In this document: positions 1 to 58,522 of the stretch, piece by piece | How the letters are laid out: the number at the start of each line of letters is the position of its first letter | Numbering within the stretch: the first letter of the stretch is position 1 | Source of the DNA: Gammaproteobacteria bacterium | Lineage (GTDB): Bacteria > Pseudomonadota > Gammaproteobacteria > UWMA-0217 | Assembly: GCA_026981985.1 (NCBI GenBank) | Contig: JALSHZ010000091.1 | Location: 1-58,522 of the forward strand | Length of the DNA stretch: 58,522 nt | Reading direction: 5' to 3' | The notes under the pieces: model-generated | The model's database searches: none | The model's input: only the letters and a program-made list of their open reading frames with translations | What the model was told of the DNA's origin: nothing | Position numbers and translations under genes: made by a program

Positions 1-48
1 ACGAGGGTCTTCTAACGGCGAAAAGTGTTCAATCAAGCAGGCGGTCAC
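1..48 (-). CDS. ISAs1-family transposase, N-terminus only (runs off window)
   Basis: Reading the minus strand from a GTG at 48 gives VTACLIEHFSPLEDPR, and the frame stays open to the window edge. The pattern (hydrophobic-EHF-x-x-L-x-DPR) is the usual opening of ISAs1-type DDE transposases. A good ribosome binding site, aggag (55-59 on the complement), lies a few bases upstream of the GTG. Only 16 residues are visible, so the family is a recognition call, and intactness cannot be judged. It would mean the higBA pair beside it sits next to an insertion sequence. Confidence 0.55.
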   Translation of the reverse strand, partial: MTACLIEHFSPLEDPR

Positions 49-172
49 GGGAAACTCCTAATGTGGTTTCTCTGTATGATCTCATATCTTGCTGGTTTTA
101 TGGGAGTTTATATGCGCTCGCCCTGAGTAAAATGTAAACGCGTTTGGGGGGCTTTTTTCAACTGGCGGGGTC

Positions 173-460
173 TTATGCCGCCGATAATGGTTGAACATGC
201 AATTCATCGCGTCGCTGCTCTGCCTGCCACAGGTCGTACTGTGTCTGTTGGTTTAGCCAGCTTTCTGATGAGGTATTGAACGCGATAGACAGGCGTACGG
301 CCATTTCGGGGCTGATGCCTGCTTTTCCGTTGAGGATCGCAGACAATGTTTTGCGGCTGACGCCAAGCGCTTTCGCCGCATCGGTCACGGTTAACCCCAG
401 CGGTTCAATGCAGAGTTCTTTGATGACTTCGCCTGGATGGGGGGGATTGTGCATTAGCAT
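173..460 (-). CDS. higA: HigA-family antitoxin
   Basis: This 95-residue protein opens with [11 protein letters not shown] and carries an XRE-type helix-turn-helix at about residues 24-60 ([20 protein letters not shown]). Both are hallmarks of the HigA antitoxin and DNA-binding autorepressor family. The C-terminal [11 protein letters not shown] stretch is also typical. ATG 460 is preferred because tgagg lies 7 bases upstream; ATG 454 is possible. It lies downstream of, and overlaps, the toxin gene on the same strand, the toxin-first order typical of higBA. By family precedent it neutralises HigB and represses the operon. Confidence 0.88.
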
Positions 461-749
461 GATATGGCCTCAATAGATAGTCTTCATAGTCGACGAGTTC
501 AGCATGAATGCCGTTGAAACGAAAAGTGATTCGCCAGTTACCGCTCACCCTCACCGACCAGTATTCTGACCGCTTGCCCGAGAGTTGATGGAGATACAGT
601 CCTGGTAGATTCATGTCTTCAACCGAGGCAGAGGCATTGAGGCGACCAAGGATCAAGCGGATTCGCTTCGCATGCTTGGCCTGAATGCCGGATTTCTTCC
701 CGGTTTTGAAGAACAGTTCCAGCCCCTTGTGCTTAAAGCTCTGTATCAT
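405..749 (-). CDS. higB: HigB-family toxin (RelE superfamily mRNA interferase), extended C-terminus
   Basis: The first 91 residues match the HigB pattern: [14 protein letters not shown] start, [13 protein letters not shown] core, and [15 protein letters not shown] followed by VDYEDY. These toxins cleave mRNA at the ribosome. The family normally ends VDYxDYH-stop at 92 residues. Here the frame reads GAC TAT CTA TTG AGG and continues for 23 extra residues that overlap higA, giving 114. Removing one T (CTATTGA to CATTGA) would restore His-stop at codon 92. The extension is therefore probably a one-base insertion. ATG 749 is chosen because further upstream start codons fall within the promoter. 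Confidence 0.82.
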
Positions 750-756
750 TCTCGGT

Positions 757-785
757 AGTGTAACCTGAGTGGTAACGGGTGTCAA
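757..785 (-). promoter_or_regulatory. sigma-70 promoter for higBA
   Basis: On the minus strand TTGACA (780-785) and TACACT (757-762) are separated by exactly 17 bases. Transcription would begin near 750, immediately next to the higB ATG at 749, so the mRNA may be almost leaderless. An imperfect inverted repeat GTAACC-5-GGTAAC (760-776 region) overlaps the promoter and is a plausible HigA operator. Confidence 0.6.
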
Positions 786-821
786 TTGTTTTTCTGCCAG
801 CGCTGAGCGTTTGCCTCAAGT

Positions 822-1292
822 TCAAACTATTCCCAAGGGCACGTGCCGATGATCCACCACCCGCCGCAGTACAAAGCTTGAATGTACGCCCGCTACGCCG
901 GGAATGCGGGTGATCCGGTTGAGCAGCAGTTCCTGGTAGGCGTCCATGTCGGTGACGACGACTTTCAGTTGATAGTCGGCGTCCTGGCCGGTGATCAGCA
1001 GGCATTCCTGCACCTCTGGCAGGTCGCGGATGGCGGCTTCGAATTGATCGAACTGATCGGCGGTATGGCGTTCCATGGAGATGTGGATCAGCGCCATGAG
1101 CTTGTAACCGAGCTTGCGGGTGTCGAGTTCGGCATGGTAGCTGTGGATGATGCCGGCCTCTTCCAGTGCCTTGACACGGCGCAGGCAGGGCGAGGGTGAG
1201 AGGCCGATGCGATCGGCCAGTTCCTGGTTGCTGATGCGGCCCTCGCGCTGAAGGATGTCGAGAATTTGATGGTCGTATTTGTCGAGTTTCAT
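822..1292 (-). CDS. Lrp/AsnC-family transcriptional regulator
   Basis: This 156-residue protein has an N-terminal winged HTH (DHQILDILQREGRISNQELA, then SPSPCLRRVKALEEAGII) and a C-terminal RAM/AsnC ligand domain (LPEVQECLLITGQDADYQLK, ITRIPGVAGVHSSFVL). These are standard for feast/famine regulators that bind amino acids and form octamers. The start at 1292 (MKLDKYDHQIL) is the family start; a longer open frame upstream is not credible. It is divergent from the leuA gene with a 147-base shared regulatory region, so control of leucine synthesis or of itself is a reasonable inference. The effector is unknown. Confidence 0.9.
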   Translation of the reverse strand: MKLDKYDHQILDILQREGRISNQELADRIGLSPSPCLRRVKALEEAGIIHSYHAELDTRKLGYKLMALIHISMERHTADQFDQFEAAIRDLPEVQECLLITGQDADYQLKVVVTDMDAYQELLLNRITRIPGVAGVHSSFVLRRVVDHRHVPLGIV

Positions 1293-1337
1293 GGCCGGAG
1301 TGGGTTCGTCTGCTGGATTGCTGGAGTATGGCGCAAT

Positions 1338-1371
1338 AATCTGCGTGTTGCACCCATTATTCAAGCAGATT
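1338..1371. promoter_or_regulatory. inverted repeat, candidate regulator site
   Basis: AATCTGC (1338-1344) and GCAGATT (1365-1371) form a perfect 7-base inverted repeat 20 bases apart. It lies in the divergent gap between the Lrp-like gene and leuA. Position suits an operator for the Lrp-like protein; that link is inference. Confidence 0.35.
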
Positions 1372-1439
1372 TCGCAATCATCTTTCGGATCGCTTGTTAT
1401 ACCCTGTACGCATATTGAGAATTTACGGCAGGTGCTGTC

Positions 1440-3107
1440 ATGCAAGTATTCGATCACACAAAATATCAACCTGCGCCGCGGGTGCAAAACAACGATCGGC
1501 AGTGGCCCGACCAGGTCATCAGCCAGGCGCCGATCTGGGCCAGCGTCGATCTGCGCGATGGCAATCAGGCGTTGCTGGAGCCGATGACGGTCGAGCAAAA
1601 GCGTCGCATGTGGGCGCTGCTGGTCAGTATGGGTTTGAAGCAGATCGAGGTGGGCTTTCCTTCGGCCAGTCAGCATGAATATGACTTTCTGCGCTGGTTG
1701 ATCGAAGCGAGGCAGATCCCGGAGGATGTGACCGTGCAGGTGCTGGTGCAGGCGCGCGAGGACTTGATCGTGCGTACTTTCGAGGCGCTAGAGGGCGTAC
1801 ATGCCGCGATTGTCCATGTCTATAACTCCACCTCGCCGACGCAGCGGGAGAAGGTTTTCCGCCAGTCGCGAGAGGGCATCGTCGAGATTGCGCGAAATGG
1901 CGCAAGCCTGTTGCAGCGCGAGGCCCGCAAGTACCCCGAAACCCGCTGGACATTCCAGTATTCGCCCGAGAGTTTTACCGCGACCGAAGTCGATTTTGCG
2001 GTGGAGATCTGCGATGCCGTCATCGACGTGTGGCAGCCGACACCGCAAGCGCCGGCAATCATCAATCTGCCGGCGACGGTGGAGGTGGCAACGCCGAATG
2101 TTTTCGCCGATCAGGTCGAGCTGTTCTGTCGTGGTGTGAGTCAGCGTGACAGCATCGTCGTCTCCGTTCATACCCACAATGACCGGGGCGGCGCGGTCGC
2201 GGCGGCGGAGCTGGCATTGCTGGCGGGGGCCGATCGGGTCGAGGGCACCTTGCTGGGCAATGGCGAGCGCACCGGGAATATGGATATTGTCACGCTGGCC
2301 ATGAATCTCTACAGCCAGGGCATCGATCCGCAGCTCGATCTGTCGAATCCCGACGAGATGATTGCCACCTACCGGGAGTGCACCGGCTTACCCGTGCATC
2401 CGCGCCACCCCTGGGTTGGCGAGCTGGTCTATACCGCGTTCTCTGGCAGCCATCAGGACGCGATTCGTAAATGTCTCGCGGTACAACGCGATGATGAGCC
2501 GTGGGATGTGGCCTATCTGCCGATCGACCCGGCTGATCTCGGGCGCGACTATCAGGCGGTGATTCGTGTCAACAGCCAGTCGGGCAAGGGCGGTATCGCC
2601 TTTGTGCTGGAGCGTGATTTCGGCCTCCATCTGCCGCGCTGGATGCAGGTCGAGCTGGCACAGGCGGTGCAGCGCGAAAGTGAGCGCCGCAAGGGGGAGA
2701 TCGGCGGCGACGAGATTCAGCAGATTTTTCACGATCACTTTGTCCACGATAAAGCACCGCTGCGCCTGCTTGACTATCAGCTGAAGCGCGATGGCAGTGA
2801 TGAAATTGCCATGCGAATCATGCACGATGGTGAAGAGATACTGTTACAAGGGGCCGGCGAAGGGGCGATTGCCGCATTCGTCAATGCCTGGTCGCGCTGC
2901 TCAGGTCAGCGGCTGTCGGTGGTCGACTACAGCGAGCACGCGCTGGGCGAGGGCACGGACGCAGAGGCCGTGGCCTATGTGTTGCTGAACGTCGATGGTG
3001 TCCGTGTCGCTGGCGCGGCATTCAGCAAGGACACGGTGTTGGCGTCGCTGCGCGCGGTGATCTCCGGGCTGAATCGGGCGCGGCTGGCCGTCGAGGTGGC
3101 AGCGTAA
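1440..3107 (+). CDS. leuA: 2-isopropylmalate synthase, type 2 (LeuA)
   Basis: This 555-residue enzyme condenses acetyl-CoA with 2-oxoisovalerate, the first committed step of leucine synthesis. It opens with the yeast/actinobacterial-type LeuA signature (FDHTKYQPAPRV, then DLRDGNQALLEPM with DLRDGNQ at 37-43). The metal-binding HTHND motif is at 244-248, and GNGERTGNMD also fits the TIM-barrel domain. The C-terminal part (from about 440; LLDYQLKR, GEGAIAAFVNA) matches the leucine-feedback regulatory domain. Length agrees with the type-2 branch and not with the roughly 515-residue E. coli type. It stands alone, not with leuBCD. Confidence 0.95.
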   Translation: MQVFDHTKYQPAPRVQNNDRQWPDQVISQAPIWASVDLRDGNQALLEPMTVEQKRRMWALLVSMGLKQIEVGFPSASQHEYDFLRWLIEARQIPEDVTVQVLVQAREDLIVRTFEALEGVHAAIVHVYNSTSPTQREKVFRQSREGIVEIARNGASLLQREARKYPETRWTFQYSPESFTATEVDFAVEICDAVIDVWQPTPQAPAIINLPATVEVATPNVFADQVELFCRGVSQRDSIVVSVHTHNDRGGAVAAAELALLAGADRVEGTLLGNGERTGNMDIVTLAMNLYSQGIDPQLDLSNPDEMIATYRECTGLPVHPRHPWVGELVYTAFSGSHQDAIRKCLAVQRDDEPWDVAYLPIDPADLGRDYQAVIRVNSQSGKGGIAFVLERDFGLHLPRWMQVELAQAVQRESERRKGEIGGDEIQQIFHDHFVHDKAPLRLLDYQLKRDGSDEIAMRIMHDGEEILLQGAGEGAIAAFVNAWSRCSGQRLSVVDYSEHALGEGTDAEAVAYVLLNVDGVRVAGAAFSKDTVLASLRAVISGLNRARLAVEVAA

Positions 3108-3141
3108 CCTCGCAGCACAGGGTAATGCCGGTGACCAAAAA

Positions 3142-3214
3142 CGTAGGGTGGGCGCGCGAAGAGCGTGCCCACCACAAGGATCAAGGTGGGCACCTGGACG
3201 GCGCCCACCCTACG
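3142..3214. repeat. nested inverted repeat of the GTAGGGTGGGC type
   Basis: CGTAGGGTGGGCGC (3142-3155) is exactly complementary to GCGCCCACCCTACG (3201-3214). An inner pair GTGCCCACC (3165-3173) / GGTGGGCAC (3185-3193) nests inside. This resembles a common dispersed extragenic repeat in proteobacterial genomes. It lies between leuA and the next gene and could fold into a long hairpin in the transcript. Confidence 0.75.
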
Positions 3215-3335
3215 GCTTGACAGCGGCAAGATGCCGGGGGTCCCAGGTGCGCACCATTGGCGTGGAATTACGCCGAAACCACCGCATGCTGTGATACAGT
3301 TCGTCGTTTGAACAACAACGCCTCAGGAAACAGGA

Positions 3336-3632
3336 ATGAGTGAAGAACTGGTACTCTCGGATCAATTGATCAACGACGTCAAGGCCGTGCTGGAAAAGCA
3401 CGACCCGCAGGCAACAGAAGGGCTGATCGGCGTGCAGTACACGGCGGCCATCATGGGTTATATGCTGGGCGAGCTGAATCTGCCCGCTGACCGCAAGCAG
3501 GCGATTCTGGACCAGCTGGGCGGTTTTGCCGTCGATATCATGCGGCAGGTGGAACAGCGTAATTCGCCCGTGCCGCCACCACCACCGGCAGCTGCCAATG
3601 CTTTCGGTATCTGGAAACCGGGCATGTCCTGA
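3336..3632 (+). CDS. hypothetical protein, proline-rich tail
   Basis: This 98-residue protein is not recognised. Residues 1-75 look alpha-helical and acidic (VKAVLEKHDPQATEG, AIMGYMLGELNLPADRKQAI). A run of five prolines (PVPPPPPAAAN) follows, then a short tail ending WKPGMS. There is no signal peptide or membrane span. It is 24 bases upstream of the DUF6164-like gene and in the same direction, so the two may be co-transcribed with ppx. Codon use looks like the neighbours. Function unknown. Confidence 0.65.
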   Translation: MSEELVLSDQLINDVKAVLEKHDPQATEGLIGVQYTAAIMGYMLGELNLPADRKQAILDQLGGFAVDIMRQVEQRNSPVPPPPPAAANAFGIWKPGMS

Positions 3633-3656
3633 GTTCGGGACGAGGCCCGCTCGCTG

Positions 3657-4034
3657 ATGGCGAAAAAGCTCATAGTCATGCGCAACATGCCCGACGATGA
3701 AGTCGAGGACATCGAGGCGCTGTTGACCGACGCCGGCATTGCGTTCTATCAAACGCCCGCCGGCAACTGGGGCATCTCGATGCCAGCCTTCTGGATCGAG
3801 GATGCGAGCGAATACCCGCGTGCGAAAGCGTTGCTGGATCGTTACCAGGAACAACGCCAGCAGCGCGTTCGTGCCGAGTTCGAGGCACTGAAGCGGGCAG
3901 GGAAGCAGCGCACGATTATCGATGAAATCCGCGAAAAGCCGCTGCGCTTTTTGATCACGATTGCCTTTATTGGGTTCCTGCTCTATATCACCCTTTACCC
4001 TTTTATCAATTTTCTTTCAGGTTCGGATCGTTGA
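3657..4034 (+). CDS. DUF6164-like small membrane protein
   Basis: This 125-residue protein has an N-terminal signal-transducing-like domain (residues 1-65; MPDDEVEDIEALLTDAGIAF, then GNWGISMPAFWI). A charged helix follows (about 66-98; RYQEQRQQRVRAEFEALKRA), then a C-terminal membrane segment (about 106-121; FLITIAFIGFLLYITLYPF). This arrangement matches a family I recall as DUF6164, of unknown function. The N-terminal domain recalls the DUF2007 putative signal-transducing fold. It sits 18 bases before ppx. Confidence 0.7.
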   Translation: MAKKLIVMRNMPDDEVEDIEALLTDAGIAFYQTPAGNWGISMPAFWIEDASEYPRAKALLDRYQEQRQQRVRAEFEALKRAGKQRTIIDEIREKPLRFLITIAFIGFLLYITLYPFINFLSGSDR

Positions 4035-4052
4035 TCCGCCTGCAGCGAAACC

Positions 4053-5564
4053 ATGACTGATACCCAACCCGATACTTCCCCGGTCGCGGAGCATTTGGCC
4101 GCTGTCGATCTTGGCTCCAACAGTTTTCACATGGTGGTGGCGCGTCTTGACGACGGGCATCTCAAGATCATTGACCGCATCAAGGAGATGGTGCGCCTCG
4201 GTGGTGGTCTTGATGAGAACAATAATCTCAGTGAAGAAGCGCAGGAACGTGCGCTGGCCTGTCTGAAGCGTTTCGGTGAACGGGTCAAGGATCTGCCCTA
4301 TGGCAATGTGGCCGCCGTGGGCACCAATACACTGCGCATGTCGAACAATGCGCGCGAATTTCTTTTTCGTGCGCAGCTGGCTTTGGGGCATCCGATTTCG
4401 GTGATTGGTGGACGCGAGGAGGCACGGCTTATTTATCTCGGCGTGTCGCACTCGCTTGCCAGTGATGAAGGGCAGCGTTTTGTCATGGACATCGGCGGCG
4501 GCAGCACTGAGCTGATTATTGGCGAAGGCTTCGAACCGATCCACCTGGAAAGCCTGCACATGGGCTGTGTCAGCATGAGCCGCCGTTTCTTCGCCGACGG
4601 CAGGCTGGGAAAAAAAAGCTGGCGGCGCGCCAATACGGCAGCCCACCTCGAACTGCGGCCTTTCAAAAAGAATTTCCGCCAGATCGGCTGGGAATCGGCG
4701 ACGGGTGCGTCCGGCACGATCAAGGCCGTGCACAGCGTCATCCAGGCGATGGGCATCGACCCTTATGTGATTACACTGGAAGGCATGTATGCGGTGCGTG
4801 ACGCAATGATAGCCGCAGGACGTGTCGACAAGCTGGAGCTGCCGGGGCTCAGCGAAGAACGCAGGCCGGTATTTGCCGGTGGCCTTGCAGTGCTTATTGC
4901 CACATTCGAAGCGCTGCGGATCGATAAAATGCGTGTGTCCGACGGGGCGCTCCGCGAAGGCCTGATTTACGACCGGCTGGGGCGTTTTCAGCATCAGGAT
5001 ATTCGTGTCAAAACCGTGGCCGACATGCAAAAGCGTTTTCAGGTCAGTCCCAGCCATGCGCGTCGCGTCAGCAAGACCGCACACGATTTGTTTTGCCTCG
5101 TAGAGAAAGACTGGGGTCTGACGTTGGAGCACAGCGAGTTGTTGCACTGGGCTGCCAGCCTGCATGAAGTGGGTCTGATCATTTCTCATAGTGGATACCA
5201 GCGTCACGGCGCCTATATGATCGACAACGCTGATCTGCCCGGGTTTTCACTGGAAGAGCAGGACTGGATGAGCGTTCTAGTACGCTGTCACCGGCGCAAG
5301 ATCAGCCCCGCATTATTTGAAACCCTGCCCAGCACAGAACGTGAAGCAGCAATGAAACTGGCCGTGTTACTGCGTATTGCCACCGTGCTGCATCGCTCGC
5401 GCGATGACGAAACGGCAAGCATCAAAAAAATGGAGATCGACGGCCACAAGATCAAAATCCGCTTCCGCAAGCACGACTTGGACAATCGCCTGCTGCTCAG
5501 CGCCGATCTCAAGCAGGAGGCCAATGACCTCAAAGCGATTGGCTTCAAGTTGAAATTCAAATGA
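4053..5564 (+). CDS. ppx: exopolyphosphatase (Ppx/GppA family)
   Basis: This 503-residue protein would degrade polyphosphate from its ends, releasing phosphate. The actin-like ATPase fold is shown by DLGSNSFHMV (19-28), REEA (121-124, containing the catalytic Glu position) and DIGGGSTEL (146-154). The C-terminal half has the HD-like domain (LHWAASLHEVGLIISHSGYQ) typical of long Ppx enzymes. GppA-type pppGpp hydrolysis cannot be excluded by eye, but the full length and RQIGW/GASGTIKA region favour Ppx. No ppk is adjacent in this window. Confidence 0.92.
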   Translation: MTDTQPDTSPVAEHLAAVDLGSNSFHMVVARLDDGHLKIIDRIKEMVRLGGGLDENNNLSEEAQERALACLKRFGERVKDLPYGNVAAVGTNTLRMSNNAREFLFRAQLALGHPISVIGGREEARLIYLGVSHSLASDEGQRFVMDIGGGSTELIIGEGFEPIHLESLHMGCVSMSRRFFADGRLGKKSWRRANTAAHLELRPFKKNFRQIGWESATGASGTIKAVHSVIQAMGIDPYVITLEGMYAVRDAMIAAGRVDKLELPGLSEERRPVFAGGLAVLIATFEALRIDKMRVSDGALREGLIYDRLGRFQHQDIRVKTVADMQKRFQVSPSHARRVSKTAHDLFCLVEKDWGLTLEHSELLHWAASLHEVGLIISHSGYQRHGAYMIDNADLPGFSLEEQDWMSVLVRCHRRKISPALFETLPSTEREAAMKLAVLLRIATVLHRSRDDETASIKKMEIDGHKIKIRFRKHDLDNRLLLSADLKQEANDLKAIGFKLKFK

Positions 5565-5589
5565 CATTTGTGCATTTTAAATTGCGACA

Positions 5590-5892
5590 ATGAAACACTA
5601 TCTGCTAATGGCAATCATGGTCTCGATCGTGATGCTGTATCTTTATCTCAAGGTCACCGGACGCATCCGGCTGTCCGATCTCGATATCGTCCCCGTACTG
5701 GTCATCAAAGCCGTACTTTTTATTGTCAGCGGCGGTTTCTACGCATTACTGATCGCCAAATTCCTTCGCGCCACCCTGGGTTACGATGCCACCCCCCTGT
5801 CAATCGCTATCTACCTGCTGGGAGTCAGTGCTGCATTGATTGCTGCTTTCTATTCGACGCGCTGGTTGACGGATGAGAAGGGGGTCTTTTGA
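5590..5892 (+). CDS. small integral membrane protein, unknown
   Basis: This 100-residue protein has three likely membrane segments (about 4-20, 35-58 and 70-90), separated by short polar loops. The first loop contains LKVTGRIRLSDLDIVP. It ends DEKGVF. I do not recognise a family. It begins 25 bases after ppx in the same direction, without a strong ribosome binding site. It could be the last gene of the ppx unit. It is followed by a long non-coding stretch. Confidence 0.6.
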   Translation: MKHYLLMAIMVSIVMLYLYLKVTGRIRLSDLDIVPVLVIKAVLFIVSGGFYALLIAKFLRATLGYDATPLSIAIYLLGVSAALIAAFYSTRWLTDEKGVF

Positions 5893-6076
5893 TGCTATCT
5901 CGCCGTGGTAAAGAGAGAGTCCATTTGGGAATAGCACACGGTGGGGCTCGGCAGTCGATGAGGCATCCGTGGTTCGTCGAGTGCGGAAAAAAGGGCTTTC
6001 CCGCTTGACTGATGCGCTTGGATCTTATTGATATTTAATCGCTTTCTACTTTTTCCCCCTTCCGTTGTTCATTTGC

Positions 6077-6136
6077 TTTACACCCACGATATCGGTGCAA
6101 TGCTGCTATCCATGGGGCAATCACTCAATGTGTAAA
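6077..6136. promoter_or_regulatory. candidate upstream activator sites
   Basis: TTTACAC (6077-6083) and GTGTAAA (6130-6136) are perfect inverted copies 46 bases apart. Just inside the first is an imperfect palindrome centred on GATATC (CACGATATCGGTG, 6085-6097). They lie about 100-160 bases upstream of the predicted sigma-54 start, the usual distance for enhancer-binding activators. Assignment to the regulator at 12505 is inference. Confidence 0.35.
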
Positions 6137-6210
6137 CATCGTGAACAATGTAGCGCTGATTTTCGTCATCGCTGAAATAGAAAAGCACCAATAAACAACG
6201 ACTTGCATTC

Positions 6211-6227
6211 TTGGCACGACTCCTGCA
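6211..6227 (+). promoter_or_regulatory. sigma-54 (-24/-12) promoter of the Fap-like operon
   Basis: TTGGCACGACTCCTGCA fits the RpoN consensus TTGGCACG-N4-TTGCA. The invariant GG (6213-6214) and GC (6225-6226) are exactly 12 bases apart, as required. Transcription would start near 6238, giving a leader of about 20 bases before the AGGAGG (6247-6252) and ATG (6257). The same cluster encodes a sigma-54 activator with an intact GAFTGA loop, which supports the call. Confidence 0.82.
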
Positions 6228-6256
6228 CTACCAACCAGCAGACACCAGGAGGCGTT

Positions 6257-6919
6257 ATGTCGAGTAATAGCAATATTTTCAGAATTTCATCTGTTGGAAA
6301 GGGTCGAAGGAAATTCGCCGTGGCCCGTGTAGTGTTGTGTTCGGTGCTCGCTATGGCTGGCTGGACACAGTTCGTGGCGGCTGCGGAGCCATACGGCACG
6401 TTGAACGATGCGGCTATTTCCAATGCCGCATTGAGCAATGTCAGTGGCATTGTGGGTGTGAATCAGGCGGCTGGGGATTTCAACCTGCAGGCCAATGCCC
6501 GCGCTATTGCCATTTCGGGCAACGGCCAGGTGAGTGCCGATATTGAGCAGTTTTCTTCTTTAGCGGGGAGCACGGCGGCGGATGTCTCTGTCACCTCGAT
6601 CAAGGACAATGCTTTTCAAAATACATCCGGGCTATTGTCCATCAACCAAGCAAGTGGTTCGGGCAATCTCGAATCCAACACGATTCTTATTTCACCTTAC
6701 ATCCCGCAGGGGGAGCTGTCAGATGATCTTTTGTCACAGGCTTCGCTGGATGTCGCAAGTTTTTCAGACAAGGAGGAGCGTAGTTCTTCAGACACGCTGC
6801 GCACTGTCAATGTGGATGCAACAGCCTTTCGAGGCGTCCGGGGAGTGTTACAACTCAACCAGGCAGCAGGGATGCACAATGTCACACAAAATCGTGTGTT
6901 AATGCAAACCAATGATTAA
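6257..6919 (+). CDS. secreted Fap-type repeat protein (FapB-like)
   Basis: This 220-residue protein starts at ATG 6257 behind a strong AGGAGG. A basic N-region and hydrophobic stretch (about 19-42, ending VAAA) form a Sec signal. Three imperfect copies of one motif follow at about 57-86 (NVSGIVGVNQAAGDFNLQAN), 118-146 (NTSGLLSINQASGSGNLESN) and 189-216 (GVRGVLQLNQAAGMHNVTQN), separated by linkers. This Asn/Gln/Gly pattern and the repeat-linker-repeat layout resemble Pseudomonas FapB/FapC amyloid proteins, as recalled. FapB is the proposed minor or nucleator subunit. The mature protein has no cysteine. It is the first gene after the sigma-54 promoter. Confidence 0.7.
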   Translation: MSSNSNIFRISSVGKGRRKFAVARVVLCSVLAMAGWTQFVAAAEPYGTLNDAAISNAALSNVSGIVGVNQAAGDFNLQANARAIAISGNGQVSADIEQFSSLAGSTAADVSVTSIKDNAFQNTSGLLSINQASGSGNLESNTILISPYIPQGELSDDLLSQASLDVASFSDKEERSSSDTLRTVNVDATAFRGVRGVLQLNQAAGMHNVTQNRVLMQTND

Positions 6920-6945
6920 ACATCAATTCGGGAGATACCACTCTT

Positions 6946-9030
6946 ATGAATATCCAGTATAGAAAATCAGCACTGTCCATTGCCGTTGCGGCCTGCATCT
7001 CCACAACCTCGGTGTTCGCAACCGAAGCCAACGATACGGCCTCGCAAAACAGTGGTGCTGTAGCGGCCCAGGCCATGGCAGTCGTTGCCGATTCGCAACG
7101 CGCTGCAGACAACGACATCATCATCAAGTCGGCAGATAATCAGACCGCGATCGACGGTAACGCGATGGAGAATATCTCAGGCAACATGGGCGTCAATATC
7201 GCTTCAGGTGACAACAACATGCAGGCGAATGCGGCTGCCATTGCAACCGCCAATGCGGATGCTTCCTTCGTCTTCGATGATCCCTCCGCAGAGGTCTATG
7301 TTGAGCAGAGCGTCAACAACAACAGTTTTTCCAGTTCGGGTAGCCGTAATGAAGCCCGACTAGAGGGGCACGCCATCAGCAATGTCACGGGCAACGTCGG
7401 CGCGAACATTGCTTCGGGCAGTTTCAATCTGCAGAAAAACGATTTTTCGGTTTCGATCTCGAACAATGGGTCGGCGTTAGCTGCTGCTGGTGTGCATCAG
7501 GAATCGATTGGCAACAATGTGAAGACTGAGGGTCGCTACGATGTTGTCACCGATACCACGAGCATTACATTGTCGGGCGATGCTGTTGGCTCCTCACAGG
7601 GCAAGGGTCAAGGTTACTATTCCGGCAGTACTAGCGCCGATATCAGTGGTAACGTGAACGCCGATTATCGTGGCAGCGCCGCAGGCGCGACTTCTGCACA
7701 GCTGTCTGGAAACTATGTCGGCATCGAAGCTGGCCAAACCTCGGCCCGCCTGGAAGGTGCTTATAAAGGAAGCGAATATGGCAGCTACCAAGGTACTGAA
7801 TCAGGCAAGACGGCGGCAACCGTCGAAGGCACTTACAATGGATACGCTTATGGGAGAAACACTGACTGGATAAATGGTACCTATGATGGAGAAACCGCGG
7901 GTGCTTATGAAGGCCAGGCGCTTGGTGATACCAAAGGCGATATTTCCGGCAATTACTGGGGCAGTACGCAGGGCGACACCCAGGCGAAGATCGATGGTGG
8001 CTACAAAGGCAATACCGCCGGCACTTATAAGGGCGAACAGGAAGGGAGCACGGAGTCGACTTCGGTCGGCATCTATGGCGGTGTTGCCATAGGCGGGACA
8101 CAATCGCAGTTCAAGGGCAGCTATAACGGTACCCAGGAGGGTTCATACGAGGGTACAGCGAGTGGTACGGAGCAGGGTGCGTATACGGGGACGCATAGCG
8201 TTATAGGTTTCCCAGTGGCAACGGAAACAGGGCAGTATGCTGGTACTTATGAAGGTGAAGAGAGTGGCAGCTACCAAGGCCGCGAAAATGGCTACCTCAG
8301 CGGCAACAGTAGAGGAAGTTATGCAGGTATCGAGGGAGGTGTTACCGCATCGGTAGCCACCGGTGAGTATGAGGGAACAGAGGCTGGTAAGTTCGCGGGA
8401 AAAGAGTCTGGTGTGATCGGCGCTAAAAGTGACGGTAGTTTCACAGGTTCTGAGAAGGGTGAAACGTATTCCACGCTCTACGGCAGCTATGAAGGTAGTG
8501 AATGGGGTAAATACGAAGGTGCCGAGAAAGGCAGGATCTCAGCCACAAGCGAAGGTAACTATGAAGGCAAGGAAGCCGGATCTACATGGGCCGCTTCGGA
8601 AGGGGAATACAAGGGTACAGCGCAAGGAAAATATCGTGGCAAGGAGCAGGGTAAGTTGGCGGCAGACAGCGAAGGTGAGTATGCCGGTATCGCTGCCGGA
8701 ATCACCGAAGCCAGTTCCGAAGGAAAATATGCTGGCAAGGAATCAGGCAGCATCGATGGCACTGTGGACGCAAAAAGTGAAGGTTCAGAGAATGGCTCGC
8801 TCAGCTTCGAGGAGGTCTCGGATATCAGCCTCGCCACCACAATGACCGGTGAAGTCACGAACAAGACCCACATCCTCGTCGACAATGCCGTCAACAAAGT
8901 TGTTCTGGGCGGATATGCGCTGTCCGGAGCCAGTGGTAACATTGGCGTCAACATGGCGTCGGGCAATGGCAACATGCAGGCCAACAGCCTCGCCATCGCA
9001 TCTACGACTGGCAATACCACTGGGCATTGA
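6946..9030 (+). CDS. large secreted Fap-type protein with GxYxG tandem repeats (FapC-like)
   Basis: This 694-residue protein has a signal peptide (1-24, ending TSVFA). Three Fap-type motifs lie at about 72-100 (NISGNMGVNIASGDNNMQAN), 142-171 (NVTGNVGANIASGSFNLQKN) and 657-685 (GASGNIGVNMASGNGNMQAN). Residues about 223-600 are a low-complexity array of about 29 units G-x-[YF]-x-G-x-x-x-G (for example GSYEGSEWG, GKYEGAEKG), becoming more Glu/Lys-rich towards the end. In Fap terms this array occupies the variable linker between repeats 2 and 3. The mature protein has no cysteine. It is the likely structural subunit of an extracellular fibre; that role is inferred. Confidence 0.72.
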   Translation: MNIQYRKSALSIAVAACISTTSVFATEANDTASQNSGAVAAQAMAVVADSQRAADNDIIIKSADNQTAIDGNAMENISGNMGVNIASGDNNMQANAAAIATANADASFVFDDPSAEVYVEQSVNNNSFSSSGSRNEARLEGHAISNVTGNVGANIASGSFNLQKNDFSVSISNNGSALAAAGVHQESIGNNVKTEGRYDVVTDTTSITLSGDAVGSSQGKGQGYYSGSTSADISGNVNADYRGSAAGATSAQLSGNYVGIEAGQTSARLEGAYKGSEYGSYQGTESGKTAATVEGTYNGYAYGRNTDWINGTYDGETAGAYEGQALGDTKGDISGNYWGSTQGDTQAKIDGGYKGNTAGTYKGEQEGSTESTSVGIYGGVAIGGTQSQFKGSYNGTQEGSYEGTASGTEQGAYTGTHSVIGFPVATETGQYAGTYEGEESGSYQGRENGYLSGNSRGSYAGIEGGVTASVATGEYEGTEAGKFAGKESGVIGAKSDGSFTGSEKGETYSTLYGSYEGSEWGKYEGAEKGRISATSEGNYEGKEAGSTWAASEGEYKGTAQGKYRGKEQGKLAADSEGEYAGIAAGITEASSEGKYAGKESGSIDGTVDAKSEGSENGSLSFEEVSDISLATTMTGEVTNKTHILVDNAVNKVVLGGYALSGASGNIGVNMASGNGNMQANSLAIASTTGNTTGH
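7612..8745 (+). repeat. tandem GxYxG-coding repeat array
   Basis: This is the DNA coding residues 223-600 of the large secreted protein. The repeat is conserved mainly at protein level, with unit spacing of about 8 to 18 codons. The DNA copies are diverged, so recent slippage expansion is not obvious. Tyr or Phe recurs at the third position of nearly every unit, with Gly on either side. Confidence 0.85.
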
Positions 9031-9055
9031 TCCACGGTCTGCCTGAGTGAAGGTT

Positions 9056-9078
9056 CGGGGCTGGTTTCTTCAGCCCCG
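9056..9078 (+). terminator. hairpin between fibre gene and C39 peptidase gene
   Basis: CGGGGCTG (9056-9063), a 7-base loop and CAGCCCCG (9071-9078) form a perfect 8-pair stem shortly after the stop at 9030. No T-run follows, so it is not a classical terminator. It could stabilise the upstream mRNA or give partial termination, so that fibre protein is made in excess of the export genes. Confidence 0.5.
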
Positions 9079-9134
9079 GGCTCTCATCACCTGAAATACC
9101 ACTGATATAACAATAATTCTACAAGGTCAGAACA

Positions 9135-9854
9135 ATGCGATTCAAAGCATCCCATCTGTTGTTTCAAGTGTCTCTTTTGTTTGCAGCGTTTGGCATTTTC
9201 CAGGCACCGTCCGCGATTGCGGGCGATATTCTGTTTTCTGGTGTGGCGGCATCCGGCGGGCTTTATTCCGCTCGGGTCGTGAGCATGAACGAGGCCAAGT
9301 ACAAGAATCTTGTTCGCCAGAATACGGACTACAGCTGTGGTGCGGCAGCATTGGCGACGATTCTGAAATATGCCTATGGGCTCGACGCCAATGAAAGGGT
9401 TGTCATGGAAGGTATGCTCGAATCCGGAGATGCTGAACTCGTGCGCCGCAAGGGTTTTTCGATGCTCGACATGAAGCACTATGTCGAATCGTTGGGTTTG
9501 CGAGGCCGAGGTTATCGCTTGTCCGAAACGCGCTTGAAAACCTTGAGAATTCCGGTGGTGGTATTGATGGACATCAACGGCTACAAGCATTTTTCAGTGC
9601 TAAAGCGTATCAGCAATGATGAAGCTTTTTTAGCGGACCCTGTTCTCGGTAACAAGAGGATGTCGTTTGACGAGTTCAGACAAGCCTGGAGCAATCGTGT
9701 TGTCTTTGCCGTCATTGGCAGCGGCTTCGTCAGGGATACCGCATTACTGGAAATTCCATTCAAGCTAACCAGTAGCCATTGGTTGAGGAATAACTCGCCA
9801 CTGGCGGATGCGGAGTTGATGGACTTTGGCTTTACGCATGCAGATCTATTCTGA
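9135..9854 (+). CDS. secreted C39-family peptidase (FapD-like)
   Basis: This 239-residue protein has a signal peptide (1-29, ending PSAIA). The C39 papain-like core follows: QNTDYSCGAAALATIL with oxyanion Gln62 and nucleophile Cys68, His152 in NGYKHFSVLK, and Asp168 in FLADPVLGNKRM. C39 peptidases normally cut double-glycine leaders inside ABC exporters. A stand-alone exported C39 enzyme next to repeat-motif secreted proteins is the arrangement of FapD in the Pseudomonas Fap operon. It probably acts in the periplasm on a cluster protein; its substrate is not known. Confidence 0.82.
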   Translation: MRFKASHLLFQVSLLFAAFGIFQAPSAIAGDILFSGVAASGGLYSARVVSMNEAKYKNLVRQNTDYSCGAAALATILKYAYGLDANERVVMEGMLESGDAELVRRKGFSMLDMKHYVESLGLRGRGYRLSETRLKTLRIPVVVLMDINGYKHFSVLKRISNDEAFLADPVLGNKRMSFDEFRQAWSNRVVFAVIGSGFVRDTALLEIPFKLTSSHWLRNNSPLADAELMDFGFTHADLF

Positions 9855-9865
9855 GGAAAATGATC

Positions 9866-10660
9866 ATGAAAAGCATAAAAGAAACGATTGCGCCGTTTTT
9901 TCTAGGAGTTGCAATAACAAGCGTCGCATCAGTGTCACTGGCAGCGCCGGGGGATGGCGGGGTGGGTCAGGGGATTTCAGTCCTGACCAGCCCGGAGATG
10001 GCGACGATACGAGGGAAATACGTGGTTGCATCGGATACGGTACTCTACTTCGGGGTCGAAATGGCCAGTGTGTGGAGAACGCAGGACGGGCAGCAGTTGC
10101 AGGGTGGCGCACGCCTGGGGCTCGATTTCTCCGGTGGTGCATCGCCAACGGTGAGTTTCTCGCCTACGGTGAGTATTTTATCCGGGACTGGCCGAGGGAC
10201 AGCGATCGACACCAGTAATCGCACCGTGAATTCATCCGGAATCGACAACGTCACCGGCTTGGGTCAGAGCATCCAGGTTGCGGGCGATTTCAATACGGCA
10301 TCGAATACGCTCAGCGTACGACTTTTGGACAAGCTTCCGGAGAACCGCGGTCAGGGTGTCGGGGAATCGCTTGCCGTCAGCGACGGCGCGGGTGGGTCGG
10401 CAACTGCGGCCCTCAATGACAAGGGAATGATGGTCACACTGTCGCTCGACGGGCAGGGGGTTGTTCAGCAATCCATTCGCGGTGCGCTTCGTGATGGTGC
10501 CCGTACCGGCAACGGTGCGTTTCAGTCGATCAAGACATTGGGGGACTCGCATACGATCTCCAATCGAATGCAGCTCTCAATTCTGATGAAACCCCGTGCA
10601 GAGTCGGCCAATCTGAGTAAGACGCTTGGCGTTTCATTGGGCGGTCTGCGAGGATTGTAG
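9866..10660 (+). CDS. secreted protein with degenerate Fap-type motif (FapE-like)
   Basis: This 264-residue protein has a signal peptide (about 1-28, ending SVSLAA). ATG 9866 sits 9 bases after gagg; ATG 9860 is only 3 bases from it. The mature part is Gly/Ser-rich and predicted beta-rich. Residues 123-152 (GIDNVTGLGQSIQVAGDFNT, then ASNTLSVRL) resemble the fibre motif of the two proteins upstream, and DSHTISNRMQL may be a second partial copy. Position between the C39 gene and the outer-membrane channel is that of fapE. It has no cysteine. A minor fibre component or assembly factor is inferred. Confidence 0.55.
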   Translation: MKSIKETIAPFFLGVAITSVASVSLAAPGDGGVGQGISVLTSPEMATIRGKYVVASDTVLYFGVEMASVWRTQDGQQLQGGARLGLDFSGGASPTVSFSPTVSILSGTGRGTAIDTSNRTVNSSGIDNVTGLGQSIQVAGDFNTASNTLSVRLLDKLPENRGQGVGESLAVSDGAGGSATAALNDKGMMVTLSLDGQGVVQQSIRGALRDGARTGNGAFQSIKTLGDSHTISNRMQLSILMKPRAESANLSKTLGVSLGGLRGL

Positions 10661-10778
10661 CCTACGCAAGGTTTGGCGTTGATACATTGCCTTCTTGCGG
10701 CGGAAAGGGAATTCGTGGATGTGGGAGTGAAGGAATCACACGCTCGCATCTCATATTTGGACGTACAGGCTAACAGAA

Positions 10779-12182
10779 ATGGAATTCAAACTAGGTATAG
10801 GCGTGGCAGTGCTCGTGTCATGTATGGTGATGCAGGTCGCCACTCCGGTCGGCGCGGAAGAGGCCGAGGATCGGCCGATTTTTCTGGATCAGCCTCCCAG
10901 GGAGGCTGGTGACGGACATCCCGAGAAAGCATCCCCAGTCGATCCCGTCGCCAGGCAGAAGGTCACGCACAAGAAAGATAGCGATACGCCACGGGTTTCC
11001 AATGAGTCGTCGGCAGATCTACGCCAGGAAATGTTGCTGCTACGCAAGCAGTACAGTGAGGATCTCAAAAAACTGCGTGATCTCGATTTGCGCTTGAAGG
11101 CATTGGGGGGTGGCAATGGACCGGCTTTGGCGAAGCCGGGAAACGCCGCTGCGGCGGCTGCCCGGAATAATCCGGTTCGAGTGGGTGTCGACAAAAAGAA
11201 GGCCAGTGAGGTGGCAGGAATTTCTCGCAATGTGGAGGATCTGCTGCAGGTCGAGCATCCTTCGTTTGATCAGACATTCACCCTGGAATCTGCGATCAAC
11301 TACAGCCGCTACGACAGGACGCAAGTGACGCTGAATGGTTTCCTCGCGCTGGATGCGATCTTTCTGGGCAATCTGGCTGTTGAGGGTGTCGCCTCCGATA
11401 CGCTGACTTATTCACTGACGGGCCGATATGGTTTCAATGAGCGTCTGGTGTTCAACTTGTCGACACCGTTTGTCTATCGCAAGACGATCTATGCCAAAGG
11501 TGGCGTAGGAGGCGTTGCCTCGGCCAATTCCGAAACCGATGTGACGCGTGATGCAGCGCTTGGGGATGTGTCGCTTGGCATGAGCTATCGCCTGTTTCCT
11601 GCTAGCAAGGCAGCCGATTGGGTCTGGAACGTCGATATTACCGCGCCGACCGGGGAACATCCTTATGGCGTTCCTGTGCGGGTCGTGGAAAAAGATGCCG
11701 AAGGCGTGACCACATTTTCGGTGCCGCGGGACCTGCCGACCGGCAGCGGCATCTGGTCACTCAATACCGGGGTTTCGTTTGTCAAAACCAGTGACCCGGC
11801 GATACTGTTCGGTAACTTTGGCATCGGCTACAACCGATCGCAATCGTTTGCGGACGTTGATTCTGATCCCAACACCAGAACTCGCGGGGACATCAACCTC
11901 GGAAATTCGGTCAACTACGGTTTTGGCATGGCCATTGCCATGAACGAAACTACCAGCCTGAGCCTGTCGTTCAGTCACAAACTGGCGCAGAAGACCAAAA
12001 CCCGCAGTGCAGGCGGCCCTTGGACCAACGTGATTGGCAGCGATGCCAACTCAGCCATGTTCAATGTCGGCATTACCCAGGGGCTGGGCAGCCACTGGTC
12101 CATCGCAGGCACCGTGGGTGTCGGTTTGACGGATGATGCACCCGACTTCACCTTTGGACTACGGTTGCCATATCGTTTTTAG
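10779..12182 (+). CDS. outer-membrane channel with coiled-coil N-terminus (FapF-like)
   Basis: This 467-residue protein has a signal peptide (about 1-26, ending PVGA), a polar linker, a heptad-like helix at about 79-109 (LRQEMLLLRKQYSEDLKKLR) and a Gly/Ala/Asn linker. From about 175 alternating hydrophobic/aromatic strands run to the terminal Phe of RLPYRF, a typical outer-membrane beta-signal. FapF is a trimeric barrel with an N-terminal coiled coil that exports Fap amyloids. The same domain order and operon position suggest the same role. Alternative annotation would be a generic MetA-type transporter-like porin. Confidence 0.72.
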   Translation: MEFKLGIGVAVLVSCMVMQVATPVGAEEAEDRPIFLDQPPREAGDGHPEKASPVDPVARQKVTHKKDSDTPRVSNESSADLRQEMLLLRKQYSEDLKKLRDLDLRLKALGGGNGPALAKPGNAAAAAARNNPVRVGVDKKKASEVAGISRNVEDLLQVEHPSFDQTFTLESAINYSRYDRTQVTLNGFLALDAIFLGNLAVEGVASDTLTYSLTGRYGFNERLVFNLSTPFVYRKTIYAKGGVGGVASANSETDVTRDAALGDVSLGMSYRLFPASKAADWVWNVDITAPTGEHPYGVPVRVVEKDAEGVTTFSVPRDLPTGSGIWSLNTGVSFVKTSDPAILFGNFGIGYNRSQSFADVDSDPNTRTRGDINLGNSVNYGFGMAIAMNETTSLSLSFSHKLAQKTKTRSAGGPWTNVIGSDANSAMFNVGITQGLGSHWSIAGTVGVGLTDDAPDFTFGLRLPYRF

Positions 12183-12183
12183 C

Positions 12184-12330
12184 CGGTAACTACTCAGCTT
12201 CCCCCCTTATTTGCGCCAACTCTGCGTTGGAAGTGCTCATTTACACTTGTAAACTCCGCGCTTCCGCCTTGATTTGACGCAAAACGGGGGCAATCTGAGC
12301 AGTTACGGGCATTGCGCTGAGTAGTTACCG
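12184..12330. repeat. 147-base element with 15-base perfect inverted ends
   Basis: CGGTAACTACTCAGC (12184-12198) is the exact complement of GCTGAGTAGTTACCG (12316-12330). An internal near-copy of the right end (CTGAGCAGTTACGG) starts at 12295, and the middle contains TTTACACTTGTAAA-type dyads. The layout suggests a non-coding mobile or extragenic palindromic repeat of MITE type, located between the outer-membrane channel gene and its regulator. It may also end transcription of the operon. Confidence 0.65.
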
Positions 12331-12452
12331 TAGCCGGCGTTGTTTAGTGCGCAGCAGCAAGCAGAGAAATAGGTTCCCCGGCGTCGTGAGTTTTGCGAAA
12401 CGATCCTGAGCTTGGCGTAAACAATCACCCGATGTCCGTCGATGTTGATACG

Positions 12453-12479
12453 CTGGTGGGCATAAGATCTGATCACCAG
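12453..12479. promoter_or_regulatory. inverted repeat before the sigma-54 activator gene
   Basis: CTGGTG (12453-12458) and CACCAG (12474-12479) form an inverted repeat 15 bases apart, ending 25 bases before the regulator ATG. A ggagg-type ribosome site (12493-12497) follows. An autoregulatory operator is possible; no copy was found at the 6211 promoter. Confidence 0.3.
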
Positions 12480-12504
12480 TCAGACGGATTTCGGGAGGTT
12501 TGTC

Positions 12505-13902
12505 ATGGCAACTGCGCACAATCCAGTATCGGCTCGTCGCCGCATTCTTTGCCTTGGAGGTTGTGAAGGGGCGCTGCAGCGTTTGTTGCCGCCTGATCAG
12601 TGGGAATTGGTTTCTGCGGACAGCCTGAAAGCACTACGGCTGGCGGCCAGTGACCGTGATATCCGTGTGATGGTAGCCGCGATAGGATTCGACAACGCCA
12701 AAACGCTTGAACTTGCTGAGGAGCTGCTGTTCGAGCGCCGGGACATCCGGGCTGTTGGCATCATCGAACCTGGCACCCTCGAGCAAACTCGGCTGCGGCG
12801 CGCGCTGAGCAGGCTGTTCTTCGACTTTCTCACCATGCCGCTATTACCCGAAGCGGTGCAATACGCCATTGGTCATGCCTATGGCATGGCGTCGATTTCC
12901 TGTTGTGGTGGTCAATCAGAGAAGTGCATTTCACCCGTGGCGTCCAGCTACAAGCTGTTTGGGCGAAGCGACATCATGGTGGCGCTAAGGGAGCGAATCT
13001 CCCGCATCAGCACATCCGACGCACCGGTGATGATCGGTGGTGAATCAGGTACCGGAAAGGAACTCGCTGCACGGAATGTTCATGCCGAATCCGACCGTTG
13101 TGACGAACCATTCGTTGCAGTGAATATGGCGGCGATTCCCGAAAATCTGGTGCAGACCGAGTTGTTTGGCCATGAAAAAGGGGCATTCACCGGTGCTGCT
13201 CAGCAACGTATCGGGCATATCGAGTCAGCCCATGGTGGGACGCTTTTTCTTGACGAGATTGGCGACCTGCCGCTGCAAAGCCAGGGTAACTTGTTGCGGT
13301 TTCTCCAGGAGGGCGTCATCACCAGGGTAGGTGGCTCACAGTTGATCAAGGTTGATGTGAGGGTGATCACGGCGACGCACATCGACCTTGAAGAAGCTGT
13401 CGCTGCGGGCCGCTTTCGTGAAGATCTCTATTACCGACTCAACGTATTGCAGCTGGAAATGCCCCCGCTACGTGATCGGGGGAGCGACATTGCCTATCTG
13501 GCGGAGCGTTTCTTCGAACAGTTTTGCGCCCGCTCACGTTGCTGCGCCAAGGGTTTGAGTCAGCGCTCGCTCGCTGTAATGAAGGAGCACGACTGGCCTG
13601 GGAACGTGCGAGAAATGCTCAATCGCATACAGCGTGCAGTGGTCATGTGTACAGGGCAGTTGATCCATCCCGAAGACCTGGGGCTGGAACGACGTGAATC
13701 GTCCAGAAAGCTCGAAACACTCGCCGAAGCACGTGCCAGGGTGGAAAAACAACTGCTCCGCACGGCTTTGATCGACAGTAACTACAATCTGTCAGAAGCG
13801 TCGCGCTTGCTGGGGACGTCTCGGGTCACGCTGTACAAGCTGATTGACAAACATGGCATTCAAAGCAGCCCGGGGCGAGAGGTGACGTCTGACGTCGCAT
13901 AG
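12505..13902 (+). CDS. sigma-54 activator of the VpsR/FleQ type
   Basis: This 465-residue protein has an N-terminal receiver-like domain (1-130) with no Asp at the expected phospho-acceptor strand (IRVMVAAIGFDNA). Its end resembles VpsR (FFDFLTMPLLPEAVQYAIGH). The AAA+ domain has Walker A GESGTGKE (179-186), an intact GAFTGA loop (226-231), GGTLFLDEIGDLP and the WPGNVRE sensor region. A Fis-type HTH closes it (NLSEASRLLGTSRVTLYKLI). GAFTGA is the sigma-54 contact, so it should act at RpoN promoters; the only near-consensus one nearby is 6211. VpsR and FleQ bind c-di-GMP; that input is inferred here. Several Cys (CCGG, RSRCCAK) are unusual. Confidence 0.88.
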   Translation: MATAHNPVSARRRILCLGGCEGALQRLLPPDQWELVSADSLKALRLAASDRDIRVMVAAIGFDNAKTLELAEELLFERRDIRAVGIIEPGTLEQTRLRRALSRLFFDFLTMPLLPEAVQYAIGHAYGMASISCCGGQSEKCISPVASSYKLFGRSDIMVALRERISRISTSDAPVMIGGESGTGKELAARNVHAESDRCDEPFVAVNMAAIPENLVQTELFGHEKGAFTGAAQQRIGHIESAHGGTLFLDEIGDLPLQSQGNLLRFLQEGVITRVGGSQLIKVDVRVITATHIDLEEAVAAGRFREDLYYRLNVLQLEMPPLRDRGSDIAYLAERFFEQFCARSRCCAKGLSQRSLAVMKEHDWPGNVREMLNRIQRAVVMCTGQLIHPEDLGLERRESSRKLETLAEARARVEKQLLRTALIDSNYNLSEASRLLGTSRVTLYKLIDKHGIQSSPGREVTSDVA

Positions 13903-13913
13903 TGCCTCGCTTT

Positions 13914-13929
13914 TGTAGCCTTCGCTACA
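13914..13929 (+). other. short hairpin after the activator gene
   Basis: TGTAGC (13914-13919) and GCTACA (13924-13929) form a 6-base stem with a CTTC loop just after the activator stop. There is no T-run downstream, so terminator function is doubtful. Confidence 0.3.
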
Positions 13930-14014
13930 GTTGGAACAGCGATGCCCAGCAGTGAACATGGGGACGAAGCGTTGACTACGATGTAGGCGATACCGACAAT
14001 GATGTCATGCTATT

Positions 14015-14107
14015 TTGAATATCCGCAATCTTCCTGACAACGTCCACGCTACTTTGCGGTTGAAAGCGGCCAAGTCCGGTTTGAGTATGGAAGCTGAGGG
14101 GGTACGC
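14015..14107 (+). pseudogene. remnant of a FitA-type ribbon-helix-helix antitoxin
   Basis: From 14015 the frame reads LNIRNLPDNVHATLRLKAAK followed by SGLSMEAE. This is the ribbon-helix-helix N-terminus of plasmid-stability/FitA antitoxins (typically I-x-IRNLPDxVHxxLRxRAA). The usual ATG and first residues are disrupted, a stop lies just upstream, and the similarity ends abruptly at about 14100. No VapC/FitB toxin follows. It is therefore a decayed antitoxin fragment next to the TauE gene. Confidence 0.55.
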
Positions 14108-14133
14108 CTGTATTTACTTTACATAGACCCACT

Positions 14134-14877
14134 TCAAGCCAGCAATTTCACGGCAATCACCAGCAGCGCCACCGCGAGTGTTGCACGGATGATTTTCTCT
14201 CCACTCTTGATCGAAGCCTTGACGGCAAGCCAGGTGCCACCTGCCATGCCGATCGAGAGCGCCGTTGCGGCAAACCAGTCGACGTTGCCGGTGACGATAA
14301 ACAGCACCACGGCAGGCACGGTGAATACCATGACGATAAACACCTTGTGGACATTCACCCGTGTCAGCTCCATGCCGAACAGATGCAGCAGGGTTGCCAT
14401 GATGATGAAACCGACCCCCGCCTGAACGAAGCCGCCATAGAAGCCGACCCCAAACATGACCGGCCAGGCCAGCCATTTTGACCAGCGGTGGCTGGCGGCG
14501 TGTTCCACCACCCGGGCTTTCGGCAGCATCAGCGAGATCACGATCAGGATCATGACCAGGCCGAGTATTTTCGTGAATAGCGCATCGTCGATCTTCACCG
14601 CGTAGAACGCGCCAAGAATCCCACCAGGCAGTGTCATCAGCGCCAGCTTCAGACTCAGCGGAAAATCATGCTGATTGTTGTGGCGGAAAGTGGCGACGGC
14701 CATCAGGGCTTCGACCTGGATGGCGATTCGGTTGCTGCCATTGGCCACGGTAGCGTCGTAGCCCATGAAAATCAGCAGCGGGATCGTCAGCGCCGAGCCA
14801 CCGCCGGCCAGCACGTTGAGGAAACCCGCGACCGCGCCCCCTGCCATCAGAATGAGAAAACTGCCGACTTCTGTCAT
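14134..14877 (-). CDS. TauE/SafE-family membrane exporter
   Basis: This 247-residue protein has about eight hydrophobic spans. It opens with GGAVAGFLNVLAGGGSALTI, a TauE/SafE signature, repeated in the second half by FYGGFVQAGVGFIIMATLL. These proteins transport sulfite, sulfoacetate or related organosulfur anions across the inner membrane; substrate cannot be read from sequence. It is a single gene on the minus strand with no sulfur genes adjacent. Length is normal for the family. Confidence 0.9.
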   Translation of the reverse strand: MTEVGSFLILMAGGAVAGFLNVLAGGGSALTIPLLIFMGYDATVANGSNRIAIQVEALMAVATFRHNNQHDFPLSLKLALMTLPGGILGAFYAVKIDDALFTKILGLVMILIVISLMLPKARVVEHAASHRWSKWLAWPVMFGVGFYGGFVQAGVGFIIMATLLHLFGMELTRVNVHKVFIVMVFTVPAVVLFIVTGNVDWFAATALSIGMAGGTWLAVKASIKSGEKIIRATLAVALLVIAVKLLA

Positions 14878-15011
14878 GTCTGCCGTCGCTGCCGATAAAG
14901 AGTCCTGTATGGTACCGCAGCCGCCAGCCTCCGGGATAATTGCCTGAATTCATGCGCCTTGTTGAATTATTCCCCTGCTGATCCAGACTAATGGCTATAG
15001 CGTATAAATAC

Positions 15012-15143
15012 CTCAAGCTTCGGAGTTCGGCTTTGCAGTCTCCTTGATTCCCTCCTTTTGCAAAGGGGGCGGCCGTCAAAAGAGGCAGCGATGTTTTTGC
15101 AAATGTTGGGCCACCATCGCCCGGATGCAAGCCGAAACTTGAG
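15012..15143. repeat. imperfect inverted repeats flanking a non-coding stretch
   Basis: CTCAAGCTTCGG (15012-15023, then a second TTCGGCTTTGC) is roughly complementary to GCAAGCCGAAACTTGAG (15127-15143). Between them is a hairpin-prone CCTCCTTTTGCAAAGGGGG. No gene was seen from 14878 to 15172. It could be a degenerate dispersed repeat. Confidence 0.35.
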
Positions 15144-15172
15144 TAGACAAGAATCAACACGCGGAGCCGGAT

Positions 15173-16087
15173 ATGTCAGGTCGATTACGAGACAGGGTAT
15201 GGCAGCGGATTGTCGACTGGCTGAACAGCTGTCCGCGCGAGGAGCCGCAGGCGCTGTGCAATTTTGAGCGCCTGAAGCGAGAGATCCGCCCGGCTGATGT
15301 GCTGCTGGTAGAAGGCCGCTCTCGCGTCAGTGAGGTGATCAAGATCGTGACCTTGTCACCGTGGACCCATGCGGCCATCTATATTGGTCGTGCGGTCGAT
15401 GTTCAGGACAGTTCGATGCGCGAGATGCTGGCGCGGCACTATGATGGCGATCCGTGGGAGCCGCTGCTGGTCGAGTCACTGCTGGGCAAAGGGACGATTG
15501 TGACCCCGCTGTCGCGCTATGAATGCGATCATGTTCGAATCTGCCGGCCCTCGGGGTTGCTTGTTGGCGATGTGCAATGTGTCGTCAATTTCGCTATCGA
15601 GCAACTGGGCACCGACTACGATGTTCGGCAGTTGCTCGACCTCGCCCGACTCAGTTTTCCCTATGCCATATTGCCGCGGCAGTGGCGTTCCAGCCTGTTT
15701 CAGCATAACGCCGGCAAGCCAACGCACATTGTCTGCTCCAGCATGATTGCACGCTGTTTCCAGCAGGTGGGTTACCCGATCATGCCGTTGATCAAGACCG
15801 CAGAGGATGGGGAGACAATGCGCTTCTATAAGCGCAATTTTCGCCTTTTCGTGCCGTCCGATTTCGATTATTCCCCGTATTTCAATATCGTCAAGTTCTC
15901 GTTCTGGGGGTTTGGCGATGAGGCTGCCTATCGGCGTATCGAATGGGTGGATGAGTCGCGGGAGCAGCCGGAAGTCAAAAAGAAAAAGCAGCGCAAGGAA
16001 AAGAAACGCCGTAAAGGCAACGTGATCGATATCGGTGCCCGGATGCTGGCTGGCCAGCTGGCAAGGAGGATTAAATGGTCTGGATAA
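15173..16087 (+). CDS. permuted papain-like peptidase/amidase (YiiX/C92 type)
   Basis: This 304-residue protein has the permuted NlpC/P60-type core. His66 is in LSPWTHAAIYIG and Cys188 in THIVCSSMIARCFQQVGYPI, the reversed His-to-Cys order of the YaeF/YiiX group. An IRPADVLLVEGRSRVSEVI segment precedes the His. It has no signal peptide, and a Lys/Arg-rich tail (about 273-290) follows. It overlaps fadE by 13 bases, so translation is probably coupled and a lipid or acyl-related substrate is plausible. Some family members act on peptidoglycan; the substrate here is unknown. Confidence 0.78.
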   Translation: MSGRLRDRVWQRIVDWLNSCPREEPQALCNFERLKREIRPADVLLVEGRSRVSEVIKIVTLSPWTHAAIYIGRAVDVQDSSMREMLARHYDGDPWEPLLVESLLGKGTIVTPLSRYECDHVRICRPSGLLVGDVQCVVNFAIEQLGTDYDVRQLLDLARLSFPYAILPRQWRSSLFQHNAGKPTHIVCSSMIARCFQQVGYPIMPLIKTAEDGETMRFYKRNFRLFVPSDFDYSPYFNIVKFSFWGFGDEAAYRRIEWVDESREQPEVKKKKQRKEKKRRKGNVIDIGARMLAGQLARRIKWSG

Positions 16088-18486
16088 TCTTGCTGGTGCT
16101 GATGCTTGGCGTTGCCGGATACCGGCGCATGCCGCTATTGCAGCTGCTTGGCATGTTGTTGCTGTGGTTATTGCTGGTCGTACTGTTTGGTGGCCTGGAT
16201 GGCTGGTTGCTCATCCCCTGGTTGCTGGTGCTGGCCAATACCGCGTTGCTGGGCTTTGATCCACTGCGAATAAAATTGCTTAGCCAGCCGGTGATGAATA
16301 TTTTACGCAACAACCTGCCACCGATTTCGGCAACGGAAAAGGAAGCCCTGGAAAGCGGTGATGTGTGGTGGGATGGTGAACTGTTCTCCGGTAAGCCCGA
16401 CTGGCAGCGCCTTCGTTCCTGGCCTGCGCAGCGATTGACGCCGACGGAGAAGGATTTTCTCGACAACCAGACCGAAACGCTCTGCCGCATGCTTGACGAC
16501 TGGAAAATCACCCATGAGCTGTATGATCTGCCGCCAGAGGTGTGGACGTTCATGCGCAAGGAGCGCTTCTTCGGCATGATTATTCCCGAGTCGTATGGTG
16601 GGCTGGGATTTTCTGCGCTGGCGCATTCCGAAGTGATCATGAAAATCGCCAGCCGCAGTATCACGGCGGCGGTGACGGTGATGGTGCCCAACTCACTCGG
16701 CCCGGGACAACTCCTGCTGAATTATGGTACGGATGCCCAGAAAGAGAAATATCTGCGGCGTCTTGCTGTTGGTGAAGAAATTCCCTGTTTTGCGCTCACC
16801 GGCCCGGAAGCGGGTAGTGACGCCAGTTCAATCCCCGATACCGGCGTGGTCTGCGAGCGCGATGGTCAATTGGGCATACTGCTCAACTGGGAAAAACGCT
16901 ATATCACGCTTGGCCCGGTGGCAACACTGCTGGGGTTGGCGTTTCATCTCTACGATCCTGATCATCTGATTGGTGATCGCGACGATGTTGGTATTTCGCT
17001 GGCGCTGATTCCCACCGACCACCCTGGTGTCGAAATTGGTGAGCGGCATTTTCCGCTTGATGCCCCTTTCCAGAACGGGCCAAATTTTGGCCATGACGTG
17101 TTTATTCCGCTCGACTGGTTGATTGGTGGGGTAGAGCAGGCGGGGCGTGGCTGGCGAATGCTGGTGGAATGCCTCGGTGAAGGCCGTGGCGTGTCGCTGC
17201 CGGCGTTATCGGTCGGCGGCGCCAAAATGGCGAGCCGCACCATTGGTGCCTATGCGCGTGTCCGCACTCAGTTTGGCCTGCCGATCGGCAAGTTCGAAGG
17301 CGTAGAAATGCCGCTGGCACGTATTCTGGGCAATGCCTATATCATGGATGCCGGTCGCATGCTGACGCTGATGGCGCTCGACAATGGACACAAACCAGCG
17401 ATTGTGACCGCGTTGCTCAAATATCAGCTGACCGAGCGCATGCGTCGGGTGATCAACGATGCGATGGATATTCAGGGCGGCTCGGGGATTTGCCTTGGGC
17501 CTTCCAACTATATCGGCCGTGTTTATCAGTCCATCCCCATCGCGATTACCGTCGAAGGGGCGAATATCCTGACACGTAACCTGATCGTGTTCGGTCAGGG
17601 CGCCATTCGTGGCCATCCCTGGTTGCTGAAAGAAATGCAGGCGGTCGAGGGCAACAATATCGAAGCCTTTGATCATGCCTTGCTCAATCACAGCCTGTTT
17701 ATCTTCAGTAATTTTGTACGCAGTTTCTGGTTCGGTTTGACAGCCGGTATTTTTGAAACCAGTGGGCCGCCCGCCACGCGCCGATACTACCGGCACCTGA
17801 CACGTTTGACCGCTGGGTTTGCGCTGTTGACCGACTACGCGCTGTTGACCCTGGGCGGCTCGCTGAAACGCCGCGAAAGGCTGTCCGGCCGGTTTGCTGA
17901 TATTCTGGCCAACCTCTACCTGTGCTCGGCGGTACTAAAACATTTTGAATGTCAGGGCGAACCAGAGGCTGATATGCCGCTGGTCGATTATGCCTGCACC
18001 TTGACCCAGCATCGCGCGCAGCAGGCGATGCTGGCGGTATTCCATAATCTGCCGTTTCCCTGGCTGGCGAAATTTCTGCGCTTTCTGATGTTCCCGTTTG
18101 GTAAACCCTATGGCCCGCCCAATGACCGCCAGATTCATGCGGTTGCGGATATCGCGTTGCATGATTCGCCAACCCGGGATCGATTGACGCAGGGTGTCTA
18201 TGTCAGTGATGACCCGGACGACCGTGTTGGTCGTATTGAGGTGGCGTTTACAAAGGCGCTGGCGGTGGCCGAGTTGGAAAAGTTGCTCAAACAGAAGGTA
18301 CGCGAAGGGCTGGTCGATGGGCACAGCTGGCCGGAAAAGATCGATGATGCGCTCGATAAAAAGATCATCAACGAAGCGGCGGCAGAGCGTTTGCGCGATG
18401 CCTGGCAGGCAATGCGCCGGGCCATCGAGGTTGACGCCTTTCCGGCAGCGTATTTTTCGCCCAGGCAGACCCAGCAGCCGACATGA
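16075..18486 (+). CDS. fadE: acyl-CoA dehydrogenase, FadE type
   Basis: This 803-residue protein is close to the length of E. coli FadE (about 814) and twice that of ordinary acyl-CoA dehydrogenases. Two hydrophobic segments lie at the N-terminus (about 2-50). The catalytic domain follows, with LTGPEAGSDASSIPDTGVV, then GEGRGVSLPALSVGGAKMAS and RTQFGLPIGKFEGVE, and then the long FadE-specific C-terminal domain. It performs the first step of fatty-acid beta-oxidation at the membrane, passing electrons to ETF. A strong AAGGAGG (16063-16069) precedes ATG 16075. Confidence 0.95.
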   Translation: MVWIILLVLMLGVAGYRRMPLLQLLGMLLLWLLLVVLFGGLDGWLLIPWLLVLANTALLGFDPLRIKLLSQPVMNILRNNLPPISATEKEALESGDVWWDGELFSGKPDWQRLRSWPAQRLTPTEKDFLDNQTETLCRMLDDWKITHELYDLPPEVWTFMRKERFFGMIIPESYGGLGFSALAHSEVIMKIASRSITAAVTVMVPNSLGPGQLLLNYGTDAQKEKYLRRLAVGEEIPCFALTGPEAGSDASSIPDTGVVCERDGQLGILLNWEKRYITLGPVATLLGLAFHLYDPDHLIGDRDDVGISLALIPTDHPGVEIGERHFPLDAPFQNGPNFGHDVFIPLDWLIGGVEQAGRGWRMLVECLGEGRGVSLPALSVGGAKMASRTIGAYARVRTQFGLPIGKFEGVEMPLARILGNAYIMDAGRMLTLMALDNGHKPAIVTALLKYQLTERMRRVINDAMDIQGGSGICLGPSNYIGRVYQSIPIAITVEGANILTRNLIVFGQGAIRGHPWLLKEMQAVEGNNIEAFDHALLNHSLFIFSNFVRSFWFGLTAGIFETSGPPATRRYYRHLTRLTAGFALLTDYALLTLGGSLKRRERLSGRFADILANLYLCSAVLKHFECQGEPEADMPLVDYACTLTQHRAQQAMLAVFHNLPFPWLAKFLRFLMFPFGKPYGPPNDRQIHAVADIALHDSPTRDRLTQGVYVSDDPDDRVGRIEVAFTKALAVAELEKLLKQKVREGLVDGHSWPEKIDDALDKKIINEAAAERLRDAWQAMRRAIEVDAFPAAYFSPRQTQQPT

Positions 18487-18506
18487 CGGTACAGGAAAAA
18501 TAGCAA

Positions 18507-19790
18507 ATGACTGAAAGAGCGGTATATCTGGTGGATGGTGCCCGTACCCCCTTCCTGCGGGCACGCGGCAAACCCAACGCATTTCATGCGGCTGATCTGT
18601 TGCTTGGCGCGGCCAAGCCACTGCTGTTACGTCAGCCGTTTGCGCCGCAGGCATTTGATGAAGTGATCGTCGGCTGTGTCATGCCCAGTCCCGACGAGTC
18701 GAATATCGCGCGCATTATGGCGTTGCGTCTTGGCTGCGGCGAACGTATGCCGGCATTTACGGTGCAGCGTAACTGTGCGTCAGGCATGCAGGCGCTGGAT
18801 AGCGCAAGCCGAAATATTGCGCATGGCTACGCTGATCTGGTGCTTACGGCGGGCGTCGAGGCAATGAGTCATGCGCCGTTGCTGTTTCGTCCCGAGATGG
18901 TTGCTTGGCTGGCCGACTGGCGTCGCGCGAAAACGTTGGGGCAGAAGCTGAAAATGCTGTCGCGCCTGCGCGCCGGTTATTTTGCGCCAGTCATTGCACT
19001 GCTAAAAGGGCTCAGCGATCCGGTTGTTGGTCTCAGCATGGGACAGACCGCAGAAAACCTCGCTTGGCGTTTTGGTATCTCGCGTGACGAGATGGATCGA
19101 TATGCCCTGCAGAGCCATCAGCGACTGGCTGCTGCGGTTGAGAAAGGGTATCTGGAGGAGATCGTCGCGCTATATGCTAGCAGCGGCAAGCTCTACGATC
19201 ATGACGATGGTTTGCGTGCGGATTCGTCATTGGAAAAGCTGGCCAAACTCAAGCCGGTATTCGATCGGCCTTACGGCCTGGTGACGGCTGGCAACAGCGC
19301 CCAGGTCACGGATGGCGCCGCGGTATTGATTCTCGCCAGCGAGGATGCCATTGAAAAATATGATCTGCCGGTGCTGGCGCGGCTCCACCCGGCGGCCTGG
19401 GCTGGCGTCGATCCGGCGCAAATGGGGCTCGGGCCGACCCATGCCATTGCGCAGTTGCTACAGCAGTGCGACATGGCCTTGTCCGACATCGATTATTTCG
19501 AAATCAATGAAGCATTTGCGGCACAGGTATTGGCATGTGTGAAGACGCTCGCCGATGACGAATACTGCCGTAACGAACTGGGTCTGGATGCGGCGCTCGG
19601 CGAGATCCCGTTGGAGCGGCTCAATCTCGATGGCGGTGGCATCAGTCTTGGTCATCCGGTGGGTGCCAGTGGTGCGCGCATCGTGCTGCATCTGGCGCAT
19701 GTGCTGGCGCGCGAAAATGCGCAAAAAGGCATCGCCAGTCTGTGCATAGGCGGCGGGCAGGGTGGCGCCATGCTGGTGGAGCGAACATGA
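18507..19790 (+). CDS. fadI: acetyl-CoA acyltransferase (thiolase, FadI type)
   Basis: This 427-residue thiolase performs the final, CoA-dependent cleavage of beta-oxidation. The nucleophile is Cys90 in QRNCASGMQALDSA, NEAF is in DYFEINEAFAAQV, the His is in GGGISLGHPVGASGARI, and the C-terminal Cys is in SLCIGGGQGGAM. Length is nearer to FadI (about 436) than FadA (about 390). It begins 20 bases after fadE and its stop overlaps the next start as ATGA. The symbol is by family and context; substrate length is not certain. Confidence 0.9.
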   Translation: MTERAVYLVDGARTPFLRARGKPNAFHAADLLLGAAKPLLLRQPFAPQAFDEVIVGCVMPSPDESNIARIMALRLGCGERMPAFTVQRNCASGMQALDSASRNIAHGYADLVLTAGVEAMSHAPLLFRPEMVAWLADWRRAKTLGQKLKMLSRLRAGYFAPVIALLKGLSDPVVGLSMGQTAENLAWRFGISRDEMDRYALQSHQRLAAAVEKGYLEEIVALYASSGKLYDHDDGLRADSSLEKLAKLKPVFDRPYGLVTAGNSAQVTDGAAVLILASEDAIEKYDLPVLARLHPAAWAGVDPAQMGLGPTHAIAQLLQQCDMALSDIDYFEINEAFAAQVLACVKTLADDEYCRNELGLDAALGEIPLERLNLDGGGISLGHPVGASGARIVLHLAHVLARENAQKGIASLCIGGGQGGAMLVERT

Positions 19791-21745
19791 ACCCGGAAAT
19801 AATGACAATGGCCGATTACACACATCTCACGCTCACGCAGGATCACAATCAGTTGTTATGGCTGGATCTTCACGTCGAGGGTAAATCGGCGAATGTCCTC
19901 AGCGTCGATGTATTGAATGAAATTGACCGCGCTTGCGATGACATTCGTGCTTCCGGTGCAAAGGGGCTGGTCATTCATTCATCGAAGCCCAGCGGTTTTG
20001 TCGCCGGTGCTGATATCAGTCATTTTCGTAAGGTCACGGACGAACATCAGGCGCTCGAGTTTATCCGCAAGGGACAGGCGATTTTCCAGAAATATGAAGA
20101 CCTGCCGATGCCGACACTGGTGATTATTCACGGTTTTTGTCTCGGTGGGGGGCTTGAGTGGGCATTGGCCTGCGACTACCGCATCGCCTCCAATGAGGCG
20201 AGCACGAAAATCGGTTTGCCGGAGGTGAAGCTGGGCATTCATCCGGGCTTTGGCGGCAGCGTGCGTTCGATCCGCTTGCTGGGTGTCTTGCCGGCGATGA
20301 ATCTGATTCTGTCGGGGCGGGCCGTCAATGGCTATCAGGCAAAAAAAATGGGCCTGGTGGATGAGAATCTACCGCAGCGGTCGCTGCGCAATGCGGCTGT
20401 AGCAATGCTCACAAGTCGTCCCGAAAAACATCGTCCACCCTGGTATGCCCCTGTGCTGGAGCAATCGCTGTTGCGCCCGGCCATTGCATCGTTGCTGCGG
20501 CGTCAGGTGGCAAAAAAGGCGAACAAGGATCACTACCCCGCGCCCTATGCACAAATCGATGTGTGGGAAAAAACCGGCAGCCAAGATCCGCAGATGTTCG
20601 AGGCGGAGGCGGAATCCGTCGCCCGGTTGATTGTTGGCGAGACAGCGCAAAACCTGGTACGGGTCTTCTTTTTGCAAGAGCGCCTGAAAGGGCTGGGCGA
20701 TAAGTCCCTGTTTCAGCCACATCATGTGCATGTGATCGGGGCCGGGGTGATGGGTGGGGATATCGCGGCCTGGTGCGCGATGCAGGGGATGGAGGTCACG
20801 CTGCAGGACATGAGTGATGAAGCGTTGGCCCGCGCGGTTGGCCGGGCTGCCAGCCATTTTCGCAAGCGCTATAAGCGCGATCGCTTTGCGCTGCAACAGG
20901 CGATCGATCGCTTGACGCCCGACCGTGAGGGCCTGGCGGTGAAAAAGGCAGACTTGATCATCGAAGCGGTGTTCGAGAGTCTGGAAGTCAAACAGGACAT
21001 TTTCAAAGGACTGGAAACTGAGGCGAGTTCCGAGGCCATTCTCGCCACCAATACCTCGAGCATTCCGCTGGACGAGATTGCGGCAGCCATGCAACAACCA
21101 GACCGGCTGGTCGGGCTGCATTTCTTCAATCCCGTCATCAAGATGCCACTGGTCGAAGTCGTGTTCGACGATCAGCTCACCAGTGAGGAGGTCCGCGCCA
21201 AAGCGGCGGCGGCCACGCGCCACCTCAATAAACTCCCGCTGCCCGTCAAGAGTGCGCCCGGTTTTCTCGTCAACCGCATACTGATGCCGTATCTGATGGA
21301 AGCCATGCAGTGCTATCAGGAAGGTATCCCCGCCGTGGTCATCGACAAGGCCGCCACCGACTATGGTATGCCAATGGGGCCGCTGGCGCTGGCCGATACC
21401 GTTGGCCTCGACATCTGTCAGCATGTCGGCCAGATACTCGCCGACAAGCTCGGGCTGGCGCTGCCCGCCGAGGTCGATCGCATGGTCGAAAAAGGCTGGC
21501 TGGGCAAAAAATCGGGGCAGGGTTTCTACATCTATCGCAAAGGCAAAGCCGTGCCACGGGAAAAACCTGACTGGCAAGGCGACCGCCAACAACTACAGCA
21601 GCGTCTGATCGGTAAAATAAGAGAAGAGGCCGAACGCTGCCTGACAGAGCATATCGTTGAAGACGGTGATCTACTCGATGCCGGACTGATCTTCGGTACC
21701 GGCTATGCGCCGTTTCGTGGTGGGTTGAAGCTCGATTCCGTGTGA
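19787..21745 (+). CDS. fadJ: enoyl-CoA hydratase/3-hydroxyacyl-CoA dehydrogenase (FadJ-like)
   Basis: This 652-residue bifunctional enzyme has an N-terminal crotonase domain (SGFVAGADISHF oxyanion segment, then GFCLGGGLEWALACDYRIAS). The NAD-binding dehydrogenase follows (HVIGAGVMGGDIAAWCAMQG, then LATNTSSIPLDEIA and GLHFFNPV), and then its C-terminal domain. It catalyses the two central steps of beta-oxidation. ATG 19787 overlaps the thiolase stop (ATGA) and has GGAG upstream; longer frames overlap the thiolase. FadJ and FadB cannot be fully separated by eye, but partnership with a FadI-type thiolase favours FadJ. Confidence 0.9.
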   Translation: MNPEIMTMADYTHLTLTQDHNQLLWLDLHVEGKSANVLSVDVLNEIDRACDDIRASGAKGLVIHSSKPSGFVAGADISHFRKVTDEHQALEFIRKGQAIFQKYEDLPMPTLVIIHGFCLGGGLEWALACDYRIASNEASTKIGLPEVKLGIHPGFGGSVRSIRLLGVLPAMNLILSGRAVNGYQAKKMGLVDENLPQRSLRNAAVAMLTSRPEKHRPPWYAPVLEQSLLRPAIASLLRRQVAKKANKDHYPAPYAQIDVWEKTGSQDPQMFEAEAESVARLIVGETAQNLVRVFFLQERLKGLGDKSLFQPHHVHVIGAGVMGGDIAAWCAMQGMEVTLQDMSDEALARAVGRAASHFRKRYKRDRFALQQAIDRLTPDREGLAVKKADLIIEAVFESLEVKQDIFKGLETEASSEAILATNTSSIPLDEIAAAMQQPDRLVGLHFFNPVIKMPLVEVVFDDQLTSEEVRAKAAAATRHLNKLPLPVKSAPGFLVNRILMPYLMEAMQCYQEGIPAVVIDKAATDYGMPMGPLALADTVGLDICQHVGQILADKLGLALPAEVDRMVEKGWLGKKSGQGFYIYRKGKAVPREKPDWQGDRQQLQQRLIGKIREEAERCLTEHIVEDGDLLDAGLIFGTGYAPFRGGLKLDSV

Positions 21746-21775
21746 GTACAGGGTCAGTCGAATTAGTGCTAGCGT

Positions 21776-21976
21776 ACCGTCTTTTCGGCATGGATGGTGG
21801 AATCCAGCGCCAGGGAAGGCTCCCAACAGCAGTGGTGTACATCCCTGTAACTGGATCCCCGTTCCCGCGGGGATGACGCACACCGTCTTTCCGGCAGGGA
21901 CGGCGGAATCCAGCGCCAGGGAGGGCTTCCACTGGCGGTGGAATATATCCCTGTAGCCGGATCCCCGCTCCCTGCA
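21776..21976. repeat. two tandem diverged copies of a 106-base repeat
   Basis: ACCGTCTTTTCGGCATGGAT (21776) and ACCGTCTTTCCGGCAGGGAC (21882) begin two tandem copies of the same sequence. Shared blocks include GGAATCCAGCGCCAGGGA, then ATCCCTGTA and GGATCCCCG. The copies resemble the widespread extragenic repeats built on GGATCCCCG/CGGGGATGACG. They fill most of the gap between fadJ and the next gene. Confidence 0.75.
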
Positions 21977-22086
21977 ATATCCAAGGCTATCTTGCTGTCT
22001 ACGGTTTCCGTCGTTAATTCGAAACTTTTGCAACACTCGTCTGTCGAAAGGCAAACGAGCAATGCAAAAGGACGGGGTAGCGACAG

Positions 22087-23328
22087 GTGAAGGAGATAGA
22101 GACGACGTCAGATAACCTCGAAATCCGCTGTTTCGGCGACTTGGCTCAGGTCAGGGAAGCGTGGCACTGTCTTGAGGCACAGGGCGCTGCAACGACGATC
22201 TATCAGTCCTGGGAGTGGGTTTCGGCCTGGCATCGGCATCTCATCAGTAGTGCAGCGGGAAAACGGGCTCAGGTGGTGATTGTCGAGGTGCTGGCTGGGG
22301 AGCACACGGTCGCGTTGCTGCCGATGATGATTCGTCGTGAAAAAGGCGTGCGGATACTCAGTTGGCTGGGCGACAGTCATTTCAACTTTCCCGGAGGACT
22401 GTTTCAGGCATATTTTCTGCAGGGACTCGATCGTACCAGCTTTCAGCGGCTTTGGCGGCGTATTGGTAAAGCGTTACCGGCTTATGACGTAGCCTGGTTT
22501 ACCAGTCAGCTACCGCAGCTCGATGATGCTGATTCGCCTATGCAGTGGTTGCAGCGCCGACCATCCCCCAATTCTGCACACCGACTGGTCTTCGAGCACC
22601 ATGATTGGCAAAAGCTGCTAACCGAACTGCGCAGCCGCTCGACGCGAAAACGGATGCGCAATGAGGAAAGCCGGTTGTCTCGTGAAGGAGAGGTGGTGTT
22701 TGAAGAGGTGAGTTCCGAGCAGGCGCTCGAGGCGGCTGTCGAGGCCGTTTTTCGCCAGCGGGAGCGCCGTTTTCGTGCCCTCGGCATTCCATTGGAGCCC
22801 CGGATGGCAGATTACCAACGCTTCTATCATTCGCTGCTCCAGCAATCATTGCATGCTGCAAACCCGTCGAGCCGCTTCTACCTGCTGCTGTTGAAACTGG
22901 ATGGTGAACTGCTGGCATCGCTGCTGATCGCAGAGAAGGATGGCGTGGTCTACCCATTGATCAATTCGATGACCACATCGCGCTACAGCCGTTGGTCGCC
23001 CGGGGACTATCTGTTGCGCCACCTGATTGCCGATGCCTGTGAACGCAAGATGGTGGCTATCGACTTTGGCCTTGCTGAAGACAACAGCTACAAGACAGCC
23101 TGGTGCAACCGTCGCATTGAAATCTACGAGACGATTCACGGCAACGGCCTGTATGGCAAGGCGGTTGCCTTTGTCATTATTGGTCGCACCACGTTGGCAA
23201 GGCGAATCAAGCAGTCGCCGCGTGCCTGGGCCTGGTATCAATTTTTTCGTTCGCTCAAGACTGATGGGGTGATGAACAGTGACTGGAAAAACAGTTTTCA
23301 AAAACTTCTCCGCGCAACACACGGCTGA
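22087..23328 (+). CDS. GNAT-type acyltransferase (BioF2/FemAB-like)
   Basis: This 413-residue protein starts at a GTG. An N-terminal half (IYQSWEWVSAWHRHL, then VALLPMMIRREKGVRILSWL and GDSHFNFPGG) and a C-terminal acyltransferase half (RKRMRNEESRLSREG, then FYLLLLKLDGELLASLLIAE and AIDFGLAEDNSYKTAWCNR) match the double-GNAT proteins often found in polysaccharide or envelope loci. Such proteins transfer acyl or aminoacyl groups to an amine acceptor; the substrate here is not identifiable. It overlaps the following JmjC-like gene by 50 bases, which argues for an operon. Confidence 0.78.
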   Translation: MKEIETTSDNLEIRCFGDLAQVREAWHCLEAQGAATTIYQSWEWVSAWHRHLISSAAGKRAQVVIVEVLAGEHTVALLPMMIRREKGVRILSWLGDSHFNFPGGLFQAYFLQGLDRTSFQRLWRRIGKALPAYDVAWFTSQLPQLDDADSPMQWLQRRPSPNSAHRLVFEHHDWQKLLTELRSRSTRKRMRNEESRLSREGEVVFEEVSSEQALEAAVEAVFRQRERRFRALGIPLEPRMADYQRFYHSLLQQSLHAANPSSRFYLLLLKLDGELLASLLIAEKDGVVYPLINSMTTSRYSRWSPGDYLLRHLIADACERKMVAIDFGLAEDNSYKTAWCNRRIEIYETIHGNGLYGKAVAFVIIGRTTLARRIKQSPRAWAWYQFFRSLKTDGVMNSDWKNSFQKLLRATHG

Positions 23329-24223
23329 TTTTCAGCGTGGGCTGATGGTCGCCCGGCATTCGCTGCCGGAGATGGAGATGTTTTCCGATGCTGCGCTGGC
23401 GAAGCTGATCGAAAAACATCCCGATGAGTTGTCGATGGTGTATGCCATGCCAACCGATGTGGCCGGGGCGAAACACTTTCGTGAAGGAGATCTGCGGGGT
23501 GTCGACGGTAAGGAGGTAATTGATGCAGTCCGCAACGGCCAGCTTTGGGTGCAGTTGTTGCGTCTGAACAAGGTCAATCCGGAATTTTCGGCGCTGGAAA
23601 AGCAGATTATCGCCGAACTGAAGCAGCATGTGCCCGGTCTGAAGATTTTTGGCTGCCGGTTGTCATTGCTGATCTCTTCGCCGTCTATCCACGTCTCGTA
23701 TCACGCAGATATCCCACGCAACGCCTTGTGGCAGATTCGTGGCGGCAAGAAGGTCTATGTCTATCCGGTAGAAGAGAAATTTATCTCCGAAGAGGCGCTC
23801 GAAGGCGTCTATCTCGGCGAAACCCAGGAAGCAATCCACTATGAACCTGAGTTCGATACAGCTGCAAGCGTTGTCGATCTGCGCCCTGGCATGGTGGTGA
23901 CTTGGCCGATCAACGGCCCGCATCGAATCGTCAACGATCCCGAGTTGAGCGTATCGATGGTCATGGAGTATTTTGAACCGATCGCCTGGTTTCGTTATGC
24001 CGTCTATTATACCAATGGCGTGATGCGGCGGCGCTTTGGTCGCGCTGCAAAATCGACCCGAACCAGTGGCCCCGTCATGTGGGGCAAAGCCTTGAGCAGT
24101 GTGGTGTTCAAACTGCTGGGTGTGCGCAAGCAGCACCGCCACACACGTTACCTGACGTTTCGCATCGACCCTGGATCGCAAACCGGGTATTCTGAAATAC
24201 CCAAAATCGTCAGGGATTTCTGA
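23279..24223 (+). CDS. JmjC/cupin-like Fe(II) oxygenase candidate
   Basis: This 314-residue protein has a cupin-8/JmjC-like core. His142 and Asp144 in SYHADIPRNALWQIRGGKKVY and distal His215 in INGPHRIVND make the Fe-binding HxD...H triad. VYVYP and LRPGMVVTWPI fit the flanking strands. Such proteins are 2-oxoglutarate oxygenases that hydroxylate proteins or small molecules; the substrate is unknown. The GTG start at 23279 lies inside the upstream GNAT gene. The C-terminal 60 residues are basic and do not belong to the core fold. Confidence 0.72.
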   Translation: MTGKTVFKNFSAQHTADFQRGLMVARHSLPEMEMFSDAALAKLIEKHPDELSMVYAMPTDVAGAKHFREGDLRGVDGKEVIDAVRNGQLWVQLLRLNKVNPEFSALEKQIIAELKQHVPGLKIFGCRLSLLISSPSIHVSYHADIPRNALWQIRGGKKVYVYPVEEKFISEEALEGVYLGETQEAIHYEPEFDTAASVVDLRPGMVVTWPINGPHRIVNDPELSVSMVMEYFEPIAWFRYAVYYTNGVMRRRFGRAAKSTRTSGPVMWGKALSSVVFKLLGVRKQHRHTRYLTFRIDPGSQTGYSEIPKIVRDF

Positions 24224-24230
24224 TCAGCTT

Positions 24231-24767
24231 GTGACCCAGATCGAAACGACTGCGGGTGAGCGGATGGTGCTATACCCGGTTGATCCTTATTATGTTCCCG
24301 AAGCGCGAGATACTTTCCTACAGGCATTGATACAACGCGGGCTGCTGGGAGCGCATTGGCGCGATGACCGCTATCTGGTGGGGCAGCGTTTCATGCAGGA
24401 AATCGTGTTCATCGGCTGTGCGCCGTTTCTCCGCGTCGATCCCCAGGACGATCTGCAATTTTGCCATCTACAGGTTTTCGCGACAGAAGAAGCGATATTT
24501 CGACGGTCGCCACAAGCAGGGGCTCCTCGCTGCCCACAGTGCCGGGTCGCACTCATTAGCAATGCAGTAGCCGACCTTGAAATGTGTCCGCAATGTCACC
24601 GCAAGATGGCACTGCAAGACTGCGCCTGGCGTGCGGGACGAACCGTGTGGTCACGTTTCGGCATCAACATCTGGACATTGCAAAAAGGCGATGCGCAAGC
24701 GACGGATTCGTTGCTCGACTTTTTACAGCGTCTGTCGGATGTGAAGTGGAAAACTGCGTTTTTATAG
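24231..24767 (+). CDS. hypothetical zinc-ribbon protein
   Basis: This 178-residue protein is not recognised as a named family. Two CxxC knuckles, Cys101/104 (CPQCRVALISNA) and Cys119/122 (CPQCHRKMAL), spaced as in a rubredoxin-like zinc ribbon, are clear. The N-terminal half (VLYPVDPYYVPEARDTFLQA, then FMQEIVFIGCAPFLRV) looks like a compact alpha/beta domain. GTG start 24231 follows the JmjC-like stop by 7 bases, so it is probably in the same operon. A metal-binding accessory to the two enzymes upstream is possible but speculative. Confidence 0.65.
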   Translation: MTQIETTAGERMVLYPVDPYYVPEARDTFLQALIQRGLLGAHWRDDRYLVGQRFMQEIVFIGCAPFLRVDPQDDLQFCHLQVFATEEAIFRRSPQAGAPRCPQCRVALISNAVADLEMCPQCHRKMALQDCAWRAGRTVWSRFGINIWTLQKGDAQATDSLLDFLQRLSDVKWKTAFL

Positions 24768-24780
24768 TGGTGATGGGTAG

Positions 24781-24981
24781 ATGCAGAAATCACTGATTGT
24801 TCTCGGACTGGCTATTCTCGTCGTCGGCTTGTTGTGGCCCTGGCTTTCGAAGTTGCCATTGGGGCGGCTGCCCGGCGATATCATCATCGATCGGCCCGGC
24901 CTGAAACTCTACTTTCCCATTACCACATCGATTGTCATCAGCATTGTGGCATCGCTGCTGCTGTGGTTGTTTCGACGCTAG
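24781..24981 (+). CDS. DUF2905-family small membrane protein
   Basis: This 66-residue protein has two hydrophobic spans (about 4-22 and 46-63) around a conserved centre, LGRLPGDIIIDRPGLKLYFP, which is diagnostic of DUF2905. Function unknown. It is 13 bases downstream of the zinc-ribbon gene, probably the last gene of that run. The small size and motif are typical for the family. Confidence 0.88.
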   Translation: MQKSLIVLGLAILVVGLLWPWLSKLPLGRLPGDIIIDRPGLKLYFPITTSIVISIVASLLLWLFRR

Positions 24982-25054
24982 CCCTTTGCCAAAAGCTTGA
25001 TGATGCGGTCTAATTGGAGGCGTTAGCCAAATCACTTTTTATGGAGGAAGTCTC

Positions 25055-25378
25055 ATGAAAGTCATAATGAAGAAGTCGGATGCCAAGGAACCATTTTCGT
25101 GGTCATTCCAGGATGACGGCAAGGCCATTCTGCGCAGCGAAAACTACAAGGAGAAGCGCAGCGCCATGAATGGCATCGAGTCGGTCAAGAAAAATTGCGG
25201 CGATGATGGTCGTTATGAGATGAAAACGTCGAGCAATGGCAAGTTCTTCTTCAACCTGAAAGCCAAAAATGGTCAAATCATTGGCACGTCGCCAATGTTT
25301 GCCACTGAGGCCGACCGTGAGGCCGCGATTGCCGCGTTGAAGTCGAAAGCAGGTTCAGCAGCTATTGAAGAGGCCTGA
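25055..25378 (+). CDS. YegP-type DUF1508 protein
   Basis: This 107-residue protein has DUF1508 features. GDDGRYEMKTSSNGKFFFNL followed by KAKNGQIIGTSPMF is the strongest block, preceded by a weaker copy (FSWSFQDDGKAILRSENYKE). The domain forms a small beta-rich fold of unknown function, common in proteobacteria. It has its own ribosome site (ggagg, 25043-25047) and a 73-base gap upstream, so it may be a separate unit. Confidence 0.85.
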   Translation: MKVIMKKSDAKEPFSWSFQDDGKAILRSENYKEKRSAMNGIESVKKNCGDDGRYEMKTSSNGKFFFNLKAKNGQIIGTSPMFATEADREAAIAALKSKAGSAAIEEA

Positions 25379-25407
25379 TTTCAGGTGTGACCGACACGGC
25401 TGCTGGT

Positions 25408-27165
25408 TCAACTGGCGGTTGTGTCGGAGGTTTCTCCATTGTCCAGTTTCTTCTGCTGTTGTCGTTTTCTGAACCATTTCCACAGCAGGCTGCTGGGGTG
25501 TTCTTCCCCGGTGATAACATACATCAAGACATCAAGGTTCCTGCCATTCCATTGCATTTGCTTCTGTGCGCTTGCTCGTCCGCAAAAGAGTATCCGGTCA
25601 TTCCTCTCCAGTTTGAAGTTTTCTTCGGGCAGCAGAGTATCTTCAAAACCACGTTTGACCAGTAGCGGTACACAGGGGAGCATTACGTTTCGATTGCGGG
25701 GATCACGATAGAGGTCCTTGATGAATAGCATAAACTTATTGTCTCCAGCGACCTGATGGAAAGCTGGCATGTCTTCTTGCGTAATATCGACCTCCCAAAC
25801 CAGTGGCACGTGCTGATGGGTGGCGCCACTAATCCGGGATACCAGTTCATTGGCCCAGGCATTATCGCGCTGACCAGCCTTTTGCAGAAAGTTCTCGATT
25901 AATGGATTGCGGATCAGTGCAAAAATTCTGTGTGCGATCACCGAGCCGCGTTGCATGACAAGGTCGATGTCCGCTTCCTCGAACAGCAGATCATTACGGC
26001 GCCGGTTCTGCCGGGCGATGGTGAAGAGCTTTGGGTTCAGCTCTCGTGCTGTCATTAATATGGAGAGGTTGTCGGCGTCATTGTCGGTACCGGCGACAAT
26101 GCCAACCGCATCGAGCACACCGGCCTCTTTGAGCGTATGGGCCTCGGTGCCATTGCCGGTAATGACTTTTTCCAGGGTCTCGTCATTTTCCGGGTCGATC
26201 AGTTCGTTGTTGGCCTCGATGATGACGGGGATGATGCCTTCGTTCAGCAGTTCTTCATAGACGGCCCTGCCGAATCGTCCGTAGCTGCATAGAATCCATT
26301 TGCCCTTGGGTGGAAAGAGTGGTTCGTGCAGTTCTTCATAAGGAACGCCAGTCATCCAGTCGTGCAGCAGGTACATGCCTGGTGAGTGGAATGCCAACGC
26401 CAGCTTTTGCGCGAAGGTGTAAAACGGGTCGATGATCCGATTTTCACCGAAAGAAGCGATATTGCGCGCGACGTTCTCGTGTTCGGCGCGGACGATAATC
26501 GGCAGGGGAGGGTTCAGCAGGTAGCCAGTCAGTGCTATTTTCAGGTTTACTTGGTCATCGCTGGTGAGAGCAACGATGCCTTGGCATTGGGGGTGTTTCA
26601 AACCTGCGTCGATGAGTGTTTGCGGTCGTGTCATGTCGGCGCTAATGCCTGGTACTTTCACACCATAGTCGGCCATTTCGAGTGAGTTGATGTTGTCTTC
26701 CGAGATGTCGACGACCACTGAATGGATGCCTTCATGCGCCAGTGCGCGGGCTAGTAATTTGCCGGTGTCACCAAAACCACAGATCAGATAGAACGGGTCC
26801 CCAAGCGATTTGACACGGCGGATAAAGGCATTGTTCTTCATCAGGCGACGAAATGCCGGATCCTGCATGGTGTTCAGTAATGAGCCGATACCGAACAGCC
26901 AGGCGATGACGGTGGCATAGATGCAGACGGTTGCCCACAGTCGCTGTGGTACGGTGAAGGCGTAGGGTATTTCGCCAAAGCCAATGGTAGAGCCCATGAA
27001 GCTGACAAAGTAGAAGGCATGGAAGAAATCCATGTACCAGATATCACCTTGATCATCCTTGCCGGGAATCAGTACGAAGCCCAGAATCGACACTGCATAG
27101 ACGACGACCAGGATGATCAGCGGCAGTCGCAGGCGCCGCAGCAGTAAATAGATGAGGTTAGGCAT
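25408..27165 (-). CDS. potassium channel with two RCK domains
   Basis: This 585-residue protein has two transmembrane helices with a pore loop, then two RCK/TrkA-N nucleotide domains. The selectivity filter reads TIGFGE (60-65), unlike the usual TVGYGD. RCK1 begins FYLICGFGDTGKLLARAL at about 125 and RCK2 WILCSYGRFGRAVYEELL at about 290. A C-terminal TrkA-C-like segment follows. It should gate K+ or a related cation in response to a cytosolic ligand. The atypical filter makes ion selectivity uncertain. The DUF6394-like gene upstream on the same strand is 18 bases away. Confidence 0.88.
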   Translation of the reverse strand: MPNLIYLLLRRLRLPLIILVVVYAVSILGFVLIPGKDDQGDIWYMDFFHAFYFVSFMGSTIGFGEIPYAFTVPQRLWATVCIYATVIAWLFGIGSLLNTMQDPAFRRLMKNNAFIRRVKSLGDPFYLICGFGDTGKLLARALAHEGIHSVVVDISEDNINSLEMADYGVKVPGISADMTRPQTLIDAGLKHPQCQGIVALTSDDQVNLKIALTGYLLNPPLPIIVRAEHENVARNIASFGENRIIDPFYTFAQKLALAFHSPGMYLLHDWMTGVPYEELHEPLFPPKGKWILCSYGRFGRAVYEELLNEGIIPVIIEANNELIDPENDETLEKVITGNGTEAHTLKEAGVLDAVGIVAGTDNDADNLSILMTARELNPKLFTIARQNRRRNDLLFEEADIDLVMQRGSVIAHRIFALIRNPLIENFLQKAGQRDNAWANELVSRISGATHQHVPLVWEVDITQEDMPAFHQVAGDNKFMLFIKDLYRDPRNRNVMLPCVPLLVKRGFEDTLLPEENFKLERNDRILFCGRASAQKQMQWNGRNLDVLMYVITGEEHPSSLLWKWFRKRQQQKKLDNGETSDTTAS

Positions 27166-27183
27166 GGCGGGCGTGGCCGGTGA

Positions 27184-27591
27184 TCAGCGCCGTACCGAGA
27201 CTGTTTCTGCCATGAGCAGAACAACGGATATGATATTGGCCAGCAGTGCACCACCGGAGAGGGACACGACTACGACCATGGCGTCTGGCGAGATGCTTGA
27301 ATCGGACATGTATTCGGCAATCCCCCAGGTGGTGGCGGCGGCAATCAGCTGCAAGTCGGCCACCAGGCTGGTGGCGAGGAATACCGCGCCGATATGCGTG
27401 CTGTCGCCGAGCTTGAGAATGGTAGCGATGATGCTGATGACAATCGCGGCAAATAGCTCGAAGACATTGTGATGTGAAGGGTTATCGATATCGCCGATGA
27501 AGAAGCCGAAGTTCAAGGTCAAGGCGAGGACGATGAAAAAGGCAAAAACGACTTTTTCAGGGTTCTGGATGCTGGCTCGGGATTCTGTCAT
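27184..27591 (-). CDS. DUF6394-like integral membrane protein
   Basis: This 135-residue protein has four likely membrane helices (for example VVFAFFIVLALTLNFGFFIG, then FELFAAIVISIIATIL). Motifs such as GDSTHIGAVFLATSLVADLQ and VVSLSGGALLANIISV match a family I recall as DUF6394. Function unknown, but it is often placed with RCK potassium channels, as here, where it precedes one by 18 bases on the same strand. A channel partner or subunit is a reasonable inference. Confidence 0.75.
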   Translation of the reverse strand: MTESRASIQNPEKVVFAFFIVLALTLNFGFFIGDIDNPSHHNVFELFAAIVISIIATILKLGDSTHIGAVFLATSLVADLQLIAAATTWGIAEYMSDSSISPDAMVVVVSLSGGALLANIISVVLLMAETVSVRR

Positions 27592-27688
27592 TGTTCTCTA
27601 CCCATCGTGAATTTTGGATGGGCGCTATTTTATCCCCATTTCATGTTGCTTCACACGAGAAAGACAGCAAGGCGAGGCAAGGACTGCG

Positions 27689-28471
27689 GTGCAGGACCGA
27701 AATTTTGACGATATTGCACAGAAGCTGACGCGCAAGATCTATGGCAGCATTAAGGGTGACATCCGCCTGGCGGTGCTGGAACGCGATCTGATGCCGGTGG
27801 TAAGGCAGGAGAAAGGCGGCAACGCACTGCGGATTCTCGATGCCGGTGGTGGCGCGGGGCAGTTTTCCGTCAAGCTCGCTGCGTTGGGGCACCAGACCGT
27901 CTATTGCGACATATCCGCCAATATGCTGGCGCAGGCGCGTGAGCACTACGCCAGTCAGGCCCCGGGTGCCGATGTCGAGTTCATCCATGGGTCGATTCAG
28001 TCGCTTGGTGAGCGGGCGCTGGCACCGTTCGACCTGATCCTCTGTCATGCTGTGGTGGAATGGTTGGCCGAACCCCGGGAGACCCTGGCAGGGCTGCTCG
28101 ACCTGCTGCGTCCGGCTGGCTTGATGTCGACATTGTTTTACAATCGCCACAGTCTGATGATGCTGTATCTGATCCGCGGGCGTTTCGACAAGGTGATGTC
28201 GGGGCAGTTGGCGGGTTGGGGTAACAGCCTGACGCCAACGAATCCGCAGGAGCCCGAAGATGTCTATGGCTGGTTCGATGCCTGGGGGTTTGAAATCCTC
28301 TGTCGCAGCGGCGTACGCTGTTTTCACGACTACGTGACTGCCAAGCGACGTGACGAATTTTCGCGCGAGGACATCATCGCTGCCGAACTCAAGATGAGCC
28401 GCATCGAAGCGTTTCGCTCCACCGCGCGCTATATTCATCTGCTGAACAGAAAGCCCGACGGGAATACGTGA
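27689..28471 (+). CDS. cmoM: SAM methyltransferase, CmoM-like
   Basis: This 260-residue Rossmann methyltransferase has the SAM motif ILDAGGGAGQFSVKLA and the post-motifs LILCHAVVEWL and LRPAGLMSTLFYNR. SGVRCFHDYV is characteristic of CmoM/SmtA, which methylates 5-carboxymethoxyuridine in tRNA wobble positions. GTG 27689 is chosen because aagga precedes it and family homology begins there; an upstream ATG at 27614 lacks a ribosome site. Its stop abuts the ATG of the HDAC-like gene. Confidence 0.82.
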   Translation: MQDRNFDDIAQKLTRKIYGSIKGDIRLAVLERDLMPVVRQEKGGNALRILDAGGGAGQFSVKLAALGHQTVYCDISANMLAQAREHYASQAPGADVEFIHGSIQSLGERALAPFDLILCHAVVEWLAEPRETLAGLLDLLRPAGLMSTLFYNRHSLMMLYLIRGRFDKVMSGQLAGWGNSLTPTNPQEPEDVYGWFDAWGFEILCRSGVRCFHDYVTAKRRDEFSREDIIAAELKMSRIEAFRSTARYIHLLNRKPDGNT

Positions 28472-29413
28472 ATGAAAGCACTGGCTGTCTACGCCGGCAA
28501 ACGACTGGCCGATTACCATTTTGGCCCTGATCATCCCTTTGGTCCCTATCGCTACAAGGCGTTCATGGAACGCTTTGCCAACAGTGATCTGGCGCAGCGG
28601 GTGGTACGCGAAACGGCCTATCCTGCACGCGAAGCAGACATCCTGCTGTTCCATGAGCAATCATTCGTCGATGAGGTCAAGCAGCGCAGCGAAGAGGGCA
28701 GTGGCGCTTTCGATGGCGACACCCCGGTGTTCAAGGATGCCTGGCAGGTGGCGGCCATCGTCGTGGGGACGGTGATTCAGGCTGTCGATGATTTGATGGA
28801 TGGCCGTTATCGACGTGCTTTCGTGCCCATTGCCGGTTTGCATCATGCGGGACGGGGCAGTGCTGCCGGATTTTGCCTGCTCAACGACTGCGGCATCGCC
28901 ATCGAGGTGCTGAAACAACGCTATGGTCTGCAGCGGGTCGCCTATGTGGACATCGACGCGCATCACGGCGATGGTGTGTTCTATGCCTTCGAGTTCGATC
29001 CGGGGGTGGTAATCGCCGATATTCATGAGGATGGGCGCTATCTCTATCCCGGTACGGGCCATCACGAAGAGACCGGGCGCGCCGACGCTGTTGGTACCAA
29101 ACTCAACCTGCCTATGGCGCCGCACGCCGATGATGCTGCATTCCTGGTGGCCTGGGAGCAGGTGGAGGCGTTTCTGCGGCGCATGAAGCCGGAGTTCATC
29201 ATCATGCAATGCGGTGCCGACAGCGTTGCCGGTGATCCGCTGACGCATCTCGAATTCAGTGCCGATGCGCACCGCAGGGCTGCACGGGGGTTGTGTGATA
29301 TTGCAGACCAGCATGCTGGTGGACGCCTGCTGGTTACCGGCGGGGGCGGCTACAATGGTGACAATATCGCCGACGCATGGTGCGCGGTTGTCGATGAGCT
29401 GGCAGGAACTTGA
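28472..29413 (+). CDS. histone deacetylase-family amidohydrolase
   Basis: This 313-residue protein has the zinc deacetylase core. His124/His125 are in AGLHHAGRGSAAGFCLLND, zinc ligands Asp162 and His164 in DIDAHHGDG and Asp250 in QCGADSVAGDPLTHL, and the glycine loop VTGGGGYN carries the catalytic Tyr. Bacterial members deacetylate acetylated amines, polyamines or proteins; the substrate here is unknown. Length is typical. The ATG immediately follows the CmoM stop (TGA|ATG), so the two are surely co-transcribed. Confidence 0.9.
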   Translation: MKALAVYAGKRLADYHFGPDHPFGPYRYKAFMERFANSDLAQRVVRETAYPAREADILLFHEQSFVDEVKQRSEEGSGAFDGDTPVFKDAWQVAAIVVGTVIQAVDDLMDGRYRRAFVPIAGLHHAGRGSAAGFCLLNDCGIAIEVLKQRYGLQRVAYVDIDAHHGDGVFYAFEFDPGVVIADIHEDGRYLYPGTGHHEETGRADAVGTKLNLPMAPHADDAAFLVAWEQVEAFLRRMKPEFIIMQCGADSVAGDPLTHLEFSADAHRRAARGLCDIADQHAGGRLLVTGGGGYNGDNIADAWCAVVDELAGT

Positions 29414-29419
29414 GGTGTG

Positions 29420-30610
29420 ATGAGCAAGGAGCACGACAATATGCCGTCCTATCTCAAAACAATGCGTGTCATGGATGGCGCTGCTTCAGCGCAGATCTAC
29501 GAAAAACGTTGGCGGGTATTGTTTGAGTCGGATTCCACCTGGATCAATGTTTGCGACAGCGATTGCACCATTATCGAAGCTAATCAGGCGGGTGCCGATA
29601 TCATGGAGGCTGATTCACCGCAACAACTGGTTGGTAAACGGCTGCCGGACATGGTTTATGGCCGGCAGTCGGATCAGGTGAGTGCTTGCGAGGCGCAACT
29701 GCTACAGGCGCGGGAATCGCGCTCGATGATCGAGCTGCGTACCTTTCGCGGTAATCGACGTTGGCTGGAGGTCTTGCTGGTCCGTTTCCCTGACGATGAA
29801 CCCGGAGAGGAACGCTATTTTTCGATACTCAGCGATCGCACTCGAGAGAAAGAAGCGCAGGAAGAACTACTGCAACGGCAGAAGGAGCTGGCCCGCATCG
29901 TTCGTATCAATACGCTCGGTGAACTGGCATCCGGTATGGCGCATGAGTTGAATCAGCCACTGGCGGCGATACAGAACTATATCGAAGGATGTCAGCGTCG
30001 CATCGAGAACAGTACCTGTGAAAAATCCGATTTTCTCTTTGTTCTTGAACAGATGGCGGTGCAGATCAACCGGGCCGTCGGCACGTTGACCGAGGTCCGC
30101 TACTTTTTCCGCAAGGATGACAGCCGAATTTCCACCGAAAACATCAATGACATCGTCAACAATGCGGTGAGCCTGTGGAAAACACTATCGATGTCGCAGT
30201 GTACTGAATTCCATGTGAACCTTCAGGCTGACCTGCCGTTGGTCATGGCCAATTCAGTACAGATCGAGCAGGTGCTGCTGAACCTGATCCGCAACGCAGA
30301 GGAGGCCGTTTCGGGGGGAGGCTGCGAGGGAAAAATTCCCGTAATCACCATCGCAACGGAAAAAACCGAAGGGAATATGGTAAAAATCAGCGTGAGTGAC
30401 AACGGCTCGGGTTTACCCCAAGCACTGGAGGCCGATATCTGGAACCAGTTCGTCACCACCAAACAAGATGGCATGGGGATGGGATTGCCCATTTGCCGCT
30501 CAATAATAGAAGCTCACCGAGGCCAGATGACGGCGTCGAATAACGAGCGTGATGGCGGGGCTGTGTTCAGTTTCACCCTGCCAGCCTACAGGCCGGAGGT
30601 GGACAATTGA
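29420..30610 (+). CDS. PAS-sensor histidine kinase (FixL-type)
   Basis: This 396-residue protein has no membrane span, so it is cytosolic. A PAS domain lies at about 30-140 (WINVCDSDCTIIEANQAGAD, then IELRTFRGNRRWLEVLLV). The His-box GELASGMAHELNQPLAAIQN gives phospho-accepting His175, as in the FixL/NtrB group. The ATPase domain has LLNLIRNAEEAV, then SVSDNGSGLP and GMGMGLPICRSIIEAHRG. No haem ligand motif can be asserted; three Cys lie in the PAS region. ATG 29420 is chosen over GTG 29417. Confidence 0.92.
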   Translation: MSKEHDNMPSYLKTMRVMDGAASAQIYEKRWRVLFESDSTWINVCDSDCTIIEANQAGADIMEADSPQQLVGKRLPDMVYGRQSDQVSACEAQLLQARESRSMIELRTFRGNRRWLEVLLVRFPDDEPGEERYFSILSDRTREKEAQEELLQRQKELARIVRINTLGELASGMAHELNQPLAAIQNYIEGCQRRIENSTCEKSDFLFVLEQMAVQINRAVGTLTEVRYFFRKDDSRISTENINDIVNNAVSLWKTLSMSQCTEFHVNLQADLPLVMANSVQIEQVLLNLIRNAEEAVSGGGCEGKIPVITIATEKTEGNMVKISVSDNGSGLPQALEADIWNQFVTTKQDGMGMGLPICRSIIEAHRGQMTASNNERDGGAVFSFTLPAYRPEVDN

Positions 30611-31260
30611 TTAGCTCAACCGTTTTTATCGTCGACGACGACGATGCCGTAAGAGACTCCCTGCGTTATCTGCTTGAATCTGAAGATCTCAAGGTCGAAG
30701 ACTTTGCCAATGCCGAGGCATTTATGGAAGCCTACTCGCCATATCGGGTTGGCTGTCTGTTGCTCGATATCCGCATGCCGGGCATGAGCGGCATGGAACT
30801 GCTCGAACGGCTCGCGGCGCGGAAATTCTTTCTGCCGATTATTATCATTACCGGGCACGGAGATGTCAGTATCGCGGTGCGTTCCATCAAGACCGGTGCT
30901 TTCGATTTCGTTGAAAAACCGTTTAATACCGAAGATCTGTTGTCGCGCGTAATGGCCGGTATCGAACTGGACAAGAAATACCGGCACGAAAGGCTTGCGT
31001 ACGATGCCGTCGAGGCGCGGATAGCTAACCTCACGCCACGCGAGAAACAAGTATTGGACCTGGTCATTTCTGACCACTCCAACAAGCAGATTGCACAAAC
31101 CCTCGGTGTCAGTATCAAGACGGTGGAATTCCATCGTGCCCGGGTCATGGAAAAGATGCATGCTGACTCGCTGCTGCATCTGTCGCAGATGGTGCGGGAA
31201 GTGTTGCCCGTCAAAAAGGGGGCAGTCGAAGAAACGGCGCAGCTCGATATGGCGCATTGA
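30607..31260 (+). CDS. FixJ-type response regulator
   Basis: This 217-residue regulator has a receiver domain (FIVDDDDAVRDSLRYLLES, with phospho-acceptor Asp54 in CLLLDIRMPGMSG) and a LuxR/GerE-type HTH (LTPREKQVLDLVISDHSNKQ, then IAQTLGVSIKTVEFHRARVM). It starts at a TTG overlapping the kinase stop (TTGA), so the pair is translationally coupled. It should be phosphorylated by the kinase upstream. The target genes are not evident; the deacetylase and methyltransferase are candidates only by proximity. Confidence 0.92.
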   Translation: MISSTVFIVDDDDAVRDSLRYLLESEDLKVEDFANAEAFMEAYSPYRVGCLLLDIRMPGMSGMELLERLAARKFFLPIIIITGHGDVSIAVRSIKTGAFDFVEKPFNTEDLLSRVMAGIELDKKYRHERLAYDAVEARIANLTPREKQVLDLVISDHSNKQIAQTLGVSIKTVEFHRARVMEKMHADSLLHLSQMVREVLPVKKGAVEETAQLDMAH

Positions 31261-31281
31261 CGCGCCTGCAAGCAGCAGAAA

Positions 31282-32004
31282 TTACCCCTCTGGCTGGTAT
31301 GTCTTCAGGCGCATTGTGAAGGATGTTCCTTTCTCGACGTGGGTGATCGTGACCGGCAGGTAGTCCAGTTCGGGCGCCACACACAGTGTCGTGCTGCGCT
31401 TGCTACTCTGGCGGTTGACCCGGTACTCGGTGCAAGCGAAGTTGCCGGCTGGTGTTTTCATGTTTGCGTGTTGGCCAACACGCAGAAACTCCAGCGTTTT
31501 CGAGCGGCCCCGCTCGGCAATGGTGTAAGTCAGTTTTTCGCTGCCGCGCCTGGCGTCGCGCATCAGGGCGATTTCGACCGAGGCACGATCCAGCGTGTTG
31601 GGCGGCACACGATAGTCGTACGCTTTGCCTTTATAGCGTTCGTGGATTCTGCCGGCGGAGACCAGCTGGATGGTGTTCTCCTTCCTGGTGCGTCCGTTGT
31701 CGTGGCGGTAGGCATAGCGCTCCATCGTCAGTCTGCCGTTTTCGATCCTCCCCTCACTGGTTTCATCGATCACATCCTTGCGAAACAGCGCAAGCAGGCC
31801 CCTGCTATGGGTCTGCTTGTGGTAGCGATAGCGCTGATTGTCGTAGCGGAGGCTGATATTCACATCTCCTAGCGTCAGTCCGGCCTTTTTGACCGTATAG
31901 ACTGCTGTGAAAGCCGGTGGCAGGTCGCCATGCGCGCTGTCCGCCTTTGCAGTTGCGAACCATGTAGCAGACAGCAAGAGCGAGATAAAGAAGATCCGTT
32001 TCAT
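31282..32004 (-). CDS. DUF3108 exported protein
   Basis: This 240-residue protein has a clear signal peptide (MKRIFFISLLLSATWFATAKA). The mature part is beta-rich: FTAVYTVKKAGLTLGDVNIS, then RYHKQTHSRGLLALF and VNRQSSKRSTTLCVAPELDY. It ends VEKGTSFTMRLKTYQPEG. This matches DUF3108, a periplasmic beta-sandwich family of unknown role, possibly in envelope or LPS export. It converges on the response-regulator gene with only 21 bases between stops. Confidence 0.85.
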   Translation of the reverse strand: MKRIFFISLLLSATWFATAKADSAHGDLPPAFTAVYTVKKAGLTLGDVNISLRYDNQRYRYHKQTHSRGLLALFRKDVIDETSEGRIENGRLTMERYAYRHDNGRTRKENTIQLVSAGRIHERYKGKAYDYRVPPNTLDRASVEIALMRDARRGSEKLTYTIAERGRSKTLEFLRVGQHANMKTPAGNFACTEYRVNRQSSKRSTTLCVAPELDYLPVTITHVEKGTSFTMRLKTYQPEG

Positions 32005-32182
32005 GTAGAGGTTTGGTAGTTTGCCTTGTAAGAATGATGTGGCTTGCCGGTGAACGGCAGCTTAACCCGGATTTCTCACCGGGTTGAAAGCAGGAAGAGG
32101 ATGTTAACACGGGCTGGATGGCAGTCGTTCGCCGAATCGTTGGAGGCACGGCGTATCAAAGATCAACGATAAAGGTTCAACA

Positions 32183-34003
32183 ATGTTCAACAGGTTTCTA
32201 TTAATACTCGTGGTCGTGCTTTCAGCCCCGCTGGCTGGAGCCAATGCAGTCAAGCACCATCCATCGCCCTATCTGGCTCTGCATGGTGATGACCCTGTCG
32301 ACTGGCATCCCTGGGGCGCTGAGGCGCTGGAAAAAGCGCGTAAGGAGAACAAGCTGATCTTCGTGTCGGTGGGATACTTCTCTTGTCACTGGTGTCATGT
32401 CATGCAGCGTGAATCGTTCTCGGACAAGGATGTTGCCGCTGTATTGAACCGACACTATGTCTCGATCAAGGTCGATCGAGAGCTCAACCCCGCACTCGAT
32501 GGCAGGTTGATGGCATTCGTGCAGGCGACCACTGGCCGTGGCGGCTGGCCGATGAACGTATTTCTGACGCCCGATGGCTACCCCATCGCTGGGTTGACCT
32601 ATGCACCGCCGGCGCGGTTCATGCGTATTGTCGAAGATCTGCAGCAACGCTGGCACACATCACGGGATGAGCTGGAGGCGGCGGCACGTGATGTCGATGC
32701 GGTACTGGCGGAACGGCGCGCAGCTGAAAACCGGGTGCTCGAAGGTGAGCAGTCGCTGCAACAATGGAAGCAGCCGTTGCTCAAGGCGCTGATGCGTGTG
32801 GCGGATACCATGAAGGGTGGTTTCGGCGATCAGGCCAAATTTCCGTCGGTACCCCAGCTGTGGGCGCTATTGGCGCTTGGGGAGGACGATGACATCGCTG
32901 AGTTTCTGCAGCTGACGCTCGATACGATGGCATCTCACGGGCTCCACGATGCAGTCGGTGGTGGGTTTTTTCGCTATACCGTTGATCCGGACTGGGAGAC
33001 GCCACACTATGAAAAAATGCTCTACACCAACGCCATGCTCGCGATGCTCTATGCGCGTGCCGCCAAACGTTTCGATAACCCCTATTACCACGACATCGCG
33101 CGCGATACCTTGCACTTCATGGATCGGGAGATGCGTGCGCCTGGTGGGGCCTATATCGCCAGTCTGTCCGCGGTTGATGAGAACAATGTGGAGGGGGGCT
33201 ACTACCTGTGGAGCCAGAAACAGCTGCGCAAACAGCTGGCGGCAGAGGAAATGGATCTGGTCAATGTTGGCTGGGCCATGGATCGCTACGAGGATGGCGA
33301 CACCGAGGTATTGCCTTGGCAAGTGGTTGATTTGGATACGTTGGCACAACAATTCGATTTGTCTCGGGAGGTGCTCGCACACAAATTGGCGACGATTCGC
33401 CACAAGCTGCAGCAGGCCCGAAAGGCGACCAGGGGCTTGCCCCGTGACGACAAGCGTCTGGCGGCCTGGAATGGCATGGCCCTGGTTGCGCTTTCCGAGG
33501 TGGCGAGTGACAAAGTCTTGCGAGCCCACGGCGCCAGGCTCAAGGCTTTTATCAAGACCGTTCTGTGGCAAGAGGGCATGTTACTGCGCGCGGTCGATGG
33601 CAAAGGGCGATCAATGGGCGCAGGTGGCCTCGCTGACTATGCCTGGACTGCGCTGGGGATGCTGCGCTGGTCGGCCGCCACCAATGACCCATCCGCAGCC
33701 CAGTTGGGGCATCAACTCGTGCATGCAGCTTGGCGCCGCTTCCACACCCCGCAGGGATGGCGGGAAACGGAACAAACACTGCTGCCGATGCCGCTCTACC
33801 AGCGTCACCTCCCGGATGGCGCGTTACCATCTGCAGAAGCCATACTATTGCGCGCAACGCGCTTGAGTCTTCGTGCAAAACCTGACAAGGCGTTACAAAA
33901 ACAACTGGATCGCGTATTGGCGACGCCAACCCAGCAACTTGAGGATGGGTTCTACTGGTATGGATCATTGATTGCAGCTGCATTCGCTGAAGGGCAGGGG
34001 TAG
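32183..34003 (+). CDS. DUF255 thioredoxin-fold protein (YyaL/SSP411 type)
   Basis: This 606-residue protein has a signal peptide (about 1-22). The thioredoxin-like DUF255 domain follows (HHPSPYLALHGDDPVDWHPW, then VGYFSCHWCHVMQRESF with Cys68 and Cys71 as the redox pair). An alpha/alpha-barrel domain then contains DAVGGGFFRYTVDPDWETPH and EKMLYTNAMLAMLYA. Bacterial members are usually cytosolic and of unknown function; here a signal suggests the periplasm. It is slightly shorter than the usual 650-700 residues. Confidence 0.88.
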   Translation: MFNRFLLILVVVLSAPLAGANAVKHHPSPYLALHGDDPVDWHPWGAEALEKARKENKLIFVSVGYFSCHWCHVMQRESFSDKDVAAVLNRHYVSIKVDRELNPALDGRLMAFVQATTGRGGWPMNVFLTPDGYPIAGLTYAPPARFMRIVEDLQQRWHTSRDELEAAARDVDAVLAERRAAENRVLEGEQSLQQWKQPLLKALMRVADTMKGGFGDQAKFPSVPQLWALLALGEDDDIAEFLQLTLDTMASHGLHDAVGGGFFRYTVDPDWETPHYEKMLYTNAMLAMLYARAAKRFDNPYYHDIARDTLHFMDREMRAPGGAYIASLSAVDENNVEGGYYLWSQKQLRKQLAAEEMDLVNVGWAMDRYEDGDTEVLPWQVVDLDTLAQQFDLSREVLAHKLATIRHKLQQARKATRGLPRDDKRLAAWNGMALVALSEVASDKVLRAHGARLKAFIKTVLWQEGMLLRAVDGKGRSMGAGGLADYAWTALGMLRWSAATNDPSAAQLGHQLVHAAWRRFHTPQGWRETEQTLLPMPLYQRHLPDGALPSAEAILLRATRLSLRAKPDKALQKQLDRVLATPTQQLEDGFYWYGSLIAAAFAEGQG

Positions 34004-34359
34004 CGCGCTTATTGACCCGGTAATCAACAGTTTGTCATGCCTTGTTGATTGCACGCCCTTGCCGATCGGCTATATTGCGCGGAATCTCTTGATGGACAAG
34101 GGCTTACATCGGCTGGTGCCGATGATGTCGCGGCGCTGCGCCACGATTAAACCAGCAATCCTTATTGCCGGGTTAATCGCATGATATTTGTCATGGCGAT
34201 GGTAAAAAGCCTGCTCAGCGGTTGCCGTGCCGCGCTGTTCGCTCTTTCACCGTGTCACTAACCGGGGTATATTCCGCCGCTGGGTAATTATTTGACCCGA
34301 TACCACTGCCTCGGTGTGTGCTGCAGTGACACTCGGTGATCGGAGAACGGAGGAAAACA
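34004..34359 (+). other. non-coding gap with hairpin
   Basis: No credible gene is visible between DUF255 and the hemerythrin-like gene. CGATTAA (34144-34150) and TTAATCG (34173-34179) make a 7-base perfect stem that extends imperfectly through GCAA/TTGC. No T-run follows, so its role is unknown. The ribosome site ggagg (34350-34354) precedes the next ATG. Confidence 0.5.
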
Positions 34360-34794
34360 ATGGTCACTTTTGATTTGCTGAATGAACAGAATCACAAAAT
34401 TTCTGAGCTGATCAATATTCTCGATGTGCTGATCCGTGATCGTGCGTCGCTCGACAATCAGGTGGTCAGTGAAATGTTTTTCCGTTTCGTTGATGCCGTC
34501 AAAGAGCATCTCAGCCTCGAAGACACAGCGGTTTACACTTGTTTGATTACCCATCGAGACAGTGATATCAACAACACTGCCAAACTGTTCATGTCGGGCG
34601 CTTCCGAAATTCGCCGCATTTTCGATAAATATGTACGGACCTGGACGCGCAAGAAGCGGCTCCATGTGGCCGACCACGACAAGTTCATCAAGGAAACAAC
34701 CGAAATGTTCGATATTGTGCTGAACCGGGTTCAGGATGAGAGCGAGAAGCTCTATCCACTCCTGCGCAAGATCGAGGACTGCGGCATCCACTAG
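34360..34794 (+). CDS. hemerythrin-domain protein
   Basis: This 144-residue all-helical protein has likely metal ligands: His12 (NEQNHKISELI), His50 and Glu54 (KEHLSLEDTAVY), and His102 or His106 (LHVADHDKFIKETTEMFDIV). These resemble the four-helix hemerythrin diiron site. ATG 34360 follows ggagg; an upstream frame is longer but unlikely. Family members bind O2, NO or sense iron/redox; the role here is open. It ends before a bidirectional terminator and stands alone. Confidence 0.82.
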   Translation: MVTFDLLNEQNHKISELINILDVLIRDRASLDNQVVSEMFFRFVDAVKEHLSLEDTAVYTCLITHRDSDINNTAKLFMSGASEIRRIFDKYVRTWTRKKRLHVADHDKFIKETTEMFDIVLNRVQDESEKLYPLLRKIEDCGIH

Positions 34795-34851
34795 CCCCGT
34801 ATTTCGAGCGGGGTCAGGATCGACGTGGCAAAAAGCAAGAAAGTTGCAAAC

Positions 34852-34882
34852 AAAAACGGGGCGCTCAAGGCGCCCCGTTTTT
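34852..34882. terminator. bidirectional rho-independent terminator
   Basis: AAAAACGGGGCGC, a five-base TCAAG loop and GCGCCCCGTTTTT form a nine-pair stem (34856-34864 with 34870-34878), with A-run and T-run on opposite sides. It lies between the convergent hemerythrin-like gene (+) and the PfkB-family gene (-) and can terminate both. Confidence 0.9.
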
Positions 34883-34913
34883 GTCTGCTCGATCACCCGC
34901 AGTCAGAAAGACG

Positions 34914-35864
34914 TCAGATCCCCAGTTTGGTGACTTCCAGTCCTTCCTTCAATGCTTCGAGCTGCTCCGGGTCGAACAGCTTGGTGCCAGGCTGGGTAAC
35001 CGCGCCACTGCCACAGGCAAGCCCCTGAAGCAGGATCTCTTCTGCCGGCAGACCATCGACCAGACCCGCAAGAAGGCCGCCTACCATCGCATCTCCCGCA
35101 CCAACCGAGCACATGACACGGATCTTCGGTGCCGGCGCATAGTAGCTGTCGTCATCGTTGACAAAAACAGCGCCATCCGCACCCATCGAGACACAGACGT
35201 TCGCGACGCCACCACGTTGGAGCTGTCGTGCCTGCTCTGCAATGGCTTCTACATTTGGCAGTGCCTTGCCGCTGGTGATCTCGAGTTCGTAGACGTTGGG
35301 CTTGATCAGAAAAGGTTTGCTGTCGAGCGCGCTGATGAGCATATCGTCCTTGGTGTCGAGTACGACTTTGGCGCCTTGTTCGCGGAGTTTCGCGCTCAGC
35401 TTTGCATACATGTCCGGGGCGATGCCGGGTGGCACGGAGCCGGTCAGCACGCCGTAGCCATCGCCTGCGAGTTTGAGGAAGCGCCGGGTGATCGTGGTGA
35501 TCTCTGCACTGCTGATGTTTGAGGGGGCGATGCCGCTGATTTTGAATTCGGTGGGTGGTCGTCGTTGCTGGATGGTACTGTTGATGCGTGTCTCACCATC
35601 GACAGAGATACTTTCCGGGATGATGCCTTCCAGTGCGAGCAAGTGCTTGAGCATCGCGCCGCTTTCACCGCCGAGGATGCAGCAGGTGTGGGCTTCCTTG
35701 TGCAGTTTTTTCAATGCGCGTGAAACATTGATGGCGTTACCGCCGGCATCGTAGCGGGCATGTTTTGCTTTTGTCTTTCGAAACGGTACGAGCTCGGAGA
35801 CCAGGTAGGACAGGTCGATGGCGGGGTTGAGGGCCAGCGTTGCGATGGGCTTGTTGTCTGCCAT
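34914..35864 (-). CDS. PfkB-family hexose/fructose-phosphate kinase
   Basis: This 316-residue ribokinase-fold enzyme has TLALNPAIDLSYLVSELVPF and RYDAGGNAINVSRALKKLHK at the N-terminus and the ATP/phosphate anion-hole motif VGAGDAMVGGLLAGLVDGLP near the C-terminus. This matches 6-phosphofructokinase II/1-phosphofructokinase types. It probably phosphorylates fructose-6-phosphate or a related hexose. It stops two bases before the start of gpmI on the same strand, but transcription runs gpmI then this gene, so they are likely a glycolytic operon. Confidence 0.88.
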   Translation of the reverse strand: MADNKPIATLALNPAIDLSYLVSELVPFRKTKAKHARYDAGGNAINVSRALKKLHKEAHTCCILGGESGAMLKHLLALEGIIPESISVDGETRINSTIQQRRPPTEFKISGIAPSNISSAEITTITRRFLKLAGDGYGVLTGSVPPGIAPDMYAKLSAKLREQGAKVVLDTKDDMLISALDSKPFLIKPNVYELEITSGKALPNVEAIAEQARQLQRGGVANVCVSMGADGAVFVNDDDSYYAPAPKIRVMCSVGAGDAMVGGLLAGLVDGLPAEEILLQGLACGSGAVTQPGTKLFDPEQLEALKEGLEVTKLGI

Positions 35865-35866
35865 GG

Positions 35867-37411
35867 TTAGAATCCCAGAGTGTGTTTTTTCAGGATGAGG
35901 CTGCGACCAGTCATGTTGACTGGTTTGGACAGGCCGAGCAGTTCGAGTACGGTGGGTGCAATATCGGCGAGTCCCCTGCCGGTTCCCAGTTGTACTTCAC
36001 CCGCGCCGATCAACAGAAAGGGCACGGGATAGGCGGTGTGCTGTGTATGTGGCTCTCCCGTCAGCGGGTCGACCATTTCATCACAGTTTCCGTGATCTGC
36101 GGTCAACATGATACGGAATCCATGTGCTTTTGCGGCCTCGATCACGCGATATACCTGGGTGTCGAGTGCCTCGACCGCCTGCACAACGGCGTTCAGGTCC
36201 GCAGTATGTCCGACCATGTCGCCATTGGCGAAGTTCACCAGTACGAAGTTGTATTTCTCCGATTCAATGGCCTCGATCACGCGATCGGCGACTTTGGGTG
36301 AGCTCATCTCCGGCAACTGATCATAGGTGGCGACTTCGGGCGAGGGGATGACCTCGCGATCTTCGCCGGGAAAGGGCTTCTCCCAGCCGCCATTGAAAAA
36401 GTAGGTGACATGCGGAAATTTCTCGGTCTCAGCACAGTGAAACTGCTTCATGCCAGCGTTGCTGATGACCTCAGCCAGCACCTTCTTCGGATGGGTTGGC
36501 GGAAACAGGACTGGAAACGGAAAGCGCGCATTGTACTGGGTCATGCAGGTGATGGGGCGCGCACCCACATCGCCTCGATCGAAATCAGAGAAATCAGGCA
36601 GGCCGATGGCTGCCGCCAGTTGGCGTGCCCGGTCACTGCGGAAGTTGAAGAACAAGACATGCTCGCCATCCTTGATCAGCGGTGACTTGGGGTGATCGAT
36701 GACTGCTGGTTTCAGGAATTCGTCGGTTTCGCCGCGTGCGTAGCCTTTTTCGATCGCTTCACGCGGGGAGCTGGCGCGATCGCCAGACCCCAGCACGATG
36801 GCGCGCCAGGCACGTTCGGTACGTTCACGATGTTTGGCGCGATCCATTGCCCAATAGCGCCCGCAGACAGTGGCAATATAACCGCTGCCAAGGTCTTCGA
36901 GTGTCTTTTCAACCTGTTCCAGGTAACTCAGCGCAGATTTTGGTGGTGTATCGCGACCATCGGTGATCATGTGGATCACCGGCTCGACCCCTGCCTTGAC
37001 GATGATGGGCAGCAGGTCGAGCAGGTGGGCGATATGGGAATGTACGCCGCCATCGGAAATGAGGCCGACCAGATGCACGCGCGGGCCGCTGTTCATCAGC
37101 GCTTGCCAGTCTGGGTGCTCTTCCAGGTCGCCGTCGTGAATAGCCTCGGCGATTCTCAGTAATTCCTGTTCCAGAACCCGCCCCGAGCCCATGGTCAGGT
37201 GACCCACTTCCGAATTGCCGAATTGGCCATCGGGCAAGCCGACAGCATGACCTGATGCCTGTAGCAGGGTGTGAGGGCTGGTAGCAAAATACTCATCCAG
37301 ATGGGGCGTGTGTGATTGCGCCCAGGCGTTGTACTTACGACTGGGGTTGACGCCAAAACCGTCAAAGATAATGAGTAGTACTGAGTTCGCGTTCACTGCG
37401 TTTCCTGTCAT
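35867..37411 (-). CDS. gpmI: 2,3-bisphosphoglycerate-independent phosphoglycerate mutase
   Basis: This 514-residue enzyme interconverts 2- and 3-phosphoglycerate. The metal-bound nucleophile Ser67 lies in PDGQFGNSEVGHLTMGSGRV. Other family blocks are DGRDTPPKSA, GRYWAMDR, NFRSDRARQL and the C-terminal metal site TADHGNCDEM. Length is typical of iPGM. It is followed on the same strand by the PfkB-family kinase, a glycolysis grouping. Confidence 0.96.
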   Translation of the reverse strand: MTGNAVNANSVLLIIFDGFGVNPSRKYNAWAQSHTPHLDEYFATSPHTLLQASGHAVGLPDGQFGNSEVGHLTMGSGRVLEQELLRIAEAIHDGDLEEHPDWQALMNSGPRVHLVGLISDGGVHSHIAHLLDLLPIIVKAGVEPVIHMITDGRDTPPKSALSYLEQVEKTLEDLGSGYIATVCGRYWAMDRAKHRERTERAWRAIVLGSGDRASSPREAIEKGYARGETDEFLKPAVIDHPKSPLIKDGEHVLFFNFRSDRARQLAAAIGLPDFSDFDRGDVGARPITCMTQYNARFPFPVLFPPTHPKKVLAEVISNAGMKQFHCAETEKFPHVTYFFNGGWEKPFPGEDREVIPSPEVATYDQLPEMSSPKVADRVIEAIESEKYNFVLVNFANGDMVGHTADLNAVVQAVEALDTQVYRVIEAAKAHGFRIMLTADHGNCDEMVDPLTGEPHTQHTAYPVPFLLIGAGEVQLGTGRGLADIAPTVLELLGLSKPVNMTGRSLILKKHTLGF

Positions 37412-37559
37412 TTTATTGTCGCGTTATTGTACGCGCCGAGCGCCGTTGCGGCAGCTATTACTTTCCGCAGGGCCAACATGTTGATGCAAGGGGCGAACCC
37501 TGTTTGGTTGCCTCTTCCTGAGTAGGTGTCACCTTCTGCATGGGATGGCGATCGGTACT

Positions 37560-37952
37560 TCATTTGTCGCCGAGGAGGTCTTTCAGCCCGGCGAAAGGGT
37601 TGTGTGTTGCCCCCTGTTGCTGCGGATCCCCATCAGCGTGGCCGGAAGCCGCTGCAATGTGGTCCTCGTAGCGGGAATGCTCGTTGTCGTGGCAGTAGAC
37701 GCACAATAACTCCCAGTTGCTGCCATCGGGTGGGTTGTTGTCGTGGTTGTGATCGCGGTGGTGCACTGTCAGTTCGCGCAGGTTTTTGTGGTTGAACTCG
37801 CGCCCGCAGCGTCCGCAAACCCAGGGGTACATTTTCAGCGCCTGCTCGCGGTAGCCACGTTCGCGTGCTTCCATCTCCTGGCGGGCACGGGCGACGATAC
37901 GTGCCTGCTTTTCCGCGGCCGATTCCTCGATTGCCATATCACAAGGCTCCAA
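37560..37952 (-). CDS. yajD: YajD-like HNH nuclease-family protein
   Basis: This 130-residue protein (125 if started at MAIEESA, 37937) matches E. coli YajD. Shared blocks are YPWVCGRCGREFNHKNLREL, then TVHHRDHNHDNNPPDGSNWE and LLCVYCHDNEHSRYE, and NPFAGLKDLL near the end. Cys pairs CGRC and CVYC bind zinc, and HH/DH/HDN form the HNH active site. Function in the cell is unknown. It is separated from gpmI by 148 bases. Confidence 0.88.
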   Translation of the reverse strand: MEPCDMAIEESAAEKQARIVARARQEMEARERGYREQALKMYPWVCGRCGREFNHKNLRELTVHHRDHNHDNNPPDGSNWELLCVYCHDNEHSRYEDHIAAASGHADGDPQQQGATHNPFAGLKDLLGDK

Positions 37953-38280
37953 AACGATAGTACGGATGTACGATCATACTGGTGGGAGGCCTTGTATTTC
38001 AATCGGGTGCTGAAGGTGGGCGTGAGGCGAGCAATGGCAGGACGAAAAAAACCCGGTGCAGCTTGCGCTGCCCGGGTTGGAATATGCCCGATGAATAGAG
38101 GCGTTTTGCTTTTGTTATTGTTGTTGTACGCCGCAAATTATACCGAGTCTAACTGCCTTGACGCGTACGCCCGTCACGCTCGATATGGGGACGAGGCTGC
38201 GTGATTGTCCAGCTTGTGAATGGGCCTCAGTCAGTGTGTCGGAGCGGCGAATAGCTGCCGCCCCGAAACAAGCTTCATGG
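37953..38280. other. non-coding gap between yajD and amtB
   Basis: No gene is visible. It contains the minus-strand terminator at 38044-38078 for amtB. A short T/G-rich stretch (about 38103-38130) and unremarkable sequence fill the rest. Confidence 0.6.
38044..38078 (-). terminator. rho-independent terminator of glnK-amtB
   Basis: On the minus strand AACCCGG, then GCAGC, a short loop, GCTGC and CCGGGTT form a strong stem (38050-38078) followed by a T-run (the A-run at 38044-38050 on the plus strand). It lies about 200 bases after the amtB stop. Confidence 0.8.
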
Positions 38281-39591
38281 TCAATGGAGATCGTAACCGC
38301 GCTCCTCATGGGAGGCGATATCGAGGCCTTCGGTCTCGTCTTCGGGCGAGATACGCAGCCCGACCATCATATCGACGATCTTGAGCAGCACCCAGGAGAT
38401 CACTGCGGTATAGACCAGCACGGAGACAATGCCAATGAGCTGCACCTTGAGCTGTTCAGGGATTGAGGTGATGCCATCAGCGAAACCCTGACCGCTGAAC
38501 AGGCCCAGCTGAGTCGAGGCGAAGATACCGGCGAGAAAGGTACCCAGCATGCCGCCGACACCGTGAACCGGGAAGACATCCAGCGAGTCATCGATCTTCA
38601 GCACCCGCTTGATGTACATGGTGGCATTGAAGCAAATGAAGCCGGCGAGGATGCCGATGATCAGTGCTGCCGCCGGCCCAACGAAACCTGAAGCAGGGGT
38701 GATGGTGCCTAATCCCGCCACCATGCCGGTAACGGTGCCGAGCACGGTAGGTTTCTTGAACTTGATCCATTCGATGAACATCCAGGTCATCGCCCCCGCT
38801 GCGGCGGAGATGTGCGTGACCAGCATAGCCATCGCCGCGTCCCCGTTGGCTGCCAGTGCGCTGCCACCGTTGAAGCCAAACCAGCCAACCCATAGCATGC
38901 CGGCGCCGATCACAGTCAGTGTCATGTTGTGCGGCATCATTGGTGTTGTTGGAAAGCCGCGCCTGGGGCCAAGCATGATCGCTGCTACCAGCGCCGCGAC
39001 GCCAGCAGTGATATGCACCACCGTGCCACCGGCAAAGTCGAGCAGGCCCATGCTGCCGAGCCAGCCACCACCCCATACCCAGTGTGTCACGGGTGCGTAG
39101 ACGGCGAGCAACCAGAGGCTGGAGAAAATCACCACAGCTGAAAACTTCATCCGCTCGGCAAAACCGCCGACGATCAGCGCTGGCGTGATGATGGCGAAAG
39201 TCATCTGGAACAGCGCAAACAGGGATTCAGGGATACCGCCTGAGAGCGTGTCCTCGCCGATGCCGGCAAACATCACTTTCGACAGCCCGCCGATAAATGC
39301 ATTGCCATCGGCGAATGCGAGGCTATAGCCGGCAATGAGCCAGAGCATTGTCATCAGTCCCGCGATCACGAAACACTGCATCAGCACGGACAGGACATTT
39401 TTGGTGCGAACCAGGCCACCGTAGAATAGTGCAAGGCCCGGCAGGGTCATGAACAGCACCAGTGCCGTAGAGGTCAGTATCCAGGCGGTATCAGCAGCGT
39501 TCAGTGTGGCCTCGTCGGCCAGCAACAGACCGGGCAGCAGGAAGAAGCACAGCGCCATGATCAAGCGTTGGGAAAGCAAGCGAGTTTTCAA
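38281..39591 (-). CDS. amtB: ammonium transporter (Amt)
   Basis: This 436-residue protein has a signal peptide-like first segment (LIMALCFFLLPGLLLADEAT) and about eleven membrane helices. Typical Amt blocks are FMTLPGLALFYGGLVRTKNV, then FAGGTVVHITAGVAALVAAI, FNGGSALAANGDAAMAM and HGVGGMLGTFLAGIF, containing the channel His residues. It moves ammonium into the cell under nitrogen limitation. It is transcribed after glnK on the same strand, the standard pairing, and GlnK would block the channel when nitrogen is ample. Confidence 0.96.
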   Translation of the reverse strand: MKTRLLSQRLIMALCFFLLPGLLLADEATLNAADTAWILTSTALVLFMTLPGLALFYGGLVRTKNVLSVLMQCFVIAGLMTMLWLIAGYSLAFADGNAFIGGLSKVMFAGIGEDTLSGGIPESLFALFQMTFAIITPALIVGGFAERMKFSAVVIFSSLWLLAVYAPVTHWVWGGGWLGSMGLLDFAGGTVVHITAGVAALVAAIMLGPRRGFPTTPMMPHNMTLTVIGAGMLWVGWFGFNGGSALAANGDAAMAMLVTHISAAAGAMTWMFIEWIKFKKPTVLGTVTGMVAGLGTITPASGFVGPAAALIIGILAGFICFNATMYIKRVLKIDDSLDVFPVHGVGGMLGTFLAGIFASTQLGLFSGQGFADGITSIPEQLKVQLIGIVSVLVYTAVISWVLLKIVDMMVGLRISPEDETEGLDIASHEERGYDLH

Positions 39592-39673
39592 GGGAGTCTC
39601 CAGTCGGGGTGGAATGAAACGTGGCTGAAGGGGCTACTCCGCGATGTGCATGGCGGGCAGCCCTGGTGGCACA

Positions 39674-40027
<354 letters not shown>

Positions 40028-40197
40028 TTATGTAAAAGGAATGAACGCAATTTACAGCGCGATCAGGCGGATGTCACTACCCAACATCGGTTCCGGTGCT
40101 GCGGTATTCCGGCGGGCTTGGGGCATCCGTGCCATACTCGAAGTGAATAAGCCAGTTTTAGCTCTGATTAACCAGTGACTAATTGGGTGTAACTAGA

Positions 40198-40217
40198 GTT
40201 TACAATTATCAGTAAAC
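40198..40217. promoter_or_regulatory. palindrome upstream of the SARP regulator
   Basis: GTTTAC (40198-40203) and GTAAAC (40212-40217) form a perfect inverted repeat with an 8-base spacer, about 90 bases before the SARP-type ATG. It may be an operator; what binds is unknown. Confidence 0.4.
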
Positions 40218-40303
40218 AAAAGAGCGACATGCTCGGATGTACGACTGCTGATGTGGATATCGGCAGGAAGACGCCCGAGACGAGGTTCGTCTGAGGAAGT
40301 GGC

Positions 40304-41596
40304 ATGTCTGGACACAAGCGCCTGTTGGTGGATGGCCAACCTGCTCGAAGGACTACTTCCCGAAAGGATTCGGAAACGCATCGTCAGTTCAAACAGCTCG
40401 TCGCTGAGTTGGAAATATTGCTGCGGGAGTTTCACAAGGGGGGCAATCCTGCACCGATGCCGACGCTAAAGCTCGCGAATTGGGCGAGTGAAACGCTCAA
40501 CCTGTACCTGGCGGAAGCGGAGCGGCTTGAAGAAGAGCTGAGCACATTCGAACAGCGCTACGGTCGCGTGATTGGCGATTTGACCAGGATCCTGCGTGAT
40601 TTGCTGGACTCGCCCGAGAATCAGGCGCTTCTGAACAAGTACCGTCGCTATAGCCTGCGAGGTGAAATCCCGGCCGCAATGAATGCTACAGAGCCTGGAG
40701 CACACAAGGCGTTCTTTATCGATACAATGACGAAATCGTCCCCACAGACCCTCGCGCAACCGGTTGCTGGCGCCAGTCCAGAACCCATTGAAACTGCCCA
40801 GCCACAGAACATTTTGCAAGGGAGCGGTGAAGATGCCGCGTACCGTTATTCGATAAGGTTGCTTGGGGGTTTTTCGATGCAACATAGCGATGGCACCCCA
40901 ATTACAGCGCCGGTTGGTAAGGCGGGACAGATTCTCAAGTACCTGATCGTCCACCGGAATCTGCGGATACTGCGCGATGTTCTGATGGATCGGTTCTGGC
41001 AGCGTCATGACCCGGACAGTGCGCGGAACAATCTGAATGTCGCGATCTATGGTTTGAGAAAGGTCATGAAGCAGGAGGGTGTCTCAGAGCCTTGTATCAT
41101 CTATCGCGATGGGGGGTATCAGATCGACCCTGAGGTGCGAATCTGGGTCGATGTCGATGCGTTCAATGCAAGCATCAGCCGGGCACGAGAATTGGAATCC
41201 CATCATGAGTATGACGCAGCATTTCATGAATATGCGCGCGCCGACGGATTCTACCGAGGCGAGTTTCTGCCTGATGACCTTTATGATGAATGGACAATCT
41301 CCATTCGCCGGGATCTCACGGAAAAATATATCACCATGTGTCGCTACATGGCCGACTTTTTGCTGAAAAAGTATGACTATGATGCCGCGCTCGCAATGAC
41401 GCGGCGGCTACTTCAGATCGAACCCTGTGATGAAGCTGTTCATCGCCAGATCATGATGATTCATGCCCAATCAGGCCAGCGACACCTCGCGGTACGCCAA
41501 TACAACCTCTGCAAGGAGACCTTGGCAAAGGAACTCGGCATCGAGCCAGAACTACAGACTACCCGTCTGTTGGCAGAAATTCGAAGCGCTAAGTGA
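40304..41596 (+). CDS. SARP/BTAD-type transcriptional regulator
   Basis: This 430-residue protein has an N-terminal helical region (about 25-130; rich in Glu/Leu, unrecognised). An OmpR-type winged-helix DNA-binding domain follows (YSIRLLGGFSMQHSDGTPIT, then RDVLMDRFWQRHDPDSARNN and LNVAIYGLRKVMKQEG). A bacterial transcriptional activation domain completes it (WVDVDAFNASISRARELES, then FYRGEFLPDD and QYNLCKETLAKELGIEPELQ). SARP regulators are best known from actinomycetes, where they activate biosynthetic clusters. GAGGA (40293-40297) supports ATG 40304. The N-terminal extension is unusual. Confidence 0.85.
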   Translation: MSGHKRLLVDGQPARRTTSRKDSETHRQFKQLVAELEILLREFHKGGNPAPMPTLKLANWASETLNLYLAEAERLEEELSTFEQRYGRVIGDLTRILRDLLDSPENQALLNKYRRYSLRGEIPAAMNATEPGAHKAFFIDTMTKSSPQTLAQPVAGASPEPIETAQPQNILQGSGEDAAYRYSIRLLGGFSMQHSDGTPITAPVGKAGQILKYLIVHRNLRILRDVLMDRFWQRHDPDSARNNLNVAIYGLRKVMKQEGVSEPCIIYRDGGYQIDPEVRIWVDVDAFNASISRARELESHHEYDAAFHEYARADGFYRGEFLPDDLYDEWTISIRRDLTEKYITMCRYMADFLLKKYDYDAALAMTRRLLQIEPCDEAVHRQIMMIHAQSGQRHLAVRQYNLCKETLAKELGIEPELQTTRLLAEIRSAK

Positions 41597-41611
41597 TCAT
41601 TGCAATACGTG

Positions 41612-41625
41612 TTTGAACGTTCAAA
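41612..41625. promoter_or_regulatory. perfect 14-base palindrome TTTGAACGTTCAAA
   Basis: A perfect 14-base palindrome lies 16 bases after the SARP stop and about 240 bases before the next gene. Its placement suggests an operator for the downstream gene. The 41597-41865 gap otherwise shows no gene. Confidence 0.4.
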
Positions 41626-41865
41626 ACCTGTGCAACTGACCGGTTATTTCTGACTCAAGGTTCGGAGTACAGGTAAGCAGGGCTGCCTATTTTTTTGGCC
41701 CAAAGGGATTGGAGGTAGCTCCCAAATTGACTCCAGTGAATCAAGACATGACATTGACGCGGCCACGTCAACGGAAAATCAATATCAAAGCTCTCGGGCT
41801 AACCGTCCATTAAGTCTTTTGCGCTAGGGTAGTGTCATGCAACCTAATTCAGGCGCTTTCAGCAT

Positions 41866-42534
41866 ATGGGGAAAAAATCTGACAGTGACAGCTCCCAAAC
41901 TGCGGAAGACTGGCAGCCCATTTCAACCTTCATTGTGGAATATCAGCAGCAAGTCATTAGCGTCGAAGTCGGCAAGCCTCTTGTTCGCTACAGGAGTGTG
42001 CTGCATAACCTCGAACAGGGGGACGGTGCTGAATGGGAAGGGCTGGTAGAACACGAGCTAGCGGAGTGGGTGTTGTCGCGAACAGCGGAAACGGCGGGCA
42101 ATGCGTATCAGCAACAGCTGCCGGACAAGGGTGATGGTGTCGTGCGGATGCCCGTACGATTCAGTCTTGAAAAAGTCGAGGCAGGATCGAATGACGCATT
42201 CCATGCCATCTGCATCAAAGATGGTGTTTTCAGCGGCTATGTATCTCATGCCCACCCCCTGGATATCAAAGTTCATGTGCACGTTGCCGGAATGGATGTC
42301 AACGACAAAGTGGGCTGCTGTATGGTCGGTTTTTCAGCTTTACGCATCAGTGATGGAAAACGGTTTTTTCTTGGCTGGTCGCCACTGGACAAGAAATGGA
42401 GTTCAAAAACATCGGTTGAGATAAAGGGGGTTCGACTCCAGCGAGGAGCCTATACATTACGTGTGACGGCAGTGTTGGAAAACTGTCGGCCACGTCTTGC
42501 TGTCATGGAGGCGTCGATTCTTGTGGTGGTTTAG
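41866..42534 (+). CDS. orphan protein, predicted beta-rich
   Basis: This 222-residue protein is not recognised. The N-terminal 60 residues are acidic and polar, followed by a region of alternating hydrophobic strands (VRMPVRFSLEKVEAG, then HPLDIKVHVHVAGMDVNDKV and AYTLRVTAVLENCRPRLAVM). This looks like an immunoglobulin-like beta-sandwich. There is no signal peptide. The start is uncertain: ATG 41866 has no good ribosome site. It follows the SARP regulator and has no identified homologue by eye. It may share a fold with the protein at 42826. Confidence 0.6.
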   Translation: MGKKSDSDSSQTAEDWQPISTFIVEYQQQVISVEVGKPLVRYRSVLHNLEQGDGAEWEGLVEHELAEWVLSRTAETAGNAYQQQLPDKGDGVVRMPVRFSLEKVEAGSNDAFHAICIKDGVFSGYVSHAHPLDIKVHVHVAGMDVNDKVGCCMVGFSALRISDGKRFFLGWSPLDKKWSSKTSVEIKGVRLQRGAYTLRVTAVLENCRPRLAVMEASILVVV

Positions 42535-42825
42535 TATGGCATTCCATGCGGAGATGTTTGCGTGAGCCGTATTAATTTCTCCTGAATATATTCTCAAATA
42601 TTGCGACAGATATTTGGTGAGTGGAATGCTCTTCTTGGCATGAAGGTGCAATGAATAATATATCGGTGATGATGAAATATATTACTCATTATTTTCTCCA
42701 TTTTAATTATTCTCTAATTCGTTATCGATATGGTAAGCACAGTCAAGGCGTTAATGGCTTGGCAGCAGTTTCAGGTCATCAGGGTCTGGAAGTGTTTATT
42801 TTCAATAATGGAAGAGGAAGTAAAA
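42535..42825 (+). other. AT-rich non-coding gap
   Basis: About 42560-42725 is strikingly AT-rich compared with the rest of the window (for example TATTACTCATTATTTTCTCC, then ATTTTAATTATTC). No credible gene is present. It probably contains the promoter for the orphan gene downstream, and may mark acquired DNA. Confidence 0.55.
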
Positions 42826-43293
42826 ATGGCACATTGCAGCATTCAATTACCTGACGGTTTCTGTGACCAAATCTCTGCGGATATGCATGTTCATCTGTAC
42901 GAGATTCCGGGTGATTCACCGGTAAATGTCATCAAGCGCGACCAAAGTTACCGTGTGGTTGTCCATATCGAACTTAGTGCGCAGCTCAAGCGTTTGCTCT
43001 GCGGCCAATGGTGTGTCTCGGTCATGGCTGAGGGCGCTGGAACGGCAGGGGAACGTAAAGATGTGAAACGTGTCCGCATGAACAATTGCAGTGACGCGAT
43101 GGATGAGGTTGTATTTAATCTTGATGGCAGCTGGTTCACGCCGGGTAGTGACAATACCGGGCCAGTGGCCGAAGGCGGCTGCGGCGACGTGTTCAATCTG
43201 ACTGTCACCGCCATCGCACTCGACGGCTGTGAGGGCGAGCCGATTGGTATTGCAGGTTTCTGCACCCTGGGTCCCGTCATGGTCTATGGCTGA
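42826..43293 (+). CDS. orphan cysteine-containing beta-rich protein
   Basis: This 155-residue protein is not recognised. ATG 42826 is preferred because gaggaag lies just upstream; a longer frame begins at 42730. Strand-like segments (SYRVVVHIELSAQLKRLLCG, then FNLTVTAIALDGCEGEPIGI) and seven Cys, two in CGQWC, suggest a compact beta-sandwich, possibly with metal or disulfide sites. There is no signal peptide. It ends before a hairpin separating it from hldE. Function unknown; association with the SARP gene is by position. Confidence 0.6.
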   Translation: MAHCSIQLPDGFCDQISADMHVHLYEIPGDSPVNVIKRDQSYRVVVHIELSAQLKRLLCGQWCVSVMAEGAGTAGERKDVKRVRMNNCSDAMDEVVFNLDGSWFTPGSDNTGPVAEGGCGDVFNLTVTAIALDGCEGEPIGIAGFCTLGPVMVYG

Positions 43294-43311
43294 AATCGGT
43301 CAGCATGTCGG

Positions 43312-43338
43312 ATGGCTGCGGAATTTTTCCGCAGCCAT
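43312..43338. terminator. strong hairpin between convergent genes
   Basis: ATGGCTGCGGAA (43312-43323), a TTT loop and TTCCGCAGCCAT (43327-43338) form a perfect 12-base stem. It lies between the stop at 43293 and the hldE stop at 43356. There is no clear T-run, but the stem is strong and could end transcription from either side. Confidence 0.6.
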
Positions 43339-43355
43339 GGATGTAAGAGGCAGGG

Positions 43356-44795
43356 CTAGCCCTGTCTCCCTTCCTTCAACACCGCCTCGATAATCCCACT
43401 GGTCGATTGCCCTGCGACGAAGTCGGTGACAATCACCTTCCCGCCGTTGGCGCTGACGCAGTGGCCGCCAGCGATCTGTTCCGGGCGGTAGTCTCCGCCT
43501 TTGATGAGGATGTCTGGTAGCAGTTTGCAGATCAGGCGTTCCGGGGTGTCTTCGCTGAAGGGGACGACCCAATCGACGGATCTGAGGCCGGCGAGGACTT
43601 CCATGCGTTGTTGCAGCGGGTTGATGGGGCGGCTGCTGCCTTTCAGGCGGCGTACCGATTCGTCGGCATTGACGGCAACGATAAGGCGGTCGCCATGGCT
43701 GCGCGCTTGTTCGAGATAGCGGATGTGGCCGGCATGGAGGATGTCGAAGCAGCCGTTGGTCATGACGATAGTCTCGCCGGCCTGGCGGGCGTGGCGGATT
43801 TCGTCGAGCAGCAGGTCTTCGCTGATGATGCCGTTGTTGCTGGCGATATCGGGTTGCAGCGCTTTGTGCAGTTCTACCGGCGAGACGGTTGCGGTGCCGA
43901 GTTTACCGACGGCGATGCCGGCGGCATGGTTGGCGAGGCGTGCGGCGTCATTGAGGTTGCAATCGGCGGCGAGTGCGGCAGCCAGTACCGCGACGACGGT
44001 GTCGCCTGCGCCGGTCACATCATAGACCTCGCGCGCATGGGTAGGGAGGTGCAGTGGTGGTTCTCGTTGTTGCAGCAGCGTCATGCCTTTTTCGCTGCGT
44101 GTGATCAGCACTGCGTCCAGCGCCAGTGTGTCGCACAGGTTCAGGCCCTTGTCGCACAGCTCATCGTCGGAGCGGCAGGGACCGACAACCGCCTCGAATT
44201 CGGCCATATTGGGCGTGACCACCGTGGCATGGCGGTAGCGGTCAAAATCCAAGCCTTTCGGATCGACGACAACTTTCTTGTCGGCGGCGCGTGCTCGTTC
44301 GATGAGCGTTGCTGCCTGATTCAGCGTGCCCTTGGCGTAGTCGGAGAGAATCACGATATCGGCAGTGGGCAGTTGCGCGTCAAACTGCTGATGCAGGTGA
44401 TGGCTGTCGATATCGTCGGCTGCTTCCTCGAAGTCGAGGCGAATGAGTTGCTGATGCCGGCTCAGCACGCGGAGTTTGGTGATTGTCGGGTGACCATCGA
44501 TCCGGCTGAAATGGCATTGCACACCGGGCTGGTTTTCCAGGCAGTGCTGCAAGGCGTCGGCGGCTTCATCGTTGCCGGTGATGCCGAGCAGTTGTGCCTG
44601 CCCACCCAGCGCGGCGATGTTCAGCGCCACATTGCCCGCACCACCGGCACGATCTTCCAGCTCGCTGATGCGCACGACCGGTACCGGCGCTTCGGGGGAA
44701 ATGCGTGAAGTCGCGCCCTGCCAGTAGCGGTCGAGCATGACATCCCCGGCAATGAGGATGTTCAGACCGGAGAAGTCGGGCAGGCGGAGTGACAT
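43356..44795 (-). CDS. hldE: bifunctional heptose kinase/adenylyltransferase (HldE)
   Basis: This 479-residue enzyme makes ADP-heptose for the LPS inner core. The N-terminal ribokinase-type domain (1-315) phosphorylates heptose-7-phosphate at C1; its motif TGAGDTVV is at 261-268. The C-terminal nucleotidyltransferase has NGCFDILHAGH at 347-357, holding the HxGH signature. It ends with AVLKEGRQG. It is on the same strand as, and 7 bases after, the small zinc-finger gene. A conventional role in Gram-negative envelope. Confidence 0.96.
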   Translation of the reverse strand: MSLRLPDFSGLNILIAGDVMLDRYWQGATSRISPEAPVPVVRISELEDRAGGAGNVALNIAALGGQAQLLGITGNDEAADALQHCLENQPGVQCHFSRIDGHPTITKLRVLSRHQQLIRLDFEEAADDIDSHHLHQQFDAQLPTADIVILSDYAKGTLNQAATLIERARAADKKVVVDPKGLDFDRYRHATVVTPNMAEFEAVVGPCRSDDELCDKGLNLCDTLALDAVLITRSEKGMTLLQQREPPLHLPTHAREVYDVTGAGDTVVAVLAAALAADCNLNDAARLANHAAGIAVGKLGTATVSPVELHKALQPDIASNNGIISEDLLLDEIRHARQAGETIVMTNGCFDILHAGHIRYLEQARSHGDRLIVAVNADESVRRLKGSSRPINPLQQRMEVLAGLRSVDWVVPFSEDTPERLICKLLPDILIKGGDYRPEQIAGGHCVSANGGKVIVTDFVAGQSTSGIIEAVLKEGRQG

Positions 44796-44802
44796 CCGTG
44801 GC

Positions 44803-45003
44803 TCAGTCGCCGGCGCTCATGCGGTAGCGCGCACCACAGTAAGGGCAGGTCGCTATTGCACCGGGTGTTTCGTCGATAGCCAGGAAAACACGGGGATGTG
44901 ATGCCCACAGCTTGTCGTCATCTCCAGGGCAGTGCAGCGGAAGATCCGCAGCGGTGATGGGGATCTCACGCGTGCTGGGGGTGGCGGTATTGCTCATGTC
45001 CAA
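44803..45003 (-). CDS. zinc-finger CHCC-type small protein
   Basis: This 66-residue protein (64 if started at MSNTATP, 44997) has LHCPGDDDKLWASHPRVFLA and ATCPYCGARYRM, the C...H...CxxC pattern of the CHCC zinc-finger family. Homologues are regularly encoded between ilvE and LPS genes in gammaproteobacteria. Its role is unknown; mitochondrial relatives belong to complex I. It is 13 bases after ilvE. Confidence 0.88.
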   Translation of the reverse strand: MDMSNTATPSTREIPITAADLPLHCPGDDDKLWASHPRVFLAIDETPGAIATCPYCGARYRMSAGD

Positions 45004-45016
45004 AGGCTCCGGAGGA

Positions 45017-45940
45017 TCAGGCGACGGGGGTCAGCCAGTGGTTGAATTTCTCGACACGGCCGTGGACGACGTCGAAATAGAGGGATTGCAGCTTTTCGGT
45101 GATTGGGCCGCGTGTGCCGTTGCCGACGGGGCGGTTGTCGAGCTCGCGGATTGGGGTCACCTCGGCCGCAGTGCCGGTGAAAAAGGCTTCGTCAGCGATG
45201 TAGATTTCGTCCCGGGTGATGCGTTTTTCGACGATGTCGATGCCCAGCTCGGCGGCGAGCTGAAACAGCGTGTTGCGGGTGATGCCGTTCAGCGCGGAGG
45301 TGAGGTCAGGTGTGTAGATGACGCCGTCGCGAATGACGAAGATGTTTTCGCCGCTGCCTTCGGCGACGAAGCCCTCGACATCGAGCAGCAGCGCTTCGTC
45401 GTAACCGTCCTGCACGGCTTCCTGCAACGCCAGCATCGAGTTGATGTAATGGCCGTTGGCCTTTGCCTTGCACATGCTGATATTGACGTGATGGCGGGTG
45501 AACGACGAGGTTTTGATGCGGATGCCTTTTTCCATGTTTTCCGCGCCGAGGTATGAGCCCCATTCCCAGGCGGCGACGATGACATGCACCTTGAGGTTGT
45601 CGGCACGCAGACCCATGCCTTCAGAGCCGTAGAACATCATGGGCCGGATGTAGGCTGAGTCGAGATTGTTCTCGCGTACCGCCGCAATCTGCGCCGCGTT
45701 GATCTCGTCGCTGCTGAACGGGCAGTTCATGCTCATGATCTTGGCCGAGTCGAATAGGCGACGGGTGTGCTCTGGCAGGCGGAAGATCGCCGTGCCCTGG
45801 TCGGCATGGTAGGCGCGCACGCCCTCGAATACGCCCATGCCGTAGTGCAGCGTGTGCGTCAGCACATGTACTTGTGCCTCGCGCCAGGGAACCATTTCCC
45901 CGTCGAACCAGATCAGACCGTCGCGATCAGCCATGGACAT
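45017..45940 (-). CDS. ilvE: branched-chain amino-acid aminotransferase
   Basis: This 307-residue class IV PLP enzyme converts branched-chain 2-oxo acids to Val, Ile and Leu. Blocks seen are THTLHYGMGVFEGVRAY, then MCKAKANGHYINSMLALQEA with the PLP Lys, and GSGENIFVIRDGVIYTPDLT. The start at 45940 (MSMADRDGLIWFDGEMVPW) follows GGAG with a 10-base gap; a longer frame begins at 45958. It lies downstream of glnE and is the partner step to leuA elsewhere in the window. Confidence 0.93.
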   Translation of the reverse strand: MSMADRDGLIWFDGEMVPWREAQVHVLTHTLHYGMGVFEGVRAYHADQGTAIFRLPEHTRRLFDSAKIMSMNCPFSSDEINAAQIAAVRENNLDSAYIRPMMFYGSEGMGLRADNLKVHVIVAAWEWGSYLGAENMEKGIRIKTSSFTRHHVNISMCKAKANGHYINSMLALQEAVQDGYDEALLLDVEGFVAEGSGENIFVIRDGVIYTPDLTSALNGITRNTLFQLAAELGIDIVEKRITRDEIYIADEAFFTGTAAEVTPIRELDNRPVGNGTRGPITEKLQSLYFDVVHGRVEKFNHWLTPVA

Positions 45941-46026
45941 CGTCAGCAATCTCCGCAAAGTATTGTGATAGTGGCTCGGAACCTGTCCGAGCCACCAAGC
46001 TTGTTGTGATCGGCCAGCCTCGACCG

Positions 46027-48912
46027 TCAGCTTTCCAGGAAGCGTTGCCAGCAGTGCCGCACCAGCTCGCGTTCTTGGATAAAGGCGTCAGCAGGCAGTC
46101 GTGCCGACTTGCCCTGCAAGTTGAGCCGGTGGATTTTATCACGCATTGCGCGATATGCATCTATCAGCTGCTGCGCCGTTTCCGGATCGACAATGCCGGT
46201 ATCCGCGAGGGTGACGAGAATGCGGATATTGTCGGTCCAGCGCGTCAGCTGCGGATGCTCGGCGGCATGGGCCAGCACGAGGTATTGCACGATGAACTCG
46301 ATATCGGTGATGCCGCCGGGTGATTTCTTCAGGTCGAAGAAATCGGCATCCAGCACCTTGTGTTCCTGCCACATGGTTGTACGCATTTTGCGTACTTCGG
46401 TGCGCAGCGATGCCCGATCGCGGGGTTGTGACAAAACGGTTGCGCGCAGTGCGTTGAACGATGCCGACAATTCCGCTGCACCTGCCACCGGGCGGGCGCG
46501 CACCAGCGCCTGATGCTCCCAGATCCAGGCCTCGTTTTCCTGATATTGACGAAACGCCTCCAGGCTGGAGACCAGTAAACCGGATTTGCCGCTCGGGCGC
46601 AGCCGGGTATCGACCTCATAGAGTTCGCCGGCGGCTGTCAGCGTCGTCAGCAGACTGATGATGCGGGCGGCAAGGCGGGAGAAGAAGATGGCGTTGTCAA
46701 CGCTGCGCTCGCCGTTCGTGTGCTGCTGCGTACCTTGTGAGTCGTGGATGAACACGATGTCGAGATCGGACTGGTAGCCCAGTTCATAGCCCCCCAGTTT
46801 GCCGTAACCGACGATGATGAACTCGGCCCGATGGCGTTCATTATCCAGCTGGTATTCCGGCTCACCGTGGCGTGCGGCTGTTTTTTGCCAGGCCAGTGCC
46901 AACACCTTCTCCAGCGTCACCTCGGCGATCCAGCTGAGGTGGTCGCTCACTTTCATCACCGGCAGCGCGCCAACGATGTCGGCAGCGGCGACGCGGAATA
47001 CCTGTGCATGTTTGAAATGGCGCAGTTGATCCATCACCTGCTCTTCGTCATCGTCCGAAATGCGCTCGAACTGTTCCGCCAGCATCTGTTGTAGCCCCTC
47101 ACGGTCGGGCGGGTGGTACAGCGCCTCGGGGCTGATCAGTTCGTCCAGCAGGATCGGGTGTTTCGCCAGGTACTCACCCACCCAAGGGCTGGCGGAAGAC
47201 AGCCGGATCAGTTGTTCGAGCACCTGGGGCTGCTCCACCAGTAACGACAGATAGACGGTGCGCCGGGCGATGCCGGCCAACAGATCCAGCAGGCGGGTCA
47301 GCGTGTCGTCGGGGTTGTCCGTGGCAGCCACGCTGGCGAGCAATGTTGGCACGACACGGTTGAGCCGGCCACGCCCGTCTTCCGACAGAGCCTGAATGCG
47401 GCGATCATCGTGAAAGCCGCGCAGTGCCTTCAGGCTGTCGTCGGGGCGCTGGAAACCAGCGGCCAGCAGATAGGCGCTGGCATCGACCGCCTCGTGTCCG
47501 TCCAGCGCCAGCCACAGCGTTTCCATGCTCTGCAACAATGGATCGGCTGCGGTGGTTTCTTCGTTGCCGAATACCTGCTCGAAGTGGTGGCTGACTCGTT
47601 CCCGGTGAACGTTCAAGGCGGTGTAGAAGCTGTCCCAGTCATCGAAACCCATGCCGACGGCAATCCGTATGCGCTCGTCGTCCTGCTCCGGCAGCTTGTG
47701 GGTCTGCTGGTCATTGACCATTTGCAGATGGTTCTCGGCGATGCGCAGGAAGCGGTAGGCGGCCAGCAGTTCGTCACTGGCCTGTGGTGGCAGCAATCCG
47801 CGTTCGCCAAGATAGTGCAGCGTCGGCAGCAGATGCGGGCTGCGCAGGTGGCGGTCGCGCCCGCCGTAGGTGAGCTGGAAGACCTGGGTGATGAATTCCA
47901 CCTCGCGAATACCACCCGGCCCGGTTTTGAGGTTGTCGCCCTGACCCTTGCGCGCGGCTTCGATGCTGATCAGTTGCTTCATTTCACGCATCGAAGCGAG
48001 GCTGCCGTAATCCAGATAGCGGCGGTAGATGAAGCCTTCCAGTCGTTGCAGCAGTTGCTGGCCCGCAGCCTTGTCGCCGGCGATCACACGCGCTTTCAAC
48101 AGCGCATAACGCTCCCATTCCCGGCCGTGGTGCTGGTAGTAGGCCTCCATGGCGTTGAAGTGTGTCACCAGTGCACCCGAGGCGCCAAATGGCCGCAAGC
48201 GCATATCGACGCGAAACACGAAGCCGTCAGCGGTTTGACTGTGCAGTGCGTTGATCAGCCGTTGTCCCAGCCGGGTGAAGAACTGGCTGTTATCCTGCGG
48301 GCGCGGCCCATCGGTCGTGCCCGCGTTGGGGTAGGCGAAGATCAGGTCTATATCGGAAGAGAAATTCAGCTCGCGGCCGCCCAGCTTGCCCATGCCGAGC
48401 ACGATCAGCTGCTGGCGATTGCCTTCGCTGTCGCGCGGCACGCCCGCGCTCTGCTGGCAGTGGTCGTGGTAGAGCCATGTCAGCGCCTGATCGACCAGCA
48501 CATCGGCGAGATCGGAACAGGCGAGCATGGTTTCTTCCAGGTCGGCCAGCCCCAGCAGGTCACGCCAGGCGATGCGAAACATCTCCGTGTTACGCAGCTT
48601 GCGCAGCAGAGCCAGCAAGCCGGGTTCATCGGTGACGGTGGCGAACATCGCCGCCATGTGGCTGCGGAACCGCTCGCTGTCGTGTTGTTCTTTCAGCCGC
48701 CCGGACTGCCAGAGCACGATGAAATCATCCGGGCGGCGGCTGCACCAGTTGGCAGCGAAATCGCTGAGGCTCCAGACTTGGCGTAGTGCTTCCTGAGCGG
48801 TGCCGTCGAGTGAGGCGAAAAAGTCGTGTGCAGAGATCAGATCCTGCCAGCGTTGCTGTGTGCGCGTTTGGAAGGTATCAGGCAGATGGGTGATTGCTGC
48901 GTTGTCAGGCAT
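46027..48912 (-). CDS. glnE: glutamine synthetase adenylyltransferase/deadenylylase
   Basis: This 961-residue protein adds or removes AMP on glutamine synthetase according to P-II state. Both nucleotidyltransferase domains are clear: GRELNFSSDIDLIFAYP (N-terminal, deadenylylating) and GGYELGYQSDLDIVFIHDSQ (C-terminal, adenylylating). The start is set at 48912 (MPDNAAITHLPDTF) because AGGA lies just upstream; longer frames reach 49005 without support. Together with glnK-amtB it shows classical nitrogen control. Confidence 0.94.
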   Translation of the reverse strand: MPDNAAITHLPDTFQTRTQQRWQDLISAHDFFASLDGTAQEALRQVWSLSDFAANWCSRRPDDFIVLWQSGRLKEQHDSERFRSHMAAMFATVTDEPGLLALLRKLRNTEMFRIAWRDLLGLADLEETMLACSDLADVLVDQALTWLYHDHCQQSAGVPRDSEGNRQQLIVLGMGKLGGRELNFSSDIDLIFAYPNAGTTDGPRPQDNSQFFTRLGQRLINALHSQTADGFVFRVDMRLRPFGASGALVTHFNAMEAYYQHHGREWERYALLKARVIAGDKAAGQQLLQRLEGFIYRRYLDYGSLASMREMKQLISIEAARKGQGDNLKTGPGGIREVEFITQVFQLTYGGRDRHLRSPHLLPTLHYLGERGLLPPQASDELLAAYRFLRIAENHLQMVNDQQTHKLPEQDDERIRIAVGMGFDDWDSFYTALNVHRERVSHHFEQVFGNEETTAADPLLQSMETLWLALDGHEAVDASAYLLAAGFQRPDDSLKALRGFHDDRRIQALSEDGRGRLNRVVPTLLASVAATDNPDDTLTRLLDLLAGIARRTVYLSLLVEQPQVLEQLIRLSSASPWVGEYLAKHPILLDELISPEALYHPPDREGLQQMLAEQFERISDDDEEQVMDQLRHFKHAQVFRVAAADIVGALPVMKVSDHLSWIAEVTLEKVLALAWQKTAARHGEPEYQLDNERHRAEFIIVGYGKLGGYELGYQSDLDIVFIHDSQGTQQHTNGERSVDNAIFFSRLAARIISLLTTLTAAGELYEVDTRLRPSGKSGLLVSSLEAFRQYQENEAWIWEHQALVRARPVAGAAELSASFNALRATVLSQPRDRASLRTEVRKMRTTMWQEHKVLDADFFDLKKSPGGITDIEFIVQYLVLAHAAEHPQLTRWTDNIRILVTLADTGIVDPETAQQLIDAYRAMRDKIHRLNLQGKSARLPADAFIQERELVRHCWQRFLES

Positions 48913-49008
48913 GATATTCCTGTTGTCTGTTGCAGGCATGATAGTGGAAGCCGCCAGGGAAGAATACTGTCTCAACGTCCATTCTCTGCTCGCGGACGTA
49001 CCCATTAG

Positions 49009-49482
49009 ATGAAACGTTGCTGCCTGTTGTTGACGATCTGTCTGCTGGCGTGGCCTGTGCTGCTGGTTGGCACCGAATCACCGCGCACGAGCGGTCCTGC
49101 GCGGGTGTACCAGACTTGGGGCGACTACGAAACCATCAAGGCGTTTCTGCTTGCCGAAATCCGGGGGCGGGGCCTGGTCATCAACCGCATCGGTGATGTC
49201 AACGACATGCTGGGCCGCACGGCGGGTGCCGTGGGCGCGACGATCACGGCTTACCAAAATGCCGAGGCGATTCTGTTTTGCAAGGCCGATCTGTCGCACA
49301 ACATCACCAACGCCAACATTCACAATATCGTGCTATGCCCGTATTCGATCGTGATCTATGAGCCGCGATCCCGGCCGGGTACGATTTTTCTCGGCTATCG
49401 GAGCACGGGCAACGAATTCCCTGCCGTCCGCATTATCAATCGGCTGCTCGATGAGATCATTCAGCAGGTCGTCGACATGTGA
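49009..49482 (+). CDS. DUF302 exported protein
   Basis: This 157-residue protein has a signal peptide (MKRCCLLLTICLLAWPVLLV, ending about 22). A compact alpha/beta domain follows: DYETIKAFLLAEIRGRGLVI, then INRIGDVNDMLGRT and AILFCKADLSHNIT, and IVLCPYSIVIYEPRSRPGTI. This fits DUF302, whose function is unknown. It is divergent from glnE with 96 bases between them, and 48 bases upstream of the retropepsin-like gene, so probably an operon of two. Confidence 0.85.
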   Translation: MKRCCLLLTICLLAWPVLLVGTESPRTSGPARVYQTWGDYETIKAFLLAEIRGRGLVINRIGDVNDMLGRTAGAVGATITAYQNAEAILFCKADLSHNITNANIHNIVLCPYSIVIYEPRSRPGTIFLGYRSTGNEFPAVRIINRLLDEIIQQVVDM

Positions 49483-49530
49483 CAGGGAGACGCGTAGCCT
49501 GAGATGATGCCATCCGGAGGGAGCGTCACC

Positions 49531-50058
49531 GTGCAGTTCACTCGTCATCTTGTCATGCTGATACTCGCATCCGGGGTTGCCAGTGGTGAAGACTTCTCCC
49601 ATGCAGTCCCGATGCTGGAGAAAGGCACCGCGACATACTATGTCGTGGCTACGGTCGGTGGGCAGACGGTCGATTTGCTGGTAGATACTGGCGCCGGGTA
49701 TGCAACATTGAACCGAAATATCATCGCGCTATTACGCAGTGCTGGCGTGGCACAGCGCGGTGGTGCCATTGAAGCGGTGCTGGCCAATGGTCAATCGATC
49801 GAGCTGCCGATTTATCTCATCAGTGAGATGGATCTCGGGGGCTGTGTGGTGAGAAACGTCGAAGTGGCACAAACGCCACCGAATGCGCGCAATCTGCTGG
49901 GCTTGAGCGTACTCAGGCAGACCGCGCCGTTCAGTTTTTCGCTGGAGCCCGCCGAACTTCGCTTGAGCCACTGTGCCGATGTTGTCCCCCGGAATGAAGA
50001 CGATGCCGCGCTATGCTCTGGTCAGCCTAACTCGGCGGGTGGCAAGCAGCCGCGGTGA
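49531..50058 (+). CDS. retropepsin-like aspartic protease, exported
   Basis: This 175-residue protein has a signal-like N-terminus (QFTRHLVMLILASGVASG). The single-domain pepsin fold follows: TVDLLVDTGAGYATL (catalytic DTGA), ISEMDLGGCVVRNVEVAQTP, then NLLGLSVLRQTAPFSF. Such small retropepsins work as dimers in the periplasm; substrates are generally unknown. GTG 49531 is chosen for its ggagg at 49516-49520; ATG 49504 in the same frame is an alternative. Confidence 0.8.
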   Translation: MQFTRHLVMLILASGVASGEDFSHAVPMLEKGTATYYVVATVGGQTVDLLVDTGAGYATLNRNIIALLRSAGVAQRGGAIEAVLANGQSIELPIYLISEMDLGGCVVRNVEVAQTPPNARNLLGLSVLRQTAPFSFSLEPAELRLSHCADVVPRNEDDAALCSGQPNSAGGKQPR

Positions 50059-50068
50059 GGAATCCGGG

Positions 50069-50887
50069 TTAACCCAGTGCTTCCCGCGGCAAGACCTGTC
50101 CATTTTTGCAGACCACGATTTCGCCTTCTGCCAGCGCCACCCAGTTTTCTTTCGTCAGCGGTACGCTGGCGGCCATGAACGCCTTTTGGCCGGGTGCTTT
50201 CGACGACAGGATCAGGCCGTTGATCGGCAGATGCTTCGATTTCGCCTCGCAGCTGCGGCAGAGCCAGTAGAGGCCGGGTGGGCGTGGTGCTTCGTTGGCG
50301 GACTGGCTGCGTTTGTGGTCATGCAGAAAAACGTATTCGCCATCCGAATAGATGAAATTGGCGGTGCCCAGCGGGCGCAGGTCGCGGGCGAATTCGGCAA
50401 TGCAGGTATAGCGCTGCCGCAGATCGGGAGTGCCGGGCTGCGCCCACAGTGCCTGCAACCGCTGCAGCAGCAGACAGAAGGCATATTCCGAGGCGGTATT
50501 GCCAATGGGGCTGAAGTGGCAGTCGCGCAGTGGGAAATGGGCTTCGAGATCGAGCAGATCGCCATTGTGGGCGAATACATGAACGCGACCGCAGAGCGGG
50601 CGCTGAAACGGCTGGGTATTTCTCAGCGAGACCTCCCCCCGGGTTGCCAGGCGGATGTGGGAGATGGCAATTTTGCTGGAAAATGCATTGCTGCGGATGA
50701 AGTTGACTGTCGGGCTGTTCGCCGCCGGGGTCAGTTCGCGGAAAATCTGCGTGTCATGGCCGTCATGAAAGGCAATGCCCCAGCCGTCTTTGTGCGGTGC
50801 GGTAAAGCCGCCGTGACGGGCGAAACATTCGAGTGAAAAGGAGATGTCGGCCGGATAGCGGCTCGACATGGCAAACAGCTCACACAT
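50069..50887 (-). CDS. class II glutamine amidotransferase (YafJ type)
   Basis: This 272-residue protein begins MCELFAMSSRYPADISFSLE, so Cys2 would become the N-terminal nucleophile after Met removal. HGGFTAPHKDGWGIAFHDGH, then HIRLATRGEVSLRNTQPFQR and VFAHNGDLLDLE are the Ntn-hydrolase glutaminase blocks. The synthetase half is absent, as in YafJ-type proteins. Start 50887 is fixed by the Cys2 rule. Its ATG overlaps the TerB stop by 8 bases (ATGTGTGA), so the two are coupled. Confidence 0.92.
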   Translation of the reverse strand: MCELFAMSSRYPADISFSLECFARHGGFTAPHKDGWGIAFHDGHDTQIFRELTPAANSPTVNFIRSNAFSSKIAISHIRLATRGEVSLRNTQPFQRPLCGRVHVFAHNGDLLDLEAHFPLRDCHFSPIGNTASEYAFCLLLQRLQALWAQPGTPDLRQRYTCIAEFARDLRPLGTANFIYSDGEYVFLHDHKRSQSANEAPRPPGLYWLCRSCEAKSKHLPINGLILSSKAPGQKAFMAASVPLTKENWVALAEGEIVVCKNGQVLPREALG

Positions 50888-51371
50888 CGTCGCTCTGATG
50901 CGCTTGCGCTGCGCCGGCTTCGCGCTCCGCCTGTGCCTTGAGCTTTGCCTGGATGAATCGGCTGTGTGGCAGGTAGAGTAGGTCGGCAATCCGCCGGATC
51001 TGGTGTTCCTCGTAGTGATCCAGTACGCCATCGGCAAATGCCACCCGCCAGCAGTCGGTGATGACCTGCTGTTTCTGCTCCGGGGTGAACCGCTCGTTGA
51101 TGATCTTCAGCGTCGGGTGCAGCGAGACATGATCCGCGTCGCGCTGGCGTGCCTCCTCGAACAGTGCTTCCGCCGCTTGATGGTCGAGATCGAACAGTTT
51201 TGCAAGACGTGAGACGATAGTTTGGATCTCGCTGTCCTGCCATTCGTTGTCGGCCTGGCCGATCTCGACCAGTAACAATGCGGCTGCGATGTGCAGGTCC
51301 TTTTCGCTGGGTGTGGCCGTTGCGCCGGGACCCGACAACCGACCAAAGAAATCTTGGATGAGCTTGTGCAT
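50880..51371 (-). CDS. TerB-family protein
   Basis: This 163-residue all-helical protein has TerB signatures: HIAAALLLVEIGQADNEWQD, then FDLDHQAAEALFEEA and QQVITDCWRVAFADGVLDHY, followed by EEHQIRRIADLLYLPHSRF. The acidic D-G/D-x-x-E repeats may bind metal. It is called tellurite-resistance-like by homology, but the role in most bacteria is unknown. It is coupled to the glutamine amidotransferase downstream on the same strand. Confidence 0.9.
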   Translation of the reverse strand: MHKLIQDFFGRLSGPGATATPSEKDLHIAAALLLVEIGQADNEWQDSEIQTIVSRLAKLFDLDHQAAEALFEEARQRDADHVSLHPTLKIINERFTPEQKQQVITDCWRVAFADGVLDHYEEHQIRRIADLLYLPHSRFIQAKLKAQAEREAGAAQAHQSDDV

Positions 51372-51443
51372 GGCGCATATTGTACCCGCTTACGCCGATA
51401 ATGCTCTGGTATCATTACACGAAACAATACCGGGAAACCCTCG

Positions 51444-52283
51444 ATGACATTGCTGAGTTCGCTGGTTGTCTATACCGATCTGGACGGCACGCTACTGGAT
51501 CATCACAGTTACTCTCATGCAGCCGCCGGCCCCGCACTGGCGTTGTTGCGGGCGCATGATGTCCCGGTGGTGCTGGCATCGAGCAAGACCTTCCCCGAGC
51601 TGGCAGAGATTGCCAGTGAGCTGGCGCTGGAATATCCCATCATCGGCGAAAATGGGGCTTTTGTGGCCTGGCCCGTCGCGTTCCCACTTTCGGCAGACTT
51701 CGATCGCGAGCGTGCGGGTTACCGGTTTCGTTACTTTGGCCGCAGTTATGATGGGATTCTGAAGGTGCTGAGGCTGCTGCGCCGTTACCCCGGCATGGCA
51801 TTTTCCGGCTTTTCCGATTGGGGGATCGACGAGCTGATGGCGCATACCGGGCTTGAGCGCGCGGCTGCCGAGCGCGCGGCGCAACGGGAAGCATCTGAGC
51901 CGATCCTCTGGGAAGGCTCAGCGGATGATCTGGGTGTGTTGCATCGGGCGCTCGAAGGCTATGGCCTGACGCTGGTCAAAGGCGGACGCTTCTTCCATGT
52001 GATGGGCCCAACCAGTAAACGTGATGCGATGTGTTGGCTGCATGCCAATATCGAGCGGATGCAGGGGCGTGAACTGCAAATGGTGGCGCTGGGTGACGGG
52101 CCGAACGATATGGAGATGCTCGAAGCGGCGGATATTGCCGTGGTGGTCACCAATCCTGATTCCGATGCCATTGCGCCGCAGGCGCGTCGTGTGTTGCAGA
52201 CAACCCTGGCCGGGCCAGCCGGATGGAACGAGGCAATGCTTCAGATTGCGGCAGAATATAACGACAGGGGGCAGGAAACATGA
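51444..52283 (+). CDS. HAD phosphatase, glucosyl/mannosyl-3-phosphoglycerate type
   Basis: This 279-residue HAD-IIB enzyme has the nucleophile motif TDLDGTLLDH (DLDGT at 12-16), IIGENGAFVAWP, the Lys-containing GLTLVKGGRFFHVMGPTSK and the metal motif VALGDGPNDMEMLEAAD. It resembles mannosyl-3-phosphoglycerate phosphatase. It overlaps the next gene (ATGA), a GT81-type glucosyl-3-phosphoglycerate synthase, so the likely substrate is glucosyl-3-phosphoglycerate, giving the compatible solute glucosylglycerate. The precise sugar is inferred from context. Confidence 0.82.
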   Translation: MTLLSSLVVYTDLDGTLLDHHSYSHAAAGPALALLRAHDVPVVLASSKTFPELAEIASELALEYPIIGENGAFVAWPVAFPLSADFDRERAGYRFRYFGRSYDGILKVLRLLRRYPGMAFSGFSDWGIDELMAHTGLERAAAERAAQREASEPILWEGSADDLGVLHRALEGYGLTLVKGGRFFHVMGPTSKRDAMCWLHANIERMQGRELQMVALGDGPNDMEMLEAADIAVVVTNPDSDAIAPQARRVLQTTLAGPAGWNEAMLQIAAEYNDRGQET

Positions 52284-53491
52284 GTGATTTTTCACAGGCA
52301 GGAGCAATTACCACGCTGCACAATTTGACCGATAGGCCGTTGGAGGATATTGAGGCTGAATTGCTGGGCTTCAGTCGCAAGAATCCGATGACGTTGATCT
52401 TGCCGTCACTGTTTTCCGAGCTTGAAGGGCCGGCGCTGGGTAATATCATCGAAAAGCTGGCCGGTGCGGCGTATCTCAATGAGATCGTGATTGGCCTGGA
52501 CCGTGCCGATGCCGCGCAGTTCGAACAGGCGCGCCGCTTCTTCGATCGTCTGCCGCAGAAAAAGACCATTCTGTGGAACGATGGCCCGGCGCTGCGTGCG
52601 ATGGATGCGCGGCTGGCGGAAGAGGGCTTGTCGCCGACTCAGGAAGGCAAAGGGCGCAATGTCTGGTTCTGTATGGGCTATATCCTTGCTGCCAACAACG
52701 CCAAGGTTGTTGCGTTACACGACTGCGATATCGTGACCTATGAGCGTGACCTTCCGGCGCGTCTGTTCTATCCGCTTGCCAACCCATTGTTCGATTTTGT
52801 CTTTGCCAAGGGATACTACTCGCGCATTCATGACAATCGGCTCAGCGGGCGGGCGGTGCGCCTGCTGGTCGCGCCGCTGATCAGTTCGCTGAAGCAACTG
52901 CTGGAGCATCAGCCCTATCTGGAGTTTCTCGGTTCGTTTCGTTATCCGCTGTCCGGTGAGTTCGGCATGCGTACTGAAATTATTCCCGCCATTCGCATTC
53001 CCGGTGACTGGAGCCTGGAAGTCGGCATGTTGTCGGAGATCTATCGCAATGTCAGCGCCCGCCATGTCTGCCAGGTGGATATCGCCGACAACTATGATCA
53101 CAAGCATCAGAACATGGGCGGGGATGACTACGGCAGCGGTCTGTCGCGTATGGCACACGAGATTGCCAAGGCGATCTTTCGCAAGCTCGCGACTGAAGGC
53201 GTGCAGCTGAGTTCGGCATTCTTCCGCACCTTGAAGGCCACCTACTATCGGCAGGCGCTGGACATGATCGAACGCTACGAAGCTGATGCATTGCTCAATG
53301 GTCTGCTGTTCGACCGTCATGCTGAAGAGCAGGCGGTGGAGCTGTTTACGCGTGCTGTTGCCCGCGCGGGGGAAGTCTATCTCGGTCATCCGGAGGAAGT
53401 GCCGTTCATGGCGAACTGGAACCGGGTGTTCAGCGCCATTCCGGATTTTTCCGATGCGCTGCTGTCAGCGGTTGAATTGGACAATCGATGA
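52280..53491 (+). CDS. glucosyl-3-phosphoglycerate synthase-like glycosyltransferase
   Basis: This 403-residue GT-A glycosyltransferase has MTLILPSLFSELEGPALGNI and VIGLDRADAAQF near the start, the metal motif VALHDCDIVTYERDL, then GEFGMRTEIIPAIRIPGDWS and HKHQNMGGDDYGSGLSRMAH. These are features of the GT81 GpgS family, which joins a sugar nucleotide to 3-phosphoglycerate. It is coupled by ATGA overlap to the phosphatase upstream, so the two steps make an osmoprotectant. The acceptor and sugar are by homology. Confidence 0.85.
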   Translation: MSDFSQAGAITTLHNLTDRPLEDIEAELLGFSRKNPMTLILPSLFSELEGPALGNIIEKLAGAAYLNEIVIGLDRADAAQFEQARRFFDRLPQKKTILWNDGPALRAMDARLAEEGLSPTQEGKGRNVWFCMGYILAANNAKVVALHDCDIVTYERDLPARLFYPLANPLFDFVFAKGYYSRIHDNRLSGRAVRLLVAPLISSLKQLLEHQPYLEFLGSFRYPLSGEFGMRTEIIPAIRIPGDWSLEVGMLSEIYRNVSARHVCQVDIADNYDHKHQNMGGDDYGSGLSRMAHEIAKAIFRKLATEGVQLSSAFFRTLKATYYRQALDMIERYEADALLNGLLFDRHAEEQAVELFTRAVARAGEVYLGHPEEVPFMANWNRVFSAIPDFSDALLSAVELDNR

Positions 53492-53569
53492 TCTGGGTCA
53501 ATGCAGCCACAGGCGGCTGTGCTATTGAAGGAATCAGTGATAAGTCCGAACCCGTTCAGGAGGTGAGAC

Positions 53570-53917
53570 ATGATTGATCTGAAAGAGAAATTCTCCAACC
53601 TTGTCGAAGAATTGAAGGAAGAGAAAAAGGATCTGGAAATCAAGCTGCAAATTGCCAAACTGGAGGTTGAGGAAGGCTGGGAAAAGCTGGAGGAGAAGTA
53701 CGGCAACAAGGATGAGTGGCGGGTACGCATGCATCTTGCCAAACTGGAAATGGAGGAGGAATGGGACAAGATCGAGGAGAAGCTCGATGATCTCAAGCAC
53801 AAGGCAAGCGGGCTGGTCGATAGTTCCGAAGAAAAGCTCCACGAAGGTTGGGAGGCAGCCAGGAAACTGGGTGAAGAAGTCAAACAGGGTATCGCCAAGA
53901 TCCGTGACAAGATCTGA
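53570..53917 (+). CDS. charged coiled-coil protein
   Basis: This 115-residue protein is almost wholly helical and extremely rich in Glu and Lys. Heptads such as LVEELKEEKKDLEIKLQIAK and VEEGWEKLEEKYGNK repeat, as does LAKLEMEEEWDKIEEKLDDL. This suggests an extended coiled coil. There is no signal peptide or Cys. AGGAGGTGA upstream supports ATG 53570. It lies 78 bases after the glycosyltransferase in the same direction, so a stress-related role alongside the osmolyte genes is possible. The family is not recognised. Confidence 0.75.
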   Translation: MIDLKEKFSNLVEELKEEKKDLEIKLQIAKLEVEEGWEKLEEKYGNKDEWRVRMHLAKLEMEEEWDKIEEKLDDLKHKASGLVDSSEEKLHEGWEAARKLGEEVKQGIAKIRDKI

Positions 53918-53970
53918 GCACTCACCATGATTCTGGACGATGTCCCTGTCATGTCAGAAGGACAGCGGCG

Positions 53971-54333
53971 GTGATTGGGCCAGTCAGCCGTCGCTGTGCA
54001 CGGTCGACCCAGGCGCGGGTGCGTCGTACCGGATTGTTGGCCAGCGACGATGAGTGCAAGGTTTTCTATAACCTCTGTCCGGGCCGGGTGCATTTTCGGG
54101 CCGGGGATGGATTGCTCTATTTTGTCGACTCCCCCTATGAGTCCATCTCCGACATTATCGATGCTGTTTTTCGAGGACTTGGAAGCCAGGCTCAGGTTCA
54201 GCAGCTTTTTATGGATGAGCACCGCTACCTGAAAGCAGCCAAGGTGCTGAAGCTAAAAGGCATGCCGCGCGAAACCAACGCCTTGCTGGTGGCACTACGG
54301 CTCAATGGGGTTGTAATCGATCGGGTCGATTGA
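53971..54333 (+). CDS. hypothetical protein, short
   Basis: This 120-residue protein is not recognised. GTG 53971 with AAGGA (53958-53962) 8 bases before it is the best start. The sequence after residue 25 (ASDDECKVFYNLCPGRVHFR, then ESISDIIDAVFRGLGSQAQV) looks like a small alpha/beta domain; the first 22 residues are Arg-rich and may be non-native. It ends 32 bases inside the convergent DUF364-like gene. It might be a genuine small gene or a frame that reads by chance. Confidence 0.45.
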   Translation: MIGPVSRRCARSTQARVRRTGLLASDDECKVFYNLCPGRVHFRAGDGLLYFVDSPYESISDIIDAVFRGLGSQAQVQQLFMDEHRYLKAAKVLKLKGMPRETNALLVALRLNGVVIDRVD

Positions 54334-55153
54334 TACGAGCCAGCAGCGCGTCGATGCCGGGGTAGTTGGCGGATGTCAGTTGGTATTTCTGCCCCACTTT
54401 CCCCCAGGATGCCTGTTGGTCCAGCTTTTCCTGCACTGCTGTCGTGTCATCGAACCAGACGCCACCGGTTGCGGTGACACCATGGGCAAATAGCACATCA
54501 GGTAGCCCGCTGGCCGTGGGGCCGATCAGGCTGAACGACTCGGCGGTCGGTGTTGCCGCCAGTATTGAATCCAGGCTGTCGTTGATCAGTGTCGCCGCAG
54601 TACAAATGATGCTGCGGCAATTCGCCAGTGCCTGCGGGTCGGTAGCGACGCGTACCCCCGGCTCGATGGCAACACGTTCTGGCTGGTGTTCCAGTACGAT
54701 TAAATCACACCCTCGGCTTTTAAGCTTCTTCACTAGTGGGCGGAAGTATCCGACCATGCCTATCGTTTCACCCGGTTGTGGGTCGCGATTGCCAGCCGCG
54801 GGAACGTGTGTCGGTACAAAGCCAGCACGACGCATGACATGGTCGCTGCAAGCATTGAACAACCCGATGGCGACCGCCCGCTGGGCCAAAGAACCGCGCT
54901 CTAACCAATGAGGAAAGCCCCAGGTATTGGGAAGGCCATCAATCACCAGTCGTCGTTCCAGCTCTGCCCGGGTATCGTCGAGACTGACATAGAACGGCCC
55001 GATACTACCATCTTCAAGAAACACAAAACCAAACTCATCTGTGCTTTCATCGACGGGTGTCTTTGGTGGAATGTAAATAGATGTAACCTGAGGCGGGCTG
55101 GCGGAATCCAGGAGTCGTGTTCCAAGCTTGATATATCCATCATTGATCGTCAT
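54302..55153 (-). CDS. DUF364-like putative heavy-metal chelation protein
   Basis: This 283-residue protein begins MTINDGYIKLGTRLLDSASP. The core blocks RAVAIGLFNACSDHVMRRAG, then IGMVGYFRPLVKKLKSRGCD and ICTAATLINDSLDSIL, followed by IGPTASGLPDVLFAHGVTAT, match the DUF364/DUF4213 domain pattern (a family called putative heavy-metal chelation). The substrate and partner are unknown. ATG 55153 is preferred over a TTG at 55171. It stands alone on the minus strand. Confidence 0.75.
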   Translation of the reverse strand: MTINDGYIKLGTRLLDSASPPQVTSIYIPPKTPVDESTDEFGFVFLEDGSIGPFYVSLDDTRAELERRLVIDGLPNTWGFPHWLERGSLAQRAVAIGLFNACSDHVMRRAGFVPTHVPAAGNRDPQPGETIGMVGYFRPLVKKLKSRGCDLIVLEHQPERVAIEPGVRVATDPQALANCRSIICTAATLINDSLDSILAATPTAESFSLIGPTASGLPDVLFAHGVTATGGVWFDDTTAVQEKLDQQASWGKVGQKYQLTSANYPGIDALLARINRPDRLQPH

Positions 55154-55171
55154 GCGCTGATTATAAGCCAA

Positions 55172-55515
55172 GAATGGATCTTGTGATCGAGGGCAAGGTG
55201 GAGGGACGTGATTGTGGAGTACTATGCCTATAGATGTGTCGTACTGGCAGATGTTGTGGTGCGCAAATCGCCAAGCCTGCCGCGCGCGGTGACAGCTACT
55301 ATCGCTTCGCGGCGCCGGACCGTTTCTACGCAGATGTTATAGAGATAATGGAAAAGCGATGAACGCGATGATCGTTTTGGACCTCAGTGCCTTATCTATT
55401 GGGACGGCGGAATCTATCGGGGTTCCTTCAACCGTTCTGCCTGCTTTCTAGACGATGTATTTATCGTGCCGCCTCAATCTAATTATCCTCTAACCCAGTA
55501 GAAATACCAACCAAA
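55172..55515 (+). other. gap before the polysaccharide genes
   Basis: Apart from the short interrupted frame at 55174-55362, no feature is clear. The sequence becomes AT-richer towards the flippase gene. A promoter for the downstream genes is probably here, but no single good match to a sigma-70 promoter was found. Confidence 0.4.
55174..55362 (+). pseudogene. short open frame with in-frame stop, possible gene remnant
   Basis: From ATG 55174 the frame reads 19 residues to a TAG (55231-55233), then ATG 55234 and 42 more residues (MCRTGRCCGAQIAKPAARGD, then SYYRFAAPDRFYADVIEIME) to a TGA at 55360. The second part looks protein-like and contains no frameshift. This could be a decayed gene preceding the surface-polysaccharide cluster. 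I do not recognise a family. Confidence 0.3.
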
Positions 55516-56865
55516 ATGAAATCAACTCGTGTTGCTACCGATGCAAATAAGCGGTCAGAGGGTATCAGGAGAAACGTAATATGGATCGCGTTGATAAAAG
55601 TCATCACAATCGGGGTCGGATTTCTGATGGTCTCAGTACTGTTGAACGCGCTCGGCGCAAAAAACTATGGGATCTGGGTCACTATCTATAGCATTGTTGG
55701 TTGGGCATCAATCAGTGACTTTGGGCTCGGCAATGGGCTAAGAAACAAGTTGGCGCTCGCTTTTGCTAGGGGTGACACAACTCTGGCCAGAACCTATGTG
55801 TCGACAGCCTACGGAATGTTGTCTGCTGTTACCACTGCATTGATTGTTGTCTCATTTCCAGTCATCTATCTTGTGAATTGGGAGTGGGTACTCGGTGTTA
55901 CTGAGGACTACAATCAAACCATATGGCTAGTCGTTGAAATAGTCCTGATTCTCTATCTAATGCGACTCGTGCTTAACTTGATCACGGTCGTATTGCTTGC
56001 AGATCAGCGGCCCGCAAAAAAAGATCTTTTTGAGGCAATCTTTTCAGTTGTATCGCTTTTCGGGGTGACTGTTCTTAGTCTGGTTGGAGGGGCAAGCCTT
56101 CTTGCTGTCGCTTTGGTGCTCGGTGCCGTTCCAGTTATCGGCTATGTCTTAATGTCTTTTTTCTATTATCGAGGCCAATACGCAGCGATATCACCGACCC
56201 CGAAGCGATTCGATGTTGCCGCGTCGCGAGGGCTTGTTGGACTTAGCGCGCGCTTTTTTGTTGTCCAAGTGGCCTTCCTGATTGTCTTTACGACTGACAA
56301 TATCATGTTGGCGCATCTGTTTGGTCCCGAGGCAGTTTCATCTTATTCGATAGCGCTAAAGTATTTCACAATTCCAGTGATGATAATAAAGATTGTATCT
56401 GGCCCCCTTTGGTCCGCGTTCACTGAGGCCTATGCAAAAGACGATATCGACTGGATACGAGGCGTAATGAAAAAGGTGGCCGGTGTGGTAATTCTCCTAT
56501 ATCTATTGGTCGCTGTCATGTTTCTACTGGCACCCACTGTTTATAGTGTTTGGCTTTCTGGGATAGTTACTATCCCAAATTCTCTCAATGTGGCGATGGC
56601 CGTATATGCGTTATTAATGATATTCCTTTCACCCTTCAGCTATTTCCTTAATGGTTTGGGGAGGTTGCGTGTGCAGTTCATGGTGTCGATTTTTGAGGCT
56701 ATCGTCAATATTCCGCTCTCGCTCTTTTTTGCGGTCGTTCTCGAGATGGGGATGATTGGGATAATTATTGGGACAATATGCTCGTTACTTCTTGGAGCGC
56801 TACTCCAACCGTATCAGTATTGGTTGATCGTTACGAAGCGCGACAAGGGAATATGGAGTACATAA
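55516..56865 (+). CDS. polysaccharide flippase, Wzx/MATE-like
   Basis: This 449-residue protein has about 12-14 hydrophobic segments, such as IGVGFLMVSVLLNALGAKNY, then FLIVFTTDNIMLAHLFGPEA, and no signal sequence cleavage. It fits the MVF/PST flippase superfamily that moves lipid-linked oligosaccharides across the inner membrane. Codon use is noticeably more A/T-rich than the flanking housekeeping genes, as is common in O-antigen or exopolysaccharide loci. It is followed by a polymerase/ligase-like gene, so a sugar-polymer cluster probably continues past the window. Confidence 0.88.
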   Translation: MKSTRVATDANKRSEGIRRNVIWIALIKVITIGVGFLMVSVLLNALGAKNYGIWVTIYSIVGWASISDFGLGNGLRNKLALAFARGDTTLARTYVSTAYGMLSAVTTALIVVSFPVIYLVNWEWVLGVTEDYNQTIWLVVEIVLILYLMRLVLNLITVVLLADQRPAKKDLFEAIFSVVSLFGVTVLSLVGGASLLAVALVLGAVPVIGYVLMSFFYYRGQYAAISPTPKRFDVAASRGLVGLSARFFVVQVAFLIVFTTDNIMLAHLFGPEAVSSYSIALKYFTIPVMIIKIVSGPLWSAFTEAYAKDDIDWIRGVMKKVAGVVILLYLLVAVMFLLAPTVYSVWLSGIVTIPNSLNVAMAVYALLMIFLSPFSYFLNGLGRLRVQFMVSIFEAIVNIPLSLFFAVVLEMGMIGIIIGTICSLLLGALLQPYQYWLIVTKRDKGIWST

Positions 56866-56996
56866 GGGAATGGACAGCAGGAGTTTGTTGGTGTTATGGG
56901 GCTATGCAAGAACTTGGTCGTTGTCGGTTCTAGTAGGCGCTGCCCAGAAAATACGGGTGGTTGTCACGGTGATTGTGGTTCATAAGGGTTACTAAT

Positions 56997-58268
56997 ATGC
57001 CGAGGTTGATGGGTAAACTTGGCTCGCGTCGAGTTCTAAGGCGCCAAGCTGCGTTAGATGTCGTCATGATGTCGATCTTGATAATGGTGTCAGGGAATCC
57101 CGCTGCGCTGTCGATCGGCCTTGAGGTAGCCTATGTATCAATATTCCTACTCTTTATTGTATATTGGAAACTGAGAAACGTATCACTGAAGCTCAATAAG
57201 CTTCATTTGGCATTTCTGACATCGATAGTGTTTGTAATATTCATACAGTACATCGTGTTTGGCGACATGGTGGTTAAGTCGGCGTTGGGGTTTTTGGTGA
57301 GGTTGCTTATAGCGGTGCTCGCGGCGAGAGTCATTCGAAACTTTCATATGGTCTTTGCGAATGTAATGGTGTGGATTGCTGCGTTAGGGGTTGGCATCCA
57401 TTCGCTTCACTTGCTTGGCGTTGATATTGTTGCATTGTTGTCACCTATTCAGGTTCCGTTGGATACGGATATTCGGGATAGTTTCGGCATCCACACGGTG
57501 ATACCGGGTGTTGAGCACCGAAATTGTGGCATGTTTTGGGAGCCCGGCGCTTTTGCGGGATACATCGTAGTGTCACTATTTCTGATTGTCGTGGGAGAGC
57601 GTTCTAAAAGTAGCTGGTGGAAGGTGCTTATACTACTACTAGCGGATATCACGACATTATCCACAACAGGGTATGTTGTTGGGTTCGTTGTGTTCCTCTA
57701 TTGGGTCTATTTGATCTTGGGAAATCAGCAGAACCTTTATCGCTATACTATCTTTCCGTTAGTACTTATCGGTGGCCTATGGGGTGGCTGGTATGCTTTC
57801 CAAACGCTTCCGTTTCTGCAAGAGAAGATACAAGATCGGGTTGATAGCACCTCCGCAAAAGCTGAGGGAAGCGAGATCAATAGATTCGGTAACTTTGTTT
57901 ACGATCTGTCATTTATTGCGAAACGTCCTATATTTGGCTGGGGTACAACACCTTATACCAAGCTCGAAGAGGATCCATACGCGGTTGAAGCCGCTGAAGG
58001 GCAAGGGAATGGCCTTAGTGGGTTCTATGTGAAATTCGGTGTGGTGATAGGTTCAATGTATTTCTATCTGGTATTCCGGTCGTTGGCATATTTGATACCC
58101 CGGAAGTCTGAGCGTCTGCTTGGGATTGCGGTGATGGCAATGGCGTTATTCGGTGAGCAATTTTTGAATTATCCGCTTTTCCTTGCTTTTGCTTTCGCCT
58201 ATGGTGTGGGTGGTTACAAGAAGAGACGCCGCCGTAGGAAGAGGAAGGCGTTACTGGCATCGTCTTGA
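56997..58268 (+). CDS. O-antigen ligase/polymerase-like membrane protein
   Basis: This 423-residue protein has about 10-12 membrane spans. A large loop lies between spans, containing HRNCGMFWEPGAFAGYIVVS and later KRPIFGWGTTPYTKLEEDPY. The W-E-P-G and R-P-x-x-G-x-G patterns are typical of Wzy_C/O-antigen ligase-superfamily proteins that join or polymerise lipid-linked glycans. ATG 56997 is chosen because aaggg (56983-56987) precedes it; GTG 56973 is further upstream. It has an A/T-rich codon bias like the flippase. Polymerase versus ligase cannot be decided. Confidence 0.8.
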   Translation: MPRLMGKLGSRRVLRRQAALDVVMMSILIMVSGNPAALSIGLEVAYVSIFLLFIVYWKLRNVSLKLNKLHLAFLTSIVFVIFIQYIVFGDMVVKSALGFLVRLLIAVLAARVIRNFHMVFANVMVWIAALGVGIHSLHLLGVDIVALLSPIQVPLDTDIRDSFGIHTVIPGVEHRNCGMFWEPGAFAGYIVVSLFLIVVGERSKSSWWKVLILLLADITTLSTTGYVVGFVVFLYWVYLILGNQQNLYRYTIFPLVLIGGLWGGWYAFQTLPFLQEKIQDRVDSTSAKAEGSEINRFGNFVYDLSFIAKRPIFGWGTTPYTKLEEDPYAVEAAEGQGNGLSGFYVKFGVVIGSMYFYLVFRSLAYLIPRKSERLLGIAVMAMALFGEQFLNYPLFLAFAFAYGVGGYKKRRRRRKRKALLASS

Positions 58269-58404
58269 TGAGGTAATATAGATCGCTAATCTAATGTTAG
58301 CGGTTTTCGTTTTGCTAAAAGAAGGCGAACGTTTTCTCGGCCTTGGTCTTCGTAATGGAAAAGCGTGGGGCTGTGTTTTTGTTTTAGCTTCAAAAGCTAG
58401 TGTA

Positions 58405-58433
58405 GTGTAACAAATAACGCGATCATATATAAT
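58405..58433 (+). promoter_or_regulatory. possible promoter of the edge transposase
   Basis: TATAAT (58428-58433) is perfect; the -35 region 17 bases upstream (GTGTAA) is weak. It lies about 38 bases before the transposase ATG. Confidence 0.35.
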
Positions 58434-58470
58434 GACGGTGTTTTCCACCAAGAATTATCGGTCCGATATT

Positions 58471-58522
58471 ATGCCAGCACCTGTCACTATCACGCTCTCG
58501 GAGGAAGAGCGTAAAGAATTTC
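58471..58522 (+). CDS. IS630-type transposase, N-terminus only (runs off window)
   Basis: The frame reads MPAPVTITLSEEERKEF to the window end. The pattern (short lead, I-T-L-S-E-E-E-R) resembles the opening of IS630-type transposases. Only 17 residues are visible, so family and intactness are uncertain. Its presence next to the AT-rich polysaccharide genes hints at a mobile boundary. Confidence 0.45.
   Translation, partial: MPAPVTITLSEEERKEF

Follow-up and report, generated by a model that had tools for sequence, protein, structure and literature searches.

We consider it probable that positions 6211-6227 of the 58,522-nucleotide stretch of DNA analysed here (the window) are the sigma-54 promoter of a functional-amyloid operon, fapBCDEF, and that this promoter is activated through two upstream dyads by P0006, the product of a gene downstream of fapF, with c-di-GMP as the likely signal. 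The reading is drawn from sequence: the promoter match, the identity of the operon, the family of the regulator, its GAFTGA motif, its missing phospho-acceptor Asp, its linkage to fap, and the conservation of operators in relatives. The features concerned are as follows.

6066..6082, + strand, first candidate upstream activator site: TGTTCATTTGCTTTACA, a TGT-N11-ACA dyad centred 139 bp before the -24 GG
6131..6147, - strand, second candidate upstream activator site: a TGT-N11-ACA dyad that reads TGTTCACGATGTTTACA on the - strand and is centred 74.0 bp before the -24 GG
6211..6227, + strand, predicted fap operon promoter of the sigma-54 (-24/-12) type: TTGGCACGACTCCTGCA, read directly and by consensus score
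6247..6252, + strand, Shine-Dalgarno AGGAGG of fapB, read directly
6257..6919, + strand, fapB-like gene for a minor amyloid subunit, P0001, which matches NCBIfam FapB at E 1.5e-30, short of the curated cut-off
6946..9030, + strand, fapC-like gene for a major amyloid subunit, P0002, which carries long Gly-rich linker repeats and matches NCBIfam FapC at E 1.8e-46, short of the cut-off
9135..9854, + strand, fapD C39 peptidase (P0003): Pfam C39 E 1e-21, above cut-off
9860..10660, + strand, fapE-like (P0004): NCBIfam FapE E 9.7e-21, below cut-off
10779..12182, + strand, fapF, encoding an outer-membrane amyloid transporter, P0005, which matches NCBIfam FapF at E 6e-108, short of the cut-off
12185..12328, unstranded, dispersed repeat bounded by terminal inverted repeats, lying between fapF and the gene of P0006
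12505..13902, + strand, BrfA/BerB-type bEBP (P0006): VpsR-like N-domain, AAA+ domain with GAFTGA, Fis-type HTH

The first-pass annotation had proposed the promoter, which stands, and had left the operon unidentified; judged by its genes, 6257-12182 is a fapBCDEF functional-amyloid operon, of a kind whose control circuit is published in P. fluorescens. The gene order B-C-D-E-F in one operon marks it as a Fap system, with all NCBIfam scores, including that of P0003 against FapD (E 1.2e-78), below the curated cut-offs. No fapA was seen at the window's fap locus, and this gene is reported to be frequently absent from fap operons (PMC3792158). The FapC-like protein is 694 aa long, several hundred residues of which are short Gly-rich linker repeats of the GxYxGxxxG type, and the NCBIfam FapC model has 321 positions. 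Two relatives, G001 and G003 (L165 and L166), keep ppx with no fap gene downstream within the stretch examined, and FapF was not found in either genome at E 1e-20; the fap operon thus looks accessory in the window's family. The element behind fapF, about 144 bp long with 15-nt terminal inverted repeats, is a MITE- or REP-like dispersed repeat. It has 59 matches in its own genome and 46 in a genome of the same genus; two members of the family have 40 and 3, and another has 0. An Rfam search of the window returned nothing.

In the promoter, GG (6213-6214) and GC (6225-6226) are correctly spaced on the + strand, and TTGGCACGACTCCTGCA matches 12 of the 13 specified positions of YTGGCACG-N4-TTGCW, the consensus used for scoring, which reportedly comes from Barrios et al. 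It is the sole site scoring at least 12 on either strand of the 58.5-kb window, for which order-1 shuffles predict 0.38 sites at score 12 and 0.017 at score 13; a score of at least 11 was reached in 2.0% of shuffles of the 1 kb upstream of the open reading frame at 6257. Genome-wide, TGGCACG-N5-TGCA occurs 3 times versus 2 for the reversed control. The motif alone is thus only mildly unusual, and context and conservation carry the case for a promoter. A looser pattern, allowing two mismatches, proved useless on its own (91 matches in the window versus 83 expected). The promoter stands 30 nt ahead of the fapB ATG at 6257, and the genome has one rpoN gene, on whose product transcription would depend. 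Taken with its setting, we assign 6211-6227 as a probable sigma-54 promoter, in agreement with the first-pass annotation.

Conservation was assessed in two samples. Of 369 genomes sampled from the class (Gammaproteobacteria in the GTDB sense), 34 have a FapF-family match of E 1e-20 or better; of 119 from a Pseudomonadaceae-like family, which was recognised solely by a FleQ match of 93% identity, 32 have one at E 1e-100. At this stricter threshold, none of the 56 genomes of the first Pseudomonas-like genus tried had FapF. A contig search with a single FapF yielded only 4 loci and was set aside. The locus set consisted of 55 regions fetched from both samples, together with named loci. Forty of these loci, all those with a first fap open reading frame and at least 200 bp upstream, could be scored for sigma-54 sites (38 are distinct, and neither duplicate has a site). 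Sense sites scoring at least 11 within 1 kb before the first fap gene were found in 16 of the 40, where shuffles predict 1.39. Among 362 control genes taken from elsewhere in these loci, 16 have such a site (Fisher p 9e-10), and none of the 362 reaches a score of 12. The other 24 loci have no match of at least 11 in the 1 kb upstream; in many Pseudomonadaceae rows a weaker site lies at a constant spacing of about 520 nt.

Upstream of fap promoters, a dyad of the form TGTNTCA-N4-TGANACA recurs. With at most 2 mismatches, TGTTTCA-N4-TGAAACA was present in 18 of 40 hand-picked promoter regions (shuffle mean 0.00), a count that is post hoc because the word was found in the same 40 regions, so that transfer of a trained matrix is the fairer test. 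At least two TGT-N11/12-ACA cores occur in 25 of these selected regions versus 0.30 expected, against a background of 29 in 2,915 tiles of the same loci, and the window's own pair of TGT-N11-ACA cores has P=0.0115 in its upstream region. The 40 regions were chosen by their best sense site in the neighbourhood of fap or Fil-like genes; those without a recognisable site (e.g. L072, L081, L084, L088, L134, L139, and L141) were left out, and those kept include close relatives (L073/L104/L105; L076-L078/L107; 17 Pseudomonadaceae). Among the 36 regions with a core, 19 have the nearest one beginning 78-82 nt ahead of the promoter: 16 of the 17 from Pseudomonadaceae and 3 of the 19 from elsewhere, one of these 3 being the window. 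Measured from dyad centre to GG, the distance is 74.0 bp in the window versus 73.5 bp in Pseudomonas L129.

An operator matrix trained on 17 Pseudomonadaceae loci gave p<=0.02 at 16 of 22 other promoters. The window's 17-nt dyads scored at chance level (p=0.72), and the other misses were L087 (p=0.07), L091 (0.77), L095a (0.05), L095b (0.25), L099 (0.62), and L113 (0.87). Forms of 17 nt are present in L087, L095, and L076 too. The exact word TGTTCA-N5-TTTACA, which was defined from the window's sites, occurs twice in the 3.35-Mb genome, both times here; P0006 may have this promoter as its one target, as the first-pass annotation proposed, but may also have others. An unbiased inverted-repeat test of the window region gave a non-significant result (66/300 shuffles for length 21), and the operator claim therefore rests on comparison. 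We read the window dyads as a drifted form of the Pseudomonadaceae operator, to which P0006 would bind. No description of the conserved dyad was found in the available parts of the open-licence literature; a 2024 paper on BrfA (Guo et al.) is the likely place for one. The dyad's wide conservation may be new.

The regulator at 12505 was first described as a VpsR-like protein that keeps GAFTGA and has a receiver-like domain without a phospho-acceptor Asp, and each of these points was upheld. P0006 matches the Pfam VpsR domain (PF20161) at E 9.8e-7, with 29 bits versus a cut-off of 23.7. GAFTGA is intact at 226-231, unlike the disrupted motif of the VpsR type, as is the Walker A sequence GESGTGKE at 179. 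Ala59 occupies the phospho-acceptor column, where most control receivers have Asp, which sets P0006 apart from phosphorylated response regulators of the NtrC type. The HTH helix, SRVTLYKL at 439, has K where most relatives have R (SRxTxYRL). Searched alone as a single sequence, the N-domain had no match in the PDB; the family motif of this domain, FxDxHTLPxD, reads FFDFLTMPLL in P0006, a departure that means its ligand may differ.

P0006 adjoins fap and falls in a clade of fap-linked bEBPs, and is on both counts a BrfA-type regulator. Such a regulator lies near fap, within the stretch fetched, in 37 of 38 fapE-bearing loci (35 of 36 when L075/L104 and L077/L106, each the same locus from two sources, are counted once). 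The exception is L072; a second fap locus of the same genome, L081, has such a regulator. Loci without a detected fapE carry the regulator in 12 of 23 cases. A tree of 53 bEBPs set 46 linked regulators, among them P0006 and a B. cenocepacia protein, apart from 7 controls (one FleQ and 6 bEBPs encoded by the window's own genome) with an SH-aLRT of 98, which supports P0006 within the linked clade without fixing its position there. The helix SRxTxYRL, with small variants, is common to the fap-linked regulators and absent from the controls, clade members mostly keep GAFTGA, PF20161 matches 27 of 30 members scanned (best E 5.8e-27), and a profile of 30 members finds VpsR in the PDB. Asp stands in the phospho-acceptor column in 10 of the 47 linked regulators with a residue there (L073, L074, L105, L076, L077 (= L106), L078, L081, L107, and L112, the probable BerB) and in 0 of 20 Pseudomonadaceae rows; its loss is thus not a clade-wide rule, and some members may still be phosphorylated. 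Operon context, the paired operator, and near-universal linkage in relatives all favour the pairing of promoter and regulator that the first-pass annotation had suggested.

Several other loci merit mention. The fap-linked regulator at L082:1992-3338 has GAFTD in place of GAFTG, and the best sigma-54 site of its fap operon is weak (10/13); from these sequences, L082 is a possible natural switch away from sigma-54 of the VpsR kind. GAFTDA is reported for VfmH (PMC10714721). FapD-/FapF-like (Fil-like) genes occur without fapE but with the same type of regulator in L085, L086, L087, L089, L095, L096, and L099, and in three of these (L087, L089, and L095) strong sigma-54 sites (12-13/13) are preceded by pairs of TGT-N11/12-ACA, an arrangement present twice in L095. 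In L107 (Pseudoxanthomonas sp. NC8), the frames of fapC, fapF, and the regulator are split into several open reading frames, reflecting either a decaying locus or sequencing errors. L112 (3.2 Mb, B. cenocepacia) and L113 (4.9 Mb, Aeromonas caviae) come from records that are filed as plasmids but are chromosome-sized.

The window circuit is well supported as a further example of a known circuit, not a new kind, by the published BrfA/RpoN/fap precedent. In P. fluorescens PF07, the start of fapA was mapped by 5'-RACE, with a -24/-12 element, and deletions of rpoN and brfA lower fap expression (PMC9207406). A -24/-12 fap promoter and a bEBP gene beside fapF are common to both systems, and Pseudomonadaceae fap-linked regulators are 41-46% identical to P0006, with the same spacing of the nearest operator. 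Unlike the BrfA system, the window has no visible fapA, a regulator gene that follows fapF co-directionally instead of convergently, and a diverged N-domain motif in its regulator; unlike Pseudomonas, its operators are 17-nt TGT-N11-ACA rather than 18-nt. BerB of Burkholderia cenocepacia, a reported c-di-GMP binder (PMC5552954), is probably the L112 protein, in which GAFTGA falls at residue 208, as published, if the 39th codon is taken as the presumed start. This protein belongs to the same clade as P0006 and is 41% identical to it over 98%, but the reported target of BerB is berA, in an exopolysaccharide cascade, and not an amyloid (PMC5552954). VpsR of Vibrio cholerae (PDB 7v2b, 7y19) has a homologous N-domain and AAA+ domain (family profile E 1.6e-100 and 1.8e-14). 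It is described as lacking GAFTGA, as the first-pass annotation had stated, and as working without sigma-54 (PMC3162934; PMC5552954), whereas P0006 keeps the motif. FleQ of Pseudomonas, a c-di-GMP-binding bEBP, shares GAFTGA with P0006 but lies on a separate branch and has a different HTH. Its linker Arg144 aligns to Tyr149 of P0006, and the Pseudomonadaceae fap-linked regulators and the probable BerB are also without this Arg; FleQ-type c-di-GMP residues were rejected as a ligand test because they are not diagnostic.

By these precedents, P0006 would bind the two TGT-N11-ACA dyads at 6066-6082 and 6131-6147, loop to RpoN-polymerase at 6211-6227, and open the promoter by ATP hydrolysis through its GAFTGA loop, with a receiver-like domain that would not be phosphorylatable in the usual way. 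High c-di-GMP would then switch on the amyloid matrix. c-di-GMP is the reported signal of the BrfA system, where BrfA is stated to sense it directly (PMC13101488), and we infer the same for P0006 by analogy; the earlier choice of c-di-GMP as likeliest ligand thus holds, by precedent only, with BrfA and BerB as closer precedents than VpsR. The same circuit might instead be under the control of a different ligand, of partner proteins, or of the regulator's own abundance. The unkept N-domain motif, the weak match to the VpsR domain (E 9.8e-7 versus 5.8e-27 for the best member), and the reported binding of BerB by RpfR as well (PMC9684580) point in that direction, but BrfA, BerB, and VpsR are all reported to bind c-di-GMP, and we regard a different signal as possible but rather unlikely.

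That a real sigma-54 promoter is driven by some other bEBP, such as the FleQ-like paralogue at C86, seems improbable. The genome has 17 matches to Sigma54_activat, 12 of them strong (E 7e-39 or better) and the rest weak, and L001 groups with FleQ at 100 in the bEBP tree; however, a BrfA-type gene is linked to nearly every fap locus (37/38), operators are conserved among the regulator-linked fap loci, and the FleQ-like HTH is unlike the fap-linked HTH. Very improbable, finally, is a chance match with coincidental dyads and fap transcription from an unrelated sigma-70 promoter, because, although shuffles give 0.38 such sites per window and the window's operator variants fail the trained matrix, no sigma-70-like site is listed upstream of fapB between 5850 and 6257, the site lies before fapB, sigma-54 sites are enriched at other fap loci, and the dyad geometry matches Pseudomonas.

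Activation of the fap promoter by P0006 through the two dyads may also belong to a wider pattern. We suggest, tentatively and with more doubt than confidence, that one lineage of VpsR-type activators is linked to Fap and many Fil-like loci across Gammaproteobacteria (GTDB sense) and shares an enhancer code in which two or three TGT-N11/12-ACA dyads precede the -24 element, often with the closest at about 74 bp, and with operator and sensor drifted in the window. If so, the window copy, whose operator is one base shorter and whose sensor domain has drifted, may recognise an altered operator shape and perhaps respond to another signal. The analysis turns an isolated promoter match into a testable biofilm-amyloid circuit in an uncharacterised bacterium. 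Its cis-regulatory signature, a sigma-54 site with spaced TGT-N11/12-ACA dyads and a linked GAFTGA regulator, can be used to spot Fap and Fil-like loci, and the way they are controlled, where regulation has not been studied in a genome.

Follow-up and report, generated by a model that had tools for sequence, protein, structure and literature searches.

We found that the gene at 6946-9030, in a window of 58,522 nucleotides (the whole stretch of DNA that was analysed), encodes what is by sequence a homologue of the biofilm amyloid protein FapC, the major Fap subunit, with a Gly/Tyr repeat array as its hypervariable L2 linker, here of extreme length. This linker is, in our view, probably a hairpin-like pair of octad arms around a hinge that projects from the amyloid core.

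The gene lies in a single cluster with the order fapB-C-D-E-F (Table 1), in which every NCBIfam match falls below its curated cut-off. The FapC product scores 159 bits against the 195 of the equivalog family NF058558 (AmldFbnFapC) and is therefore called a FapC homologue here, not an NF058558 equivalog; only 5 of the 17 class genomes having a match passed this cut-off. Three Fap repeats with the core GNxGxNxAxGxxNxQxN are present, starting at residues 79, 149 and 664, and in a PDB sequence comparison FapC chains of solved structure matched residues 38-195 (9u4u, E=5.9e-16; 9nqd, E=1.2e-15). A family search of the window recognised no fapA beside fapB. Upstream of fapB there is a 100-aa open reading frame whose family was not recognised (5590-5892, +), and a sigma-54 activator with a VpsR-like N-terminal domain lies directly downstream of fapF (12505-13902, +). 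The sigma-54 promoter pattern gave 42 matches against 41 expected, and thus no evidence for a sigma-54 promoter. The window also holds a direct repeat of 106 bp at 21776-21972 (1.9 copies, 82% matches).

Table 1. Features of the fap cluster and of the L2 linker
Feature	Position	Strand	Residues	Basis
FapB-like minor subunit	6203..6919	+		TTG is the first in-frame start; NCBIfam FblAmlydFapB E=1.9e-30, below its cut-off
FapC homologue carrying the array	6946..9030	+	694 aa	NCBIfam AmldFbnFapC E=1.8e-46, 159 bits against a cut-off of 195
Fap repeat 1 core motif GNMGVNIASGDNNMQAN	7180..7230	+	79-95	motif scan
Fap repeat 2 core motif GNVGANIASGSFNLQKN	7390..7440	+	149-165	motif scan
N flank of L2	7441..7593	+	166-216	homologous to other FapC; phmmer of 166-222, best E=6.1e-9 to FapC relative L120
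N-arm of L2	7594..8193	+	217-416	~24 octads, Glu/Lys-poor; octad table
Hinge HSVIGFPVATET	8194..8229	+	417-428	12 residues; sole octad-phase break
C-arm of L2	8230..8805	+	429-620	~24 octads, Glu/Lys-rich; octad table
C flank of L2	8758..8895	+	605-650	homologous to other FapC; overlaps C-arm end; phmmer best E=3.4e-8 to FapC relative L118
Fap repeat 3 core motif GNIGVNMASGNGNMQAN	8935..8985	+	664-680	motif scan
FapD-like C39 peptidase	9135..9854	+		Pfam Peptidase_C39 E=1e-21; C39_FapD E=1.2e-78, 263/330 bits
FapE-like protein	9860..10660	+		FblAmlydFapE E=9.7e-21, below cut-off
FapF-like outer-membrane transporter	10779..12182	+		FblAmlydTptrFapF E=6e-108, 361/700 bits

The array is built of octads. 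GxYxG was found 28 times in residues 223-600 (7612-8745), 26 times in the full form GxYxGxxxG, while 2000 shuffles of residues 205-620 averaged 1.76 and never exceeded 7. An earlier sequence-only reading had counted about 29 regularly spaced copies there and placed them between Fap repeats 2 and 3; the regular spacing held, and the Gly/Tyr lattice does occupy the linker between these repeats. Autocorrelation was significant at multiples of 4 residues only, with top lags of 40, 24 and 16 (z 14.1, 13.5 and 12.8). From residue 255 onward the motifs are spaced 16-16-8, with an exception at about residues 411-432. Two octad types, A (GxYxGx[E/A]x) and B (GxTx[A/G/S]xxx), follow each other in the order ABAAB, giving a 40-residue super-repeat. 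Position 1 is Gly in 44/46 octads and position 5 a small residue in 45/46; even positions favour polar residues and odd positions small or aromatic ones. Gly and Tyr have power at periods 2 and 4 and none at 3.6 residues, and a helical GxxxG reading was rejected on this ground. MORN, RTX and ice-nucleation families were likewise rejected as the identity of the array, with no Pfam match at E<=1.

Between repeat units, DNA identity is just 33-55% and the lattice is kept, so it is held at the protein level. All four codons for Gly and both for Tyr occur at lattice positions, and a DNA tandem-repeat search detected nothing within the array. Strongly conserved Gly and Tyr over diverged DNA speak for selection acting on the protein rather than for recent slippage.

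The lattice is not continuous. Its periodicity had been taken as that of a single array, and the periodicity stood, but the hinge interrupts the array at residues 417-428. Read outward from the hinge, the octad types run AABABAABABAABABAABABABAB and AABABAABABAABABAABABABBB, a mirrored match in 23/24 octads, to be read with the caveat that, with a 5-octad period, the correct phase would come up by chance one time in five. The Glu/Lys content, described earlier as rising along the array, does rise (21/200 residues in the N-arm vs 42/192 in the C-arm, Fisher p = 0.0024), but as a step between the arms. Charge complementarity between the arms gave no clear register (|z| at most ~2 across 34 registers).

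We compared the lengths of the arms across FapC homologues, using as anchors sequence motifs that we picked: N is the distance between the repeat-2 motif and the hinge (or tip), and C that between the hinge (or tip) and the repeat-3 motif. A FapD scan matched 316 loci, 80 of which were examined, and FapC adjoins nearly all of these 80. Among 40 distinct non-Pseudomonas L2 sequences (with the final GG motif set manually for L118-L120) the two arms were correlated with r = 0.984. N-C was 28-33 in this set, and 31 or 32 in 29/40, while N spans 79-119; its sd was 1.4, whereas none of 10000 permutations went below 6.6. The length of the tip showed no significant covariation with N (r = -0.30, p = 0.06). 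The window, with N 268 and C 236, has an N-C of 32 and thus fits the same rule. In 23 Pseudomonas sequences the correlation was 0.993, with N-C equal to 33 in 8/8 sequences with a GDRTR hinge (N 141-185) and to 29 in 4/4 with a GRRERTR hinge. Independent contrasts on the FapD tree gave r of 0.969 (non-Pseudomonas) and 0.993 (Pseudomonas), the length of the N-arm having changed at least 13 and 16 times, respectively. Exact matching in two lineages, upheld by contrasts, places L2 under structural constraint. The persistence of the match in related FapC proteins suggests a paired fold on the fibre for this supposedly 'disordered' linker.

The spacing from repeat 2 to repeat 3 in the window (515) was the longest of the 85 FapC-type open reading frames parsed, the runner-up being 344. 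Besides its own genome, a profile of the array matched 1 of 369 class genomes (G243), inside another FapC, both arms of which were matched by a second profile; 0 of 398 phylum genomes matched. Of the protein matches in class genomes, those frames that were inspected were rejected as low-complexity runs with Gly at every fourth residue in a different context; FliH-like proteins with GxxxG runs, repeats of GISVGD and frames broken by stops are examples. The phage records queried with the array gave no match, the viral contigs pattern matches only and no relative, and the plasmid search a single weak Lactococcus match.

Tandem octads were found in other linkers. Many non-Pseudomonas L2s carry short GxYxGxxxG (GxYxGxEx) tracts on either side of a conserved tip module, and it is to these non-Pseudomonas FapC proteins that both L2 flanks in the window show homology (E = 6e-9 and 3e-8). 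Long Pseudomonas L2s also consist of arrayed octads (SASGSNSS and RDSSYDRS units), their lengths mostly differing by multiples of 8. The other FapC linkers parsed were all shorter, as had been expected; that ordinary ones are not tandem was not upheld, given the Pseudomonas octads and the 5+5 GxYxGSEx octads of an Acidiferrobacterales FapC. Judged on the sequences compared, tandem FapC linkers are not unusual, and only the length and the mirrored super-repeat of the window are.

The tip module, Y-x-D-x-W ... HP-x-G ... GH-x-D-x-D ... QGA ... GG, was noted in loci L028-L081 and L118-L126, where it stands between the arms of most long non-Pseudomonas L2s; the L2 of the window does not have it. 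It is rich in His and Asp and perhaps binds metal or a ligand. Repetitive sequence was also seen ahead of repeat 1, as DTSYSDSFDR units in the FapC homologue of L004 (ORF 1453-3105, -) and as NTNTNT runs in that of L124 (ORF 919-2481). The FapC homologue of L129 (G209) has 8 Fap repeats in one ORF and 3 more in the next, with a masked stretch.

In the fibril of UK4 FapC, every Fap repeat makes up a single cross-beta layer, with linkers running between the layers (PMC12392863). Since repeats correspond to layers, L2 would leave the core after repeat 2 (layer 2) and return at repeat 3 (layer 3). Arms of equal length would most simply be two strands, or two series of strands, antiparallel about the hinge. 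They would pair with each other about this short hinge, most likely antiparallel and in an extended or beta-like conformation, so that the amyloid core would bear a fin in the shape of a hairpin. With paired arms, one arm could keep an insertion only if the other gained an equal one. The strict alternation of small or aromatic with polar positions would turn Gly and Tyr to one side of the arms and the charged residues to the opposite side, with more charge on the C-arm, and this would set how stiff the fibre coat is and what its surface chemistry is; a tyrosine column may run inside the paired arms. With three 4.8 A layers to each L2, successive fins would lie some 14 A apart along the fibre.

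The strongest alternative, which we nevertheless regard as unlikely, is that the arms span equal distances without pairing with each other, each stacking on the arms of neighbouring subunits in an intermolecular cross-beta sheath. Equal arm lengths are expected here too, and in AF3 models of PAO1 and Pf5 linker strands extend the amyloid-like region (PMC12392863). However, arms running in opposite directions would need to alternate for in-register parallel stacking of successive layers, and the mirrored octad order more directly fits pairing about a hinge.

A disordered sticker-and-spacer brush around the fibril, with Tyr as stickers, Gly as spacers and a lattice that reflects composition only, seems to us less likely still. 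The literature describes FapC linkers as a flexible or disordered coat, with longer linkers making the edge of the fibril softer (PMC12392863, PMC3792158): the short linkers of UK4 FapC are without density in cryo-EM, long linkers accompany softer fibril edges, and a flexible fuzzy coat has been considered possible (PMC12392863). The array is Gly-rich, and AlphaFold2 gave it no confident fold, with a pLDDT of 35.0 for the array alone and of 27.8 when its own units were supplied as the alignment, which is low confidence rather than a clear prediction of disorder. The AlphaFold2 result, the linkers without density, the softer edges and the lack of a clear charge register also weigh against the paired-arm reading. 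A brush would not, however, predict Gly and Tyr phase-locked over diverged DNA, or arm lengths matched exactly in two lineages.

The sequence-only reading had favoured one stacked ladder or beta-solenoid, and we now consider a single solenoid with a tyrosine ladder improbable. Regular Gly/Tyr spacing with periods of 8 and 16 would suit it, as would the ice nucleation proteins, modelled as 16-residue coils with a Tyr ladder (PMC9418140). Yet a spacing of 16-16-8 makes 2.5 coils per 40 residues, the lattice breaks at a hinge common to another FapC, the arms are length-matched and mirrored about that hinge, and neither Pfam (E<=1) nor AlphaFold2 gave a match or a confident model. Neutral slippage of a 24-nt unit is the least credible reading: octads do arise in this way, as near-identical 24-nt repeats in the relatives L078 (97% matches) and L088 (92%) indicate, but the units in the window are old and diverged with the lattice kept, and growth was matched between both arms.

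Extended to the family, the paired-arm reading would make the Fap L2 linker a two-arm fin whose arms lengthen only by matched steps about an exchangeable tip, with the window as the longest case here, a mirrored Gly/Tyr zipper of ~48 octads and a new structural element of functional amyloid fibrils; we hold the chances of this to be about even. The rule is quantitative, N minus C being constant per hinge type, and as a family-wide rule it argues against L2 as plain disorder. No mention of an arm-length rule or of octads was found in the open-access subset of the FapC literature. If the rule is true, linker variation would become a designable element of amyloid materials.

Among named systems, CsgA of curli is also a secreted repeat amyloid of biofilms, but its imperfect repeats are linked by tight turns, without long linkers (PMC9268375). 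Ice nucleation proteins share tandem repeats containing Gly and Tyr, 16 residues long (PMC9418140); they differ from the window in that its 16-16-8 spacing precludes a stacked 16-residue coil, its array has no Pfam match to them, and it has a hinge and matched arms. Pseudomonas FapC is closer, with three Fap repeats, the neighbours fapB, D, E and F, and, in the loci compared here, long L2s that are octad arrays with matched arms; the length of its L2 varies from 35 to 259 residues in four strains (PMC12392863). The window is set apart from it by the spacing of 515, by octads of Gly/Tyr/Glu instead of Ser/Ala and Ser/Tyr/Asp/Arg, by the ABAAB super-repeat, by a different hinge and by a fapA that was not recognised. 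The Acidiferrobacterales MAG locus L078 (WGFP01000221.1) shares the octad formula GxYxGxEx, as GYYRGSER and GRYYGSEG, five on each side of the tip, whereas its 10 octads are near-identical copies and a tip module is present. The FapC of Frateuria terrea (L049), like the window, is without the tip module; its arms are joined by a hinge of the same type, VSVFGYPIASYG against HSVIGFPVATET in the window, and its N-C is 33 against 32. Its arms have few octads and are much shorter (N 92 and C 59), the differences from the window being 176 and 177 residues, which equals 22 octads per arm. Relative to Frateuria terrea, both arms of the window would thus have been extended by about 22 octads each.
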